From Bacteroides cellulosilyticus (lineage in GTDB: Bacteria > Bacteroidota > Bacteroidia > Bacteroidales > Bacteroidaceae), in the NCBI RefSeq assembly GCF_020091405.1, contig NZ_CP081903.1:248001-312000 (forward strand): a DNA stretch of 64,000 nucleotides, read 5' to 3'. Shown here piece by piece: positions 1 through 64,000 of the stretch (its first letter is position 1; each line of letters begins with the position of its first letter). The position numbers and the translations under genes are program-made. The notes under the pieces were generated by a model. It was not told the DNA's origin, searched no databases, and saw only the letters and a program-made list of their open reading frames with translations.

Positions 1-899
1 GGTCGAAGACAAGCGACCTGTTACTGAACCGCTCCATCCCCACCATCAACGGTACGGGAAACATTACCGAGAATATCGGTGAGACCAAGAATCGCGGTTT
101 AGAGTTGCAGATTACCTCCAACAACATTGCCAAGAAAGATTTCGACTGGTCCACTACCTTCAACCTGTCTCACTACAAGACAAAGATCGTGAATGTAGGT
201 CTCTACGATGCCAACGGCAACCCCATGGATGACATCGGTTCCAGATGGTTCATCGGCCAGCCCATCAGCGTGAACTACGACTACCGCTTCATCGGTATCT
301 GGCAGATCACCGACCCGTCTAATCCGAACGGACAGCAAGACCCGAACTATCGCTACTCCATCCCCGGATATATGAAGTATCATGACAAGGACGGTGTGAA
401 CGACATCACCCCGGCAGACAAAGAAATCATCGGCTCGGCAATCCCTAAAGTAACAATGGGTATGACGAATACTTTCCGCTACAAGAATGTCAGTCTGAGC
501 GTATTCCTCAATGCCCAACTGGGACAGACCGCCAATAACTGGCTTTACGACGTATCTCATAACTCCTATCGCCAGAACCGCCTCATGGTAGACTTCTGGA
601 CACCGGAGAACCCTACCAACAAGTACCCGAAAAACTCACTGGATACTTCTGTAAACCCGATGAACGCAGGTTTCTATGAAAAGACCGACTTCCTCCGCGT
701 GCAGGATGTCACACTGGCCTACCGTGTTCCTCAGCGTTGGTTAAAGAAGATTTCCCTGAACCGCCTCGAAGTATATATGAACATCAAGAACCTGGCAACC
801 TGGACAAGCTGGACCGGCCTCGACCCGGAATTTATCAGCGACCAACAGTCCACTCCGCAGGTACGTTCATTCACATTCGGTCTGAAACTTGATTTATAA
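1..899 (+). CDS. SusC/RagA-type TonB-dependent outer membrane receptor, C-terminal part
   Basis: Open from the left edge (codons in phase from base 3) to a TAA at 897-899, so only about the last 298 residues are present. The visible part is late beta-barrel: aromatic-rich strands, a GETKNRGLEL strand near the start typical of SusC barrels, and the closing strand ending FTFGLKLDL, whose terminal hydrophobic/aromatic pattern is that of outer membrane barrels. SusC-like proteins import glycans or peptides across the outer membrane with a SusD lipoprotein, powered by TonB-ExbBD. The next gene, 24 bp downstream, is susD-like, which confirms the pairing. The N-terminal plug and TonB box lie outside the window, so the substrate cannot be judged. 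Confidence 0.93.
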   Translation, partial: SKTSDLLLNRSIPTINGTGNITENIGETKNRGLELQITSNNIAKKDFDWSTTFNLSHYKTKIVNVGLYDANGNPMDDIGSRWFIGQPISVNYDYRFIGIWQITDPSNPNGQQDPNYRYSIPGYMKYHDKDGVNDITPADKEIIGSAIPKVTMGMTNTFRYKNVSLSVFLNAQLGQTANNWLYDVSHNSYRQNRLMVDFWTPENPTNKYPKNSLDTSVNPMNAGFYEKTDFLRVQDVTLAYRVPQRWLKKISLNRLEVYMNIKNLATWTSWTGLDPEFISDQQSTPQVRSFTFGLKLDL

Positions 900-923
900 A
901 CCACTAAAACAAAGAGAAACAGT

Positions 924-2717
924 ATGAAAAAGCTAAAATATACACTGATAGCACTGCTCGTGCTCTGCATGACCGGATGCAATGAATCCAGTTTTCTGAA
1001 AGAAGATCCGCGTGCTTCACTCTATCCCGAAAACCTGTTAGTAGATTACAGCGGGTTCCAATCCATGGTAACCAGCCTCTACGGAATGATGCGTAACGAA
1101 TACCGGCGTGCCGATGCGCTCGGTGGTGGTCTGCCGCTCGTTCTGCACTCTGCATGGGGTTGTGGTGTGGATAATTCATGGAGTAATAACTCACACAGCG
1201 ACTTTAAATACATGTACTATCCGTCGCAAATTAACCAGACGGACTTGCAGATCTTCCAGAACATCTTCCAATGGTGTTACCGCATCATCAACACGGCAAA
1301 CATGGTGATTTCACGCGCCGAAGGCAGTGGTATCGACTGGAAAGGAACCGAAACCGAAGCTACCGCCCACAAGAATAAGATCATCGCACAGGCTCGCTTC
1401 TTCCGCGCATGGGCTTACCGCCATCTGACGTATTCATTCGGTGCCGTACCTTTGTCTACCGAAGAAATTACAGGTATGAACTACCGTAACGACTGGGAGC
1501 GCAACTCCGTAGAATCCATCCGTGAAGTCATGGAGCAGGACTTTGCTTTCGCCATGAACAATTTACCGTTGCGTGAAGAAAACAACAGTAAGATTTCAGG
1601 AGCCATGGCACGCCACTATCTGGGTGAACTGTACCTGGCAATGGACCAGCCTTCCAAGGCAGTCGAAGTTTTGAAGCCACTGGCAGAAGGTTCCGAATAC
1701 AGTTTGATAACCAACCGTTTCGGCAAGAACTCCGCCAATCCCGGCTGTCCGTTCATCGACGTATTCCGCACACCGATGTATGCGGACGGAAACACAGAGG
1801 TTTTATACGCTTTTGTCAACACGGAACCGGAAAACAGTGCTTTCGGTACAGCCGAGGTTTACATGAAGAGTACATATAAGAACTATTACTCCAACGATGG
1901 TGTCATCAACAAGAGCAATAAGTACGATCCCGACTATACAAGCGGTGCAGCCACCTGGCCTCAGGTGTTCTGGATAAACAACGGTGGTAAAGGTGCCGGA
2001 CGTTGCGTGCCTTCAAGAGGCGCTTTCCGTCTCTACAACTACAAGGATCAGGGAACTCAGGACGACCGTGTATCCGATTATGCAGTGGTATGGACTATTA
2101 ACGAGAAGGGTGCCGACGGAAAGATTACAGAATTCCTTAACAACGGTAAGATGGTGGTAGACACCACTGTAACCGCCGCTATGCTGGATGATAATAAGAC
2201 AACTATCAAGAAGTATAACTGGCCCACTACCCGCAAATGGGATTACGTGGCACCGTTACTGGCAAATGGTGACAAGGATGGATGTTATCAAGATATTGTT
2301 TATCTCCGCCTCGCCGACACGTACTTGCTTTATGCGGAAGCCTTGCTGAAAAACAACCAGGCAGGTGAAGCCATCAAATGGATTAACAAGGTACGCAATC
2401 GTTCCAATGCAGTCAGCATCACAGAAGCCGAACTCACCGCAGGAGGCGTAGATTTCATTCTGGACGAACGTAGCCGTGAACTTCTTTCTGAAGAAGAACG
2501 CCGCCACACCCTGATTCGCGTAAGTCAGGAGAAAGGTGGAGATGAACGTGATGTGAACAATTACTTCAAACGTCGTATGCGACAATTGAATGAGATTGCA
2601 GGACGCGATGCACGAGGCATGAATTCGTATGATACGCCTGTGTTGTTCCCGATTCCGCAAGAGTTCATTGATTCCAATACAGGTCGCCAATTGGAGAATA
2701 ATCCGGGGTATCTATAA
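924..2717 (+). CDS. SusD/RagB family nutrient-binding outer membrane lipoprotein
   Basis: 597 residues. It starts with a lipoprotein signal peptide ending in the lipobox LCMTGC, so Cys19 is expected to be acylated and the protein surface exposed. The body has the SusD pattern: helical TPR-like repeats with the ARFFRAWAYRHL and LYLAMDQPSKAVEVL segments, and near the end the family signatures EAGEAIKWINKVRNR-like helix and LDERSRELLSEEERR, then a closing PIPQEFIDSN segment. It caps the SusC barrel and binds the ligand. The gene lies 24 bp after the susC-like gene and is surely co-transcribed with it. No glycoside hydrolase follows, so the ligand is unknown; the downstream peptidase genes make a peptide or glycopeptide ligand possible but this is only inference. 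Confidence 0.95.
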   Translation: MKKLKYTLIALLVLCMTGCNESSFLKEDPRASLYPENLLVDYSGFQSMVTSLYGMMRNEYRRADALGGGLPLVLHSAWGCGVDNSWSNNSHSDFKYMYYPSQINQTDLQIFQNIFQWCYRIINTANMVISRAEGSGIDWKGTETEATAHKNKIIAQARFFRAWAYRHLTYSFGAVPLSTEEITGMNYRNDWERNSVESIREVMEQDFAFAMNNLPLREENNSKISGAMARHYLGELYLAMDQPSKAVEVLKPLAEGSEYSLITNRFGKNSANPGCPFIDVFRTPMYADGNTEVLYAFVNTEPENSAFGTAEVYMKSTYKNYYSNDGVINKSNKYDPDYTSGAATWPQVFWINNGGKGAGRCVPSRGAFRLYNYKDQGTQDDRVSDYAVVWTINEKGADGKITEFLNNGKMVVDTTVTAAMLDDNKTTIKKYNWPTTRKWDYVAPLLANGDKDGCYQDIVYLRLADTYLLYAEALLKNNQAGEAIKWINKVRNRSNAVSITEAELTAGGVDFILDERSRELLSEEERRHTLIRVSQEKGGDERDVNNYFKRRMRQLNEIAGRDARGMNSYDTPVLFPIPQEFIDSNTGRQLENNPGYL

Positions 2718-2733
2718 AAGAACTTCACATGTA

Positions 2734-2816
2734 TGAAACGGATGTAAACGGACTGATACTGATATACATAAAACTGATAATAACTTCCAAGGTAAAAATC
2801 CGTCGCAGCCGTTTCA
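2734..2816 (+). repeat. Intergenic inverted repeat, possible terminator of the susCD unit
   Basis: TGAAACGG at 2734-2741 is matched by CCGTTTCA at 2809-2816, with further partial pairing inside (GTAAACGGA against TCCGTCGC). No clear T-tract follows, so it may be a transcript-stabilising hairpin or a weak terminator between susD and the carrier gene. Confidence 0.4.
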
Positions 2817-2866
2817 TCGTGTGTATTTAATCCAGCTCTATTTATAAACTTAGAACCCTACAAGAT

Positions 2867-4255
2867 ATGCCAGTTATAGCCTTCCTACTCTGTATTGTAG
2901 TGACTACTTTCACTGCTATTTACCTCTACCGGAAGCTCAATCCGCAAGGAGTATTAATGTTGGCCGGGCTCATCATGCTGACATTTGCCCTCGTGCTCAA
3001 CGTCCAACCTGTTATTCCGGACAAGCCTACCGGCAGCGTTGTTTTCGATTTGGTGAAGATAGTGGAAGAAACATTCATCAGCAACCTGTCCCGTGCAGGA
3101 CTGATGATTATGACCATCGGCGGCTATGTAGCCTTTATGAATCACATTAAAGCCACCAATGCCCTGGTGCACATCTCCATGAAACCGTTGGGTTTCTTTC
3201 GCCGTTATCCCTACCTGGCAGCTACTGTCACCATTCCCATCGGCCAGTTGCTCTTTATCACTACCCCCTCGGCAGCCGGATTAGGACTCTTGCTTGTCGC
3301 CTCCGTTTACCCCGTCCTCATCGGATTGGGAGTAAGCCGCCTCACCGCATTATCCGTCATTGCCGCCGCAACGCTGTTTGACCAGGGCCCCGGCTCGGCA
3401 AACACAGCCCTTGCCGCCGAACTTATCGACCAGACCAACGTAGCTTATTTCATTACCCACCAACTCCCATTGGTTATCCCTACCACCTTGGTAGTCATGA
3501 CTCTCTTTTACTTCAACAATAGGTATTTCGATAAAAAAGAAGCCGCCAGGCAGAGTGCGGAAAATAGTGAAACAACAGAAGTCCCGCAGACCTCTGCCAA
3601 ACCTGATATCCCATTAATATTCGCCATGCTCCCCATACTTCCGCTTGCGCTTCTCATTGTATTTTCGCCCTATGTGGGCCTGTTCCAGCCTCCCATAACG
3701 CTCAATACAACGACTGCCATGCTATTTTCCCTCTTTGTCTCACTCGTATTCGTAGGTTGCCACACACGCAATATGCGGAAAACCTTTGACGCCTTCTCCA
3801 GCTTCTGGAAAGGGATGGGAAATGTCTTCGGAAGTGTCGTGACACTGATTGTTGCCTCCGAGATATTCTCCAAAGGACTGATTAGCCTCGGTTTCATCGA
3901 CTCACTGGTAGATTACTCCACGCATATAGGACTTTCCGGCATTGCCATCGCAGCAGTCTTCGCCCTGATAATCTTCTGTGCGGCCATGCTGATGGGAAGC
4001 GGAAACGCGGCTTTCTTCTCGTTCGGCCCGTTGCTGCCCGGAATTGCCGGACAGTTGGGTATGCCTGCCTATTCCCTCGTGCTTCCCTTGCAGTTATCCG
4101 CCAGCATGGGGCGTGCCGCATCTCCCATAGCGGGAATCATTGTCGCCATTGCCGGTGTGGCGGGTGTATCGCCCATTGAACTGGCAAAGAGAAACACCCT
4201 GCCCCTCATAGGCAGCATCCTGTTCCTGATAGCTTATCATTTCATAACACTATAA
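2867..4255 (+). CDS. DcuC-family anaerobic C4-dicarboxylate carrier
   Basis: 462 residues, almost wholly hydrophobic, with about 12 predicted membrane segments and a polar cytoplasmic loop near residues 220-245. Family marks are the LFDQGPGSANTALAA stretch near residue 170 and the MGSGNAAFFSFGPLLPG stretch near residue 380, characteristic of the DcuC group of dicarboxylate exchangers/uptake carriers in the inner membrane. It ends 14 bp before an isoaspartyl dipeptidase gene, so aspartate, succinate or a related acid released by peptide breakdown is a plausible cargo. The direction of transport and the exact substrate cannot be read from sequence. Confidence 0.82.
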   Translation: MPVIAFLLCIVVTTFTAIYLYRKLNPQGVLMLAGLIMLTFALVLNVQPVIPDKPTGSVVFDLVKIVEETFISNLSRAGLMIMTIGGYVAFMNHIKATNALVHISMKPLGFFRRYPYLAATVTIPIGQLLFITTPSAAGLGLLLVASVYPVLIGLGVSRLTALSVIAAATLFDQGPGSANTALAAELIDQTNVAYFITHQLPLVIPTTLVVMTLFYFNNRYFDKKEAARQSAENSETTEVPQTSAKPDIPLIFAMLPILPLALLIVFSPYVGLFQPPITLNTTTAMLFSLFVSLVFVGCHTRNMRKTFDAFSSFWKGMGNVFGSVVTLIVASEIFSKGLISLGFIDSLVDYSTHIGLSGIAIAAVFALIIFCAAMLMGSGNAAFFSFGPLLPGIAGQLGMPAYSLVLPLQLSASMGRAASPIAGIIVAIAGVAGVSPIELAKRNTLPLIGSILFLIAYHFITL

Positions 4256-4269
4256 AACAACTCCGAATC

Positions 4270-5415
4270 ATGTTCACACTCATTAAAAATGCAAACTTAT
4301 ACTCTCCGGAGCATCTCGGCATGAACGACGTTCTGCTGGCAGATGATAAAATAGCCCTCATAGACCGGAAGATAGAACTGACCGGTATTCCATTTGATAC
4401 CATAGACGCCGGCGGGTGCGCCGTCACCCCCGGCTTTATCGACCAGCACGTTCACATCACCGGTGGCGGCGGACAAACCGGCTATGCTTCCTTAGTCCCC
4501 GACGTTTCCATGAGCGAACTGGTGGCTTGTGGAACCACCACCGTGGTAGGGCTACTCGGTACGGACGGTTTCGTAAAAGAACTGACCACCCTTTACGCCA
4601 AAACCAAAGCCCTGGAAGACGACGGCCTCAGTGCCTACATGCTTACCAGTTTCTACGGATTGCCTCCCAAAACACTGATGTCCTGCGTAGCCGACGATCT
4701 CATCTTCATCGACAAAGTGATCGGTTGCAAACTTGCCATGAGTGACGACCGCAGCGCTTTCCCCACCGAACTGGAGATACTGCGCCTCATCAACCAGGTA
4801 CGCCTCGGCGGTTTCACTTCCGGCAAAGGAGGTATTCTGCATATTCATCTGGGAGCCTTGTCCGACGGCATCGCCCCGTTGCTGGATATCGCCCGCAAGT
4901 ATCCCACGCTGATTTCCTACCTCTCGCCTACTCACCTGATACGCACGGAAGCCTTATTCCGGCAAGCCGTAGAATTTGCCTGCATGGGTGGTATGGTAGA
5001 TTTCTCCACCGGAGGAACCAAATTCGACGCTCCCCATCGCTGTGTCATGAAAGCCCTCGAAGCCCATGTACCCCTCGACCGCATCACCTTCTCCAGTGAC
5101 GGCCGTGGCGGAGTGCGCCGCACCAATCCCGAAACAGGAGAAACAACCTATCGCCCCGCTCCCCTGCACCTCAACTTGCAGGAGATGACATTGCTCGTAA
5201 AAGAAGGCCTTCTGCCTCTGGAACAGGCACTGACCCTTATCACCAGCAATCCGGCACGCAATCTCAAACTGCGCACCAAAGGCAGAATAGCCACCGGTTT
5301 CGATGCCGACCTTTGTTTCCTTGGTTCCGAACTTCAACTGACACACGTCATAGCACGCGGCAAACTCGTCCTAAAAGACAAGGAAGTCATTAAAAAAGGG
5401 AGGTATGAAGAATGA
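4270..5415 (+). CDS. iadA: Isoaspartyl (beta-aspartyl) dipeptidase, amidohydrolase family M38
   Basis: 381 residues, the usual IadA length, no signal peptide. It splits beta-aspartyl dipeptides arising from damaged proteins or diet, using a binuclear metal centre. Visible marks are the N-terminal beta-sandwich, GFIDQHVHITGGGG with the HxH metal motif near residue 61, VACGTTTVVGLLGTDG, the GILHIHLG metal histidine near residue 195, and FSSDGRGG with the catalytic Asp near residue 278. The C-terminus carries the returning beta-sandwich strands (ATGFDADLCFLG). It overlaps the next gene by 4 bp (ATGA), so translational coupling is likely. Together with the carrier upstream it forms a peptide/amino-acid salvage unit. 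Confidence 0.92.
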   Translation: MFTLIKNANLYSPEHLGMNDVLLADDKIALIDRKIELTGIPFDTIDAGGCAVTPGFIDQHVHITGGGGQTGYASLVPDVSMSELVACGTTTVVGLLGTDGFVKELTTLYAKTKALEDDGLSAYMLTSFYGLPPKTLMSCVADDLIFIDKVIGCKLAMSDDRSAFPTELEILRLINQVRLGGFTSGKGGILHIHLGALSDGIAPLLDIARKYPTLISYLSPTHLIRTEALFRQAVEFACMGGMVDFSTGGTKFDAPHRCVMKALEAHVPLDRITFSSDGRGGVRRTNPETGETTYRPAPLHLNLQEMTLLVKEGLLPLEQALTLITSNPARNLKLRTKGRIATGFDADLCFLGSELQLTHVIARGKLVLKDKEVIKKGRYEE

Positions 5416-8400
5416 AAAGATTAATTCTACTTCTTGCTATTGTCTTTCTGGGCACCGGACTCCGTGCCGCCTCCGTGCTTCCCGTAGGTGAAAGCAAGTT
5501 CACCTACAAAGACTATCCTCCCTTTGCCGACCGTCCGGTAGATGTGCACTATTACATTCCGGCTTCGGGCGATGTACGCCGGATGCCCATTGTCTTTGTC
5601 TTTGAAGGTGCCGACCGCGGTTTCACCTATCTGCTCAAAGCCTGGAAGCAGGAGGCAGAGAAACATAAATTCATGGTTTTCATCCCACACTTCGATCTGG
5701 AAAGGTTTCCTTTGCCCGATTATCAGGAAATCGGTGTCATGGACGACAAGGATCATACGATACGTCCGGCTGAAAAGCGAACGCCGGCACTGGTTGATAA
5801 AATCTTTGAGTACGTCTGCCAATCTTCAGGTAGTGAACGGAAAGGATATATGATTTACGGTCACTCAGCCGGAGGGCAGTTTGTGCAGCGTTTCATGCTT
5901 TTTCATGACAGCCCGTATGTGGAGAAAGCTGTTATCGGCAGTCCGGGATGGTACACTTTCCCCGATGCTTCGCAAGATTTTCCCTACGGAGTACGCAACA
6001 TTCCGTATGTCACCCCCGAAACAATCAAGAAGTATCTTGCCAAACCGATTATCCTCCAACTGGCTACGGGAGATACCATCCGCGAATCATATTTAAGGAA
6101 GACTCCCGAAGCCGAAGCACAGGGATGCAACCGTTACGAGCGCGGTAATCAGTTCTACCAATACCTCCACCGGATAGCCGCCGAACACAACTGGCCCTGC
6201 AACTGGCAGAAAATAGAAGAACAGGGCATCGGACACCACTCCACCGAAATGGGCCGACGTGCCGTTCCTGTCATGTTGGGAGACTCCCTACATGCACTGT
6301 TCATAGGCAACAGCTACACGCAATACAACCGTTTAGTCCGACAAGTGCAGGCCCTTGCCGCCTCCACCGGCCATAAGCTTTCGGTAAAATTGGTGGAACA
6401 CGGCGGCTGGACATTGAAGAAACATGCTGCCAACCCTGAAACCCTGAATGCCATCCGTGAAGGAAACTGGGATTTCGTCATCCTGCAAGACCAAAGTAAA
6501 GCGCCTGCCCGCGAAAAGGAATGGGTGCGGGAGAATGTGTACAAGCCTGCCCACTCCCTCGACAGCCTGCGCCGCCTCTACAATCCGAAAGGAAAAACCG
6601 TTTTCTACATGACTTGGGGACACGACATCAACACGTATGCCGAAATGCAGCAACGACTGGCTGAAAGTTATTTGGAGATGACCGCGCAACTGAATGCCTG
6701 GTGTGCCCCCGTCGGCATCGCCTGGAAGCGTGTCCGCACGGAAAATCCAAGCATCACGCTTTACAATAACGATCACAGCCACCCTTCCCGACAGGGTTCT
6801 TATCTTGTCGCCAATGTATTCTGTAGCGTATTTTTTCAGAAACCCTATACAGGCACTTATTATGCCGGACTGCCCGAAGAGGAAGCGCTCTATCTGCAAC
6901 GCATTGCGCAAGAAACCGTATTCAGCAACCCTTCTCTCTGGAATATCCAGCCCACGGTGCAACCGGAAGAGGTAGCCCGCCGTTTCTATCCCGAACCGGA
7001 ACAGCAATATTCCACTCCCACCCTCGGCAAGCCGCTTGAAGAAGGTCTGGCTTCCTTGTTCGAGATAAACAGGTATTTGAAGGATTTAGCCGACAGGCAT
7101 CCCGATAAGGTTACGCTGTCCGATATAGGAAAGACTCCACAGGGCAGGGATATCCCCGTGCTCTATTTCGGAACTCCCAACGAGAAAAAGAAAATAAGGG
7201 TCTGGATACAGGCAGGACTGCATGGCAACGAACCTGCCGGACCGGAAGCAACCTGTATGCTTGTCGATTATTTACTGAATACGCCCGAAGGTGCCGAACT
7301 ATTGAAAAAGGTTTCTCTTGCGCTTGTACCCGTAGCCAATACAGATGGTTATGCCATGCAAAGCCGTAAATCGGGTAGTGGGTATGATTTGAACCGGGAT
7401 CAAAGTAAACTTGCCGATCCGGTGGCTCTTCTTCTTAAAAAAGCGTACAAGGAATGGAATCCCGAAATAGCGCTGGACATCCACGAATTCAATCCTTTCC
7501 GCAAGGAATTTGAATTGCTGCGGGGTACTAAAGCAGCTACGGCCGCCGATGTCCTTTTCCTACCCAGCGGGCATTTGAATATCCCTGCCGGAATACGTAC
7601 ACTTTCCAACGGCTTATTCCGTGAAGAAGCAGAGAAGGCATTGGAGGCTAACGGTTATCATTCAGGCTTTTACTTTACCCCCAGTGTCAGGAGCGATAGT
7701 TTGTATGCAATGAAAGATGCCAAGAGCCCGCAATCCAGTTCCACGTTTCAGGGGCTTACCAATGCGGTATCTCTGTTCATAGAAATACGTGGAATAGGAT
7801 TGGGAAGAGCATGTTTTGCCCGTCGTGCAGAATGTGGTTTTCTGGTATCCCGCAGTCTTTTGGAAACGACGGCTCTTCATTCAAAAGAAGTAAGAAGTGA
7901 GATACGAAAGGCAGTGAAAGAGACTTGCAGCGGAAAGAGTGATATATTCGTCACTTTTCAATCTGCACGGACAGAGCTTCCCGTTACTTTTATTGACCTT
8001 GCTAAGAACGAACGTTTTACGGAACCTCTGCCTACTTTCGATGCGCTTCAACTGAAAGCTGAGTTAGTACGCAAACGTCCCAAAGCATATATTCTGCCGG
8101 ATACCTGCCGGATGCAAGCAGAGAAATTGCGGGCTTTAGGAATAGAGGTAGAAGAGATAGGAAAACCCTTCACAACCACCGTAGAGAAGTATATGGTTAC
8201 CGGATACAAGAAAGCTACCAAGGAATGGGAAAAGATTTATCCAGTCACAGTATCTACACGGATGGAAAAGGAAAAGAAGAGCTTCCCGGCAGGTTGTTTC
8301 ATCATTCGTCTTTCACAGAAGAATGCGAACCTTGCGGTAACGCTGTTAGAACCGGAGTCCGTGAATGGCTTTGTCAATTTCGAAGTGGTTCATACGGAGT

Positions 8401-8438
8401 TGAGGAAAGAGTTGCCGATATACAGGAAAGGTTTCTAA
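5412..8438 (+). CDS. Secreted three-domain protein: alpha/beta-hydrolase + SGNH-like hydrolase + M14 carboxypeptidase
   Basis: 1008 residues with an N-terminal signal peptide (cleavage after about LRA at 17-19), so it acts in the periplasm or outside. Domain 1 (about 25-290) is an alpha/beta-hydrolase with nucleophile motif GHSAGG, Ser152. Domain 2 (about 293-480) resembles SGNH/GDSL hydrolases: FIGNSYT with Ser301 at the start and DHSH (Asp454, His457) near the end. Domain 3 (about 545-800) is an M14 zinc carboxypeptidase: HGNE ligands His604 and Glu607, LNR at 660-662, third ligand His691 in DIHE, and catalytic Glu791 in FIEIRG. All three sets of catalytic residues look intact. A C-terminal region of about 200 residues is unassigned. 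The gene is translationally coupled to iadA. Such a fusion could remove an acyl or ester group and then trim peptides, but no substrate is shown. Confidence 0.85.
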   Translation: MKRLILLLAIVFLGTGLRAASVLPVGESKFTYKDYPPFADRPVDVHYYIPASGDVRRMPIVFVFEGADRGFTYLLKAWKQEAEKHKFMVFIPHFDLERFPLPDYQEIGVMDDKDHTIRPAEKRTPALVDKIFEYVCQSSGSERKGYMIYGHSAGGQFVQRFMLFHDSPYVEKAVIGSPGWYTFPDASQDFPYGVRNIPYVTPETIKKYLAKPIILQLATGDTIRESYLRKTPEAEAQGCNRYERGNQFYQYLHRIAAEHNWPCNWQKIEEQGIGHHSTEMGRRAVPVMLGDSLHALFIGNSYTQYNRLVRQVQALAASTGHKLSVKLVEHGGWTLKKHAANPETLNAIREGNWDFVILQDQSKAPAREKEWVRENVYKPAHSLDSLRRLYNPKGKTVFYMTWGHDINTYAEMQQRLAESYLEMTAQLNAWCAPVGIAWKRVRTENPSITLYNNDHSHPSRQGSYLVANVFCSVFFQKPYTGTYYAGLPEEEALYLQRIAQETVFSNPSLWNIQPTVQPEEVARRFYPEPEQQYSTPTLGKPLEEGLASLFEINRYLKDLADRHPDKVTLSDIGKTPQGRDIPVLYFGTPNEKKKIRVWIQAGLHGNEPAGPEATCMLVDYLLNTPEGAELLKKVSLALVPVANTDGYAMQSRKSGSGYDLNRDQSKLADPVALLLKKAYKEWNPEIALDIHEFNPFRKEFELLRGTKAATAADVLFLPSGHLNIPAGIRTLSNGLFREEAEKALEANGYHSGFYFTPSVRSDSLYAMKDAKSPQSSSTFQGLTNAVSLFIEIRGIGLGRACFARRAECGFLVSRSLLETTALHSKEVRSEIRKAVKETCSGKSDIFVTFQSARTELPVTFIDLAKNERFTEPLPTFDALQLKAELVRKRPKAYILPDTCRMQAEKLRALGIEVEEIGKPFTTTVEKYMVTGYKKATKEWEKIYPVTVSTRMEKEKKSFPAGCFIIRLSQKNANLAVTLLEPESVNGFVNFEVVHTELRKELPIYRKGF

Positions 8439-8497
8439 CTCCATTCCGATTCATTACACATCAAATCGATTAATTCTTTTTTGTAGGGTTATGAATC

Positions 8498-8520
8498 TTT
8501 TCACCACAGAGTAACACAGA
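8498..8520 (+). repeat. Left arm of a dispersed Bacteroides hairpin repeat, split by the IS110 element
   Basis: A 23-bp arm containing CACCACAGAGTAACACAGA; its exact reverse complement is at 9897-9919, on the far side of the insertion element. The right part of the hairpin continues inwards from 9919 to about 9845. A diverged copy of the same repeat occurs at about 43019-43055. The family is an intergenic hairpin that is common in Bacteroides genomes. Confidence 0.8.
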
Positions 8521-8606
8521 ATTCTAAGACCTGAGCAAATAATTCGGTCTAAAAACACTGTTAATAAAACCAAACGAGTAGTGGAGCGTAATGCTTCCCT
8601 GCTCGT

Positions 8607-9608
8607 TTATTCTTTATACGTGATTAAATCAACAAAGGGTGTCCCTCTTCTGACTACTGCAAACATTCTGCACACAAGTTTAAACTTTACCGCATTCAGC
8701 ACTACTCCATGTTCTTTTCCCTCTTTTCTTTTCCTTTCATAATACTCTTTGAGTTCCTTATCCCATACAACGGCCGATCTTGCAGCCTGCGATAGATCCG
8801 CTTTCAATAGTCTGGCTCCCGTAGCACATACCCTTGTTTTCCCTTTCACACTGGTTCCTGAAGAATGTTCAAAAGGGGCAATACCCAGATAACAGGCATA
8901 TTGCCGTGCGGTTTCAAATGCCTTGAAATTATTAGTATGTATGATTGTATTGATGGCATTAACACTACCAATCCCTTTAATGCTGTTAAGAAGCTGATAG
9001 TTTAAGTTCATAGTCGGATCAGAGCTGACAATCCCGTGCATCTCATCTTCTACGCTTTGAATTTGTTTTTCCAGAATCTTAACCATTTCTTCTGCCCGCC
9101 TGCTCGTAGAGGTGGACTCCCGGTCTTTTCTGTCCGTGATAAATCCCTTGTTTTCAGTCAGATGCTTAACCAGGCGTTTCCTTTCGGACGACAAGTCACG
9201 CAAGATAAGGACAGCACTGCCGGAAAGTTTGGAATAGGTCAATTCATCCCGATGCAAGTAACCGTAGTAAGCTATCCGCTCGGCATCCACACGGTCATTC
9301 TTTCCACGGACAAGCCCCAGAGAACGCTTTAAATCCAGAGGAGTGAAAGAACTGTAATCTTGTTTACATGACTCTAAAAACAGACATAAATCATAGCTGT
9401 AAATGCCTGTATTCTCCAAGCAGATGACAGTCTGTTTAGGAGAAATACGCTTCTGCTTCATCCAGGCAAACAATGCTTGATAACCCGTTTTATTATTCGA
9501 GACTTGCTTGTAGTTTGTCTCATCCGCATGTTTCTTTGCGGGATCGTAAATAACAACATCAAGTGTTTTTTTACTGATGTCAATGCCAATAAACCATTTC
9601 TTTTTCAT
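8607..9608 (-). CDS. IS110-family DEDD recombinase (transposase)
   Basis: 333 residues, full length for the family. The N-terminal RuvC-like DEDD domain shows Asp10 in GIDIS, Glu65 in CLENTG, and the pair Asp105/Asp108 in GKNDRVDAERIAYY. A coiled-coil segment follows near residues 140-195 (transposase_9/20 linker). The C-terminal transposase_20 domain contains the helix-hairpin-like LNSIKGIGSVNAINTII, then IAPFEHSSGTSVKGK with the conserved serine that attacks DNA, and RLLKADLSQAARSA. No frameshift, so the enzyme is probably active. It catalyses RNA-guided recombination of a circular donor into a target specified by the bridge RNA encoded upstream. Confidence 0.95.
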   Translation of the reverse strand: MKKKWFIGIDISKKTLDVVIYDPAKKHADETNYKQVSNNKTGYQALFAWMKQKRISPKQTVICLENTGIYSYDLCLFLESCKQDYSSFTPLDLKRSLGLVRGKNDRVDAERIAYYGYLHRDELTYSKLSGSAVLILRDLSSERKRLVKHLTENKGFITDRKDRESTSTSRRAEEMVKILEKQIQSVEDEMHGIVSSDPTMNLNYQLLNSIKGIGSVNAINTIIHTNNFKAFETARQYACYLGIAPFEHSSGTSVKGKTRVCATGARLLKADLSQAARSAVVWDKELKEYYERKRKEGKEHGVVLNAVKFKLVCRMFAVVRRGTPFVDLITYKE

Positions 9609-9629
9609 AACTTCGCATTACTTATTTGA

Positions 9630-9785
9630 AGTTAACCATAGGTTGAACTCACTAAATCCTTTAATAGGCCAACGACCTAAAATTCTAATTGGGACGATTC
9701 AACTGAAAAGGGAGGCAGGACTAGTTCTGTGTATAGGGCTTCTGCCTAGATCTCACAATAGGTCACCCGCTTCCCTTGGTTAACT
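9630..9785 (-). ncRNA. Candidate bridge RNA of the IS110 element
   Basis: Read on the minus strand, 22 nt before the recombinase start. A perfect 9-bp stem closes it (AGTTAACCA at 9785-9777 with TGGTTAACT at 9638-9630). Two internal stem-loops follow. Loop 1 is closed by GGGA-AG-CGGG pairing CCUG-CC-UCCC and holds UGUGAGA on its 5' side and ACACAG on its 3' side, with a small UAGG/CCUA hairpin between. Loop 2 is closed by GUUGAA/UUCAAC and holds UUAGAAUU (5') and UAAAGGA (3'), again with a UAGG/CCUA hairpin between. UGUGAGA equals the left target flank, ACACAG is complementary to core plus right target, UUAGAAUU equals the left donor end, and UAAAGGA is complementary to the right donor end. 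Order and sense are those of known bridge RNAs. Confidence 0.83.
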
Positions 9786-9844
9786 CTTATTAACTACAAA
9801 GGTAATATTTCAACCCTAAGTTTTAGTAATGCAAATCTAAAGGA

Positions 9845-9919
9845 GTCTCACAGAGTTTAATCAATTTGAAATCAAAAGAATAGAACTCCGTGATACTCTG
9901 TGTTACTCTGTGGTGAAAA
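9845..9919 (+). repeat. Right part of the hairpin repeat interrupted by IS110
   Basis: GTCTCACAGAGTTT near 9845-9858 pairs loosely with AACTCCGTGATACTCTG at about 9885-9900, and 9897-9919 is the exact complement of 8498-8520. Together with the left arm this rebuilds one long hairpin, which locates the insertion inside its 5' arm. Confidence 0.7.
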
Positions 9920-10005
9920 CTCATTACCATTCCGATATGCATTCTGTAGGAGTGAACTAAAGAACGTAACTTCTTGTGTGATAGCCTACTTGGTGTTCCA
10001 CTAAG

Positions 10006-10115
10006 ATTGGTCGTAGTGAAACACTAGTTCAGTCGTAGTGGGAAGTGCTTTCAGTCGTAGTGGGAAATGGGTTCAGTCGTAGTGGGAAGTATGTTCAGTC
10101 CTAATGGGAATATAG
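10006..10115 (+). repeat. Five tandem 22-bp direct repeats
   Basis: Units begin at 10006, 10028, 10050, 10072 and 10094, exactly 22 bp apart. The core is TTCAGTCGTAGTGGGAA followed by a variable 5 bp; the first and last units are diverged (TTGGTCGTAGTGAAA, TTCAGTCCTAATGGGAA). The stretch 9920-10302 holds no gene. The spacing of two helical turns suggests a protein-binding array or a slipped-strand repeat; the function is unknown. Confidence 0.85.
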
Positions 10116-10302
10116 CTCATTATTGCACCGTTATGAACTAAAGTACATTTGGACATAATTTACATCACAGCTATAAATTTCATCTTTACAAATAGTAGAA
10201 TTCCAAAGTATCGCTGCTATCTTTACCTTGTCTAAAAACGGTATATAATATTTGCTATATAAATAACCCAAATTATGATATTATTATATGAAATAGATTT
10301 AT

Positions 10303-10491
10303 ATGGAGTTTGATGATAAAAATAATATAATCATCTACCAAAATGATAATGGTGTGCCCAAAGTCAATGTACGGTTTGCTGATACCGATGTGTGGCTCAC
10401 GCAACAACCTCAGGTAGCGACACGCTTCAGGCGTTGGGCAACCGAACGATTACATGAATACATTCAAAAGGTATTTGCAATAGATGATGAA
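10303..10491 (+). pseudogene. Remnant of a RhuM-family (virulence RhuM-like) gene with internal deletion
   Basis: The first 34 codons (IIIYQNDNG...VNVRFADTDVWLTQ) match the N-terminus of RhuM-family proteins, where VWLTQ is normally followed by QMAELF and a winged-helix region. Here VWLTQQP jumps directly to VATRFRRWATERLHEYI...FAIDDE, which lies about 80 residues further on in intact members. The reading frame then runs out of homology near 10491. It is therefore an internally deleted, 3'-truncated fossil, not a gene. RhuM-like genes often travel with mobile DNA, consistent with the nearby IS element. Confidence 0.72.
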
Positions 10492-10500
10492 TGCAACTTC

Positions 10501-10887
10501 CTAAAAACAATACAGTCTCCACAAACCACTTTCCAGATCGAGAATAAAATACACTTTCCCACGGCACATCACATACAGAAAATCACCTTTCACAAAGGCA
10601 CTGAACACGGAATCCAGCGGTATTTTACATCCGCATTTTTCTTCCGGAAAGTCTTTACAGGGAGGTTCCAGCTTGATGCTGGCATAGTCGGAGTCGAGCG
10701 TAAAACCATATTTTATACTTAATGGGTAGAGCACTTCCCATATCTCGTGTTTCCTCTGTTCTATCATGCAGTGGATGGCCTCTGTTATCATTTCATCCTT
10801 CGGGGTATTCATATCTTCTTCGGATTTTAAATATTTAAAATCGCCCTCATCCCCCTTATACAAAAAGAAGTCGGACGTATAGTTCAT
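10501..10887 (-). CDS. Hypothetical protein, 128 residues
   Basis: Not recognised. It is acidic at the N-terminus, has no signal peptide or membrane segment, and contains a Cys-rich patch (PPCKDFPEEKCGCK) and aromatic-rich C-terminal strands (GDFLYVMCRGKVYFILDL). Its 3' end abuts the rhuM remnant on the other strand, so it may itself be a leftover of an accessory module. Reasonable codon use and a coherent sequence argue for a real gene, but expression is unproven. Confidence 0.5.
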   Translation of the reverse strand: MNYTSDFFLYKGDEGDFKYLKSEEDMNTPKDEMITEAIHCMIEQRKHEIWEVLYPLSIKYGFTLDSDYASIKLEPPCKDFPEEKCGCKIPLDSVFSAFVKGDFLYVMCRGKVYFILDLESGLWRLYCF

Positions 10888-11199
10888 ATTTATCCAAGGA
10901 GAGGTACTGGTATACCCACAGAACCAATAAATACGCTTGCACGCCCGACCCTATATAGTCTGCGTGAAACATCTTTATTGAAGTTCTGTTTCTTGACTTA
11001 AATAAAATTACCAGTTTTCTCCTTGTCAAAAATAGCTTCAACACGCCGCATTTCTCTTCGGCTAATGCAAAGATAGATGAATTGCAGGGAATAGCCAAAA
11101 GGAAGAATGCTTTTTTATGGGATCAGAAAAAGAATAATACATTAACAGAATTCTTCCCTCGTTTAAATTCATAATAACCACTCTGCATTTGCAACAATA

Positions 11200-11255
11200 T
11201 CTCAAACTTTTGAGACAGAACTAATAAAGCCCTTTCCATCGAACAGCTAATTTTG
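11200..11255 (+). promoter_or_regulatory. Putative operator and promoter of the sulfatase gene
   Basis: A perfect 16-bp palindrome TCTCAAACTTTTGAGA at 11200-11215 lies 33 bp before TAATTTTG (11248-11255), a match to the Bacteroides -7 box TAnnTTTG. No clear -33 TTTG is seen. The rest of 10888-11199 holds no convincing gene; only a short open stretch ending at 11173 (tail TEFFPRLNS) that I cannot assign. Confidence 0.45.
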
Positions 11256-11296
11256 TACATAATAACCAAGTAAAATCAAACCCAAAACATCATATC

Positions 11297-12880
11297 ATGA
11301 AAAACCTCACCTATCTCGGATTATTATCCGTTCCCTTCTGCCTTGGACAGCATGTGTCCGCGCAAACCGCAGAACAAACGAAGTCAGCATCCCAGCAAAA
11401 GCCGAACATCATTTTCATCCTCGCCGACGACATGGGCTATGGAGATGTCTCCGCCTACAACAAAGACTCGCATATCCAAACCCGCCACATCGACCAGATG
11501 GCCGCCAACGGCGTAATGTTCACCGATGCTCATTCCTGTTCAGCCGTCAGCACCCCCACCCGCTACGGCATCCTCACAGGACGCTACAACTGGCGTTCCA
11601 GTCTCAAAAGCGGTGTACTCTACGGTTACTCCCGCCCTATCATCCCCACCACCCGCAACACCATGGCATCCATGCTGAAAGCAAACGGATATACCACCGC
11701 CTGCATCGGCAAATGGCATTTAGGCTGGAACTGGGGCACGAAACCGGGACATGAGAAACCTGACGCCAACGCCCTCAACGACGAAGACGTGGACTACTCT
11801 AAACCCATCACCAACGGCCCTGCCGACTTAGGCTTCGACTATTTCTACGGCTTCTGCGGCTCCCTCGACATGGCCCCCTATGTTTATATAGAAAACCGCC
11901 AGCCCACCACCACTCAAATAGTCACCGTACCCGCAGGAAAGAAACCGGGCTTCTGGCGTGCAGGCGCCATAGGCAACGACTTCGACCACCAGGACTGTCT
12001 GCCCACCCTAACCCACCGCGCAGTAGAGTACATCAACCGCCACGCGCAAAACGAACGCCCCTTCTTCCTCTATCTGCCCCTGCCCGCCCCTCATACCCCC
12101 ATCCTGCCCGCCGAAGCCTTCAAAGGAAAAACCGGGCTGGGTGATTACGGCGACTTCGTCCTGATGGTGGACGATGTAGTGGGACAAGTGCGCGAAGCCC
12201 TGCAACGCAACGGCATAGACTCCAATACTATCGTAGTCTTCACCACCGACAACGGTTGCTCTCCCGCCGGAGGTATCCCCGAAATGGCAGCTAAAGGGCA
12301 TCATGCCAACTACATCTGGCGAGGCATGAAAGCCGACCTCTTCGACGGCGGTCACCGCGTGCCCACCATCGTGGAATGGGCCAACGGTGCAGGTCGAGGC
12401 ACCTGTGCGCAAACCGTCTGCCTCAACGACTTCTACGCCTCTTTTGCCGCCCTCAACCATTATACCCTGAAAGATAACGAAGCGGAAGACAGCTACAATA
12501 TTCTTCCCCTCATCCGGAATCCGCACCACGCGCCAACCATCCGTGAAGCCACCGTGCACCACTCCATCCGCGGAGAATTTGCCATCCGTAAAGGAGCCTG
12601 GAAACTGTTGTGTTCCCCCAGTTCCGGCGGTTGGAGCTACCCCAAGCCGGGTGTGGACAAGGAAGCCATTGCCCAGCTCCCACCGATACAACTCTATAAT
12701 ATGAAAGACGATCCCACCGAAAGCAAAAATGTCTATCAGAAGCACCCCGAAATAGTCAGCGAACTGAAAGACCTGTTGCAAAAGTACATCCGCGAAGGCC
12801 GTAGCACTCCGGGCAAGGCACAGTCCAACGATGCCGTGAACAAATGGGAGCAAATCAAGGGAATCATGCACGACGATTGA
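11297..12880 (+). CDS. Secreted S-type formylglycine sulfatase
   Basis: 527 residues with a signal peptide (cleavage after about VSA at 20-22), so periplasmic. The sulfatase fold is clear: metal-binding Asp44-Asp45 in FILADDMGYGD, and the modification motif Ser85-Thr-Pro87-Thr-Arg89 followed by GILTGRY. The modified residue is serine, so maturation would need an anaerobic sulfatase-maturating enzyme (anSME), none of which is in the window. Later marks are GKWHLG near residue 139 and VFTTDNGC near residue 315, supplying metal and sulfate ligands. It removes sulfate from host or dietary glycans. It stands alone rather than in a PUL, so the substrate is unknown. Confidence 0.93.
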   Translation: MKNLTYLGLLSVPFCLGQHVSAQTAEQTKSASQQKPNIIFILADDMGYGDVSAYNKDSHIQTRHIDQMAANGVMFTDAHSCSAVSTPTRYGILTGRYNWRSSLKSGVLYGYSRPIIPTTRNTMASMLKANGYTTACIGKWHLGWNWGTKPGHEKPDANALNDEDVDYSKPITNGPADLGFDYFYGFCGSLDMAPYVYIENRQPTTTQIVTVPAGKKPGFWRAGAIGNDFDHQDCLPTLTHRAVEYINRHAQNERPFFLYLPLPAPHTPILPAEAFKGKTGLGDYGDFVLMVDDVVGQVREALQRNGIDSNTIVVFTTDNGCSPAGGIPEMAAKGHHANYIWRGMKADLFDGGHRVPTIVEWANGAGRGTCAQTVCLNDFYASFAALNHYTLKDNEAEDSYNILPLIRNPHHAPTIREATVHHSIRGEFAIRKGAWKLLCSPSSGGWSYPKPGVDKEAIAQLPPIQLYNMKDDPTESKNVYQKHPEIVSELKDLLQKYIREGRSTPGKAQSNDAVNKWEQIKGIMHDD

Positions 12881-12903
12881 CAGATTTCCGGCAAAAAAAG
12901 ACA

Positions 12904-12923
12904 GACGGAAGCACTCGTCTGAA
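12904..12923 (+). terminator. Hairpin after the sulfatase gene
   Basis: CAGACG at 12904-12909 pairs with CGTCTG at 12918-12923, 24 bp after the sulfatase stop. It lacks a strong T-tract, so termination is uncertain. Confidence 0.35.
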
Positions 12924-12960
12924 AGCTAATTTTGAAGAAGAAATAAAAAAAATATCATTT

Positions 12961-12994
12961 TTTGCTTGCATATAAGAGAAAAGTATTACTTTTG
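12961..12994 (+). promoter_or_regulatory. Promoter of the phenylalanine/tyrosine operon
   Basis: TTTG at 12961-12964 and TACTTTTG at 12987-12994, separated by 22 bp, match the Bacteroides -33/-7 consensus. Transcription is expected to start near 13002, 26 nt before the leader peptide. Confidence 0.75.
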
Positions 12995-13027
12995 CCACGA
13001 AATTAAAAACAAAAAGAAAACGAAAGT

Positions 13028-13114
13028 ATGAATTTGTTTACTTATACATATTACTTCTTTTTTTACTTTTACTTTAGCCAGAAAGTAGAGCGGGAGTTTG
13101 TATGTGTCAAGTGA
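13028..13114 (+). CDS. Phe/Tyr-rich leader peptide of the aromatic amino acid operon
   Basis: A 28-codon open frame, ATG 13028 to TGA 13112-13114, too short to be found by ordinary gene callers. Eleven of residues 4-16 are Phe or Tyr, with runs such as YYFFFYFYF at residues 8-16. It lies between the promoter and an intrinsic terminator and ahead of genes for phenylalanine and tyrosine synthesis. Ribosome stalling at these codons when charged tRNA-Phe or tRNA-Tyr is scarce would set the fold of the downstream RNA. The peptide itself probably has no other role. Confidence 0.88.
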   Translation: MNLFTYTYYFFFYFYFSQKVEREFVCVK

Positions 13115-13160
13115 CAGTGATGCTTAAGAACTGAATAGAGAACTAAAGTAATATACTTAA

Positions 13161-13195
13161 TCCCGCTCCATTGTATGGAAGCGGGATTTTTTTTT
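13161..13195 (+). terminator. Attenuator terminator with a competing antiterminator
   Basis: TCCCGCTCCA (13161-13170) pairs with TGGAAGCGGGA (13176-13186), one bulge, followed by nine T. The 5' arm TCCCGCTC (13161-13168) is also perfectly complementary to GAGCGGGA at 13088-13095, inside leader codons 21-23. A ribosome stalled at the Phe/Tyr run leaves 13088-13095 free, allowing the antiterminator; a ribosome reaching the stop codon covers it, so the terminator forms. Confidence 0.88.
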
Positions 13196-13206
13196 AAAGA
13201 AACAGT

Positions 13207-14055
13207 ATGAAAAGAATAGCCATTCAAGGAACATTAGGGTCGTATCACGACATCGCTGCACACAAGTACTTCGAAGGAGAAGAAATAGAGTTAATCTGTT
13301 GCGCTACTTTTGAGGACGTGTTTGCAGCCGTGAAGAAGGACAGCAAGACCATAGGAATGTTGGCAATAGAGAATACCATTGCAGGTAGTCTGTTGCACAA
13401 CAACGAGTTGCTGCGGCAGAGCGGGACACAAATCATAGGCGAATACAAACTACGCATATCACACAGTTTTGTCTGCCTGCCCGATGAGGACTGGAACGAT
13501 CTGACGGAAGTCAACTCCCACCCCATCGCACTGATGCAATGCCGCGAGTTCCTTGCCCAACACCCGAAAATGAAAGTAGTGGAAGCGGAAGACACCGCCC
13601 TCAGCGCCGAAATCATCAAGCGGGAGAACCTGAAAGGACACGCCGCCATTTGCTCCAAGGCCGCTGCCGAGCGTTACGGCATGAAGGTGTTGCAGGAAGG
13701 CATCGAAACAAACAAGCACAACTTCACCCGTTTTCTGGTAGTTGCCGATCCTTGGCAAGTAGACGAAATACGCCGCCATCCGCACCCGGAGACCAACAAG
13801 GCAAGCATGGTATTCACACTGCCCCACACGGAAGGGAGCCTCTCGCAAGTACTGTCCATCCTTTCATTCTACAGCATCAACCTGACCAAGATACAGTCGC
13901 TGCCCATCATCGGACGGGAATGGGAATACCAATTTTACGTAGACATTGTTTTCGACAACCTACTGAGATATAAACAATCCATCGCGGCCATCACACCGCT
14001 AACCAAAGAACTTAAAATATTAGGCGAATATGCAGACGGAAAATCAAACATCTAA
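13207..14055 (+). CDS. pheA: Prephenate dehydratase
   Basis: 282 residues, cytoplasmic. Converts prephenate to phenylpyruvate, the committed step to phenylalanine. The catalytic periplasmic-binding-like domain (about 1-180) starts IAIQGTLGSYHDIAA and has LAIENTIAGSL near 58-68 and NFTRFLVV near residue 171, holding the conserved TRF catalytic motif. A regulatory ACT domain follows (about 197-275), with GSLSQVLSILS and an E-Y-QFYVDI strand; it normally binds phenylalanine for feedback control. There is no chorismate mutase domain, which is instead fused to the DAHP synthase two genes on. First structural gene after the attenuator; its end overlaps the next gene by 26 bp. Confidence 0.95.
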   Translation: MKRIAIQGTLGSYHDIAAHKYFEGEEIELICCATFEDVFAAVKKDSKTIGMLAIENTIAGSLLHNNELLRQSGTQIIGEYKLRISHSFVCLPDEDWNDLTEVNSHPIALMQCREFLAQHPKMKVVEAEDTALSAEIIKRENLKGHAAICSKAAAERYGMKVLQEGIETNKHNFTRFLVVADPWQVDEIRRHPHPETNKASMVFTLPHTEGSLSQVLSILSFYSINLTKIQSLPIIGREWEYQFYVDIVFDNLLRYKQSIAAITPLTKELKILGEYADGKSNI

Positions 14056-15211
14056 GATCAAGCCCGCCGACCGGTTGGCCAGCGTGAGCGAATACTACTT
14101 CTCCAAGAAGTTGAAAGAGGTGGCACAAATGAATGCCGAAGGAAAAGACGTAATCAGCCTCGGAATCGGCAGCCCCGACATGCCTCCCTCGGAAACAACC
14201 ATACAGACCCTGTGCCGCGAAGCTCAAAACCCTGACGGACACGGCTATATGCCCTATGTAGGCATCCCCGAACTCCGCCGCAGCTTTGCCGCCTGGTATA
14301 AAAAATGGTACGGTGTGGAGTTGAATCCTAATACCGAGATACAGCCGCTCATCGGTTCGAAAGAAGGTATCCTGCACGTCACACTCGCCTTCGTCAATCC
14401 AGGCGAACAGGTACTAGTCCCCAATCCGGGCTACCCCACTTATACTTCATTGAGCAAGATACTGGGCGCGGAAGTCATCAACTACAACCTGAAAGAGGAA
14501 AGCGGCTGGATGCCCGACTTCGACGAACTGGAAAAGATGGACATGAGCCGCGTAAAACTGATGTGGACCAACTATCCGAACATGCCGACCGGAGCCAACG
14601 CCACCCCGGAACTTTATGCAAAACTGGTAGATTTTGCACGCCGTAAGGACATCGTGATTGTAAACGATAACCCGTACAGCTTCATCCTAAACGACCACCC
14701 CCTCAGCATTCTCAGTGTGCCGGGCGCCAAGGAGTGTTGCATCGAGTTCAACTCCATGAGCAAGAGCCACAATATGCCGGGCTGGCGTATCGGTATGCTG
14801 GCAAGCAACGCCGACTTTGTGCAATGGATACTGAAAGTGAAGAGCAACATCGACAGCGGTATGTTCCGCGCCATGCAACTGGCTGCCGCCAACGCCTTGG
14901 AAGCCGAACAGGAATGGTACGACGGAAATAACAAGAACTATCGCAACCGCCGCCATCTGGCAGGGGAAATCATGCATGCACTGGGATGTACATACGATGA
15001 AAAACAGGTAGGTATGTTCCTCTGGGGAAAAATTCCCGATAGCTGTGCCGACGTGGAAGAACTGACCGAAAAGGTGTTGCACAACGCACGCGTGTTCATC
15101 ACACCGGGATTTATCTTCGGAAGTAACGGAAAACGGTATATCCGCATCTCGCTTTGCTGCAAAGACCATAAATTGGAAGAAGCATTGAAACGCATCAGGG
15201 AGATGAAGTAA
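14030..15211 (+). CDS. PLP-dependent class I aminotransferase, probably aromatic
   Basis: 393 residues of fold type I. Visible marks: SLGIGSPDMPPS near residue 45, YMPYVGIPELRRSFA, NPGYPTY near 133-139, VNDNPYS (PLP-binding Asp) near residue 210, SMSKSHNMPGWRIG with the Schiff-base Lys near residue 246, and the substrate-carboxylate Arg in RYIRISL near the end. Similar Bacteroides proteins are sometimes labelled LL-diaminopimelate or aspartate aminotransferase. Its place between prephenate dehydratase and DAHP synthase-chorismate mutase argues that it makes phenylalanine and tyrosine from phenylpyruvate and 4-hydroxyphenylpyruvate. The start overlaps pheA by 26 bp, so the two are translationally linked. 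Confidence 0.88.
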   Translation: MQTENQTSKIKPADRLASVSEYYFSKKLKEVAQMNAEGKDVISLGIGSPDMPPSETTIQTLCREAQNPDGHGYMPYVGIPELRRSFAAWYKKWYGVELNPNTEIQPLIGSKEGILHVTLAFVNPGEQVLVPNPGYPTYTSLSKILGAEVINYNLKEESGWMPDFDELEKMDMSRVKLMWTNYPNMPTGANATPELYAKLVDFARRKDIVIVNDNPYSFILNDHPLSILSVPGAKECCIEFNSMSKSHNMPGWRIGMLASNADFVQWILKVKSNIDSGMFRAMQLAAANALEAEQEWYDGNNKNYRNRRHLAGEIMHALGCTYDEKQVGMFLWGKIPDSCADVEELTEKVLHNARVFITPGFIFGSNGKRYIRISLCCKDHKLEEALKRIREMK

Positions 15212-15252
15212 TATGTTTACAAAAAAGAAGTCTTGTAACACAAGCCACTCAC

Positions 15253-15305
15253 CGTTTTAAAAAACGTGCCCGACGTTTTTAAAGAATAAGGGCAACGTTT
15301 TTAAA
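15253..15305 (+). repeat. AT-rich repeats with ACGTTTTTAAA core
   Basis: CGTTTTAAAAAACG (15253-15266), then ACGTTTTTAAA at 15273-15283 and 15295-15305, spaced 22 bp. They lie in the 215-bp gap between the aminotransferase and the DAHP synthase genes, which holds no gene and no clear terminator. Confidence 0.5.
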
Positions 15306-15426
15306 AAACGAGGCCTGTATTTATTAACACGTTCGAAAGGCTTTATCGACGGGGGTGCAGAGGGTTCAGGAGACACAGAAAAATATCTATACAACAAAAA
15401 ATATAATTGAACAAAAATAAAAGAAT

Positions 15427-16494
15427 ATGGAACTTGAATTAGAATCGATTTTGCTGCCGGGTATTGAGGACAAACGTCCCATGGTAATTGCAGGTCCTTG
15501 CAGCGCCGAGACAGAAGAACAAGTAATGTGCACCGCCAAGCAACTGGCCGAAAAGGGAATGAAGATATTCCGTGCAGGAATCTGGAAACCGCGTACCAAA
15601 CCGGGTGGTTTCGAAGGTGTAGGCGTAGACGGTCTGGCATGGCTGAAAGAGGTGAAGAAAGAAACCGGAATGTACGTTTCTACCGAAGTAGCCACTTCGA
15701 AGCATGTATACGAGTGTCTGAAAGCAGGTATCGATATCCTTTGGATTGGCGCACGCACCACTGCCAACCCGTTTGCCATGCAGGAAATTGCCGATGCACT
15801 GAAGGGTGTGGATATTCCTGTGTTTGTGAAGAACCCGGTAAACCCGGATCTGGAACTCTGGATCGGTGCCCTGGAGCGTATCAACAATGCCGGTCTGAAA
15901 CGCCTGGCAGCCATCCACCGCGGTTTCAGCAGTTACGACAAGAAGTTGTACCGCAATCTGCCGCAATGGCATATCCCCATCGAGTTGCGTCGTCGCATCC
16001 CGAACCTGCCGATCATCTGCGACCCCAGCCACATCGGTGGTAAGCGCGAACTCATCGCACCGCTTTGCCAGCAGGCGATGGACCTCGGTTTCAACGGTCT
16101 GATTATCGAAAGCCACTGCAACCCCGACTGCGCATGGAGCGATGCTTCGCAGCAAGTGACTCCGGACGTACTGGATTACATCCTGAACCTACTCGTCATC
16201 CGTAAAGAGACCCAGACCACGGAAAACCTCAGCGAACTGCGCAAGCAGATTGACGAATGCGACAACAACCTGATGCAGGAACTTGCCAAGCGTATGCGTG
16301 TGGCACGTGAAATCGGTACGTTCAAGAAAGAACATGATATGACGATCCTGCAAACGGGACGTTATAATGAAATTCTGGACAAACGCGGTTCACAAGGTGT
16401 GCTTCTGGGCGTGGATTCGGAATTTATCAAGAAGGTATTCGAGCTGATACACGAGGAGAGTGTGAGGCAACAAATGGAAATAATTAATAAGTGA
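15427..16494 (+). CDS. Bifunctional DAHP synthase / chorismate mutase
   Basis: 355 residues. Residues about 1-260 are a type I-beta DAHP synthase barrel that joins phosphoenolpyruvate and erythrose 4-phosphate: MVIAGPCSAE near 19-28, FRAGIWKPRTKPGGFEG near 48-64, IHRGFS and CDPSHIGGKRE near 165-205, and the metal-binding ESHCNPDCAWSD segment. Residues about 268-350 are an AroQ-type chorismate mutase helix bundle (LRKQIDECDNNLMQELAKRM). The fusion therefore feeds both the first and the branch-point reaction of the pathway, and supplies the mutase that pheA and tyrA here lack. Linked mutase domains often mediate feedback control of the synthase. Confidence 0.95.
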   Translation: MELELESILLPGIEDKRPMVIAGPCSAETEEQVMCTAKQLAEKGMKIFRAGIWKPRTKPGGFEGVGVDGLAWLKEVKKETGMYVSTEVATSKHVYECLKAGIDILWIGARTTANPFAMQEIADALKGVDIPVFVKNPVNPDLELWIGALERINNAGLKRLAAIHRGFSSYDKKLYRNLPQWHIPIELRRRIPNLPIICDPSHIGGKRELIAPLCQQAMDLGFNGLIIESHCNPDCAWSDASQQVTPDVLDYILNLLVIRKETQTTENLSELRKQIDECDNNLMQELAKRMRVAREIGTFKKEHDMTILQTGRYNEILDKRGSQGVLLGVDSEFIKKVFELIHEESVRQQMEIINK

Positions 16495-16498
16495 CAAA

Positions 16499-16573
16499 CT
16501 ACAGGCTACAAACTACCAGTGGCTGCGCCATCATATCGCAGGATACTCGTAGCTTGTAGCTCGTAATTTGTAG
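16499..16573 (+). repeat. Intergenic inverted repeat before tyrA
   Basis: CTACAGGCTACAAACTAC (16499-16516) is partly complementary to GTAGCTTGTAGCTCG...TTTGTAG (16549-16573). It fills the 96-bp gap between the synthase-mutase gene and tyrA. No T-tract follows, so it is more likely a dispersed hairpin than a terminator. Confidence 0.5.
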
Positions 16574-16590
16574 CTAATAACACTAAATTT

Positions 16591-17364
16591 ATGCGTATTT
16601 TAATACTCGGAGCCGGCAAGATGGGCTCTTTCTTTACAGATATTCTAAGTTTCCAACATGAAACGGCAGTGTTCGACGTGAATCCGCACCAGTTGCGTTT
16701 TGTCTACAACACGTATCGTTTCACCACGTTGGAAGAGATAAAGGACTTCGAACCGGAGTTGGTAATCAATGCCGCCACGGTGAGATATACGCTGGACGCA
16801 TTCCGCAAGGTTCTACCTATGCTACCCAAGGATTGTATCATCAGTGATATTGCCTCGGTGAAGACGGGATTGAAGAAATTCTATGAGGAAAGTGGCTTCC
16901 GTTATGTATCGTCGCATCCGATGTTTGGTCCTACGTTTGCCAGCCTCAGTAATCTGAGCAGCGAGAATGCTATCATCATCAGTGAAGGTGACCACCTGGG
17001 AAAAATTTTCTTCAAGGACCTTTACCAGACGCTCCGCCTCAATATCTTCGAATATACTTTCGACGAGCATGATGAAACGGTAGCTTATTCTCTGTCTATT
17101 CCTTTCGTCTCTACGTTTGTTTTTGCAGCGGTAATGAAGCATCAGGAGGCTCCGGGTACTACGTTCAAAAAGCACATGGCTATTGCTAAGGGTTTGCTGA
17201 GTGAGGATGATTACTTGCTTCAGGAAATTCTCTTTAATCCGCGCACTCCCTCGCAAGTGGAAAATATTCGTCTGGAGCTGAAGAATTTGCTGGAAATTAT
17301 CAGTACGAAGGATGCGGAAGGGATGAAGCAGTATCTGACGAAGATTAGGGAAAAGATAAAATAG
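16591..17364 (+). CDS. tyrA: Prephenate dehydrogenase
   Basis: 257 residues, short for the family because neither a mutase nor an ACT domain is fused. Oxidatively decarboxylates prephenate to 4-hydroxyphenylpyruvate for tyrosine. An N-terminal Rossmann domain begins ILILGAGKMGSFF; the dimerising helical half contains SDIASVKTGL near 88-97 and SSHPMFGPTFASL near 109-121, where the conserved His and Gly-Pro line the substrate site. Last gene of the operon; an inverted repeat 20 bp later probably ends the transcript. Confidence 0.93.
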   Translation: MRILILGAGKMGSFFTDILSFQHETAVFDVNPHQLRFVYNTYRFTTLEEIKDFEPELVINAATVRYTLDAFRKVLPMLPKDCIISDIASVKTGLKKFYEESGFRYVSSHPMFGPTFASLSNLSSENAIIISEGDHLGKIFFKDLYQTLRLNIFEYTFDEHDETVAYSLSIPFVSTFVFAAVMKHQEAPGTTFKKHMAIAKGLLSEDDYLLQEILFNPRTPSQVENIRLELKNLLEIISTKDAEGMKQYLTKIREKIK

Positions 17365-17384
17365 AATAAATAGGTGAGATTAAG

Positions 17385-17438
17385 GAATTGAAGAGAGGGG
17401 AGGTACGGAAAAGGAAATGGGGCTTCTCTCTTCAATTC
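17385..17438 (+). terminator. Probable terminator after tyrA
   Basis: GAATTGAAGAGAG (17385-17397) is perfectly matched by CTCTCTTCAATTC (17426-17438). The loop is long (28 nt) and the following bases are only moderately T-rich. The following 100 bp up to the CRISPR array are AT-rich and hold no gene. Confidence 0.6.
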
Positions 17439-17540
17439 GTTAATAAAGAGAGGTGATGATATTTAGGATTAGGTAGGGGCATACTTATTTCTAAAATTAT
17501 TGAAAATAGTCAAATATTGGCAGGAATGATATGAAATTCT

Positions 17541-20121
17541 GTTGTAATTTGCTTCTCATTTTTGTATTTTTGAACCATAGGAAACAGTATCAACACTTCC
17601 AATGATAGAACCAAAAGGGTTGTGATTTGCTTTCATTTTAGTATCTTTGAACCATAGGAAACAGTTTTAAAAGCATTTTGCAGATACACGTATGAGTTGT
17701 GATTTGCTTTCATTTTAGTATCTTTGAACCATAGGAAACAGTTAATTGGATAAGACGGTCATCTACCTTTCTGTTGTGATTTGCTTTCATTTTAGTATCT
17801 TTGAACCATAGGAAACAGTTGCAATTGCTGCACGGAGCAACCAAGAGTGGTTGTGATTTGCTTTCATTTTAGTATCTTTGAACCATAGGAAACAGTCAAA
17901 TATTTTATAATAACAGCTCATACCTAGTTGTGATTTGCTTTCATTTTAGTATCTTTGAACCATAGGAAACAGTCGGCAGTCTGCCATCTATATTCATGCT
18001 GATGTTGTGATTTGCTTTCATTTTAGTATCTTTGAACCATAGGAAACAGTTATGTTACAGGAAGAAGGAAGCCAAGCAAGTTGTGATTTGCTTTCATTTT
18101 AGTATCTTTGAACCATAGGAAACAGTTTCGTTCCCGTTCTAATGCAGATAAAATAGTTGTGATTTGCTTTCATTTTAGTATCTTTGAACCATAGGAAACA
18201 GTGTAGTCCCGAAGAATACACATTGGCGGGGGGTTGTGATTTGCTTTCATTTTAGTATCTTTGAACCATAGGAAACAGTAGATAGCTTGTTGAAAATTTC
18301 CTTCTCCGAGTTGTGATTTGCTTTCATTTTAGTATCTTTGAACCATAGGAAACAGTCGCAGAATTAACTATGTCAGCGGGTCTTGGTTGTGATTTGCTTT
18401 CATTTTAGTATCTTTGAACCATAGGAAACAGTCGGCTCACTCTCGCACCCCGGTCGTGGCGGGTTGTGATTTGCTTTCATTTTAGTATCTTTGAACCATA
18501 GGAAACAGTAAATAATAACAATTTAAAGATTATGAAAGAGTTGTGATTTGCTTTCATTTTAGTATCTTTGAACCATAGGAAACAGTGATAGTATGTTAGT
18601 CCTGCAATCAGATCAGTTGTGATTTGCTTTCATTTTAGTATCTTTGAACCATAGGAAACAGTTTTACGTCCGTTGCTATTTCAAATAGCTGCGTTGTGAT
18701 TTGCTTTCATTTTAGTATCTTTGAACCATAGGAAACAGTTGCCCTCAAAGGGATGTTTGCAGCCCATTCGTTGTGATTTGCTTTCATTTTAGTATCTTTG
18801 AACCATAGGAAACAGTAAATTATAATTTCATCCATAGATGCTCCAGTTGTGATTTGCTTTCATTTTAGTATCTTTGAACCATAGGAAACAGTTGCAAAAA
18901 GTGTACAGAAACAGCCTCAGCAGTTGTGATTTGCTTTCATTTTAGTATCTTTGAACCATAGGAAACAGTTACGCAACGTTTGAAATACTTGGATGATATG
19001 TTGTGATTTGCTTTCATTTTAGTATCTTTGAACCATAGGAAACAGTCTGAGTGTCATCAGTAGCATCCACATTGCCGTTGTGATTTGCTTTCATTTTAGT
19101 ATCTTTGAACCATAGGAAACAGTAGTATTTGTATTCAAAGAAGAGCCATTTAGTTGTGATTTGCTTTCATTTTAGTATCTTTGAACCATAGGAAACAGTA
19201 TTGCACGATGGAGCAAGTCAAAGACTACAGTTGTGATTTGCTTTCATTTTAGTATCTTTGAACCATAGGAAACAGTCTACCAGATTAGGGTCCATCCCCT
19301 TACCCGTTGTGATTTGCTTTCATTTTAGTATCTTTGAACCATAGGAAACAGTGATATGCTTGGATGTGCGAATAGCCCCATTGTTGTGATTTGCTTTCAT
19401 TTTAGTATCTTTGAACCATAGGAAACAGTCTATCATTTTGGTACCTCGGAAAATCATCTGTTGTGATTTGCTTTCATTTTAGTATCTTTGAACCATAGGA
19501 AACAGTTATTAAAAGAAAGTCAATCAAAACTAACAGGTTGTGATTTGCTTTCATTTTAGTATCTTTGAACCATAGGAAACAGTAGGTGACATCTTCGATA
19601 TTCAGATGATTAAGTTGTGATTTGCTTTCATTTTAGTATCTTTGAACCATAGGAAACAGTGTAAATCTGCTACAGAAAGTCAACCGTTAGGTTGTGATTT
19701 GCTTTCATTTTAGTATCTTTGAACCATAGGAAACAGTAGACTATATAATAGTTGGTTACACAACAAGTTGTGATTTGCTTTCATTTTAGTATCTTTGAAC
19801 CATAGGAAACAGTTGCATGGATTAATTATATGACAAATTTCAAGTTGTGATTTGCTTTCATTTTAGTATCTTTGAACCATAGGAAACAGTTATTCAAGCA
19901 ATGGATAAGGTAAGTAATTAGTTGTGATTTGCTTTCATTTTAGTATCTTTGAACCATAGGAAACAGTTCTTTCGTTCTTCTTTATTAAACACATTTTGTT
20001 GTGATTTGCTTTCATTTTAGTATCTTTGAACCATAGGAAACAGTTGGTGTCGGGTTCTGCATGTACTGTGTATCGTTGTGATTTGCTTTCATTTTAGTAT
20101 CTTTGAACCATAGGAAACAGT
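17541..20121 (+). CRISPR. Type II-C CRISPR array, 34 repeats and 33 spacers
   Basis: The 47-bp repeat begins GTTGTGATTTGCTTTCATTT and ends CATAGGAAACAGT; 33 copies starting at 17619 show no variation in my reading. The first copy (17541-17588) is 48 bp with several substitutions and marks the cas-distal end. Spacers are 30 bp, eight of them 29 bp (numbers 7, 8, 11, 14, 17, 21, 23, 29 from the left); all differ. Pairing with the tracrRNA anti-repeat shows that crRNAs are made from the plus strand, towards cas2. Repeat positions 24-31 read TATCTTTG, a Bacteroides -7 box, and TTG at positions 2-4 lies 19 bp before it, so each repeat may initiate its own crRNA, as known for Neisseria type II-C. 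Spacer targets cannot be named without a search. Confidence 0.98.
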
Positions 20122-20200
20122 ACAACCCGCATTACAAACTGATATACAATTGGTTACAAACTATTTTTGAATTACAAAAACGATACTGTTTTCAATTAAG

Positions 20201-20229
20201 AATCCCGCATTTAAGCGGGATTTCTTTTT

Positions 20230-20230
<1 letters not shown>
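20201..20230. terminator. Bidirectional terminator between the array and cas2
   Basis: AATCCCGC (20201-20208) pairs with GCGGGATT (20215-20222), followed on the plus strand by a T-rich tail. It would end array transcripts coming from the left and the cas operon from the right. The cas2 stop codon (20230-20232) lies in the tail. The 80 bp between the last repeat and this hairpin hold no gene and could contain an adaptation leader. Confidence 0.75.
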
Positions 20231-21493
<1,263 letters not shown>

Positions 21494-21518
21494 AGTATTC
21501 TATTTTTAAAATTATCTA

Positions 21519-22190
21519 CTACTCACTATCCGCTTCAAAAGATAATTGGGGCGGTTTTTCTTCCTTTTCTAAATTTGCTAAGAAGTTTCGAAAAGATATA
21601 TTGCTTCTTCCTAACTCCTTCTCTGCTTGCTCATGAGCTACTCTAGCTACATTACCTCCACGATTTACAACTTGCTTACTTTTATTAGATGTATTCGACT
21701 ACTCTTTTGGGAGGATTTCCACTGTAACACGTTCGCCAAACATTGTGAAGACGGATAGCTATACCACGTCAACGTTTAACAATCCAATCCTTAGAATAAC
21801 CTTCTGCTCATAGAGTTCTTTCATATACTCTTGGTAAGCTCTGGCTCTCTATCTCTTGCAAACGTTCATCCCTCACTCGAGCTAGCCAAAGTTTAAAGTG
21901 TACTGTTTTAGAAGAAATAGACTGTATAATACGAAACAATCCTTTTATATATACTGCTTGAATTTTGCTCTTTTTACCATCCTCTACTATCATTTGAACC
22001 GAGGTATAAAGTGTACCTTGGTTCAATGATAAACCTCGTCCCGTGAACACATTCGCCTTATATACTGTTTAGGATTAACACTATGAGTCAACGCCTCCGC
22101 CACATCGACAATTGAAAAATGCCATTGTTGCTCTTCTTCATTCCACGCAAAATGGATTTTCTTATCTTGAAACAGCCTAATATTATTCAT
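21519..22190 (-). pseudogene. Decayed BRO-family (phage antirepressor-like) gene between cas9 and cas1
   Basis: Starts at ATG 22190, 12 bp after cas9, with NNIRLFQDKKIHFAWNEEEQQWHFSIVDVAEAL, the Bro-N start of Bacteroides BRO proteins. It meets a stop after about 55 codons, resumes in another frame (GTLYTSVQMIVEDGKK...GLFRIIQSISS, FKLWLARVRDERLQEI; 21808-22050), meets a stop, continues with EGYSKDWIVKR, a further stop and RGIAI, and after a third frame change ends in VVNRGGNVARVAHEQAEKELGRS to a stop at 21519. These pieces are collinear with an intact protein of about 220 residues but broken by at least two frameshifts and two stops. It sits flush with both cas genes, so it was probably once part of the cas operon transcript. 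Confidence 0.85.
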
Positions 22191-22202
22191 TACCCTATAT
22201 TT

Positions 22203-25200
22203 TTAATACTCACCTAGCGATACAATTTGCCCAATATGATCAACTCTAACTTTCACTATTTTATCTAATCCCTTTGAACTACGAAAATCAGTCCATATTA
22301 TGCCTTTTAGAGTTGAACTTGTATCTTTGATAGTAGTTTCCAAATGATGTCTAAAAACATAGTTTTTATAAGTAAACTTTTGCACCCTAAACAAATTAGG
22401 ACTTATCATCGCATAATTCTCCGGATTCAATAAATCTACCTCTTTAGGATTGAATCCTGTCTTCTCATTGGGAAATACAAAATATTCATTTTGCTTCATA
22501 CTAAACAGAAACTGCCATCCTTCACTTCTTCTATAATCCTTATCTATAATAGGTTGACCAAGGTTTGCCCGTGTCACCGCATCAAAGAAAGAAACCACTA
22601 CTTCATCAAGTTCATACTTCGGATTACCTTCTTCATCAAGTACTATCTGTCCCACTTTGTCCAAGACAGGCTTTTTATAGATAGCCACATGATGATTGTT
22701 ACCAGTATTCACAAAATCCACTGGGATTTTCCTTCCTTCTTTGCCCAAAATCAAGTTACCATCTTTATCTTTCTTTTCATGCAGCGATTGAGCATTGCTA
22801 ATGCCTCGAATACTCACGCGTTTAATCGATATTCCTCTAGCCTCATTCAGCCATATTGGATTTTCATCCAAGTTGACGAATGCCTTTTTGGCATCTCCAC
22901 CATACTCTTTTAGCCTTTTTTCCAAGACACTACGAATTTTCACATCTATCACCTTATCTATACTTAAATTGGGATCAATCGGCTTTCGTATAGTATAAAC
23001 AGTTTCAAACTCTACCGTCTGTACTTTTTCTGGAACCATCTCCGTTTGGTTCTCATCAAGATAGAGCGGACTCTTTTCCAATGTATTTTTACCAGTAAAT
23101 GCTTTCTTTGGATCATTGCCAAAAGCCTCCAAACGTTTTAGTAAAGCATTCCGGTAAGCAAGTTTACTTACAGTAGCAATCTTGGTAACATCAAAAGCAG
23201 CATTCACTTTTTCCATTTTCGTGACATATTGTCGATGACTACCATAAACAGTTTCTAGATGTAACTGTCCACGCGGTGTTTGTTGCATTTTTTTGTTTTC
23301 ACCATTGTTTTTCTTTGTACGATTCACATTGGAGGTAACCACCTTATTTTTAGCCTTGATAGATACCAATAAGTTTTCCAAGTGGCGTTTAGCTTCTGCA
23401 CGAAACTGTGCCAGAGGTATTGGAGCGAGCGCCTTTCCATCTTCAAAATAGCGCGCCTTTATACCTGCTATATTGGCATGCTCTTTAGAAGTAGGCATCC
23501 AAACGGCATTCTTATTATTATAATATTGAATAAACACATCTTTCGTGAAAGCTACAGTCAGAGCATCCATTGCATGGTGTCGATGATCGTTTCTTTTAGT
23601 CCAGTCTGTTATTTTCTTTATCCTTCTCCCATTTTTGTCTTTAAAAGTCTCCACCAAACCAAGTATTTCGTATTTAGGTAGATTCAACTCTTTCATCACA
23701 TCCACAAGTTGCCAATCCTCACGTAATTTATCAGTAATGGAACCAGTAGTAGCCACCACTCTGCGACTAATTTCATTCAACATAGCAAGAGCTTTCTTGG
23801 AAATATACTGCGTATTCCGCAAATCTCTATCGATAAATCCTTCCGGAATATCTTTCTCTTCCATTTTTAACTTTCTAAGCTTTGTTTTTTTATCCTTGAA
23901 TAGAGCCTCGCAACGATTGAGATACTCCTGCAAACCAACATCTCCGTATTTCTCTTTTACAAAATCATAAGCCGTTTTATTACCTTTCTCTATATTAATA
24001 GCCCTGTATTCCAAAGTTTTATTAGACAGTGAATCATCGAAAAGACGAGCTTGCGGAATGATGTGTTCAATATCAATCTCTTTACTGAAAATTTTTTCTC
24101 TTGGAATGTACTCATCGGAATATAAAGTCTTATACCCGTTATCTTTTAATTCTTCATAGAGTTTATAACGTATAATATCATTACGGCTAACATTCATCAT
24201 GCCGAATTCCGTTCGCAACAACTGACGAATTTCATCATGTTCACGAGTATTTCGTGCTATGGATTTTGTTAATTCTTCTCGTTCTTTAGCATTTTTCTTT
24301 AGTTCACGGGCCAGTTCCACATGAATTTCATCAGGTTTGCCGTAGGTATCAATGATTGTATTAATCAGATTAACCATTTGGTTCAAAATCTTTTCAACCA
24401 CAGGGTTACGCAGGCTATTCTTGGGGAGAATATCCAATTTGTCCTTCAATATCTTATTTTCTATTTCATCTTTGGTCAATGAGGATTTAGAATGACGATA
24501 CCCCGCATAGTCACATGCAACGTCATATTGATTACCTTCTTTTAAATAAGGTAGTATCTTTTTAATAGCCTTTGCACTCAGACTTCCGTAATCTTCTTGA
24601 AATGACACATTAGCAAGTTCTACAGCATACTCTTTTTCCACGCCACAAAGCTGCATAATTTTCTCAAGCAGTTTACCATTCCCAGTCGGTGTATTATCCC
24701 CCTCAAAAGAATACAATAAATGCCAAAGTCTGAAATAAGACTGCCTCTCAAGTTCTTTATCCTCTTTACTCAAATCAATAGAAAGTAGTTCTGTATTCCA
24801 TCCTAAATTAGTGAATATGGTTTCCAGCTTTTCTATAATCTCATCTGCAGATTTCTTAAAATCCACAGGTTCATAACCATACTTCTCAATCATCTTGCTG
24901 TATGCTGAGAAAAGAGCGAATCCTGTATGATTACCATCAATCTGCTTAAAATTCAGATCCAGTTCCTGGAAATTTTCGAACAACAGTTTCAGAACCTCAG
25001 CCTTTTTCATACTCTCTTTTACAAAAAGTTCCTTAGCCAGCAACTCTTTTTCTTCCTGATACAAAGACCGTTTTCCTTCTACGAGCAAAGGCTTTTCCGA
25101 GTTATCAAACAATGTAGAAGATTTATCTGCTTTCTTGCGTTTACTCTGTTTATCCCACGCAAAGACTTCAATATCATTCAAGGTTTGCCATATTTTAAAC

Positions 25201-26504
25201 TCTTGGAATAACGGATGCGAACGGGGAATCACCCGACAGCCCACTGTCTTATTCTGTTTTCTGCCATCCTTTTCTACTATAACTTCTCGCTTCTCAAATT
25301 CGCAGAAACTTATTAATCCTTTTTGACTCTTCAGACGACGTTGATAAAAAATAATGATGTCACGAATTTCTTTCTTCAGTTCCACAGTCAACTCCTCATG
25401 AAACTCAGCCTGCCTCTCCCATATCCTGTCAAATTCATCCAAATAATCTTGCCGATAGAATACTCGGTTGCGCAAACTTACATTAGGGTCTTTTTCCAAC
25501 TCAGACATCAAATACTGTCCAACCGTCTGACGATTGAAGTAAAGCTGCTTACTACGATCGCTGATTGCCCCCAGATAACCACTAGAAGCACTTATCTGAC
25601 CATTGATTTCTTGTAGCACAATAGCAACTATTTCCGGATTTAGTTGTTCAGAAAGAGCTTGTACACGCCAACGATAATTTTCCAATTTTAATTCATTCCC
25701 TTTGGTATCTCGTTTAAGACCGACAAGCTTATACTCCTTTACTCTTTCTTCTGTCCTTGCCTCTTTCTCATTCCAAACAGATTCTTTTTCTGACCAAACA
25801 AAGAACTTTGCTAGAATGGCCCAAGTCTGACTACGATTTTTACCTCTAACTTCTTCTTTCACTGCATCACAAAATAATTCCGGATTAAACCGCTTTTGGA
25901 AGTTCCAAATCCTGTCAAACTCATTCTGTAAATCAGAACGATAAAAATCCGGTAGATTTTTCTTTCCAGCTTCAAGCATTTGCAGGCAGAGTTCCCCTGG
26001 GGTCAAGCCCTCTTCATAAAGTTTTCTGGCTACATCCATACCATCAATCAATACACCATCTTCACTTCCTTTGGTTTTCCGACTACTTTTATAACCACGC
26101 TTCTTATTAATCATCAGTAACACTCGAGCAAACTCCTCTAAAGAAACTTCTTCCACTGCAGCTTTCGCTCTTAGACGATATGTTTCAAATGTTGTTTTAT
26201 TACCATGTTCAGAAAGTAAAGTGCTATCTGTTATGAAACCGTGCTCTTTTAACACTTCAATGAGAGTTTCACGACGCAATTTATAACGTTGCAAATTACG
26301 ACGCATGCTTCTTTTAAGAGTTCTGTCAGCATTCGTGGTAATACTTTTTCCTTTTTCAAAATTCTGCATTTCATCCACAGTCAAAGGATTCACTCTTACA
26401 CCGAGTTTGATAATAGACGATATTTCCTCAGTATTTTCCGCCTCATTGACCAATGCCCAGCCAATGCTATTGCAACCTAAATCTAATCCTAATATTTTTT
26501 TCAT
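22203..26504 (-). CDS. cas9: CRISPR-associated endonuclease Cas9 (type II-C, 1433 residues)
   Basis: RNA-guided DNA nuclease. RuvC-I holds Asp8 in ILGLDLGCNSIGWAL; the arginine-rich bridge helix follows (RTLKRSMRRNLQRYKLRRE near 62-80). RuvC-II is at IHVELARELKKN, the HNH domain at DIEHIIPQ with His814 and the downstream Asn in NKTLEYRAINIEKGNKTAYD, and RuvC-III at HHAMDALTVAF with Asp980. All catalytic residues are present and the frame is intact. It is long for II-C, like other Bacteroidota enzymes. The C-terminal PAM-interacting region (about 1250-1433) cannot be read for PAM. It heads the operon, with its own promoter and a divergent tracrRNA. Confidence 0.98.
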   Translation of the reverse strand: MKKILGLDLGCNSIGWALVNEAENTEEISSIIKLGVRVNPLTVDEMQNFEKGKSITTNADRTLKRSMRRNLQRYKLRRETLIEVLKEHGFITDSTLLSEHGNKTTFETYRLRAKAAVEEVSLEEFARVLLMINKKRGYKSSRKTKGSEDGVLIDGMDVARKLYEEGLTPGELCLQMLEAGKKNLPDFYRSDLQNEFDRIWNFQKRFNPELFCDAVKEEVRGKNRSQTWAILAKFFVWSEKESVWNEKEARTEERVKEYKLVGLKRDTKGNELKLENYRWRVQALSEQLNPEIVAIVLQEINGQISASSGYLGAISDRSKQLYFNRQTVGQYLMSELEKDPNVSLRNRVFYRQDYLDEFDRIWERQAEFHEELTVELKKEIRDIIIFYQRRLKSQKGLISFCEFEKREVIVEKDGRKQNKTVGCRVIPRSHPLFQEFKIWQTLNDIEVFAWDKQSKRKKADKSSTLFDNSEKPLLVEGKRSLYQEEKELLAKELFVKESMKKAEVLKLLFENFQELDLNFKQIDGNHTGFALFSAYSKMIEKYGYEPVDFKKSADEIIEKLETIFTNLGWNTELLSIDLSKEDKELERQSYFRLWHLLYSFEGDNTPTGNGKLLEKIMQLCGVEKEYAVELANVSFQEDYGSLSAKAIKKILPYLKEGNQYDVACDYAGYRHSKSSLTKDEIENKILKDKLDILPKNSLRNPVVEKILNQMVNLINTIIDTYGKPDEIHVELARELKKNAKEREELTKSIARNTREHDEIRQLLRTEFGMMNVSRNDIIRYKLYEELKDNGYKTLYSDEYIPREKIFSKEIDIEHIIPQARLFDDSLSNKTLEYRAINIEKGNKTAYDFVKEKYGDVGLQEYLNRCEALFKDKKTKLRKLKMEEKDIPEGFIDRDLRNTQYISKKALAMLNEISRRVVATTGSITDKLREDWQLVDVMKELNLPKYEILGLVETFKDKNGRRIKKITDWTKRNDHRHHAMDALTVAFTKDVFIQYYNNKNAVWMPTSKEHANIAGIKARYFEDGKALAPIPLAQFRAEAKRHLENLLVSIKAKNKVVTSNVNRTKKNNGENKKMQQTPRGQLHLETVYGSHRQYVTKMEKVNAAFDVTKIATVSKLAYRNALLKRLEAFGNDPKKAFTGKNTLEKSPLYLDENQTEMVPEKVQTVEFETVYTIRKPIDPNLSIDKVIDVKIRSVLEKRLKEYGGDAKKAFVNLDENPIWLNEARGISIKRVSIRGISNAQSLHEKKDKDGNLILGKEGRKIPVDFVNTGNNHHVAIYKKPVLDKVGQIVLDEEGNPKYELDEVVVSFFDAVTRANLGQPIIDKDYRRSEGWQFLFSMKQNEYFVFPNEKTGFNPKEVDLLNPENYAMISPNLFRVQKFTYKNYVFRHHLETTIKDTSSTLKGIIWTDFRSSKGLDKIVKVRVDHIGQIVSLGEY

Positions 26505-26525
26505 GATATTATTTTAATGTTTTGT

Positions 26526-26533
26526 CAAATATA
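26526..26533 (-). promoter_or_regulatory. -7 box of the cas9 operon promoter
   Basis: TATATTTG on the minus strand (26533 to 26526) matches TAnnTTTG and lies 22 bp before the cas9 ATG, implying a very short leader. No good -33 box is seen. Confidence 0.6.
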
Positions 26534-26553
26534 GTAAAAACTTTCTGTATTCT

Positions 26554-26584
26554 ATTGTTTTTCCCAATTTATTTCATATATTTG
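26554..26584 (+). promoter_or_regulatory. Promoter of the tracrRNA
   Basis: ATTG at 26554-26557 and TATATTTG at 26577-26584, with a 19-bp spacer, form a Bacteroides-type promoter divergent from cas9. The spacing is the same as that of the TTG and TATCTTTG boxes inside the CRISPR repeats. Confidence 0.65.
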
Positions 26585-26589
26585 TCAGA

Positions 26590-26669
26590 CTAAAATGAAG
26601 CAAATCACAATAAGGATTATTCCGTTGTGAAAACATTAGGTTCCCTCGTCCTCAACGGGGGATTTTTTT
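26590..26669 (+). ncRNA. tracrRNA
   Basis: CTAAAATGAAG-CAAATCACAA (26590-26610) is the reverse complement of repeat positions 2-23 with one base missing, so it is the anti-repeat. It is followed by a nexus-like segment (ATTATTCCGTTGTGAAAAC) and a terminator stem CCCTCGT/ACGGGGG (26644-26650 and 26656-26662, one G-U pair) with a run of T at 26663-26670. Length is about 80 nt. It guides repeat processing with Cas9 and RNase III, or pairs with crRNAs started from within repeats. Its T-tract merges with the next gene's -7 box. Confidence 0.92.
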
Positions 26670-26677
26670 TATCTTTG
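26670..26677 (+). promoter_or_regulatory. -7 box of dnaG, overlapping the tracrRNA terminator tail
   Basis: TATCTTTG begins with the last T of the tracrRNA T-tract. Expected start of transcription is near 26684, giving a leader of about 17 nt to the dnaG ATG at 26701. Confidence 0.65.
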
Positions 26678-26700
26678 CATTCGCAAAAACAATTATCCAA

Positions 26701-28785
26701 ATGATAGACCAACCTACCATAGACAGAATTCTGGATGCCGCACAGATTGTAGACATTGTATCGGACTTCGTTACGTTGCGCAAGCGAGGTGTGAATTATG
26801 TAGGCTTGTGTCCGTTCCATGATGACAAGACGCCATCTTTCTATGTGTCGCCTTCCAAAGGGTTGTGCAAATGCTTTTCCTGCGGTAAAGGTGGCAATGC
26901 GGTGCACTTCATTATGGAGCACGAGCAGATGAGTTACCCCGAAGCTCTGAAATATCTGGCAAAGAAATACGGTATCGAAATCAAGGAGCGCGAACTGTCC
27001 AGCGAAGAGAAGCTGATGCAGAGCGAACGTGAAAGTCTGTTCATCGTGAATAACTTTGCACGTGATTACTTCCAAAATATACTTAAAAACCATGTGGACG
27101 GACGTAGCATTGGCATGGCATACTTCCGCAATCGTGGTTTCCGGGATGATATCATCGAAAAGTTCCAGTTAGGCTATTGCACAGAAAGTCACGATGCCAT
27201 GGCTCAAGAAGCCATCAAGAAGGGATTCAAGAAAGAATATCTTGTCAAGACAGGGCTTTGCTACGAAACGGACGATCACCGCTTACGTGACCGCTTTTGG
27301 GGACGTGTTATTTTTCCGGTGCACACACTTTCCGGTAAGGTAGTCGCTTTCGGCGGGCGCGTGCTTAGCAGTGCGACGAAGGGAGTCAAGGTTAAATATG
27401 TCAATTCTCCCGAATCAGAAATCTATCATAAGAGTAATGAACTGTATGGCATTTATTTTGCCAAACAGGCTATTGTGAAACAAGACCGTTGCTTTCTGGT
27501 GGAAGGATACACGGACGTTATTTCCATGCACCAGTCAGGTGTGGAGAATGTGGTAGCTTCTTCGGGTACGGCACTGACTCCGGGACAAATTAAGCTCATT
27601 CACCGCTTCACCAACAACATCACGGTACTCTATGACGGTGACGTGGCAGGTATCAAGGCTTCTCTCCGTGGTATCGACATGCTGCTGGAAGAAGGAATGA
27701 ATATCAAGGTTTGCCTACTTCCCGACGGGGAAGATCCGGATTCCTTCGCCCGCAAGCACAACGCTACAGAATTCCAGAAATTCATACAAGATAATGAAAC
27801 AGACTTTATACGTTTCAAAACCAATCTTCTACTGGAAGATGCAGGAAAAGATCCTATCAAGCGTGCTGAGTTAATCGGTAATCTTGTACAAAGTATATCT
27901 ATTATTCCTGAGGCAATCGTCCGCGATGTATATATTAAAGAATGTAGCCAGCTGCTTCGTGTAGAAGACAAGCTACTGGTTTCGGAAGTTGCCAAACGAC
28001 GCGAAACGCAGGCTGAGAAGCAGGCGGAACAAAGAAACCGGGAAACAAGAAAAAATAATGCAGCCCGCGACGCTGCACAAGCACCGCTTCCCGACGGAAT
28101 GCAACCACCCTACCCTGAAGACATGCCTCCTTATCCCATGGATGGAGAAATACCTGACGGTGGTGCACCGCTTCCACCGGAAGCTGCCGAATACGTATCT
28201 TATATCCCGCAGGAGGGGAAAGAAGGACAGGAATTCTACAAATACGAGCGCCTTATCTTGCAAATGGTAGTACGCTACGGAGAGAAAGTATTGTGCAACG
28301 TTCCCGATGAGGAAGGGAAAGAAATTCCCATCACAGTAACGGAATACGTAGTCAATGACTTGAAGGAGGACGAACTGGCTTTCCACAACCCGCTGCACAG
28401 GCAGATGTTGACAGAAGCGGCAGAGCATATACATAATGAAGGATTCACTGCAGAACGGTATTTCCTAGCACACCCCGACCCTATTATCAGTAAGCTAAGT
28501 ACAGAGTTGATTGCCGACCGCTATCAACTGAGCAAATATCACTCCAAAGCCCAAAGGTTAGTGACCGACGAGGAACGCCTATTCGAATTGGTACCTACAC
28601 TCATGATTAATTTCAAGTTTGCCATCATCAGTGAAGAAATGAAACACATGATGTATGCCCTGCAAGACCCTGCCGTAGCCAATGATGAAGAACAATGTAC
28701 CTCTATCATGAAACGCTACTCAGAACTGCGTGAGATCAAAAGTATTATGGCCAAACGATTGGGTGACAGAGTTGTACTCGGTTAA
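26701..28785 (+). CDS. dnaG: DNA primase
   Basis: 694 residues. Synthesises RNA primers at the replication fork. A CHC2 zinc finger is at about 38-63 (LCPFHDDKTPSF ... CKCFSCGKGG). The catalytic core spans about 125-430, with the TOPRIM motifs FLVEGYTDVI near residue 265 and YDGDVAG near residue 312 holding the metal-binding Glu and Asp residues. A low-complexity Pro/Gln-rich linker (about 440-500) precedes a C-terminal helical domain for DnaB binding. It runs away from the CRISPR locus on its own promoter, and is the first housekeeping gene bordering it. Confidence 0.96.
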   Translation: MIDQPTIDRILDAAQIVDIVSDFVTLRKRGVNYVGLCPFHDDKTPSFYVSPSKGLCKCFSCGKGGNAVHFIMEHEQMSYPEALKYLAKKYGIEIKERELSSEEKLMQSERESLFIVNNFARDYFQNILKNHVDGRSIGMAYFRNRGFRDDIIEKFQLGYCTESHDAMAQEAIKKGFKKEYLVKTGLCYETDDHRLRDRFWGRVIFPVHTLSGKVVAFGGRVLSSATKGVKVKYVNSPESEIYHKSNELYGIYFAKQAIVKQDRCFLVEGYTDVISMHQSGVENVVASSGTALTPGQIKLIHRFTNNITVLYDGDVAGIKASLRGIDMLLEEGMNIKVCLLPDGEDPDSFARKHNATEFQKFIQDNETDFIRFKTNLLLEDAGKDPIKRAELIGNLVQSISIIPEAIVRDVYIKECSQLLRVEDKLLVSEVAKRRETQAEKQAEQRNRETRKNNAARDAAQAPLPDGMQPPYPEDMPPYPMDGEIPDGGAPLPPEAAEYVSYIPQEGKEGQEFYKYERLILQMVVRYGEKVLCNVPDEEGKEIPITVTEYVVNDLKEDELAFHNPLHRQMLTEAAEHIHNEGFTAERYFLAHPDPIISKLSTELIADRYQLSKYHSKAQRLVTDEERLFELVPTLMINFKFAIISEEMKHMMYALQDPAVANDEEQCTSIMKRYSELREIKSIMAKRLGDRVVLG

Positions 28786-28803
28786 ATCACCATGCTTCTA
28801 ATG

Positions 28804-28890
28804 AGAACGATAGTTTCCTTATGCAGAAACAACAGTTTCCCCTAATGGGAACGACAGTTTCCTCATACAGAAACGAAATAGGGCTTCGTG
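28804..28890 (+). repeat. Two 44-bp direct repeats after dnaG
   Basis: GAACGATAGTTTCC at 28805-28818 and GAACGACAGTTTCC at 28849-28862 are 44 bp apart, each followed by an ATRCAGAAAC segment. Internal GAAAC/GTTTC pairs allow small hairpins. The period is twice that of the 22-bp array at 10006. Function unknown. Confidence 0.6.
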
Positions 28891-28931
28891 TGTCCGTAGA
28901 CATTCCTTTCATGAAATAAGGTATGGGATTG

Positions 28932-29525
28932 TTATGTGAATGAATTCTGACGAATGAGGTTCATAAACTCTTCACGAGTCTTTGCCTGATTGAAACCACC
29001 TGTAAAATCGGAAGTGGTCGTTATGGAATTCTGTTTTTCAACTCCACGCATCTGCATACACATGTGCTTGGCTTCCACAACCACCATTACGCCCAAGGGA
29101 TTCAGTGTTTCCTGGATGCATTCTTTAATCTGGAGCGTCATGCGTTCCTGCACCTGAAGACGGTGGGAGAAGATATCCACTACACGGGCAATCTTGCTCA
29201 GCCCCGTAATGTAACCGTTGGGGATATAGGCCACGTGTGCTTTTCCGTAGAACGGAAGCATGTGGTGTTCGCAAAGTGAGAAGAAATCAATGTCTTTCAC
29301 AATCACCATCTGACTGTATTCTTCCTTGAACTTGGCAGAGCGGAGCACTTCGTGCGGGTCCATGAAATAGCCTTTTGTCAAACTCAGCATAGCTTTCGCT
29401 ACGCGTTCGGGGGTTTTCAGTAGTCCTTCGCGTTCGGCATCTTCGCCCAATAAAGTTATAATACGCTGATAGTGTTCTTTCAGTTCATCCAGTGCGGGAG
29501 ATACGATTTCTTCTTTTCCTAACAT
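28932..29525 (-). CDS. folE: GTP cyclohydrolase I
   Basis: 197 residues. Opens GTP to dihydroneopterin triphosphate, first step of folate (and, in some bacteria, queuosine) synthesis. The C-terminal catalytic domain has the zinc-binding [12 protein letters not shown] near residue 90 and [17 protein letters not shown] near 155, plus GLSKIARVV and the SRLQVQER-like stretch of the active site. The enzyme forms a toroidal decamer. No riboswitch is evident upstream. It is followed closely on the same strand side by the repeats after dnaG and preceded by a SPOR gene. Confidence 0.96.
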
Positions 29526-29586
29526 ATATTTGAGTTTTTAAGTTTCCGAGTTTCAGTACAACTCAAAAACTGAACAACTTATAAAC

Positions 29587-30042
29587 TTAAAGCGGTATGT
29601 TTATCTGCTCTTTCACAATAGAAACTTCTTTGAATACGCCTGTAGCACGCAACTGGCGCATCATGGCATCCGCTTCTTCAATACTGCGGAAGTCTCCTAC
29701 ACGGCACAGCCAGCGGGGAGAGTTGAAAGAGGTATAAACAGAAAGTTCCGGGAAATATTCTTTGATTCGTGAGCCCACAGCGTGAGCTTCGTTCTTGGCT
29801 CTACTGGTATTGTTTCCGGCATACACCTGTACACGGAAACCCTGACTTTTAAGCACTCTGTTCTCCGTTCCGTTGGGGATATATTCCTGACCTATCAAGG
29901 CCTCGATGCGGGCATCCTGATGGATGGTTACCTTACCCTGTCCCGGCACATTGCGTTCCAAACTCTTCACAATGTTATTCTGCGCCGAAGCAAAAGCGGC
30001 GAAAGCAAAGCATGCAATTAAAAGTAAACCAAGCTTCTTCAT
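29587..30042 (-). CDS. SPOR-domain periplasmic protein
   Basis: 151 residues. Signal peptide MKKLGLLLIACFAFAAFASA, then a linker, then a SPOR domain (about 70-148) with the pattern GFRVQVYAGNN near 70-80 and a WLCRVGDF strand near 113. SPOR domains bind glycan strands lacking stem peptides, as found at division sites. The mature protein is hardly more than the domain, so it may be a simple septal peptidoglycan-binding factor. It lies between tpiA and folE, all on the minus strand. Confidence 0.85.
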   Translation of the reverse strand: MKKLGLLLIACFAFAAFASAQNNIVKSLERNVPGQGKVTIHQDARIEALIGQEYIPNGTENRVLKSQGFRVQVYAGNNTSRAKNEAHAVGSRIKEYFPELSVYTSFNSPRWLCRVGDFRSIEEADAMMRQLRATGVFKEVSIVKEQINIPL

Positions 30043-30084
30043 AATGAATAATATAATAATAGACGGTTGATAATATGATTATAG

Positions 30085-30134
30085 AGACTGATAACCAACA
30101 ACCGGCACTTCACCGGTTATCAATTATCAGTCTT
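30085..30134 (-). repeat. Hairpin downstream of tpiA
   Basis: AGACTGATAA (30085-30094) is matched by TTATCAGTCT near 30125-30134, with inner arms AACCGG and CCGGTT. It lies between tpiA and the SPOR gene. It lacks a T-tract on the minus strand, so it may stabilise or separate transcripts rather than terminate. Confidence 0.5.
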
Positions 30135-30144
30135 CCATTATCTA

Positions 30145-30900
30145 TTAATTAAAAGCATCAATGATACCTTTGAAATCTGCTACCTTCAGAGCTGCACCAC
30201 CGATCAATCCACCATCAACGTCAGGATTAGCGAACAATTCCTTAGCGTTAGACGGTTTAGCGCTACCACCGTAAAGGATAGAGCAGTTGTCAGCAACTTC
30301 CTTACCGTACTTGTCAGCAACTAATGAACGGATGAAAGCATGGATTTCCTGAGCTTGGTCGGGAGTAGCAGTTTTACCTGTACCGATAGCCCAAACCGGT
30401 TCGTAAGCCAATACAATCTTAGAGAAATCTTCAGCAGACAGAGAGAATACAGAAGCCAACTGAGCGGCAACTACTTCATTCTGCTTGTTAGCTTCACGTT
30501 CTTCCAACACTTCACCGATACAGAAGATCGGAGTCAGGCCGTTAGCCAAAGCCAATTTTACTTTTTCTTCCAGGATGGCAACTGTTTCGCCATAGTAAGC
30601 ACGACGTTCTGAGTGACCCAGGATTACATATTTAGCGCCTGTAGAAGCAACCATAGCAGCTGAAACTTCACCAGTGTAAGCACCTGATTCTTTGTCAGCA
30701 CAGTTTTCAGCACCTACGCCAATCTTAGCGGGGTCTACCAACGGAGTAACCGATGCCAGGTGGATAAAAGGAGTACAGATGATTACATCACAGTTAGGCT
30801 TTTCGTTAGCCAATACTTCGTTCAGTTCTTTTGCAAGAGCAATACCCTCCTGAAGGGTTTTGTTCATTTTCCAGTTTCCTGCAACAATGTTTTTTCTCAT
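30145..30900 (-). CDS. tpiA: Triosephosphate isomerase
   Basis: 251 residues, the standard length. Interconverts glyceraldehyde 3-phosphate and dihydroxyacetone phosphate. Visible active-site residues: NWKMNK (Asn/Lys) near 7-12, GHSERR with catalytic His near residue 97, and [14 protein letters not shown] with catalytic Glu near residue 169 followed by the flexible loop; the phosphate-binding [10 protein letters not shown] and GGLIGGAAL segments close the barrel. Codon use is that of a highly expressed gene. It probably forms a unit with the BT_3928-type and DUF1599 genes upstream. Confidence 0.97.
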
Positions 30901-30954
30901 TTTGTTTTTTATTTATTAAAAGGGTTAATGTATTTTTGATTTATAATTTGTAAT

Positions 30955-32301
30955 TTATGGCTGTGGAAGCTCTTGCTTATCACTCATCACTCCATCGCTA
31001 ATCACTTTATTTTTCGCTCTCTTTCTTTCCCTGCGCTTCACAACCAGGATGTCCACACCGATAACCATCAGCAACGGAATGATAAACCACAAAAGAACGT
31101 AACCAATCGTGCGCAAATCACTTTCTTGTTTCTGCTGACCGAGTTCCAGTTTATCCAGGCTATCCGTCAACACGTATTCATCCGGCAAGCTATTATCACT
31201 CCACTTATTCAGAATTACGCCATCCTTTATCAGTATCAATCCGGGATTGGAACGGATAATAGTCTTCAAAGTGATGTCGTCCGTCTGGCAGAAAGGATAT
31301 TCTGCACCGGTCTTATCACGCCACAATTCTATTTGTTCCTCCGGCGAAGAAGTCAGGGCATAAAAGCCGTAACCATGCTCCACACTATAATCATAGATCT
31401 CGTTAATAAGATCTATATCGCTATCGTCAGCTTTTTCAATGCGATGAGCTACCAACAGAAATGTATATCCCTTATCGGATAAGATGCTATCGGTCAAATC
31501 CTCTCCGGTTTCCAGACTTACAATAGAGAAGTCGTGAATCGGAGGCTCGTATCCTTTTTCCTTCAACACCGTACGTGTTTCAACAAACGTCCATGTGCTA
31601 TCCGGGTAATTATCCAGTGTAAATTCCTGTTTTTTTCCGTCTTTCTCCAGAATGAACTTGCTCTCAAACACACTGGGTTTTGCTCCTTCGGGTATTTCCA
31701 TGCCTTCTTTGATATTCTTTCCGATCTTGTAAGGACGGAAATCCAGAATAGGCAGATTGTCCAGGCAATAGAATGAAAGCACAAACACAAAAAAGAACGT
31801 ATACATGGAAACCATCCATGCCATTTTTGCCGTAATAAAGCGAATGATTTGTTTTCCACCTTTGAAGACAGATACGGCTGCAATAAACAATACTACATTC
31901 TTGCCAAACGTTTCCCAGTTTGTCAACACCCATGCATCACCGAAACAACCACAATCGGACACCGGATTCGCTAACGCCAGATACAGTGTCAGCGGTGTCA
32001 TCACGATCATCAGCATCAGTGCCAGAGTCGTAGCAAACCTCCGCCGTATACCGAAGAACAGGAAAACTCCCACTGAGAATTCCAACGCCGACAATACGAT
32101 GGCAAACAGTAGCTGCAAATATGTAGGAAACCACGCGGCCATTCCGAAAGCCGTCAGATAATCCTGAATCTTATAAAAAGAGCCTAACGGATCGACTGCC
32201 TTCACAAAGCCGGAAAAGATGAATACCGCCGCCAGTAAAAAACGGCAAACATTCACCCAGCTCTTCCATATTATATGTTTCTGCTTAGTCTCCAAATTCA
32301 A
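30955..32301 (-). CDS. DoxX-like membrane protein with C-terminal thioredoxin-like region (BT_3928 type)
   Basis: 448 residues. The N-terminal half has four to five membrane segments resembling DoxX/MauE (VCRFLLAAVFIFSGFVKAVDPLG at the start, then NPVSDCGCFGD with a CGC pair near 115). The middle to C-terminal part (about 230-400) looks thioredoxin-like but lacks an obvious CxxC, and a last membrane segment (near 415-430) ends with a basic tail. Such proteins are widespread in Bacteroidales and uncharacterised; a redox or electron-transfer role is inferred from the fold alone. The start overlaps the DUF1599 gene by 17 bp. Confidence 0.75.
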   Translation of the reverse strand: MNLETKQKHIIWKSWVNVCRFLLAAVFIFSGFVKAVDPLGSFYKIQDYLTAFGMAAWFPTYLQLLFAIVLSALEFSVGVFLFFGIRRRFATTLALMLMIVMTPLTLYLALANPVSDCGCFGDAWVLTNWETFGKNVVLFIAAVSVFKGGKQIIRFITAKMAWMVSMYTFFFVFVLSFYCLDNLPILDFRPYKIGKNIKEGMEIPEGAKPSVFESKFILEKDGKKQEFTLDNYPDSTWTFVETRTVLKEKGYEPPIHDFSIVSLETGEDLTDSILSDKGYTFLLVAHRIEKADDSDIDLINEIYDYSVEHGYGFYALTSSPEEQIELWRDKTGAEYPFCQTDDITLKTIIRSNPGLILIKDGVILNKWSDNSLPDEYVLTDSLDKLELGQQKQESDLRTIGYVLLWFIIPLLMVIGVDILVVKRRERKRAKNKVISDGVMSDKQELPQP

Positions 32302-32827
32302 TCTTAATCAAACCGAATACGGAATAATTAATCATGTCCATATAATTAGCATCCACTCCTTCCGAAACCAAAGTCTGTCCTGACAGGCTTTCAATCTGTT
32401 TCGTACGGTAGATTTTCATCAATATCAGATCAGTGTATGAACTGACACGCATGCTGCGCCATGCCTCATCGTAATCATGATTCTTAGCAAGCATCAGATC
32501 CAATGAAATTTTAGCATATTTGTCATACAACGCCATTGCTTCTTCATTCGTGATATCGGCTGATTCCGCATATCCCAGTTCCAGCTGTATCAATCCGATA
32601 ATGCCATAGTTGACTATCGCAATGAACTCGGAACGTATTCCTTCGTCCACCAACGTCACTCCTTTAGTTTCAATACTCCTGATACGATTGGCTTTAATGA
32701 ATATCTGGTCAGTCACGGAAGCCGGACGGAGAATACGCCATGCCGGACCGTAATCATGTAGTTTCTTGGAGAACAAATCACGACAGATGGCAATGACATG
32801 CTCAAATTGTTGTTTGGTATCTTTCAT
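32285..32827 (-). CDS. DUF1599 protein (nucleotide-modification-associated domain family)
   Basis: 180 residues from the ATG at 32827. An upstream in-frame TTG at 32848 is ruled out because it overlaps a promoter -7 box (TACCTTTG, 32853-32846), whereas GTAAGGAA sits just before the chosen ATG. The protein holds two copies of a module (HDYGPAWRILRPASVTDQIFIK near 33 and HDYDEAWRSMRVSSYTDLILMK near 125), so it is an internal duplication. The family is named for association with nucleotide modification; its reaction is not established. It seems to head the unit DUF1599 - DoxX-like - tpiA. Confidence 0.82.
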   Translation of the reverse strand: MKDTKQQFEHVIAICRDLFSKKLHDYGPAWRILRPASVTDQIFIKANRIRSIETKGVTLVDEGIRSEFIAIVNYGIIGLIQLELGYAESADITNEEAMALYDKYAKISLDLMLAKNHDYDEAWRSMRVSSYTDLILMKIYRTKQIESLSGQTLVSEGVDANYMDMINYSVFGLIKIEFGD

Positions 32828-32845
32828 TTCCTTACAAATTGGTTG

Positions 32846-32853
32846 CAAAGGTA
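32846..32853 (-). promoter_or_regulatory. -7 box of the DUF1599-tpiA unit
   Basis: TACCTTTG on the minus strand matches TAnnTTTG; start expected near 32838, about 11 nt before the ATG at 32827. This decides the start codon of the DUF1599 gene. Confidence 0.55.
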
Positions 32854-32932
32854 GGAATAATTAAAGAAAAAAGAAAAGAGGGCACTCTAAATTATATTAA
32901 AGTGCCCTCTTCTTTATGGGTTTATTGATATC

Positions 32933-33802
32933 TTACGAACAACGCAATACCTGTCCCGGACGTAAGATTGTTTTCCGTGTAATGCGATTCAACTGACAGA
33001 GCTTGTCAATAGATACTCCCTGACGGGATGCAATCTTAGACAATGTATCGCCACTCTTCACTTTATAGAACAAACCTTCACCAGAAGCCATGCTGCGAGC
33101 AGTTCCTTTTGAAGTCTTGGTCTTAGTGAAAGTATAATGATCAGCAACAACGTCTTGCTTTTCAAAGTCGAACATTAAAGCGGGGTCAATAGGAATTCCC
33201 AGGAAACGGGTTTCAAAGTGAAGATGCGAACCGGTAGAACGTCCGGTATTGCCACCTAAAGCGATAGGTTCTCCGGCTTTAACCAACTGATTAATATCTA
33301 CGATCTGTTTGGACAAGTGTCCGTAAACTGTTTCCAGTCCATTGTCATGACGAATAACGATATACTTACCATAGCCACGGCGTCCCTGATTCTTTACTAC
33401 GCGTACTTTACCATCGAAAGCAGCTCGAATCGTATCACCGATGAATACTTTAACATCCAAGCCATAGTGCATTCTGCGTCTTCTGGGGCGATAACCGAAG
33501 ACATCGGTAATCTTCGTATGCGTTGTAGGCATACAGAAACCTGTCAGGTCCACTTTATAGCTTTCAGGAACGATAGCATCGCCATAAGCTTGTACATACT
33601 CATTATTCCAAGTCGGATATAGACTTAGACCTGGATAAGCAGATTGTTCAGCACGTATCTGTTTCTGTAAAGCCAACGAGTCAACGCTCTTTAGTTTCCT
33701 GTCGATGGGGGCTTGTCGGGCAATCAAATCCTGAGAAAAAGAATTCAGGCTGACCATTGCCGTCGCAGCTATTAGGATCGTTTTAATGCAATTGAAATTC
33801 AT
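32933..33802 (-). CDS. M23 family peptidoglycan endopeptidase with C-terminal LysM
   Basis: 289 residues with a signal peptide (to about FSQ at 24). The M23 (LytM) domain, about 105-215, has the zinc motif HYGLDV (HxxxD, near 112-116) and the distal SHLHFE (HxH) near 197, both intact, so it should be an active metallopeptidase cutting peptide crosslinks. A LysM domain (about 245-288: YKVKSGDTLSKIASRQGVS) anchors it to glycan. A -7 box TACCTTTG lies at 33841-33834. The 200 bp between it and recG hold no gene. Confidence 0.93.
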   Translation of the reverse strand: MNFNCIKTILIAATAMVSLNSFSQDLIARQAPIDRKLKSVDSLALQKQIRAEQSAYPGLSLYPTWNNEYVQAYGDAIVPESYKVDLTGFCMPTTHTKITDVFGYRPRRRRMHYGLDVKVFIGDTIRAAFDGKVRVVKNQGRRGYGKYIVIRHDNGLETVYGHLSKQIVDINQLVKAGEPIALGGNTGRSTGSHLHFETRFLGIPIDPALMFDFEKQDVVADHYTFTKTKTSKGTARSMASGEGLFYKVKSGDTLSKIASRQGVSIDKLCQLNRITRKTILRPGQVLRCS

Positions 33803-34003
33803 TCCGTTTCGTCATTCTTTTAAAAAATTCTCCCAAAGGTAGTATTTCTTCTCTAAATGAAAAGGCTGTTCTTAACTATTTTTTCGGTAAGGGATTAAAA
33901 GGTATATATTAAAACCACTTCTAACTCCCTGTATATCGGCAAGATAAAGACTAACATGTTTTACAACATAAAAATGTAAATAAAGTGTATGTTTAACCGT
34001 TAT

Positions 34004-36100
34004 TCAACTAATGGAAGCCCAGTTAACGTTAGTTTTCCGAAGTGCCTTTAGCTGGCGCCACAGGATTTCATTCTCCGGGCGGATACTGGTAGGATCGGCA
34101 TCAACCACTTCTTCGGCAACATTGCGCACATATTGCAGCAGCTGTCCGTCGCGCGCTATATCGGCAATTTTCAGGTCGAAGGCAATACCGCTTTGCTGTG
34201 TGCCTTCCAAATCACCGGGGCCGCGTAGCTTCAGATCGGCTTCAGCTATTTCAAAGCCGTCATTTGTCCGCACCATAATTTCCAGGCGCTTGCGGGTTTC
34301 CTCGACCAACTTGTATCCGGTCACTAAAATACAATAAGACTGTTCCGCTCCACGGCCTACACGACCACGCAACTGATGGAGCTGTGACAAACCGAAGCGC
34401 TCTGCATTCTCAATAATCATCACGGAAGCATTCGGTACATTTACGCCTACCTCAATCACTGTAGTCGCTACCATTATCTGTGCTTCGCCCGAAACAAAAA
34501 GCTGCATCTGCGCATCCTTCTCAGCAGCTTTCATCTTGCCATGCACTTTGCAGACTTTACAATCCGGAAATTCCTCACAAATATGAAGGTAGCCTTCTTC
34601 CAGGTTCTTTAAATCGATTTTCTCACTTTCCTTAATCAAAGGATATACAATATATACCTGTCTGCCCTCTGCAATCTGTCTATGAACGGATTGGTACAAG
34701 CTTACACGGTGCGCATCATATTTATGAATGGTCACAATAGGTTTACGTCCCGGCGGCAGTTCATCAATGACGGAGACATCGAGATCACCGTATAATGTCA
34801 TGGCCAATGTACGCGGAATAGGGGTAGCTGTCATGACTAACACATGGGGCGGCTGCACATTCTTAGTCCATAAACGTGCGCGTTGTGCCACGCCGAAACG
34901 GTGCTGTTCATCTATCACCACCAATCCCAGTGAAGAGAAATTCACGGTATCTTCTATCACGGCATGCGTACCGATCAGTATTCGCACATCTCCTGTTAAC
35001 AGACCGGTGAGAATGGCTTCCCGCTTTTTTCCTTTCACAGAACCGGTCAGCAATTCCACACGTATATCCATTCCGTACAACAACTCGCGGATTGTCTCAA
35101 AATGCTGGTTAGCCAAAATTTCGGTGGGTGCCATCATACAAGCCTGATAACCATTATCCAACGCTATCAGCATACTCATCAGTGCCACCAGCGTTTTTCC
35201 ACTGCCTACATCCCCCTGCAACAGACGGTTCATTTGCTTACCGCTCCCCACATCCCGGCGTATTTCTTTCAGTACACGCTTCTGGGCACCTGTCAGTTCG
35301 AAAGGCAGATTCTTGGCATAGAAAGTATTGAATATCCCTCCTACCGTTTCAAATACATATCCACGGTATTTCCGTTGCCTGTCTTTGGCATAGCGGAGAA
35401 TATTCAACTGTACATAAAAAAGTTCTTCAAACTTCAAGCGATATTGCGCTTTACGAAGCAATTCCGGATTTGCCGGAAAATGAATATTCATCAAAGCTTC
35501 CGTCAGTGGCATCAAATGATGCTCTGTCAATATAGCGGGAGAAAGCGTTTCGGGCAACGGTTCGCGGAGTTGCTGCACTACGGCGCTCATCATCTTCTCA
35601 ATTGCATGAGAATTGAGGGAACTCCGCTTCATTTTCTCCGTTGTATTATAATAAGGTTGCAATCCCATTGTCGAGAGCTTCAGTTCCGAAGCATTATCGA
35701 TATCCGGATGAGCAATGTTGATCCGTCCGTTGAAGACGCTGGGTTTACCAAATACAATATATTCCTGATGTACCTTATACTTACCGACGAGAAATTTAAT
35801 TCCCTGAAACCAGACTAAATCCACAATCCCCGTACCATCCGAGAAATGGGCAATCAGACGGCGTTGCCTACCTTCTCCAATCGTCTCAAAACCCAGGATT
35901 TCACCTTTCAGTTGGATATAAGGCATCGTACCGTCTATCTCATGGATATAATAGATACGGCTACGGTCTACATATTTATAGGGGAAATAATACAATAAGT
36001 CGTGAAGGGAATAGATATTCAATTCCTTATTGAGTACTGAGGCACGTTGCGGCCCTACACCCGACAGGTATTTTATGTCACGAGAAGCTAAATCAAACAT
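34004..36100 (-). CDS. recG: ATP-dependent DNA helicase RecG
   Basis: 698 residues. Remodels stalled replication forks and branched DNA. An N-terminal wedge/OB domain (about 1-190) includes [19 protein letters not shown]. The helicase core has Walker A GDVGSGKT near 295, DEQHRFG near 393, [10 protein letters not shown] near 423, and in the second RecA lobe QLRGRVGRG near 595; the C-terminal TRG motif region ([24 protein letters not shown]) is present. Full length and intact. It overlaps ispD by 13 bp on the same strand, last gene of the pdxJ-exbBD-tonB-DJ1-ispD-recG series. Confidence 0.97.
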
Positions 36101-36762
36101 GAATCCAACAAAGCAGCGGCTATTTTCAAATCAAAGGGAGTCGTAATTTTAATGTTTTCCCGATTACCTGCCGCGAGGTATACAGATACTCCCATCGCTT
36201 CCACTACCGAAGCGTCGTCCGTAAAGAAAGAAGTATAAGGTTGTTCATAGGCCTGTTTCAGTAAATCGGCATCAAACACCTGGGGAGTCTGTACCAATTT
36301 ATACTCATCCCGGCTGACGGTCACGCTTTCTTCTCCTTTGAGATGGCGTACAGTCTCCACCACATCTATCACAGGAATCACCGCCTTTTTTTCAGCAGCC
36401 AATTCATAACAACGGGCTATGACTTCCCGGGAAACAAACGGGCGTACCCCATCATGGACACCAACCAATCCCGGAGTAGTAACATGAGCCAATCCATTCT
36501 TTACCGAATGGAAGCGGGTTTCACCTCCGTCCGCCACTGTATGCGGCAAAGAAAAAGAATGCTCCGCACATAGCTCTGTCCAATAAGATTGCTGGCTATG
36601 CGGGAGCACTAATATTATATGTATCTCCGGATTGTAGGCATAAAAGGCTTCCAAAGTACGCATCAAAACAGGTTTTCCACCTATAGGCAGAAACTGTTTG
36701 GGAAGTTCGCCTCCCATGCGCAACCCTTTACCACCGGCAACTATCAGAGCATACTGAACCAT
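36088..36762 (-). CDS. ispD: 2-C-methyl-D-erythritol 4-phosphate cytidylyltransferase
   Basis: 224 residues. Third step of the MEP isoprenoid pathway: CTP + MEP to CDP-ME. The nucleotide-binding loop [25 protein letters not shown] (first 30 residues; Arg and Lys of the family), [11 protein letters not shown] near residue 98 and [16 protein letters not shown] near 145 are all present. The next gene upstream, a DJ-1 homologue, ends 3 bp before it. Coupling to recG by overlap is common in Bacteroidales. Confidence 0.95.
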
Positions 36763-36765
36763 AAA

Positions 36766-37314
36766 TCAATTAACACACATTGCCTCTTTCAGTTCCTGTA
36801 CCTTCTCTTTTCCGAGCATCATATCTACAACCGTCAGAGCAAATTCCATCGCAGCACCCGGTCCTTTTCCGGTAATGATGTTACCGTCTCTTTCCACCGG
36901 AGCACCTGTACATTCAGCACCTTCCAGGTATTGTTCGAAGCCGGGATAGCAAGTTGCCTTGCGGCCTTTCAGCAAGCCAAGCTTACCCAATATCATAGGA
37001 GCGGCACAAATGGCAGCAATCGGTTTATTCTTTTCAGCAAAATCCAAGACCAGTTTCCGAAGTTCCGGGCACTTCTCCAAAGTAGCTGCTCCGGGCATTC
37101 CACCGGGTAAAAGAACTAAATCTGCGTCATAGAAATCACAGTTCACTACATTCTTATCACAAAGCACCGGTACATCATGTGCACCTGTTACTATCTCATC
37201 GGGAGTCACCGTTATCATTTCCACGTTCAGCCCTGCACGTCTCATTACATCCACAGAGGTGAAAGCTTCCACTTCTTCAAATCCGTCTGCAAAAAAAACA
37301 TAAACTGTACCCAT
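36766..37314 (-). CDS. DJ-1/PfpI family protein
   Basis: 182 residues of the DJ-1 branch: GFEEVEAFTSVDVMRRAG near 12-29 with the conserved Glu, LPGGMPGA near 70-77, and the nucleophile elbow AAICAAPMILG with Cys near residue 104. Members act as glyoxalase III or protein/nucleotide deglycases or have a chaperone-like role; which applies here cannot be told. Lies in an apparent operon between tonB and ispD. Confidence 0.9.
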   Translation of the reverse strand: MGTVYVFFADGFEEVEAFTSVDVMRRAGLNVEMITVTPDEIVTGAHDVPVLCDKNVVNCDFYDADLVLLPGGMPGAATLEKCPELRKLVLDFAEKNKPIAAICAAPMILGKLGLLKGRKATCYPGFEQYLEGAECTGAPVERDGNIITGKGPGAAMEFALTVVDMMLGKEKVQELKEAMCVN

Positions 37315-37328
37315 AATTGTTCTCCTTA

Positions 37329-38144
37329 TTATTTTAGTTTAAAGTAATATGTTATCGTTCCTGTCTGGTTATTCAAACCGCTTACAGCATTGAAACGCGC
37401 TTTCTTAGCAGCATCTTCAGCCGCCTTCCGCAAGGCAGAATTTATGGTATTGGTCTTCCGGTCAATACTGGTAGCAATAACATGTCCTGCCGGATTTACA
37501 GTAATAGAAACCACCACAATCCCTTCATCCTGCACATTATATGCCGGACGCGGCAAACCTCCTTGTCCTATAGAACGTCCGCCGAGGTCAAAAGTTCCAT
37601 AACCTCCCGTTCCGCTAGACGCACCTTCCGGCGCATTTCCGGTGGGACTTCCCTGAATACCTGTTCCCTCAGTCGTACCTTTGCTTCCCATTTGTGCTCC
37701 TTTTCCGAAGGCACCTGCCACCCTCTTACGGGCCGCCTCTTCCGCCTCCCTGCGTTCCCGCTCGGCTTTAGCTTCTGCCAACTTCCGGGCTTCTTCCGCT
37801 TTCTCAGCTTCCGTCTTCTCCGGTTTCTTCTTTACTTCTTCCTTTTTAGGTTCTGCTTTGGGCTTGATAACAACGGTTTCTTCATCCTCCTGGGTAAGCA
37901 TCTCCTGTTCTACCGTCTCCTGCACTTTAGGGGCAACGGTCTCAGGCATCACATCCACTTTCACCAGGGAGGGATCAGCACTTCCAAATGCATTGGGCAC
38001 TTCACCCAGCATTACCGGCATACCGTCTTCATCCTGCTGCTCGGGCAAAGCGAAGCCAACCAGTATTAACAGGAGAATGAACGCTACATGTACCAGCAGC
38101 GCACCTACCATTCCTATATATTTGCCTTTCTTCTTCGGATCCAC
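37329..38144 (-). CDS. TonB-family energy transducer
   Basis: 271 residues. One N-terminal membrane anchor (YIGMVGALLVHVAFILLLILVGF), a long charged Lys/Glu-rich spacer (about 90-140) in place of the Pro-rich one of E. coli TonB, a Gly-rich stretch, and a C-terminal TonB-like domain (about 200-271: VVSITVNPAGHVIATSI). With exbD and exbB directly upstream it forms a complete TonB-ExbBD motor that powers outer membrane receptors such as the SusC protein at the left edge; which receptors it serves is not shown. Confidence 0.9.
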   Translation of the reverse strand: MDPKKKGKYIGMVGALLVHVAFILLLILVGFALPEQQDEDGMPVMLGEVPNAFGSADPSLVKVDVMPETVAPKVQETVEQEMLTQEDEETVVIKPKAEPKKEEVKKKPEKTEAEKAEEARKLAEAKAERERREAEEAARKRVAGAFGKGAQMGSKGTTEGTGIQGSPTGNAPEGASSGTGGYGTFDLGGRSIGQGGLPRPAYNVQDEGIVVVSITVNPAGHVIATSIDRKTNTINSALRKAAEDAAKKARFNAVSGLNNQTGTITYYFKLK

Positions 38145-38161
38145 CGTTTGTCTATATTATA

Positions 38162-38575
38162 TCATTTTCCTTCAGGCGGACGTGTAGCCAGCACCATCTT
38201 GAACTTATTCTCATTGGCAATATTCAGCACTTTCACGATTTCCCGGTAAGGCACAGCTTCGTCAGCATAAAGCGCCACATACATTTCCGGTTCTTTTGCA
38301 GCGCACGATTGCAGGAAAGGAGTCAATTCTTCCAAAGAAATCGCCTGCTCCTTATCATTTCCAAACGCCGCGTAAAAATTCAGGTCCTTATCGATAATAA
38401 CCCGCGTCAAGGGCTTAGCCGACGTCTGCTGTTTTCCTTGCGGAAGCAACACCTTGATAGCGTTCGGCGAAACAACCGTAGACGTGATCATAAAAAAGAT
38501 CAGCAACAGGAAGATGACGTCCGTCATGGATGCCATACTGAAATTGGGCGATATTTTAGCTCTACGTTGTAGCAC
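38162..38575 (-). CDS. exbD: ExbD/TolR biopolymer transport protein
   Basis: 137 residues. Single N-terminal membrane helix with the proton-channel Asp in FSMASMTDVIFLLLIFFM near residue 18, then a periplasmic domain. Part of the proton-driven ExbBD motor. The gene lies 17 bp upstream of tonB and 29 bp after exbB in reading direction. Confidence 0.95.
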   Translation of the reverse strand: MLQRRAKISPNFSMASMTDVIFLLLIFFMITSTVVSPNAIKVLLPQGKQQTSAKPLTRVIIDKDLNFYAAFGNDKEQAISLEELTPFLQSCAAKEPEMYVALYADEAVPYREIVKVLNIANENKFKMVLATRPPEGK

Positions 38576-38604
38576 GCTTAGTTCAATTATTAATTATTAA
38601 TTAC

Positions 38605-39324
38605 TTAGGAAGCGGGTTCATTCAAGAGGTCCATGAATGCCATGGTTTTAGCCTCCATCTTATTCACCACGCCGTCTACCAGAGTCACGAGGTAGTTATA
38701 GGCAAACATCGCAATAATACCCACGATCAAACCACCTACCGTAGTGATCATAGCCTCGTAGATACCGCCCGAAAGCAATGTGATATCGATGTTGTTACCT
38801 GCATTGGCCATTTCGTAGAAAGCACGCACCATACCGGTCACTGTACCGAGGAAACCAATCATCGGCGCACCTCCGGAGATGGTTGCCATAATCGTCAATC
38901 CTTTTTCCAGCTTCGCTACCTCAATGTTTCCCACATTCTCAATGGCAGCCTGCACATCATTCACCGGACGTCCCAAACGGCTGATACCTTTCTCTATCAT
39001 ACGGGCAGCCGGAGTATTTACGCTGCGGCAATAAGCTATGGCAGCTTTTATTTCTCCATCCAGGATGTAATCCTTTATCTTATCCATGAACATCGGGTCC
39101 TCTTTGCCGGCTTTCCTGATCACATAGTTGCGTTCGAACAAGATGTAGAAACAAAGGATGGACAGCAATCCAAGAACGATCATAATCCAACCACCCTTGA
39201 CAGCCATGCTCCATAGGTTCATCTCTTCAGGACCAGCTACCGGAGTTAATACCGGATTGGCGCCCGCAATAGAATCGGTCAGCGCCGGAGCCACTTGGGC
39301 TAATAACAACATTACATTCATCAA
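38605..39324 (-). CDS. exbB: MotA/TolQ/ExbB proton channel protein
   Basis: 239 residues. A short hydrophobic N-terminus, a first long helix ([26 protein letters not shown] near 45-70), a cytoplasmic region, and the paired helices [22 protein letters not shown] (near 150) and [16 protein letters not shown] (near 198) typical of ExbB/TolQ. Its start codon overlaps the pdxJ stop by 4 bp (ATGA), so it is translationally coupled to pdxJ. Confidence 0.95.
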
Positions 39325-40034
39325 CGAAGACAGTTTTTATATTCCTGAATGGTACGTTCCAATCCCAGATACAGAGCATCGCTTATCAACGAGTGTCCGA
39401 TAGAGACTTCATCCATCCATGGAATGTTTTGATATAAATAATTCAGATTCACCAAACTCAGGTCATGTCCGGCATTCAGGCCCAGGCCCAGACTACGTGC
39501 CACTTTGGCTGCCTCTACAAAAGGAGCAACGGCGGCTTCCTTATTCTGCGGATAAGCGGTCGCATAGGGTTCGGTATAGAGTTCCACCCGGTCGGCACCG
39601 GCTTTGGCAGCATACTCTATCATCTCCGCATCCGCCGATACAAATACGGAAGTACGGATGCCTGCATCATTAAATGTATCGAGCACTTCGGTCAGAAATT
39701 CCAGATTCTGCTTGGTATCCCAGCCTGCATTAGAAGTCAGCTGAGTCGGACTATCCGGAACCAGAGTAACCTGATGCGGCTTCACTTTCAATACCAGATC
39801 AATAAATTCGGGGGCAGGATATCCTTCGATATTAAATTCAGTACGAAGCAACGGGCGAAGATCATACACATCCCTCTGGCGTATATGACGTTCATCAGGG
39901 CGTGGATGTACGGTAATTCCTTCCGCACCAAAGCTTTCACAATCCAGTGCTACTTTCACCACATTAGGGACATCCCCTCCACGCGCATTACGCAACGTCG
40001 CAATCTTGTTTATGTTTACACTTAATCTAGTCAT
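39321..40034 (-). CDS. pdxJ: Pyridoxine 5'-phosphate synthase
   Basis: 237 residues from the ATG at 40034 ([20 protein letters not shown]). A longer open frame reaches 40109, but a -7 box TACATTTG on the minus strand (40063-40056) puts the transcript start near 40048, which excludes it. Condenses 1-deoxyxylulose 5-phosphate with 3-amino-2-oxopropyl phosphate to pyridoxine 5'-phosphate. Marks: [17 protein letters not shown] near 33-49, [16 protein letters not shown] near 98-113, and the catalytic Glu/His in [11 protein letters not shown] near 187. First gene of the run to recG, divergent from nadK. Confidence 0.95.
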
Positions 40035-40138
40035 AATTCGGATCATAGTTTGCCGCAAATGTACAAATAATAGCGATACATTGGCAGCGTTCTGAGAAAA
40101 AAACACCATATTTGCATTTCATTAAGAAAGTACAGACG

Positions 40139-41008
40139 ATGAAATTTGCCATATTTGGAAATACTTACCAAGCAAAAAAATCAACACATGCGGAAACTTT
40201 ATTCCGCTTGTTGGAGCGGCGTAATGCCCAGCTTTGCATTTGCAGGGAGTTCTATAACTTCCTGACTTCCGACCTGCACATGACTATCGCTTCCGCCGAG
40301 CTCTTTGACGGAGACGATTTTACAGCAGATATGGTCATCAGTATCGGGGGCGACGGTACGTTCCTGAAAGCAGCCAGCCGGGTAGGCAAAAAGAATATTC
40401 CCATTCTGGGTATCAATACCGGCCGCCTCGGTTTCCTGGCAGACATTTCTCCGGAAGAGATGGAAGAGACTTTCGATGAGATTTATAATAACCACTACAA
40501 GGTGGAAGAACGTAGCGTGTTGCAATTACATTGTGATGATAAAAAATTGATGGAATCGCCTTATGCACTCAATGAAATTGCAGTATTGAAACGCGATAGT
40601 TCTTCAATGATCAGCATTCATACTGCTATCAATGGTGCCCATCTCACCACTTATCAGGCGGACGGGTTGGTGGTATCCACCCCTACCGGTTCCACGGCTT
40701 ATTCGCTGAGTGTCGGTGGTCCGGTTATCGTGCCTCATAGCAAAACGATTGCTATCACTCCGGTAGCTCCGCATAGTTTGAATGTCCGTCCCATCGTTAT
40801 TTGCGATGATTGGGAAATCACTCTTGACGTAGAAAGCCGCAGCCACAGTTTTCTGGTTGCCATCGACGGTCGTAGTGAATCCTGCAAAGAAACAACCCGT
40901 CTGCGAATCTCACGGGCTGATTACAGCATTAAGGTAATCAAACGCTTCAATCATGTGTTCTTTGATACGCTTCGCAATAAGCTGATGTGGGGAGCGGATG
41001 TAAGATAA
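40139..41008 (+). CDS. nadK: NAD kinase
   Basis: 289 residues from the ATG at 40139 ([11 protein letters not shown]); an upstream in-frame ATG at 40112 overlaps a TATTTGC promoter-like stretch and is unlikely. Phosphorylates NAD to NADP. Marks: [13 protein letters not shown] near 65-77 (GGDG motif), [13 protein letters not shown] near 94-106, the NE motif in ALNEIAV near 144, and [15 protein letters not shown] near 177-191. Only cytoplasmic enzyme on the plus strand here; its transcript meets the minus-strand smalltalk gene at a shared hairpin. Confidence 0.96.
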
Positions 41009-41013
41009 AAAAG

Positions 41014-41050
41014 AGCCGTTACCCGAACTTCAACTTCTCGGATAACGGCT
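41014..41050. terminator. Terminator between convergent nadK and smalltalk genes
   Basis: AGCCGTTACCCGA (41014-41026) pairs with TCGGATAACGGCT (41038-41050), one mismatch. On the minus strand it is followed by six T, so it is a good terminator for the smalltalk/HU transcript; on the plus strand the tail is weaker. Confidence 0.75.
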
Positions 41051-41072
41051 TCTCTTCGTCTATCAACTATAC

Positions 41073-41168
41073 TTAAAATGTCATAGCCTGCCCTCCAATC
41101 ACACCTGCGATGGCAGTAGCAACAGCAATAATCACTTTTAAAATCACCTTCCAATTCGTTTTCTTCAT
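41073..41168 (-). CDS. Smalltalk micro-protein (31 residues)
   Basis: ATG at 41168, TAA at 41073-41075; starts MKKTNWKVILKVIIAVATAI, then AGVIGGQAM. It has two or three Lys at the N-terminus and one hydrophobic helix, so a small inner-membrane peptide is likely. The family, called smalltalk in Bacteroides annotation, is typically found next to an HU-like gene, as here (48 bp downstream of it). Function unknown. It is too short for standard gene calling. Confidence 0.85.
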   Translation of the reverse strand: MKKTNWKVILKVIIAVATAIAGVIGGQAMTF

Positions 41169-41215
41169 AGCGATTCTTTTGATTTTCACTCTCAACTTTT
41201 ACTTTTCAGTTCTCC

Positions 41216-41725
41216 TTATCCGAGTGGATTCTCATCCAGTCCTCCATCGCCCGAGTTATCTCCCGAACCACCGTCCGAGCCACCTCCCGCAGGAACGTTT
41301 GATAGACCTTTCAGATAATCGTCCAAACTGACCAGATCCAACTTTTCACCGGCACGCGTAGCAGTCTTGGTTATCTTCAACTCTTTATTGGCTTGAAAGA
41401 ATATGCGAACGCTGTCCACACTCTTGGCAGTCACATCTTCTGCCTTTTCCTCTCCTTTCGACTTAGCAGCCAGCAGAAATACACCCAACCCGGCAATATT
41501 CACTGTCTTACCTTCCAGCAACTGCTCTTTCAACTTCTCCACAAAGTTCTGCATGGTACTCTTGATATCACCAATAGAGAGTGAAGAACGATCCTGCATC
41601 TTCTGAGCAATAAATGCCAAATCTACAGTCTGTCCTAAAGTTATTAACTGCGGAAAATACTTTTTGGGAGAATTCTCAACCCGAGGGTCGGACGGTCTCT
41701 CCACCGTTCTAAAAATTACGCTCAT
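41216..41725 (-). CDS. HU/IHF-like DNA-binding protein with acidic-glycine tail
   Basis: 169 residues from the ATG at 41725 (MSVIFRTVERPSDP); an upstream ATG at 41782 gives an unconvincing 19-residue extension. The body (about 1-125) follows the Bacteroidetes HU-like pattern (FPQLITLGQTVDLAFIAQKM, GDIKSTMQNFVEKLKEQLLEGKTVNIAGLGVFLL, FFQANKELK). A Gly/Ser/Asp-rich tail of about 25 residues (NVPAGGGSDGGSGDNSG) is unlike classical HU and could be a flexible linker. Such genes, with smalltalk, commonly flank capsule loci in Bacteroides. Confidence 0.85.
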   Translation of the reverse strand: MSVIFRTVERPSDPRVENSPKKYFPQLITLGQTVDLAFIAQKMQDRSSLSIGDIKSTMQNFVEKLKEQLLEGKTVNIAGLGVFLLAAKSKGEEKAEDVTAKSVDSVRIFFQANKELKITKTATRAGEKLDLVSLDDYLKGLSNVPAGGGSDGGSGDNSGDGGLDENPLG

Positions 41726-41955
41726 ACTTTTTTCATTTAGAGATTTAAATTCTATTCTTAATTCACTCGTTATGTTGATCAACGATGCAAAGGTGAGGAT
41801 AAAATCTCAGATGAGAAGAAGAAAAAAGCATGTCAGCGACAGTTTTTCTGAGAAAAGTTGTAAGTAACAATAAATCAATCGGTAATCATATAGGCTCTTA
41901 CCTCCAATATATAGCGTTTCACTCAAAATCCTACAATCCATTATTACCCAAACAA

Positions 41956-41987
41956 CCGGAACCACTCTTTTTATAGAGTGATCCCGG
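41956..41987 (-). terminator. Hairpin downstream of the capsule operon
   Basis: CCGGAACCACTCT (41956-41968) pairs with AGAGTGATCCCGG (41975-41987) over a six-base AT loop. It lies 58 bp past the last capsule gene and probably ends that long transcript. The rest of 41783-42044 shows no gene. Confidence 0.6.
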
Positions 41988-42044
41988 CTGCTATCTAAAA
42001 CAAAACAGTTATAAGTCAATTGTTTATCACTTTTTCAAGAATAA

Positions 42045-42992
42045 CTAGTGCTGATGCAAATGGAAAAACGCTTTCATAAACAACACATAAATACCACTCA
42101 ATAATACAATTATCCCCAACAAATACCAATAACCATATCCCACGAAACAGAAATAGCCCAATATGACCAAAGCCTGTGCCGCCATATAAATTAAGGATAC
42201 CCCAACATGAGGTATCTTCAACTCGTTTGCCATCAATTGATACATGTGTTTCCGGTGGGGCAAACCAATGTTCTCATGAAGCATCAAACGATGAATAATA
42301 GTCAGGACACTATCAACACCATAAACAACCAATAGGATTATCCAGCTAAAATCTCCGGTCGTTAGAATCAACTTACCTATCAGAAAAAGAAGAATAAAAG
42401 CAATACTAACCGAACCAACATCACCCGCAAAACATTTGGCTTTCTTACGGAAATTGAAAAAACAAAAGACCAAGACGGAACAAAGAACTGTATTGATCAA
42501 AGCCAGCTCTACGAACGTAGTGATCTCAGAATTGATATATGCCAATGCAGCAAGGATAACCAATGAATAACCACCTGTGATGCCGTTGATGCCATCCATA
42601 AAATTATAGGCATTAATGATACCTGTACAGATAATCAAAGCTATGACAATCCACCACCAGGAAAGAGAATACAAACCCCATTGATAAAACATCAAGGCCA
42701 TGGCAGAAAAGTGAAACACCAACCTCAGACCTTGAGAAGTAGAACGGATATCATCTACAAAACTGATGAAAGTAATTAGGGTTAATGCTAACATAAACCA
42801 TGGATACTCCCAATGGTTACTCAGGAAATAGGCCAAAGCTCCGAAATAGAAAATAATGCCACCTCCACGCAAAGTTACTTTTGTATGTGAACTACGTTCA
42901 TTGGGTTTATCAATGATATTGCACTTATCAGCCACTCTAAAATAAAAAAGTTCTGCTACAAAGAGCAGAACTAATATAATGATATAATACAC
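42045..42992 (-). CDS. WecA/MraY-type undecaprenyl-phosphate sugar-1-phosphate transferase
   Basis: 315 residues, about ten membrane helices. Starts polysaccharide synthesis by loading a sugar-1-phosphate onto undecaprenyl phosphate at the inner membrane. Marks of the family: FISFVDDIRS near 75-84 (Asp pair), NAYNFMDGINGI near 127-138, FAGDVGSVSIAF near 190, and the HRKHMYQ loop near 245 that recognises the nucleotide sugar. WbpL-like enzymes of this branch use UDP-QuiNAc or UDP-FucNAc; the SDR gene just upstream fits this but the sugar is inferred. Last gene of the capsule operon. Confidence 0.9.
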   Translation of the reverse strand: MYYIIILVLLFVAELFYFRVADKCNIIDKPNERSSHTKVTLRGGGIIFYFGALAYFLSNHWEYPWFMLALTLITFISFVDDIRSTSQGLRLVFHFSAMALMFYQWGLYSLSWWWIVIALIICTGIINAYNFMDGINGITGGYSLVILAALAYINSEITTFVELALINTVLCSVLVFCFFNFRKKAKCFAGDVGSVSIAFILLFLIGKLILTTGDFSWIILLVVYGVDSVLTIIHRLMLHENIGLPHRKHMYQLMANELKIPHVGVSLIYMAAQALVILGYFCFVGYGYWYLLGIIVLLSGIYVLFMKAFFHLHQH

Positions 42993-43027
42993 GATTTACA
43001 AGTTATAAGTAGGTTAGAAACTTCGTA

Positions 43028-44020
43028 TTACTCTGTGCTCTCCGCGGTGAAACTACGGATCGTTTTCATTATTCCATCCGCCGCACGGACAGGCATCCTG
43101 TCAATACCAAGGGCGGATTTTATTTTCTCATTACTCACCACGTAATTCTCAGTCAGCTTTCTCAGCCGCTCTGTATTCAAAGGCAGATGAAGCAGCGTAC
43201 CCAGTCCTGCGCAGCCTTCCATCATTTTCCTGTTCATTTTCCAGATGTGAGGCACCTTACCCATAGCTTCACACATAAGAGCTATCAGTTCATTCGTAGA
43301 CAAGGCTTCATCATCACCCATGTGATAAATACCGCTCGCTACGTCTTTTGTCAACAAACCTTCCACCACATAGCAAAGATTATCTATAGAAGTAAAAGAA
43401 CGCTTGTTCTCAAAATCGCCTAAAGGCCAAGGAATACCTTTCTTTACCACATTATAAAGCAAGTTCAGATTACCCTTATTACCAGGACCATGAATCATAC
43501 AAGGACGAAGTATATAGACCTGCTTATCACGCTGCATAGTAACTTTCAATTCCCCATGCTCACTTCTCAACTTACTAAGAATATATTCTTCAGCTGCAAT
43601 CTTACTTTCTCCATAAGGACCAACCGGAGTAGGTATCACATCTTCTGTCAGCATATCCCCCACTACACTGTCTGCGGCAGCTTTTACAGAACTGAAAAAG
43701 ATAAATTTCTTCACAGAAGATTCTAAAAAGAAATCGAATATCTTCTGCGTCAGCCCTGTATTGATATCAAAATATACCTGAGAAGCAGACTGATTCTTTG
43801 TATCATGCGCCTTGCCTGCCAGATGGATGATGGCATCAAAACGAGGTAAACGTTGCATGGGGAAAGAAGTTGTTTCAATATCTTTCCACGAGAAAGTCCT
43901 CACAACTCCCTTCTTTTCGGGAGAAATGATATCAAGACCATAGAGAGTATGATGTTCAAATAAGGCCGCTATAAGATTAGAACCCACAAAACCGTGAATC
44001 CCTGTTATAAGTATCTTCAT
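43028..44020 (-). CDS. NAD-dependent sugar epimerase/dehydratase/reductase (extended SDR)
   Basis: 330 residues. Rossmann start ITGIHGFVGSNL, catalytic triad Ser in FSSVKAA near 116 and YGESK (Tyr-x-x-x-Lys) near 135-139. Acts on a nucleotide sugar. The pairing with a WecA-like transferase suggests a WbpV-like 4-keto-reductase making UDP-QuiNAc or similar, but other sugars are possible. The last dozen codons (RSFTAESTE) are encoded by a diverged copy of the dispersed hairpin repeat also seen at 8498 and 9897, so the native C-terminus may have been replaced. Confidence 0.85.
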   Translation of the reverse strand: MKILITGIHGFVGSNLIAALFEHHTLYGLDIISPEKKGVVRTFSWKDIETTSFPMQRLPRFDAIIHLAGKAHDTKNQSASQVYFDINTGLTQKIFDFFLESSVKKFIFFSSVKAAADSVVGDMLTEDVIPTPVGPYGESKIAAEEYILSKLRSEHGELKVTMQRDKQVYILRPCMIHGPGNKGNLNLLYNVVKKGIPWPLGDFENKRSFTSIDNLCYVVEGLLTKDVASGIYHMGDDEALSTNELIALMCEAMGKVPHIWKMNRKMMEGCAGLGTLLHLPLNTERLRKLTENYVVSNEKIKSALGIDRMPVRAADGIMKTIRSFTAESTE

Positions 44021-44035
44021 GGAAGATTTAAAGAT

Positions 44036-45118
44036 TTATTTTGCTATCTGTGATTTGAGATATAGCTTCTTCACGAAACGCATATCATGCGCCACCATTA
44101 TTCTCACCAATTCAGGGAAACTGGTCTTCGTCGGATTCCAACCAAGCAGCGTCTTTGCTTTAGTAGGATCACCAAGTAGTTGCTCAACCTCGCAAGGACG
44201 GAAATATTTAGAATCAACCTCAACAAGCACCTTACCCGTTTTCAGATCAACACCTTTTTCATTAACGCCCTCACCTTCCCAGCGCAGTTCAATACCAACC
44301 TCATGGAATGCCAAAGTGGCAAACTCGCGAACAGTATGCATCTCACCAGTAGCTATCACAAAATCTTCCGGTGTATCATGTTGTAGAATCAACCACATAC
44401 ACTCCACATAATCCTTTGCATATCCCCAGTCTCGACGGGCGTCCAAATTTCCCAAATACAACTTATCTTGAAAACCTTGTGCAATACGAGCAGCAGCAAG
44501 AGTGATCTTACGAGTTACAAAAGTCTCACCTCTCCGCTCACTTTCATGGTTGAACAGGATACCGTTCACGGCAAACATATCATAACTTTCACGGTAGTTC
44601 TTAGTTATCCAAAAACCATATTGTTTGGCTACCCCGTATGGACTACGGGGATAAAAAGGAGTGGTCTCTTTCTGAGGAACCTCCTGTACCTTACCATAAA
44701 GCTCCGAAGTAGAAGCCTGATAAATCTTAGTCTTCTTCTCCAAACCCAAAATACGGACAGCTTCCAACATGCGAAGTGTACCTACCGCATCAGCTTCAGC
44801 CGTATATTCAGGAACATCAAAAGATACCTTTACATGACTTTGTGCCGCAAGATTATAGATTTCATCAGGTTGTACTTGCTGAATAATACGAATCAATGAA
44901 CTGCTATCTGTCATATCGCCATAATGAAGATTGACTAAACGCTGTTGCTTCATATCACGCACCCATTCATCTAAATAAAGATGTTCAATACGTCCAGTAT
45001 TAAATGAAGACGAACGACGAAGAATACCGTGAACTTCATACCCTTTTTCTATTAAAAACTCGGCAAGGAAAGAACCATCCTGACCGGTAATTCCAGTTAG
45101 TAATGCTACTTTTTTCAT
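44036..45118 (-). CDS. gmd: GDP-mannose 4,6-dehydratase
   Basis: 360 residues, standard length. Converts GDP-mannose to GDP-4-keto-6-deoxymannose. Starts [34 protein letters not shown] near 36-48, the [13 protein letters not shown] and YGVAKQYG (Tyr-x-x-x-Lys) triad, and [15 protein letters not shown] near 190 are the Gmd signatures. No fcl or rmd gene is in the window, so the finished sugar (GDP-fucose, GDP-rhamnose or other) depends on an enzyme elsewhere or on the neighbouring SDR. Confidence 0.97.
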
Positions 45119-45882
45119 TATTCTTTCGTTAAAAACAACTCAAACACTTTTATAAAATATTTAAAAAACAGTAACGGCATGCATGTCCAAATCTCATTCT
45201 CACTACATGCACGAACTATTTCCTTATTTAGTAAAATATTACTTTTAATAGAGGCAGTGCTTGCACCACCTGTTCTCATTTTCATAAAATCCAGAGAAAG
45301 ATATTTTGACTTCAATTGATGTGTATACAAAAAACGAATCAGCAATTCATAATCCGCTGCTATATGATAATCAGTTTTATAATATCCGAATTCTTCGAAA
45401 TATTTCCGATAAGTGAAGAAAGTAGGATGAGCAGGCATAAAACCATACCGAAAACGACTAGGAGAAAAAATTCGGGACGAATAATAACGTACAGTCTTAT
45501 CCAAATTATCCGGATTCACAAAGCGCACATCTCCATAAACGGCTTTAGTTTCCTCATTTTGAAAAGCCTCTACAACCCTTGAAATGATATCTCTCCGATG
45601 ATAAAAATCATCGGAATTAATAATACCGACAATACCACCGGTTGACATACGAATGCCTTTATTCATGGCATCATAAAGACCATTATCCCTTTCACTTATC
45701 CATTTCAACCGTCCTTGAAACTGCGGCTCATATTTACGAATAATATCAACCGTATTGTCTTGGGACAGACCATCAACAATAATATACTCAATATCCGAAT
45801 AGGTCTGATTAAGTACTGACTGAATAGTATCACGAAGAGTTTTATCACTATTAAATGTAACAGTAACAAGAGAAACCTTCAT
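45118..45882 (-). CDS. Family 2 glycosyltransferase
   Basis: 254 residues. GT-A fold: [25 protein letters not shown] at the start, [12 protein letters not shown] near 33-44, and the metal-binding [11 protein letters not shown] near 88-98. A short C-terminus with one hydrophobic segment. Its last base overlaps the gmd start (1 bp). Acceptor and donor unknown; it extends the lipid-linked capsule unit in the cytoplasm. Confidence 0.9.
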
Positions 45883-45917
45883 AATAAAACAACTATATAT
45901 TTAAGCATTAATATAAA

Positions 45918-46892
45918 TCAACTCTTTGACAACCGTTTTATCACTGCACATACCTCATGAACATCTTTAAAAGGCATATTCATAAATGCAGTGATAGCAC
46001 CTCTATAAATAGCTTTCTTGTCTCTCTTTCTAAAAACAAAAGTTCCAATATAATTGAATACCAACCCTAAAAAATACAGGTAATAAAAAACATATAAATT
46101 AAAATAAGGAAATCTTATGGCACATTCATATAAGCAAATTACAGGATAAGCTAATCCAAAGCCATACAACATCTTATAGAAATATTCCTTATTAAGTCTA
46201 TTAGATGGCATAATATGTTTATATAACAAAGAGTCATTCGCTTCTAATTTATATCCTAATAATAAAATGGCTTTTGTAAGCTCCGAATCTTCACCAGCTA
46301 ATAACCCTTTCCCCTTTCTCCCCGTCAAAAACGAATGGAATTTCTTCTGATATAACTCATCAATTATCGAATGTTTTATACAAAGTCCCGCACCGTACAA
46401 AGAATTTCGTACAAGTTTTCCTGATTGTGACAATTGAGAACCCAAAGCATAAGAAGGTGCTGCCTTCTTAAACCATTCAGGCTCTTCCACTCCTAAAAAC
46501 TCTGGAATTCCTCTACCACCACAAGCCCCAATCCACTCATTTTGTGATAAAATATCATATGCATTCTGAACATAATCAGGAAATAATAAATTATCGTCAT
46601 CGCAAAACAATAAATACTCATACAGAGCATTCTTTATACCAGCATTACGAGCATATGTCAATCCCTGATTCATCTCATCGATTACTGAACAACTCCACAA
46701 AGGAAATAAAGTTTTCAATAACTGAGTAACTATTTTTTTTGTTTCATCAGTAGAAGCATTATTCACCACTATGAGCTCAACATTAATTCTTGTCCGAAAC
46801 TTTTGCTTTGCCAAATAAGCCAACGTATGTTCTATTCTCCCTATACTATTATAACAACAAACAATTATCGATACTCCAAGTTGATATTTCAT
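45918..46892 (-). CDS. Family 2 glycosyltransferase with C-terminal membrane segments
   Basis: 324 residues. Starts GVSIIVCCYNSIGRIEHTLAYL; LIVVNNASTDET near 39-50 and LLFCDDDNLLFPDY near 92-105 (DxD-like). Residues about 245-300 are hydrophobic and may form one or two membrane helices. Markedly AT-rich and rich in Lys/Ile/Asn codons compared with the housekeeping genes, as is usual for laterally acquired capsule genes. Confidence 0.88.
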   Translation of the reverse strand: MKYQLGVSIIVCCYNSIGRIEHTLAYLAKQKFRTRINVELIVVNNASTDETKKIVTQLLKTLFPLWSCSVIDEMNQGLTYARNAGIKNALYEYLLFCDDDNLLFPDYVQNAYDILSQNEWIGACGGRGIPEFLGVEEPEWFKKAAPSYALGSQLSQSGKLVRNSLYGAGLCIKHSIIDELYQKKFHSFLTGRKGKGLLAGEDSELTKAILLLGYKLEANDSLLYKHIMPSNRLNKEYFYKMLYGFGLAYPVICLYECAIRFPYFNLYVFYYLYFLGLVFNYIGTFVFRKRDKKAIYRGAITAFMNMPFKDVHEVCAVIKRLSKS

Positions 46893-46969
46893 ACTACTAT
46901 CTTTTTAATTGTACAAAAACTAATTATCAATTTATCATGGTACAAAACAATAATTTTTGAATCAGCAAA

Positions 46970-48076
46970 CTATTTATAAGGTGAATGCTTAAAATTATAA
47001 TTAGATCTATAATCATAATCTAATTCTGTTCCCTCTATAGCATAGGGTATTATATTAGTATATGGCACATAATATGGCCGTTCTGTTATTGTTTTTATTG
47101 TTATCAGAAACGCAACCAGTAAGTAAAATACCTTAAACACGCATTTATTTAAAAAGGAAAAACGCTGTAAAATAAAAAACATCATTAACAAATAGAAAGG
47201 AGCTAAGAAAAAAGGCATTCTAAAAGTTATAGGAATAGAATAGGAAAGTAAACTAAATAATAAATAAGCATAGCACATATTAAAAACAAATCCAGAACTA
47301 TCATAATGTCTATGAATCCAATTTCGATATTGCAACATAAAGAAAAGACAAATTAATCTCAAGACCAACCCTACCGACAAGACACTTCCTTGAAACATCG
47401 ACGTATCTTCATAGAAGAATATTCTATCATAAATATACGGAAATGGGGCTAAGATTGCCTTTAGTACGAGTTTATCAACATGAACTAATAAAAGAAACAA
47501 AAAAGTAAAATAAATCAAATAAAGAGTTTTATTACTCATCTTTTTAAAATTCATAATTGGAAGAACCAACAATATGCTTCCTGACAAATGAAAAGAACAG
47601 ACCAGTATTACAAATCCATAATATAAAATATATTTTTGTTGTTCTAAAAATTTAAAAGCCAATATAGCAATACCCATCGCTATTAGGTTACGAAAGGGAC
47701 AATCTATGAAAAGATAAAAACCAAATGAACATAAAAAAAGCATCCAAACAAAAGCCAATCCTTGCCCGCTTACCCGATTTCTAAATATATAATAATAAGA
47801 AAAAAAAGAGAACGATTTAAAAATTATATGAAAAGGCCAAAACCCCACTCCCAAATCTGCAAAGAAGTTAGACAACATCATATATCCAGGCTCAACTAAT
47901 CTCATTTTAAAATGAGCATAATATTCCTCTTCATAAATACGCCAATCACTGCCGCACATATAACCGTAACAAAGAAATAGATAGACTAATAAAAAAGAAA
48001 AAAAGAAAAATACTCTATTTTCCTTTATCAACGATAGTAGAAAAAACAGAAAAACAACAATTAAGTACGCAATCAT
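46970..48076 (-). CDS. EpsG/Wzy-like polysaccharide polymerase
   Basis: 368 residues with about ten membrane segments; low sequence conservation as expected for polymerases. The YGYMCGSDWRIYEEEYY stretch near 38-54 and the following PGYMMLSNFFADLGVGFW resemble the EpsG family. It would join repeat units in the periplasm after Wzx flips them. Very AT-rich. Overlaps the next upstream gene by 4 bp. Confidence 0.78.
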   Translation of the reverse strand: MIAYLIVVFLFFLLSLIKENRVFFFFSFLLVYLFLCYGYMCGSDWRIYEEEYYAHFKMRLVEPGYMMLSNFFADLGVGFWPFHIIFKSFSFFSYYYIFRNRVSGQGLAFVWMLFLCSFGFYLFIDCPFRNLIAMGIAILAFKFLEQQKYILYYGFVILVCSFHLSGSILLVLPIMNFKKMSNKTLYLIYFTFLFLLLVHVDKLVLKAILAPFPYIYDRIFFYEDTSMFQGSVLSVGLVLRLICLFFMLQYRNWIHRHYDSSGFVFNMCYAYLLFSLLSYSIPITFRMPFFLAPFYLLMMFFILQRFSFLNKCVFKVFYLLVAFLITIKTITERPYYVPYTNIIPYAIEGTELDYDYRSNYNFKHSPYK

Positions 48077-49215
48077 AATCGTTCATTTTTCATTACTTCA
48101 TCAATAAAAGAAAGCCATTCTAAAGTCCACTTTTCTTTTGAAAAAGATTTTTGAACAGTCGCATAAGCATTCAGCACTATTTGGCAAAAGTCTTTTTTAT
48201 CCAATGACAACACATCAACAATCGCTTTATACAACATTCCCTCTGAAGGATAAACAAGTTTTCCATTATAACCATCTATCAACATATTAGTCATCCCCCC
48301 CACGTGAGTAGCTATTGGGAAACATCCTGAAGCCATTGCTTCACACAGTGACAATGATGTTCCTTCAGAAAAAATTGTAGGTACTACAGCAATATCAAAA
48401 TTATAATGGAATAAAACACTTTCCGAACTTTCAAAAGATGTTATCGTTACACGTTTCTCATCCTTAAAGACATCACTAATCTGTTTTTTCAATGGGCCAT
48501 CACCAGCAAATGTTATTTCAATATCATCATATTCAGCAATAATCCTCTTAGCTACACTTAGAAATAAAAGAGTTCCTCTATAGTCAACGAATCTCCTCGC
48601 AAAAATTATTCTCTTTTGATTGGAAGATTCCATTTTCTTCTTTATATCCCCAAAAGATATAGAAGAAGTAGAAAAATTAGGAATAACTTTCAAATGCATG
48701 CTTTCTGTTATCGTCCCAAGTGTCCTATACCAATTAAAATAATTATAATCTACACATACCGTATTGGGTGTATTATAAAATCGGTGAACATTCTTTATAC
48801 ATCGCAGCATTTTATTTAGGAGTTGAAGTGCAGCACTCTTTTTCCAGAATCCAGATAACATATTACCTGGTATGTCAAATGCTATACCATGTTGAATTGT
48901 AATTACATTCCTATAAGGAGCCCTTATGTCTAACTGATCAGTAGCCAAAATATATAGCCCTTTATTTGAATATATATTGTCAAATAATAATTGATAAATA
49001 TTCTTTCTCCAAGTCTGCTTAATAGATATTGACTTTATCAATACTCCATTAAGAGACACTTCCTTTGTAAAATTGTCAATTTGGTAAATTGAAACATCCA
49101 TTTTAGCAGATTTCAGAATGTGAGCCAAATCATAAATATAAGTTTCTACCCCACCTATCTTCAAACTATAATTTTCAAAGTCATATATTAATGGAGAAAT
49201 AATAGTAACATCCAT
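48073..49215 (-). CDS. Family 4 (GT-B) glycosyltransferase
   Basis: 380 residues. N-terminal donor-sensing start IGGVETYIYDLAHIL; C-terminal GT4 signatures IIFARRFVDYRGTLLFLSVAKRI near 200, ITFAGDGPLK near 235 and EGTSLSLCEAMASGCFPIATHVGG near 280-303, with the E-x7-E nucleotide-sugar motif. Adds one sugar to the growing unit. Overlaps the polymerase gene by 4 bp and starts 3 bp after wecB. Confidence 0.9.
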   Translation of the reverse strand: MDVTIISPLIYDFENYSLKIGGVETYIYDLAHILKSAKMDVSIYQIDNFTKEVSLNGVLIKSISIKQTWRKNIYQLLFDNIYSNKGLYILATDQLDIRAPYRNVITIQHGIAFDIPGNMLSGFWKKSAALQLLNKMLRCIKNVHRFYNTPNTVCVDYNYFNWYRTLGTITESMHLKVIPNFSTSSISFGDIKKKMESSNQKRIIFARRFVDYRGTLLFLSVAKRIIAEYDDIEITFAGDGPLKKQISDVFKDEKRVTITSFESSESVLFHYNFDIAVVPTIFSEGTSLSLCEAMASGCFPIATHVGGMTNMLIDGYNGKLVYPSEGMLYKAIVDVLSLDKKDFCQIVLNAYATVQKSFSKEKWTLEWLSFIDEVMKNERL

Positions 49216-49218
49216 AAA

Positions 49219-50382
49219 TCAATCTCTAAAACTGTCTATAATCCTCTGGCTAGCTTTCCCATCCCCATAAGGATTTATAGCCATACTCATCCTCTCATAA
49301 TATTCTGCATCGTTAAGCAATGCCGAAACTTCGCTTACAATCTTATTGCAGTTAGTACCTACCAATTTCACAGTACCTGCATCCAAGGCTTCCGGTCGCT
49401 CGGTAGTATCACGCATTACCAATACAGGCTTACCCAATCCAGGAGCCTCTTCTTGAATGCCGCCACTATCCGTCAATACCAAAGTACTCTTCTCCATTAG
49501 ATACACAAATGAGAGATATTCAAGTGGCTCAATAAAAAACATATTACCCAAATCAGACAATTCGTCACCAAATACTTCATGAATGGGTTTGCGTACATTG
49601 GGATTAAGATGCATAGGATATACAAAATCCACTTTCGGATATTTTCTTGTTAAATCCTTGATAGCAGTACACACTGATATGAATCCATCACCGAAGTTCT
49701 CACGACGATGACCAGTGATAAGAACCAACTTTCGTCCATCCGCCAAACGATTTACATCGTAGCCAACATTAGTCAGAACATTCTTCAACTCCATATCCAA
49801 TGCCTTATTGCTTTTTATTTTATCCACCACCATATAAAGCGTATCAATCACGGTATTACCTGTCACGATAACAGTCTCAGGATTTACACCTTCAGACAAC
49901 AAGTTCCGCCTACTGAGAGGTGTTGGCGAGAAATGATAGGCCGCAATACGTCCCGTAATAAGACGGTTCATCTCTTCCGGCCAAGGGCTGTAAATATTAT
50001 GTGTGCGCAATCCTGCCTCCACATGCCCTACAGGAATCTGCTGATAGAAAGCAGCCAAGGCTGAAGCAGTGGAAGTGGTAGTATCGCCATGCACCAGCAC
50101 CACATCAGGTTTGGCTTCACGTAATACATCACGCATACCTATAAGTACACTAGCTGTTACATCATAGAGATCTTGCCCCTGCTTCATTATATTCAGATCG
50201 TAGTCCGGCTTTATATCGAATATTTGTAATACTTGATCCAACATCTCACGATGCTGTCCCGTAACACAGACAATCGTCTCAAAAAAGTCTGGATAATTTA
50301 AGAACCCCTTTACTAGTGGTGCCATCTTTATAGCTTCCGGACGAGTACCGAAAACTAACATTATCTTCTTTCTATTTGCCAT
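49219..50382 (-). CDS. wecB: UDP-N-acetylglucosamine 2-epimerase (non-hydrolysing)
   Basis: 387 residues from ATG 50382 (a second ATG lies 3 codons upstream; the choice is uncertain). Makes UDP-ManNAc for the capsule. Marks: LVFGTRPEAIKMAPLV near the start, VTGQHREMLD, VHGDTTTSTASALAAF near 95, GHVEAGLRT near 117, RRENFG near 208 and LTDSGGIQEEAPGLGKPVLVMR near 285-306. No UDP-ManNAc dehydrogenase is present, so ManNAc itself is probably the building block. Overlaps the LicD gene by 11 bp. Confidence 0.95.
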   Translation of the reverse strand: MANRKKIMLVFGTRPEAIKMAPLVKGFLNYPDFFETIVCVTGQHREMLDQVLQIFDIKPDYDLNIMKQGQDLYDVTASVLIGMRDVLREAKPDVVLVHGDTTTSTASALAAFYQQIPVGHVEAGLRTHNIYSPWPEEMNRLITGRIAAYHFSPTPLSRRNLLSEGVNPETVIVTGNTVIDTLYMVVDKIKSNKALDMELKNVLTNVGYDVNRLADGRKLVLITGHRRENFGDGFISVCTAIKDLTRKYPKVDFVYPMHLNPNVRKPIHEVFGDELSDLGNMFFIEPLEYLSFVYLMEKSTLVLTDSGGIQEEAPGLGKPVLVMRDTTERPEALDAGTVKLVGTNCNKIVSEVSALLNDAEYYERMSMAINPYGDGKASQRIIDSFRD

Positions 50383-51187
50383 AAAATTCAATCCTATTGA
50401 TATGTTTTTTTATTTTATTCAAATCTGGTAATTTCATATAATCACCATAAATATTCTTCAAATAATTATCATAATTCCAAGGGACAGGAAATGACAGACC
50501 TTCAAATTTCAAGTTATCCAATGGAAAAATATCCGTTGAGTATCTTGGCTTTACAAAATAGCTGCCATGTACATGCCGGAGTTGATTTCTTGCACCTATT
50601 TTACCCAAAGCACTAAAACAAGGAAAAATAAACTTATAAGCAATACAATAAGAACACTTAGTTAGTATTTTCCTCCATAATTCCAATTTTATTGTATTTA
50701 CACAATAAAGTGTCCTTCTTTGAATTCCTCCCGATATTCTAGTTAACCAGTAAGAGGAAGAAGGTTCCAATGCAAATATATCAATATAAATTCCATGATA
50801 TTTATAATGCAAATCATTCATATTTTCTTCCTTCAAATAAGAAAACATATCTCTGAGTTTTCCATATGGGGCAAAATAATTAGGATCATTTTTATGAATT
50901 TGAAGCGAATAATCTTCACTCTTCTCTTGTTCCATAACCTCAACAAATTTTCCGAAATCTTCTTTTAACATTTCAATGTCCAAATCATCATCCCATGGAA
51001 TAAAACCTCCATGTCTTACAGCACCCAATAAAGTTCCTGAAGTTAACCAATATTTGATATTATGCTTCTTGCAGATAACATCTATATATTGAAGCATCTC
51101 AAGCATTCTCAATTGCTGCCTGCGTAATGTGGAACCATCGGGGTTGTATCGTTCACGTAATTCGTTTTGTAAAGTATCAGTTATCAT
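50372..51187 (-). CDS. LicD-family phosphotransferase
   Basis: 271 residues. The LicD core WLTSGTLLGAVRHGGFIPWDDDLDIEM (near 47-73) carries the metal-binding DDD/D motif. LicD-type enzymes move a phospho-amino-alcohol such as phosphocholine from a CDP-carrier onto a surface glycan. That a cytidylyltransferase-fusion gene is encoded three genes upstream supports such a role here. The C-terminal half is basic and AT-rich with no further known domain. Confidence 0.92.
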   Translation of the reverse strand: MITDTLQNELRERYNPDGSTLRRQQLRMLEMLQYIDVICKKHNIKYWLTSGTLLGAVRHGGFIPWDDDLDIEMLKEDFGKFVEVMEQEKSEDYSLQIHKNDPNYFAPYGKLRDMFSYLKEENMNDLHYKYHGIYIDIFALEPSSSYWLTRISGGIQRRTLYCVNTIKLELWRKILTKCSYCIAYKFIFPCFSALGKIGARNQLRHVHGSYFVKPRYSTDIFPLDNLKFEGLSFPVPWNYDNYLKNIYGDYMKLPDLNKIKKHINRIEFYGK

Positions 51188-51204
51188 TATTATTATGAGT
51201 AAAA

Positions 51205-52647
51205 TCAGTTATTATCAATTTTCCTTTTAGTAAACAAAACTACAATTTGAATGCAGTTCTTCCACGCCTCCATTCTCATCGACCAGGCCATCACCATATA
51301 AACAATCATGTACATCACGATAGTCACACCAAAAAGTAAAGGCAACCATTGATTGAACAGCCATACAAACACTGCCACCAAGAGTGACAATAAAAAGACA
51401 GGTAACAATTTTTTCAATTGCTTGGTTAGAGGATAATGGCAATATTTTGAAACTAATAAGGCATTAACCAAATAGATATTCAATGAACTGAGCACCATTC
51501 CCCATAAGATACCGTGTATCCCCCAGTGCATACCACCCAGCAAAAGGACAAACAGCATGCCCCATTTATAGAAACTCCATCTGAAAAGAGGTTTGCTCTT
51601 TCCCAAAGCAGCTACCGCATAATAATTCACATTTTGCAAGCAGGCAAACAATCCTCCTACGCACAATATTTGGAAATAAGGTATAGCTCCCTCCCACTTA
51701 TTACCGTACAAGAAACCAATCAAGGGGTGAGCCACCAAAATGAATATCGCAACCAAAGGAAAGGTAACAAAAGAGATAACCTGCACACTCATGTCCAATG
51801 TTTTTCTCATCTGTTTCAAATCGTTTTGCAACTGCGCGTAAACAGGAAACAACACCTGCATAATAACATTAGGCAATGTCAGGCAGGCTACATCATCCAG
51901 TTTTTTGGCTTGTGAGTAAAGCCCCATTTCGGTGGAAGAAAACTTACGGCCTATAATCAACCCTTGCAGATTCTTGCATATTTCCTGCAATACATTGGAA
52001 GCCAAAAGAAAACCGCCAAAACCAAATAGTTCCTTCAGAGTAGCAAAAGAAAAAGTCCAAGAAGGATACCAACGAGCCACTAACCACAATGTTCCGGCAT
52101 TGAGCAAAGCATTAATTAACTGCATAGCAACCAGACTCCAAACACCCCAGCCCCGATATGCCAAAAAAACTCCCACCAAAGAAGCGGCAGAAAGAGAAAG
52201 AACATTAACTAATGAAATTTTCTTGAAGGCCAGTAATTTACGCAACCGATTATTTTGAATGATTCCCAAAGAATTAATTATCAAAATAAGTCCTAAAACT
52301 TTCAAGACATCACTTAATAGCGGCATTTTAAAAAACAAAGCTATCTGGGGCGCAGAAAAGAACAACACGACATAAAGGAAACAAGCAAAAAATAGATTCC
52401 AAAAGAAAATTGTGGAGTAGTCCACCTGTGTCGGTTGCTTTTTCTGTATCAGAGCTGAACCAAATCCTCCATCAATCAACACCTGTGAAACCACTATAAA
52501 AATGGCTAGCATTCCAATACAACCATAATCAGCAGGAGTAAGCAGACGCGCCAATATCAAATTGACGAAGAATTGCAAGAACATTGTACCGAACTTATCA
52601 ACCGAAACCCAAATTGTTCCGGACAAAATTTTCGCTCCTAATGACAT
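51205..52647 (-). CDS. Wzx-type polysaccharide flippase (MOP superfamily)
   Basis: 480 residues, 12-14 membrane helices, starting GTIWVSVDKFGTMFLQFFVNLILARLLTPADYG, the typical start of the Bacteroides lipopolysaccharide/O-unit flippases. Moves the undecaprenyl-linked unit to the periplasm for Wzy. Intact. Confidence 0.92.
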   Translation of the reverse strand: MSLGAKILSGTIWVSVDKFGTMFLQFFVNLILARLLTPADYGCIGMLAIFIVVSQVLIDGGFGSALIQKKQPTQVDYSTIFFWNLFFACFLYVVLFFSAPQIALFFKMPLLSDVLKVLGLILIINSLGIIQNNRLRKLLAFKKISLVNVLSLSAASLVGVFLAYRGWGVWSLVAMQLINALLNAGTLWLVARWYPSWTFSFATLKELFGFGGFLLASNVLQEICKNLQGLIIGRKFSSTEMGLYSQAKKLDDVACLTLPNVIMQVLFPVYAQLQNDLKQMRKTLDMSVQVISFVTFPLVAIFILVAHPLIGFLYGNKWEGAIPYFQILCVGGLFACLQNVNYYAVAALGKSKPLFRWSFYKWGMLFVLLLGGMHWGIHGILWGMVLSSLNIYLVNALLVSKYCHYPLTKQLKKLLPVFLLSLLVAVFVWLFNQWLPLLFGVTIVMYMIVYMVMAWSMRMEAWKNCIQIVVLFTKRKIDNN

Positions 52648-52694
52648 TTAAATATTAGCTATATTTAAAGCTACGTCAATCTTAAGAAAAAATA

Positions 52695-53642
52695 TTAAAT
52701 CCAAAACCTCTCCTCCGGATAAGACATCGGCATCTGAATGCAATCATCCCCAGCCTTCTCCAAAATTTTCATAGCGTAGTATAAATCATGTATAGCAACT
52801 CCTCCGTCATATACAACAATTTGTTGTTCATCATTTTCACGTCCGGTAACTCGTTGATTGGCTACATCAGTAATCCTTATCATCCTCTCCTGAAATTCAT
52901 TAAAATACCGATAACCTTTTACGTGCCCTATATCATCTACCACTACTTTATCGAAAGCCAAATCACAATTCTGAAAGCCACTTGTATGGACAGGCACTAC
53001 CGTACAACCTTTTGGATACACCAATATATCGCATAATTCCTTTCTGGCAAAACTTACACATGACACTATTATATCCGAATGAAACAATTCCTCCAAATTA
53101 TCGCATATCTGAAATTTCAAATTAGGATTAGACTTAAACTTATCAATAAACAGTTCTGCCTGATTTTTGTAACGCATCAACTTTATCGTAATGGGACGCT
53201 TAAATATAGCCGTAAAGAAAAACATAAAAGCGCGAGCTGTTAATCCCAAACCATATACAGCTAATGTCTCAGGCTTGGATTTAGCAAACGTTATCGCATT
53301 ATACGCCGCATTAGCTCCTGTACGCATATTAGTAATATATGTACCATCCATAACAGCCAGTAAACCATGTTTGGAACAATTTTGCAGCATAATATTAGAG
53401 TTACGGGCAGGAACTCCATCCACATCATCCACATTCCGGCAGATAAATTTTACTCCGGAAATATCGTATTGAGGCAGCACACAAGGCATAGTGAAATACC
53501 GTCCACTTTCACCTTGCAACATTTTTGATTTCGGCGGCAATATGAATGAATCCTGTTGTTTCCATACATTTTCTGTCCAGCTATACATTTCCTCTGCTGA
53601 CAAATTCAAAGATTTAATTTTATCAAAGTCCAGTATTTTCAT
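52695..53642 (-). CDS. Ornithine cyclodeaminase / mu-crystallin family protein
   Basis: 315 residues. The substrate part (1-110) has GESGRYFTMPCVLP and the loop DGTYITNMRTGANAA near 98-112, with the Arg and Thr typical of the family; a Rossmann domain begins AVYGLGLTARAF near 127. Family members are ornithine cyclodeaminase, alanine dehydrogenase and SbnB-type oxidoreductases. No partner synthase for diaminopropionate is present. Its start shares one base (TAATG) with the stop of the fusion gene, so the two are coupled and may act in one pathway. Exact substrate unknown. Confidence 0.82.
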   Translation of the reverse strand: MKILDFDKIKSLNLSAEEMYSWTENVWKQQDSFILPPKSKMLQGESGRYFTMPCVLPQYDISGVKFICRNVDDVDGVPARNSNIMLQNCSKHGLLAVMDGTYITNMRTGANAAYNAITFAKSKPETLAVYGLGLTARAFMFFFTAIFKRPITIKLMRYKNQAELFIDKFKSNPNLKFQICDNLEELFHSDIIVSCVSFARKELCDILVYPKGCTVVPVHTSGFQNCDLAFDKVVVDDIGHVKGYRYFNEFQERMIRITDVANQRVTGRENDEQQIVVYDGGVAIHDLYYAMKILEKAGDDCIQMPMSYPEERFWI

Positions 53643-55450
53643 TATAACTTCTTTAAAGATTCAACCAATTTATCATTATCCGCTTTCCCACGTACCGCAA
53701 TACGGATATAATTCCTTCCTTCAAACCCTGACTTGGTACTACAATCTTTTATCAAAACTCCATACTTGATCAACAAAAGTTTCAACAAATCCTTCGAAGT
53801 GTATTTATCCAATACCTCGCAGAGAAAATAATTAGCTTGTGAAGGTATGACACGAAGCCAGGAAATTGCGGAAAGTTCTTTTTGGAATCGCGCGCGCTCC
53901 TCCACAAAAAGACGGGACGCTTGCCTATAGTCATCCTCATACTTTCCAAAGATCTGCATATAGAATTCTGCAAACGAATTAATATTCCAAATGGCAACAT
54001 CTTTCCTCATCCATTCGATCAGTTCCTTATCAGCTGACGCCAATACGCCTAAACGAAGCCCAGGAACTCCATAGGATTTTGAAATACTTTTCATCACAGT
54101 CAAATGAGGATAACGAGAAAGTATGTCATTACGCAACAAGGTATTCTGTTCGTAACCCACACTAAAATCAACAAAAGATTCGTCCACCACTAACCGGATA
54201 CCACATTCTTCGGTCCACGAAATCAAAGAAAGTAAATCAGCATACGGAATAAAATTGCCAGAAGGATTGTCAGGGTTGATAAGAAGAAGCGTAGAAATGG
54301 ACTTACCCGCAAAGAACATCTGCAAATCCAAAGCCGAATAGGTAAAGTCCGCATTCTGAGGAACATATTTTACCAAACGATTCTCTGCATAGCGATTAGG
54401 ATACTCTTCGAATGTAGGAAACACAACACCCACTTTCCCGTCCAAATAACGCATCAACGACTTTATTAATTCAGCAGCTCCATTTCCAACTACCGCATAA
54501 TTTTTGTCTATATGAAAATATTTAGATATGAGTAGTGAATTAATTCTCATACCCGAAGGATATTCACTCAGCAACACATCGAAATTAGCTTTCAATTCTT
54601 CTTTCAGTTTCTGCGAAGGAAAGTAAGGATTAACCAGATAGCAGAAATCCAGCAAATTCGGGAAACGCCAATACCCGCCATAACGCTTTTGATAAAGAGG
54701 CAACTGCCTGTCTTCATCACTAAAGATAGTCTCGGCAATATCCAAATCCTGCACATCGTCTATCTCATACCATTTCTGTCCATCAAGCGGAAGTACTTTC
54801 AACGGACAATTATCAAGTAGTGTAACAACCCGCAATACTTGTTCGTAATACTCATTATTGCCTAACGCCTTGGTATAAGCCTCCAAAAAAGGAACATATT
54901 GCGAAGAGGAAAATTCACGACTGAATTTGTAGACATTTACCGTTTTATAATAAGAGTTTACATCACTGTACCTGAAAGCCTGCTTAGGTACAAAGTTTAC
55001 AATATTATCCTCTTCGCCTATACATACCATGGTCCCGTCCATCCAAGTCTCATATTTGGCCACCAATGCCAGGTTGGGTGAGGGGTTACTTACCAGCATC
55101 GGAAGAAGAGCGTCATCCAATATCAGATCGGATTCTATCAATAACGTGTCATCCTCTTGAAGTTCCTTCTTTGCCAGCGAAAGCGAATAAATATTATTGG
55201 TTTTGTCATAAACTGGATTCTCAATGTATTGCAGAGGCATCCCTTTATAAGAATTACCCAAATAGTCCTGTAACTTTTTCCCTTGATAGCCCACTACAAT
55301 GATAACCTTTGAGAGATTTATTGTAGATAACTGTGTCAAAACACGGTCTATCAAAGACACACCGTTCACTTTGACCATGCATTTTGTATTGCCCTTAGTC
55401 AGTTCGCCAAGGCGTTTGCCCATACCAGCAGCTAAAATAATTGCTTGCAT
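53642..55450 (-). CDS. Fusion: nucleotidyltransferase (LicC-like) + HisC/CobD-like PLP enzyme
   Basis: 602 residues. Residues 1-240 form a sugar/choline-phosphate-type nucleotidyltransferase: ILAAGMGKRLGELTKGNTKC with Lys23 and Lys27, KTNNIYSLSLA near 83-94, and LLIESDLILDD near 103. Residues about 255-602 form a fold type I PLP enzyme of the HisC/CobD class: NPDNPSG 392-398, VVDES with Asp423, SISKSYG with Schiff-base Lys458, and RIAVRG with Arg583/Arg587. CobD-like enzymes decarboxylate phosphothreonine; a HisC-like Campylobacter capsule enzyme decarboxylates phosphoserine. A likely reading is: decarboxylate a phospho-amino acid, then activate the product with CTP for LicD. An aminotransferase role remains possible. 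Confidence 0.88.
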   Translation of the reverse strand: MQAIILAAGMGKRLGELTKGNTKCMVKVNGVSLIDRVLTQLSTINLSKVIIVVGYQGKKLQDYLGNSYKGMPLQYIENPVYDKTNNIYSLSLAKKELQEDDTLLIESDLILDDALLPMLVSNPSPNLALVAKYETWMDGTMVCIGEEDNIVNFVPKQAFRYSDVNSYYKTVNVYKFSREFSSSQYVPFLEAYTKALGNNEYYEQVLRVVTLLDNCPLKVLPLDGQKWYEIDDVQDLDIAETIFSDEDRQLPLYQKRYGGYWRFPNLLDFCYLVNPYFPSQKLKEELKANFDVLLSEYPSGMRINSLLISKYFHIDKNYAVVGNGAAELIKSLMRYLDGKVGVVFPTFEEYPNRYAENRLVKYVPQNADFTYSALDLQMFFAGKSISTLLLINPDNPSGNFIPYADLLSLISWTEECGIRLVVDESFVDFSVGYEQNTLLRNDILSRYPHLTVMKSISKSYGVPGLRLGVLASADKELIEWMRKDVAIWNINSFAEFYMQIFGKYEDDYRQASRLFVEERARFQKELSAISWLRVIPSQANYFLCEVLDKYTSKDLLKLLLIKYGVLIKDCSTKSGFEGRNYIRIAVRGKADNDKLVESLKKL

Positions 55451-55480
55451 TATGTATTATGAAATAAAATTATAGACACA

Positions 55481-55963
55481 TCAATCAAGTACCTCAAAAG
55501 GATATTGATTCTCTTCAATATTCTTTAGTTCCTCCATGATCTCCGTTTGCTCGGGAGTCAAAGCATTCTTATCCCACTGTCCTATAATAACACGAGCTTC
55601 CTGGAGCAGAGCCTCTTCATAGATTTCACCATAACAATAAGTCAGCAAGCGAACTTTAAGCAAAGAAGTAGGAAGTTGTTCTAAGATAGTATATGCACGG
55701 TCTAGAACAGATTGCTTTTTCTGTTCTTTATCCCCATAATCATAAATAGTAGCGTTATAGCCCATTAAAAGAGCCAAACACAGGTTGGCTTCTTCTTCGA
55801 TATCGGAACTCTTAGAGGAAAAAAGAGAATTGGATTTAACGAGAACTTCCTTATTCAAACGACAAAAAGTGTCGGAATATATAGGTTCTCCGTCCATACC
55901 AAGATACATCAGCTCATGAGCAGCATGCTGAAGCTCAAGAGCACAAGAAAGTAAAGAATTCAT
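55481..55963 (-). CDS. upxZ: UpxZ-family regulator of capsule transcription
   Basis: 160 residues, soluble and helical, with the family pattern ALELQHAAHELMYLG near the start and IEEEANLCLALLMGYNATIYDYG in the middle. In Bacteroides fragilis UpxZ proteins block the antitermination activity of UpxY proteins from other capsule loci, so that one capsule is made at a time. Second gene of this locus, 33 bp after upxY. Confidence 0.9.
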   Translation of the reverse strand: MNSLLSCALELQHAAHELMYLGMDGEPIYSDTFCRLNKEVLVKSNSLFSSKSSDIEEEANLCLALLMGYNATIYDYGDKEQKKQSVLDRAYTILEQLPTSLLKVRLLTYCYGEIYEEALLQEARVIIGQWDKNALTPEQTEIMEELKNIEENQYPFEVLD

Positions 55964-55996
55964 TTGGTATATGATTAAAATATAATTGAGAAAGTG

Positions 55997-56530
55997 TTAC
56001 TCTATTATTTTCAGATAAGATTTGGGAACTTTGACACTTGCAACCAAAACGCCCTTGATGCGAATGACAACATATGTCTTATTGGCTTCCGTAGCAACCT
56101 CTCCCTCAATGCCGATAAATTCACCCTTGACAACTCTCACTCTGTTTCCAGCGGCAAGGGGTTCAACATCAAAACCGATACTATCAGGATTCAAATCCAT
56201 CACAAACATGAAGTCTTCCATCTGCTTATCAGGAACAACCAGCATGGAATGAGTAAATAGATCCTTCATGTAGAAAAGCTGGACATTATAAACATTGGAT
56301 ATGTCGCAAGCGGTTTGTTTAGTAGCACGGATGAAGATTAAATTTCGGATAACAGGAACCTCACTACGTTTACGGCGATACTTCAGCTGTGATATCACAA
56401 TTCGCGTGGGAAGATAACAGTCAAGATCCAGCTTCTCTTCGGACTTAAGCTTATCTAAGGATTTTCGGACAGCAAACTCTTGCTTGTCACGAGTGCGGGC
56501 AGCAAACCAATATTTTTGATTTTCAATCAC
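55997..56530 (-). CDS. upxY: UpxY-family transcription antiterminator (NusG paralogue)
   Basis: 177 residues if started at GTG 56530 just before IENQKYWFAARTRDKQE, where homology to UpxY/NusG begins; TTG 56536 is an alternative. The open frame continues to an ATG at 56707 but that part does not resemble UpxY and overlaps the left inverted repeat of the promoter switch, so it is read as leader. The NGN domain is at about 1-105, with RNLIFIRATKQ near 80; a KOW-like segment (GNRVRVVKGEFIGIEGEV) is near 130-150. UpxY binds the leader of its own operon and prevents premature termination. The weak start signal is a caveat. Confidence 0.88.
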   Translation of the reverse strand: MIENQKYWFAARTRDKQEFAVRKSLDKLKSEEKLDLDCYLPTRIVISQLKYRRKRSEVPVIRNLIFIRATKQTACDISNVYNVQLFYMKDLFTHSMLVVPDKQMEDFMFVMDLNPDSIGFDVEPLAAGNRVRVVKGEFIGIEGEVATEANKTYVVIRIKGVLVASVKVPKSYLKIIE

Positions 56531-56668
56531 TTGCAAAAAGAGAATCAAGGATTTTACTATAGTTCCGGGTGCGCTTCGCGGTTTGAACGAGACATATTCT
56601 CTTTCAAACCGTAGCAAATAGATATTTCGACTTAATGCGTTATAAACGAAGATATTAAATTCAAAAAA

Positions 56669-56898
56669 GTGTTTTTTAATCGTTCGTTTAATAGACAACA
56701 CGATCATGCCTTCAACATGAAATTTGAAATCATAAAAATGAGAGGATATTAAATATATATATTATTAATATTATCACATTGATTACTAATAATATAACTG
56801 ACAAAAAATGAAATAATAGAAATATTTTTATTAAACATCTTGCACGTTCGAAAAATACCCCTTATCTTTGCGCCCATTAAACGAACGTTTTTTAAACA
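56669..56898. promoter_or_regulatory. Invertible capsule promoter, in OFF orientation
   Basis: CGTTCGTTTAAT at 56681-56692 is perfectly inverted at 56876-56887; with flanks (GTGTTT outside) about 22 of 30 positions match. The repeats contain the ACGTTCGT-like core described for Bacteroides fragilis capsule switches; the right copy on the minus strand reads AAACGTTCGT. They bound 183 bp holding one good promoter, TATCTTTG at 56863-56870 with TTG about 20 bp before it. It points right, away from upxY. Inversion would set it 5 bp inside the left repeat facing upxY with a leader of about 160 nt. The gene-free stretch 56531-57062 is accounted for by this switch and the next promoter. Confidence 0.8.
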
Positions 56899-57007
56899 CC
56901 CCCTATTTTTTACTATACCATTCTAATTTACTGCATATTACATCTGCCAAAAAAGTTTTAATTTCATTTTATTCATCTTCCTCAACTCTGCACATCTACA
57001 ATCCTAG

Positions 57008-57015
57008 TATCTTTG
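57008..57015 (+). promoter_or_regulatory. -7 box before the A8-run gene
   Basis: TATCTTTG matches TAnnTTTG, 48 bp before the ATG at 57063, with no clear -33 box. It gives that gene a promoter independent of the capsule switch. Confidence 0.5.
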
Positions 57016-57062
57016 CACCCTTATTTACAAATTAACTGTTTTTAATTAAATATTTTCATAAA

Positions 57063-57481
57063 ATGAGTAATTCAAAAAAAACGCTGCTAAAAGCGAAGAA
57101 AAAGAGTTAGTAAAACCAAGTGAACAGAACAGGCAATCCTCTGAACAAGCGGAAAATAAACCACACAGAGGCCGTCCTAAGGGTAAAAAGGTTAAAGGAA
57201 TTAACAATAACCAAGAAAGTATGCTGGGAAATCTTTTGGATGGATACATCGAGGGTAATTTCTACGTTGGAAACAATGAAAAGATTCCACCCGAAAAACT
57301 CGAATTAGCCCCGTTCATAGAACGCATAGCGGAAACCAAACTCTTCCTAAATGATGACGGAACCCCTATGTCAAAGAGCACTTTAACCAAAATGGCAGAA
57401 AAAATGTGGCAAAAGGATAAAAGAGTCAGACACAACGAAAAGCATAAGGAGAAATCACACTCCAGAAGAGGCAGGAATTAA
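57063..57481 (+). pseudogene. Small basic protein gene, frame broken at an A8 tract
   Basis: ATG 57063 opens MSNSKKTLLKAKKKS and stops at 57110. Adding one base to the run of eight A (57074-57081) would give one frame of about 139 codons: MSNSKKNAAKSEEKEL, a basic RGRPKGKKVKG patch like an AT-hook near residue 40, then SMLGNLLDGYIEGNFYVG and FIERIAETKLFLNDDGTPMSKSTLTKMAEKM to 57481. The distal part alone is open from ATG 57221 (86 residues). So the gene is either broken, phase variable by slippage, or misread in the run. The protein is not assigned; the neighbourhood is that of small accessory genes beside capsule loci. Confidence 0.65.
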
Positions 57482-57551
57482 AAAGATACTGTCAAAACAG
57501 CAAGACCTACCTTTGCCCCCACGTTAACAAGACCAAGTCAGACTTCAATGA

Positions 57552-57590
57552 GATGCCGCTTCCTCTTATGCGAAGCGACATCTTTTTTTT
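57552..57590 (+). terminator. Intrinsic terminator
   Basis: GATGCCGCTT (57552-57561) pairs with AAGCGACATC (57573-57582), one mismatch, followed by eight T. Ends the transcript of the A8-run gene. Confidence 0.85.
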
Positions 57591-57650
57591 ATGCTATGGC
57601 ATGGGCTTGAAAACGTAACCAACATTATTATTAATTAAATATATCGTAAG

Positions 57651-58004
57651 ATGAAAAGACACGAGTTCAAAAATCCGGTTCCAGTCCGTGAAAGAATGGC
57701 AGAAAAATGGAAAAAACGGTTCATGTTCGAAAAGGGGTATTCCGAAGAATGTGCAGAATACATGGCACAAAGATTGATCGACCTCATTGACCACATGCAG
57801 TATGGCTATGCCCTTATTGCCTTTCACAAACAAGGCACAATATTCAAAATGGTGAAAGCAACCCTCATGCCCTATGAAAGTTTCTTCCACCGATTCTATG
57901 AAATGAAGCGCATAGAAAGTACTGTAGTTTACTGGGATGTAGAGTCACAGGCTTGGAGAAGTTTCCAGTTGGAGAATTTACTAGACTGGAGCCCCGTCTG
58001 CTAA
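57651..58004 (+). CDS. Small protein, probable SH3-like beta-barrel (DUF2693 type)
   Basis: 117 residues, no signal peptide. A helical, basic first half (RERMAEKWKKRFMFEKGY) and a second half of strands: FHKQGTIFKMVKATLMPYE, then STVVYWDVESQAWRSFQLENL, which resembles the single-domain SH3-like proteins found with mobile and capsule-linked DNA in Bacteroides. The match is by pattern only. Lies 33 bp before a DUF4373 gene on the same strand. Confidence 0.6.
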   Translation: MKRHEFKNPVPVRERMAEKWKKRFMFEKGYSEECAEYMAQRLIDLIDHMQYGYALIAFHKQGTIFKMVKATLMPYESFFHRFYEMKRIESTVVYWDVESQAWRSFQLENLLDWSPVC

Positions 58005-58037
58005 TCATTAATCACTAATCGTTTAATAACTAAAGAA

Positions 58038-58841
58038 ATGGCAATGAATTGTACAGGGGTACTGTATTTCCCCATAACTATAAGTCTGCTCGAAGGAGTA
58101 GCAACAGAACTGATAGAAGCCCGGTTCGGACTGAAAGGTGTAGCGGCATTCATAAAGCTACTCGGAAAAATTTATAAAGAAGAAGGGTATTACCTGGTGT
58201 GGAACAAAGAGCAGTGCATGCTCTTTGCCCACAAATTAGGAAACGAACTATCGGACGAGGAAATGCAGGAAATCGTAGAACTTCTGATAGCGAAAGACAT
58301 ATTCGACCGGAAAATGTATGAGGAACATCACGTATTGACATCCGAACCTATCCAAAAAGTATGGTTGGAAGCCACCAAGCGCAGAAAACGGGACTTGAAT
58401 CCTCTCCCTTACTTCCTCGTAGAAACTAAAGTTCCTAAAAACGGGAAAGAAGAAAATGAGGTACAGGATGTATTGTTTCCACCCGAAAATGCATGCAATT
58501 CCGAACAAAGTAAAGAAAAGCAAAGTAAAGAAAAGGAAAACACTCCCCCTCTAACTCCCCAAGGGGAGGATGGAGGAAAAGGAACGGAGGGTTCTTCGAT
58601 CGAGATTCCGGGATACGCCTACAACAAGAAGACACACAATCTGGAAGGTTTGATGTTGGAGTTGCAACAACTTCATATCGTAGATCGAAATGAAATCAAT
58701 GCCATTCTTCGACTATCCGACTACGGAAGACTGGGAGGATATGTGTTTAAAATAATCAGCAGTACACGGTGGAGTACCGTACTGGCAAAAGGGAAATACG
58801 TCATCGCCGCACTAAGAAAAGAGAAAACCGGAAACGGCTGA
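58038..58841 (+). CDS. DUF4373 (Lin1244/Lin1753-like) protein
   Basis: 267 residues. The N-terminal domain (about 10-115) is characteristic: YFPITISLLEGVATELIEARFGLKGVAAFIKLLGKIYKEEGYYL, a winged-helix-like fold, with EQCMLFAHKLG and IVELLIAKDIFD. A charged Lys/Glu linker (145-180) and a helical C-terminus follow. The domain is found in phage- and plasmid-derived replication or regulatory proteins and is often seen beside Bacteroides capsule loci. A DNA-binding role is inferred. AAAGAA before the ATG is the only start signal. Confidence 0.85.
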   Translation: MAMNCTGVLYFPITISLLEGVATELIEARFGLKGVAAFIKLLGKIYKEEGYYLVWNKEQCMLFAHKLGNELSDEEMQEIVELLIAKDIFDRKMYEEHHVLTSEPIQKVWLEATKRRKRDLNPLPYFLVETKVPKNGKEENEVQDVLFPPENACNSEQSKEKQSKEKENTPPLTPQGEDGGKGTEGSSIEIPGYAYNKKTHNLEGLMLELQQLHIVDRNEINAILRLSDYGRLGGYVFKIISSTRWSTVLAKGKYVIAALRKEKTGNG

Positions 58842-58869
58842 TAATCAAGGCTAATATCTGATTAGCCAA

Positions 58870-58944
58870 GGCTACACCCTTTGCCTCCTATGGCTACACC
58901 CTTTATGACAAAGGGCTACACCATACGGGCGAAAGGGTGTAGCC
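58870..58944. repeat. Repeats of GGCTACACC with an inverted copy
   Basis: GGCTACACCCTTT at 58870-58882 and 58892-58904, GGCTACACC at 58914-58922 (22-bp spacing), and the inverse AAAGGGTGTAGCC at 58932-58944. The inverted copy allows three alternative hairpins between the convergent DUF4373 and ATPase genes. It may act as a terminator, although no T-tract is present. Confidence 0.7.
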
Positions 58945-58980
58945 ATCCTAAAGTACCCGTCAAGACTTACAAAATATACA

Positions 58981-60207
58981 TCAATGTATATTTTTGAAAT
59001 AATCATATACAGGTAGTACACGAACCGTTTTATCCCCAATAATAAACTTGTCACGCTGATTAAATGACAGCAATAATCCCTCAGGCAGATTAAAAAAGGT
59101 CAAGGCATCCAACAGTCCTTCAACTTCACGCTTCCTGTTTTCGGCAGTCAATGAATAGCAAACCTGAATAGCTAAACAGGGTACACTGTTTTCAGCTATA
59201 ATAAAGTCACATTCTTTCTGATTCTCATTATAATAAAAAATTTCCGAATAACGGCGACGCAACTCTGCAAAGACCATATTCTCCAATCGACGTCCTTCGT
59301 CACGGGTAAATGAAGGAGAGGCTATTGAAACTACACCATTATCCACGCAGTACACTTTCTTAGGATTTAGTAACTGTGCCTTATAAGAATATGAGAATCT
59401 CGGGACAAAACTTATTAAATAGGTTTGCTCAAAATAAGAAAAATAGTCCGATACAGTAGACGTACTTTTCACTCCAAGCACTTGCTTGAGTTTATTGGCG
59501 GAAACCAAATTTCCTATATTCCCTACTAAATAAGCCAATAAACTTTTTAATGAATGCTCATCACGAATATTATACCTTACTGCGATATCACGATAGACGA
59601 TATCATTGACCAAATCAGATAACACATCCGGATTATCTAATTGCAAGTATTGCGGAAAGCCTCCTTTATACAGGTAATCATATAAAGAGCCTTCACCAAT
59701 CTCTTGTTCTTTATAACCACAATATTCTGCATAAGAAAAAGGAAAAAGTTCCTTAGTAATGTGCCGTCCGGTCAATTTGGTCCCCAATTCACGACTCAAC
59801 ATGGAAGCATTGGAACCAGTCACCACCACATAGAATCCTTCATCCAGCTTACCCCTGACATACACCTCCCATCCTTCAACAACCTGAACCTCATCGAAGA
59901 AAAGAACTCTACACTTCTCATTTTCCTTAATTACTTCATCTACTATGCGGAAATCGTTAAACTCAAAACCATATAACAGCGGAGTATCAAAATTCAACAA
60001 AACAGTCTCTTCCAACTGATATTTATCCATTAGCATCTGAAACAGCAAAGTACTTTTTCCACACCGGCGTATGCCCGAAATAATTAGTGCATAATCCTGC
60101 AATAACGGAGAAAGAGAAGATAACAAATCACGCCTGTATCCCTGACCTTTTTTTATCCGCTCACTCTGCATGCGGATTGCTTCTATGATATCTGACCGAC
60201 TTATCAT
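58981..60207 (-). CDS. AAA ATPase with C-terminal DUF4143
   Basis: 408 residues from ATG 60207 (MISRSDIIEAIRMQ); the open frame runs to 60297, but a -7 box at 60241-60234 places the transcript start near 60226. Walker A ISGIRRCGKSTLLFQM near 42-57, Walker B VLFFDEVQ near 100, GSNASML near 127; the C-terminal DUF4143 (about 190-390) has a nuclease-like ENMVFAELRRR...NENQKECDFI pattern with Glu/Asp residues. Family members are widespread, of unknown function, sometimes linked to defence. Three palindromes upstream suggest tight control. Confidence 0.85.
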   Translation of the reverse strand: MISRSDIIEAIRMQSERIKKGQGYRRDLLSSLSPLLQDYALIISGIRRCGKSTLLFQMLMDKYQLEETVLLNFDTPLLYGFEFNDFRIVDEVIKENEKCRVLFFDEVQVVEGWEVYVRGKLDEGFYVVVTGSNASMLSRELGTKLTGRHITKELFPFSYAEYCGYKEQEIGEGSLYDYLYKGGFPQYLQLDNPDVLSDLVNDIVYRDIAVRYNIRDEHSLKSLLAYLVGNIGNLVSANKLKQVLGVKSTSTVSDYFSYFEQTYLISFVPRFSYSYKAQLLNPKKVYCVDNGVVSIASPSFTRDEGRRLENMVFAELRRRYSEIFYYNENQKECDFIIAENSVPCLAIQVCYSLTAENRKREVEGLLDALTFFNLPEGLLLSFNQRDKFIIGDKTVRVLPVYDYFKNIH

Positions 60208-60233
60208 AATATTTATCTTTTTAAGTTCAAGTG

Positions 60234-60307
60234 CAAATATAGGTATTCCATTCTGAATGGACAAATTCATCCATTCTAAATGGATACTCCTTTCCATTCT
60301 GAATGGA
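60234..60307 (-). promoter_or_regulatory. Promoter with three evenly spaced palindromic operators
   Basis: Minus-strand -7 box TATATTTG (60241-60234). Upstream lie three 15-bp palindromes TCCATTCTGAATGGA at 60247-60261, 60270-60284 (one base changed) and 60293-60307, exactly 23 bp apart. They cover the region from about -20 to -80, where a repressor or activator would act. Confidence 0.75.
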
Positions 60308-60316
60308 CAAAAAAAA

Positions 60317-60349
60317 TAGCGGCTGACTCACAAAGGGAGTCAACCGCTA
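60317..60349 (-). terminator. Terminator of mdh
   Basis: TAGCGGCTGACTC (60317-60329) pairs with GAGTCAACCGCTA (60337-60349), one mismatch. On the minus strand it is followed by eight T. Located 30 bp after the mdh stop. Confidence 0.88.
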
Positions 60350-60379
60350 CTGAATATTAATATAAAAACGCTTTCTTGA

Positions 60380-61321
60380 TTAGAGAGCACCTACTTCTTT
60401 CAATGCAGCGTTAGTTCCGTGAACAGCCTTAGCACTGGCAGCGAATTTTTCTTTTTCGTCAGCAGTCAGTTCCAGTTCAACGATCTTTTCGATACCATTC
60501 TTGCCCAGGATAACGGGAACACCGATACAAAGATCAGATTCACCATATTCGCCTTCCAGCAATACAGAGCAAGGAATCATCTTCTTCTGGTTGTGGATGA
60601 TAGACTCAACTACATAAGCTCCTGCCGCACCCGGTGCATACCATGCGGAAGTACCCAGCAACTTAGTCAGCGTAGCACCACCTACCATAGTAGAAGCTAC
60701 AACTTCGTTCAGTTTTTCTTCGCTCAACAGTGTGCTAACCGGTTGTCCTTTGTATGTAGCCAGGCGAGCCAACGGAATCATAGTAGTATCACCATGACCA
60801 CCGATTACCATACCTTCTACTTCGTTTGCATTGCAACCCAAAGCTTGAGACAGGAAATATTTGAAACGAGAGCTGTCCAAAGCACCACCCATACCGATAA
60901 CACGGTTCTTAGGCAGACCCAAAGATTTCAATGCCAGATAAGTCATTGTATCCATCGGATTAGAAATAACTACAAGGATAGCGTTGGGAGAATATTTCAA
61001 TGCATTTTCAGCAACAGTTTTCACGATACCGGCATTCACACCGATCAACTCTTCACGAGTCATGCCCGGCTTACGGGGAATACCTGATGTGATAACAATA
61101 ACGTCAGAATTTGCAGTCTTCTCATAATCGTTGGTGCAGCCTACAATAGTGGTATCAAAACCCAACAATTGAGCTGTCTGCATCATATCCATTGCCTTAC
61201 CTTCTGAAACGCCTTCTTTAACATCCAGCATTACCACTTCGTCAGCCACTTCATTAAAGGCCAACACATTAGCGCATGTAGCACCTACGTTACCTGCACC
61301 TACTACGGTTACTTTTGACAT
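60380..61321 (-). CDS. mdh: Malate dehydrogenase
   Basis: 313 residues from ATG 61321 (MSKVTVVGAGNVG). The open frame extends to 61378 but a -7 box TACTTTTG (61369-61362, minus) sets the transcript start near 61354 and excludes it. NAD-dependent interconversion of malate and oxaloacetate; in Bacteroides it serves the reductive branch to fumarate and succinate. Marks: Rossmann GAGNVGATCANVL, TSGIPRKPGMTRE near 80-92 (substrate Arg), VISNPMDTMTYL near 116, and GGHGDTTMIPL with catalytic His near 175. LDH-like family MDH, full length. Confidence 0.95.
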   Translation of the reverse strand: MSKVTVVGAGNVGATCANVLAFNEVADEVVMLDVKEGVSEGKAMDMMQTAQLLGFDTTIVGCTNDYEKTANSDVIVITSGIPRKPGMTREELIGVNAGIVKTVAENALKYSPNAILVVISNPMDTMTYLALKSLGLPKNRVIGMGGALDSSRFKYFLSQALGCNANEVEGMVIGGHGDTTMIPLARLATYKGQPVSTLLSEEKLNEVVASTMVGGATLTKLLGTSAWYAPGAAGAYVVESIIHNQKKMIPCSVLLEGEYGESDLCIGVPVILGKNGIEKIVELELTADEKEKFAASAKAVHGTNAALKEVGAL

Positions 61322-61361
61322 AATCTTCAATTTTTTGTTTATATGTGTAATAAAGTTGCGA

Positions 61362-61369
61362 CAAAAGTA
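61362..61369 (-). promoter_or_regulatory. -7 box of mdh
   Basis: TACTTTTG on the minus strand matches TAnnTTTG; it decides the start of mdh at 61321. Confidence 0.6.
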
Positions 61370-61465
61370 CAACGACATTCGTAATTAAGGAAATTTTTCC
61401 GTAATAATTTTAGTTAAATGATTATTAAGTTAAGGGTTGGTGATTAGCGATTGACGATTAATGCT

Positions 61466-61473
61466 TATTTTTG
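61466..61473 (+). promoter_or_regulatory. -7 box of the coiled-coil protein gene
   Basis: TATTTTTG, 53 bp before the ATG at 61527, matches TAnnTTTG. No convincing -33 box. Confidence 0.5.
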
Positions 61474-61526
61474 CGGCGGAATAGACCTAACCCTATTTTA
61501 CACACCTATTATATTAATGAAACAAT

Positions 61527-62405
61527 ATGGCAAATAACAAAAATAAGCTGGTGATTATTGCAGGTACTGTATTAGTATTAGCCTTGGTGGGCGTCACTGT
61601 ATTATTACTCACCGAAAAGCAGACCAACAAAGAACTGGTACAGGAATTTCAACTGGAAAAGGAAGACCTGGAAAACGAATATACACGCTTTGCACAACAA
61701 TATGACGAACTGAAATTAACAGTCTCCAACGATTCCCTGTCCGTACTATTAGAACAGGAGCAATTGAAAACCCAACGTCTGTTAGAAGAACTGCGTACCG
61801 TAAAAAGCAGTAACGCCGCTGAAATACGCCGTCTGAAGAATGAACTTGCCACCTTACGTAAAGTTATGATAGGTTATATCAACCAAATAGATTCACTGAA
61901 TAGGCTTACCGCTCATCAGAAAGAGGTGATCGCACAGGTCACGCAGAAATACAACGATGCTTCCCGCCAAATCAGTAATTTGTCCGAAGAAAAAAAGAAC
62001 CTGAATAAAAAAGTAACTCTTGCTGCCCAACTGGATGCGACCAACATCAACATTCAAGCCGTGAACAAACGGGATAAAGCAGCCAAGAAAGTAAAAGACG
62101 TGGTGAAATTCAAGATAGGATTTACTATCGTCAAAAACATCACAGCTGAAACAGGCGAACGTACCATCTATGTCCGCATCACCAAACCGGATAATGACGT
62201 GCTGACTAAAAACCCTTCCAATACATTCCCGTATGAAAACCGCGAGTTGGGGTATTCCATCAAAAAGTACATTGAATACAACGGTGAAGAGCAAAATATA
62301 ACCGTGTACTGGAATGTAGAAGAGTATCTATATGCAGGTACCTATCGGGTAGATCTTTTCGCAGACGGAACACTTATCGGCTCGCAATCCTTTACATTGG
62401 ACTAA
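61527..62405 (+). CDS. Membrane-anchored coiled-coil protein of unknown function
   Basis: 292 residues. One N-terminal membrane helix (LVIIAGTVLVLALVGVTVLLL, about 8-28), then a long coiled coil (about 34-170) with heptad-spaced Leu and many Glu/Lys, then a globular beta-rich domain (about 190-292) ending GTYRVDLFADGTLIGSQSFTLD. The topology suggests an inner-membrane anchor with a periplasmic rod and sensor-like head. The head pattern (ITVYWNVEEYLYAGTYRVDLFADG) resembles small beta-sandwich domains but I cannot name the family. Lies 117 bp before a TolC-type gene but has its own promoter. Confidence 0.75.
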   Translation: MANNKNKLVIIAGTVLVLALVGVTVLLLTEKQTNKELVQEFQLEKEDLENEYTRFAQQYDELKLTVSNDSLSVLLEQEQLKTQRLLEELRTVKSSNAAEIRRLKNELATLRKVMIGYINQIDSLNRLTAHQKEVIAQVTQKYNDASRQISNLSEEKKNLNKKVTLAAQLDATNINIQAVNKRDKAAKKVKDVVKFKIGFTIVKNITAETGERTIYVRITKPDNDVLTKNPSNTFPYENRELGYSIKKYIEYNGEEQNITVYWNVEEYLYAGTYRVDLFADGTLIGSQSFTLD

Positions 62406-62420
62406 AAAAGATTAAATTAT

Positions 62421-62451
62421 TTTGAGGTCTCACTGAAAGCCTATACATTTG
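62421..62451 (+). promoter_or_regulatory. Promoter of the TolC-family gene
   Basis: TTTG at 62421-62424 and TACATTTG at 62444-62451, with a 19-bp spacer, match the Bacteroides -33/-7 consensus. A leader of about 65 nt follows. Confidence 0.75.
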
Positions 62452-62522
62452 CATCGTTGTTTATGCAATTATTGTTGCATCACAAAACAACGTTTTAATC
62501 ACCTTAATAATGTATAGACACG

Positions 62523-64000
62523 ATGAGAAAGTTCTTCTGTTTCATTTGGTTGGTATGTCTGACCTTCTCTGTCGGCGCACAAGAGGTTTTGAGCCTCGAT
62601 AGTTGCCGTGCATTGGCCATTGCCAATAACAAAGAACTACTGATAAGCCAGGAGAAAATTAACTCTGCACATTATCAGAGAAAAGCGGCGTTTACCAACT
62701 ACCTTCCCGATATTTCCGCCACCGGTGGATATATGCGTACCCAAAAAGAGATTTCACTATTGAGTGATGCCCAGAAAGGTGCATTAGGTTCAATGGGAAC
62801 TCAGGTGAGCGGTGCTATGCAAAATGGTATACAAGGTATACTGACACAGCACCCTGAGTTGACACAGAATCCGCAATTCATGGCGTTGATCCAGGCGTTA
62901 GGAAGTGTGGACGTTGCCTCTCCGCTCAACGGCCTCGGAAATTCCCTCGTTGACGCATTTCGTACAGATACCCGCAACATGTATGCCGGTGCCCTGACGC
63001 TGACACAACCTTTATATATGGGCGGCAAAATCCGTGCTTACAACAAAATCACCAAATATGCAGAAGAACTGGCACGCCAGCAACATGACAGTGGTCTGCA
63101 AGATGTAATACTTAGTACCGACCAGGCTTACTGGCAGGTAGTATCACTCGCCAGTAAAAAGAAGTTAGCCGAAGGTTACCTCAAGTTACTGCAAAAGTTG
63201 GAAAGCGATGTGGACAAGATGATTGCCGAAGGTGTTGCCACCAAAGCGGACGGTCTATCCGTAAAGGTAAGAGTGAACGAAGCGGAAATGACACTGACCA
63301 AAGTAGAAGATGGCTTGAGCCTGTCCAGAATGCTATTATGCCAGTTATGCGGTTTGGACTTGTCCTCTCCTATCATGCTGAAAGATGAACGGGAAGACGA
63401 TCTCTCTCCTGATCCGGTAGCAGCAAATGGAATTGATCTGAATACGGTTTATGCTACACGGCCGGAAGTACGCAGTCTGGAACTTGCCACGGAAATCTAC
63501 AAGCAGAAGGTAAACGTCACTCGTTCCGAATATCTGCCGTCACTGGCTCTGATGGGAAGCTATATGATGACCAACCCCTCCGTTTTCAACGGTTTCGAAA
63601 AGAAATTCAAAGGTATGTGGAATGTGGGCGTGGTATTACAGGTTCCTATCTGGCATTGGGGTGAAGGCATGTACAAGGTGAAGGCAGCCAAAGCGGAAGC
63701 CCGTATCGCCCAATACCAATTGGACGATGCTAAAGAAAAGATAGAACTTCAAGTCAACCAGTCCGTCTTCAAGGTTAATGAAGCCGCTAAAAAGCTGATT
63801 ATGGCAGAAAAGAATCTGGAAAAAGCAGATGAAAATCTTCGATATGCCACCCTCGGATTTGAAGAAGGCGTGATAGCTGCCAGCAACGTACTCGAAGCAC
63901 ACACAGCCTGGCTTTCAGCTCAGTCCGAAAAGATAGATGCACAAATTGATGTGAAATTGACTGACATCTATCTGAAGAAGGCATTGGGACAGTTGAAAAC
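62523..64000 (+). CDS. TolC-family outer membrane efflux protein, 5' part
   Basis: ATG 62523 opens MRKFFCFIWLVCLTFSVGAQ, a signal peptide, then a frame without stop to the right edge (492 codons). It has two TolC repeats of long helices: SLDSCRALAIANNKELLISQEKI near 25 and ATRPEVRSLELATEIYKQKV near 318, and the barrel strand YAGALTLTQPLYMGGKIRAYNK near 157-178, repeated as VGVVLQVPIWHWGEGMYKVKAAKAEA near 370. A trimer of this family forms the outer membrane channel of RND or ABC efflux pumps; fusion protein and pump genes would be expected just beyond the window. Confidence 0.93.
   Translation, partial: MRKFFCFIWLVCLTFSVGAQEVLSLDSCRALAIANNKELLISQEKINSAHYQRKAAFTNYLPDISATGGYMRTQKEISLLSDAQKGALGSMGTQVSGAMQNGIQGILTQHPELTQNPQFMALIQALGSVDVASPLNGLGNSLVDAFRTDTRNMYAGALTLTQPLYMGGKIRAYNKITKYAEELARQQHDSGLQDVILSTDQAYWQVVSLASKKKLAEGYLKLLQKLESDVDKMIAEGVATKADGLSVKVRVNEAEMTLTKVEDGLSLSRMLLCQLCGLDLSSPIMLKDEREDDLSPDPVAANGIDLNTVYATRPEVRSLELATEIYKQKVNVTRSEYLPSLALMGSYMMTNPSVFNGFEKKFKGMWNVGVVLQVPIWHWGEGMYKVKAAKAEARIAQYQLDDAKEKIELQVNQSVFKVNEAAKKLIMAEKNLEKADENLRYATLGFEEGVIAASNVLEAHTAWLSAQSEKIDAQIDVKLTDIYLKKALGQLK

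Follow-up and report, generated by a model that had tools for sequence, protein, structure and literature searches.

An IS110-group insertion sequence with a readable bridge RNA on the minus strand of a Bacteroides cellulosilyticus contig

Positions 8518-9845 of the 64,000-nucleotide stretch of Bacteroides cellulosilyticus DNA analysed here (the window) hold, on the minus strand, an IS110-group element whose bridge RNA (approximately 9785-9630) can be read. The genome (6.94 Mb, one contig) carries six copies, identical across these 1328 bp, with differing outer flanks and all inserted, identically oriented, at one point of a single dispersed imperfect palindrome, REP-1. Relatives located elsewhere have RNAs that match the sites they occupy, so this is a genuine RNA-guided mobile element belonging to a kind already described, that of the IS621-type bridge recombinases, and it is very probably an active or recently active, RNA-guided insertion sequence of the IS110 group (IS621-like). 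RNA guidance accounts for the element's copies sitting solely in one palindrome of the genome.

The ends were set by comparing occupied with empty sites. By this comparison and the identity of the six copies, the element spans 8521-9844 (minus strand, 1324 bp with one core included). It splits REP-1 into the outer part of one arm (8500-8518) and a remainder comprising the inner part and the other arm (9845-9913), and is flanked directly by TGTGAGAC on the left (9845-9852, minus strand) and TGTGT on the right (8514-8518, minus strand). Six of nine TGTGAGAC sites (TGTGAGACTCTGTGT form) are occupied versus none of nine CGTGAGAC sites (CGTGAGACTCTGTGT form) (Fisher 0.009), a post hoc comparison in which three of those nine fall within an occupied repeat, in its other arm. 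Just past the target palindrome, the window also has a tandem repeat of GTTCAGTCGTAGTGGGAAGTGC (10027-10110, period 22, 3.8 copies). Further along there are 34 CRISPR repeats of Rfam family CRISPR-DR49 (17541-20121), and an ORF at 20564-21493 (minus strand) that we take to resemble cas1.

The recombinase (333 aa, 8607-9608, minus strand) carries both domains of the IS110 group above cut-off, DEDD RuvC-like (PF01548, E 2.6e-21) and Transposase_20 (PF02371, E 3.3e-20). Its nearest PDB sequence matches are ISCro4 (9t56) and IS621 (8wt6, E 1.5e-22). Residues D10, E65, D105, D108 and S250 are invariant across eight aligned relatives, and from the PDB sequence alignment, with chain numbering counted by hand, it follows that S250 would be the conserved serine of IS621. 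Gut-type metagenomes are rich in homologues (1215 proteins at E <= 1e-60), the best full-length one besides the window's own being 88% identical among the best 120 of the 1215. A 66% homologue among the matches listed is annotated as an IS110 family transposase of Bacteroides cellulosilyticus. One relative was found in the genome-contig search and six, none closer than 35%, in the viral-contig search, while plasmids gave no relative at 60% identity or more. One fetched locus (L068, G517 C25) has a tandem pair of IS110 genes with four bridge-RNA-model matches around them.

The predicted bridge RNA (9630-9785, minus strand) lies upstream of the recombinase gene and appears, as in the IS110 group, as a non-coding RNA with two loops in a long left end (234 nt, with a right end of 86 nt). 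Its closing stem, seen in the sequence and in the single-sequence fold, joins a 5' arm GUUAACC (9778-9784) to GGUUAAC (9631-9637); it is kept in the closest relatives but barely varies there. The single-sequence fold is moderately better than that of shuffles (z -1.80, with 8 of 200 equalling or surpassing it), and support for the predicted structure comes not from it but from covariation over 14 relatives. Each of the 14 left ends has a stem for the target loop, another for the donor loop and two cap hairpins, with both-side changes in 24 of 29 pairs. Such changes affect 11 of 12 pairs of the target-loop stem (helix 1; 5' arm 9766-9777, partner 9708-9719), while 3 of 3 pairs covary in the target-loop cap hairpin (helix 3, 9734-9748) and 3 of 5 in the donor-loop cap hairpin (helix 6, 9665-9679), all on the minus strand. 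With a consensus structure predicted from the same alignment, 92.3% of cells are paired versus 72.8% in shuffles (0/500) and 34.6-52.5% in slid versions. The original prediction of a folded RNA at 9630-9785 is thus borne out by conserved structure. Its claim that both loops carry the same UAGG/CCUA cap is correct for the window (9748-9734 and 9679-9665) but is not general among relatives, in which the caps vary with pairing kept (helices 3 and 6).

A covariance search around relatives with the 14-sequence model finds the RNA in 34 of 58 sources outside the model (E <= 0.01), two of these matches (L065, L066) being near-copies of a model member. As far as an eye check went, the matches lie upstream of the gene and on its strand. 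The match in the window itself (9639-9778) is a necessary one, as the window sequence is in the model, and the relative L037 has no match at E <= 1. Rfam gives three matches up to E 5 in 8500-9870, all far under the gathering score and none overlapping 9630-9785, and has no family for this RNA.

Joined to each other, the element's ends form TTTG-N20-TAnnTTTG, which matches the Bacteroides promoter consensus; in the available text of PMC7366714, the -7 element of B. fragilis promoters is TAnnTTTG and TTTG lies near -33. The predicted -33 half is TTTG at 8536-8539, 15 nt from the core, and the predicted -7 half is TAGATTTG (TAnnTTTG) at 9832-9839, 3 nt from the core, both on the minus strand. 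Of 18 elements with both ends, 12 fit the motif with a spacer of 19-21, a count inflated by shared ancestry and including three near-copies (L036, L065, L066); the expected count is 0.005 with both ends shuffled and 0.38 of 18 with only the right end shuffled. The sequence motif for a promoter rebuilt at the circle junction, a trait of IS621, is present here in a Bacteroides-type form, and circularisation may switch on the bridge RNA through it. As an internal TAnnTTTG box is also present, the junction promoter stands as a prediction. It is possible, if unlikely, that the end boxes serve donor recognition or are ancestral, and that the RNA comes from the internal box TACCTTTG (9797-9804, minus strand), just upstream of the bridge RNA, or from read-through. 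Such an origin would fit the overlap of TAGATTTG with the stretch of donor that the right donor guide reads, the internal box found 37-52 nt before the target loop in the window element, L034, L033, L063, L114, L037 and L038, the higher of the two shuffled expectations, and the lack of a full promoter match in 6 of the 18 elements. However, TTTG lies exactly 15 nt from the core despite differing neighbouring right-end bases, and in IS621 the promoter is rebuilt at the junction (PMC11208160, available text), which favours the junction promoter.

The core dinucleotide was originally predicted to be CT, and has to be revised to TC. Among 16 fetched places carrying related repeats (one of which, L014, holds another palindrome), three contain an intact site equal to the flanks joined on TC (TGTGAGACTCTGTGT), whereas none contains the flanks joined on CT (TGTGAGACTGTGT). 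CT is present at both element ends, but in a different register relative to the target. The TC join being found and the CT join absent, the core is placed at 9844-9843 on the left and at 8520-8519 on the right (minus strand), as delimited by the prefix and suffix shared between occupied and empty sites. The core is also TC in L034, a 74% relative in a different palindrome, and in L063, which adjoins an unoccupied-looking copy of its target. In the hand-set ends (20 left, 20 right), the second core base is C at 20/20 left and 19/20 right ends (39/40 NC), the exception being the right core of L116 (AG), and the first base varies. That the core is nevertheless CT, with an actual target two bases shorter than the genome's empty repeats, is very improbable: it would suit the CT at both ends and the CT core of IS621 (PMC11208158), but it is opposed by the counts of empty-site joins, by the TC of L034 and L063 and by the common NC register of the hand-set ends. 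In the available text of PMC11208158, the T of the IS621 core is near-invariant and read by a main-chain amide, and a CT core is a trait of IS621 and close orthologues, apparently not of the whole IS110 group; the TC element does not share it.

In the nearest relative, an orthologous intergenic place without the element is found at L131 (G153 C56, 97% over window 7700-8480), but it has a different palindrome (AAAGAGTGATAAGGCGG...) and so does not settle the core; in four other fetched relatives the anchor string for the orthologous empty site was not found. At L131 another palindrome family stands where the window has REP-1 plus element, as if palindromes swap at fixed places. A separate set of palindromes, TTCTAAGACCT...AGGTCTTAGAA, has arms equal to the element's right end and is nested within other palindromes, either a terminator-like stem or REP-1-like arms. 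They lie in G000 (C1:361665-361702, L014/L100; 5200741-5200778, L007/L089), G039 (C93:71326-71363 and C114:54302-54339; L098, L090) and G154 (C1:2260994-2261044, L096), and 3 of 157 genus genomes contain the exact pattern. At E <= 0.001, no recombinase was matched in G039 or G154. These palindromes would be either what is left of paired right ends or a former target that supplied the right end. At G041:C1:2063685-2063713 (L099), a terminator-like stem AGGCACGG...CCGTGCCT surrounds AATTCTAAGACCTGAGCAAATAAT, whose 24 bases are identical to the right end of the window element.

The guide strings originally named are all in place on the minus strand. UGUGAGA (9757-9751) equals the flank 9852-9846, ACACAG (9732-9727) is complementary to 8519-8514, UUAGAAUU (9688-9681) equals the left donor end 8527-8520, and UAAAGGA (9663-9657) pairs with the right donor end 9844-9838, in an order and sense that agree with the bridge-RNA scheme in the available text of PMC11208160. 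Set against the TC core, they read as left target guide UGUGAGA-UC (9749-9757), right target guide ACACA-GA (9726-9732, pairing with TC-TGTGT at 7/7), left donor guide UUAGAAU-U (9681-9688) and right donor guide UAAAG-GA (9657-9663, pairing with TC-CTTTA), the two left guides being assigned from sequence and own-fit permutation. The right donor guide is contiguous, pairing unbroken at 7/7, and not split as in IS621. For the window alone, 1 of 20000 shuffles of the target loop matches the two target halves equally well, and for the donor loop the count is 0 of 20000.

A further refinement concerns the left target guide, which falls short of the target used by a single nucleotide. Compared with TGTGAGAC-TC, the target used six times, UGUGAGA-UC lacks one C. 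It is placed as in relatives, at the third base of the target loop, and with a best ungapped score of 7.0/9 it is the odd one out. Either the C is bulged or the pairing is slipped by one base. No site within one mismatch of TGTGAGATCTGTGTTA is found in the element's own genome, and the 157 genus genomes have no exact site and five with one mismatch.

Covariation was assessed over 22 elements, the window's and 21 relatives (36-74% identity), with n=20 per guide and wobble pairs counted as half. Included were fetched loci of at least 36% identity (rounded) whose terminal motifs allowed the ends to be placed by eye; L041 and L059, both fragments, L067, L068, L069 and L073 (35-36% or more, ends not set) and more distant loci were left out. 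The right-end cut of L063, whose flank has the unoccupied form, was for that reason shifted by a single base once a first table had been drawn up, and the left ends of L037 and L115 allow another register. All four guides fit their own element better than others' do: 7.67/9 versus 5.70 for left target plus core, 6.47/7 versus 4.73 for right target, 6.88/7 versus 6.07 for left donor and 5.33/6 versus 4.88 for right donor (each n=20; 0/20000 permutations), and each is still at 0/20000 without the near-copies L065 and L066 (n=18). Thus loop 1 covaries with the target, including the flanks of relatives elsewhere, on which the original prediction depended, and loop 2 with the donor, on the strands published. 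Controls are flat for left target versus donor loop (15331/20000), right target versus donor loop (19164/20000), right target in the same sense (11125/20000) and left target on the wrong strand (2182/20000), and not quite flat for left donor versus target loop (678/20000). Donor sequences barely vary, so the donor test leans on few elements, chiefly L063 (left donor CTATATT, guide CUAUAUU). Poor own fits are seen for left target in L036 (6.5/9), L122 (5.0/9) and L121 (6.0/9), and for right target in L121 (6.0/7) and in L065 and L066 (5/7).

REP-targeting IS3-type elements are thought to use sequence-specific protein recognition. That the palindrome is recognised by protein only, with the RNA-like region a structured leader and the guide matches due to chance or element-target homology, is scarcely credible: the six copies share one target, so that target and RNA are not independently variable within this genome, but where relatives differ in target, the loop changes with it in both halves with wrong-loop and wrong-strand controls flat, and in L065 and L066 GACAC changes to GAGAC in loop and target together when set against their near-copy L036, the three being nearly one element. 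In addition, the dinucleotide that follows the right target guide pairs with the final two bases of the left donor (the handshake), its two positions doing so in 19/20 and 17/20 elements, with matching changes in L063, L116 and L122; in the window these nucleotides are AC (9724-9725, minus strand), of which the first pairs with the last left-donor base and the second does not. A corresponding handshake of the donor loop with the target was rejected (7/20 and 7/20; first position 1598/5000 permutations).

In the proposed cycle, the recombinase, loaded with the left-end bridge RNA, would excise the element as a circle, whose junction would unite the right-end TTTG box with the left-end TAnnTTTG box into a Bacteroides-type promoter. 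Transcription from it would yield the bridge RNA and possibly the recombinase too. The target loop would pair with both REP-1 strands (left guide UGUGAGA-UC, right guide ACACA-GA) and the donor loop, through UUAGAAU-U and UAAAG-GA, with the two strands of the circle junction, and strand exchange across the TC core, presumably catalysed by the recombinase, would leave 2-bp TC copies at both ends.

RNA-guided and REP-targeting IS110 elements are already published, as the available text of PMC11208160, PMC11208158, PMC11187229 and PMC1525189 shows. Tentatively, and at somewhat less than even chances, the element may represent a Bacteroidales bridge-recombinase clade in which the core has changed from CT to NC and guide-RNA expression is tied to circularisation through a split -33/-7 promoter, and in which the window guide, out of register by one base, would require a bulge or one-base shift beside the core to be tolerated. 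A literature search that covered few subscription papers and no bioRxiv preprints gave no description of either an NC core or a Bacteroides-type junction promoter, and elements of this sort may be present in published covariation sets. Work on bridge recombinases treats them as programmable DNA-insertion tools, and the CT core limits the prototype. A clade with another core, a contiguous donor guide and a host-type promoter would provide natural sequences for testing core determinants, and natural material for testing tolerance of an extra base beside the core.

Among known systems, the E. coli element IS621, the bridge recombinase prototype, is like the window element in recombinase domains and sequence. 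As far as the available text of PMC11208160 goes, the two also share an RNA in the long left end with target loop followed by donor loop, left guides equal to the top strand and right guides complementary to it; that text and the available text of PMC11208158 add a left target guide of 7+2 core and a left donor guide of 7+1 core, a REP target and a promoter predicted across the circle junction, and PMC11208158 the handshake after the right target guide. The same sources mark the differences: the core is CT in IS621 but TC here (NC in relatives), the right donor guide is split there and contiguous here, and the junction promoter is of sigma-70 type there (PMC11208160) and predicted to be of Bacteroides type here. 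The window element further differs in that its right target guide matches 7 bases, that in its closest relatives a closing stem encloses the two loops, and that its left target guide is one base short of the target used; the donor-loop handshake of the IS621 type (PMC11208158) is not seen. ISCro4 (PDB 9t56) is the recombinase's best PDB match (E 9.7e-25, residues 5-325), a likeness of sequence match alone. The REP-targeting IS110 elements ISPa11, ISPpu9, ISPpu10 and ISRm19 have all their listed copies in repetitive palindromes (6/6, 7/7, 7/7 and 4/4), in hosts and palindromes that differ from those of the window element (PMC1525189, available text). IS1111-group (seekRNA) elements share the DEDD transposase superfamily and RNA-guided targeting, but in the available text of PMC11187229 they have longer subterminal inverted repeats (7-17 bp) and a long right end that carries the RNA, downstream of the gene, whereas in the window element the right end is the shorter one and the RNA lies upstream.
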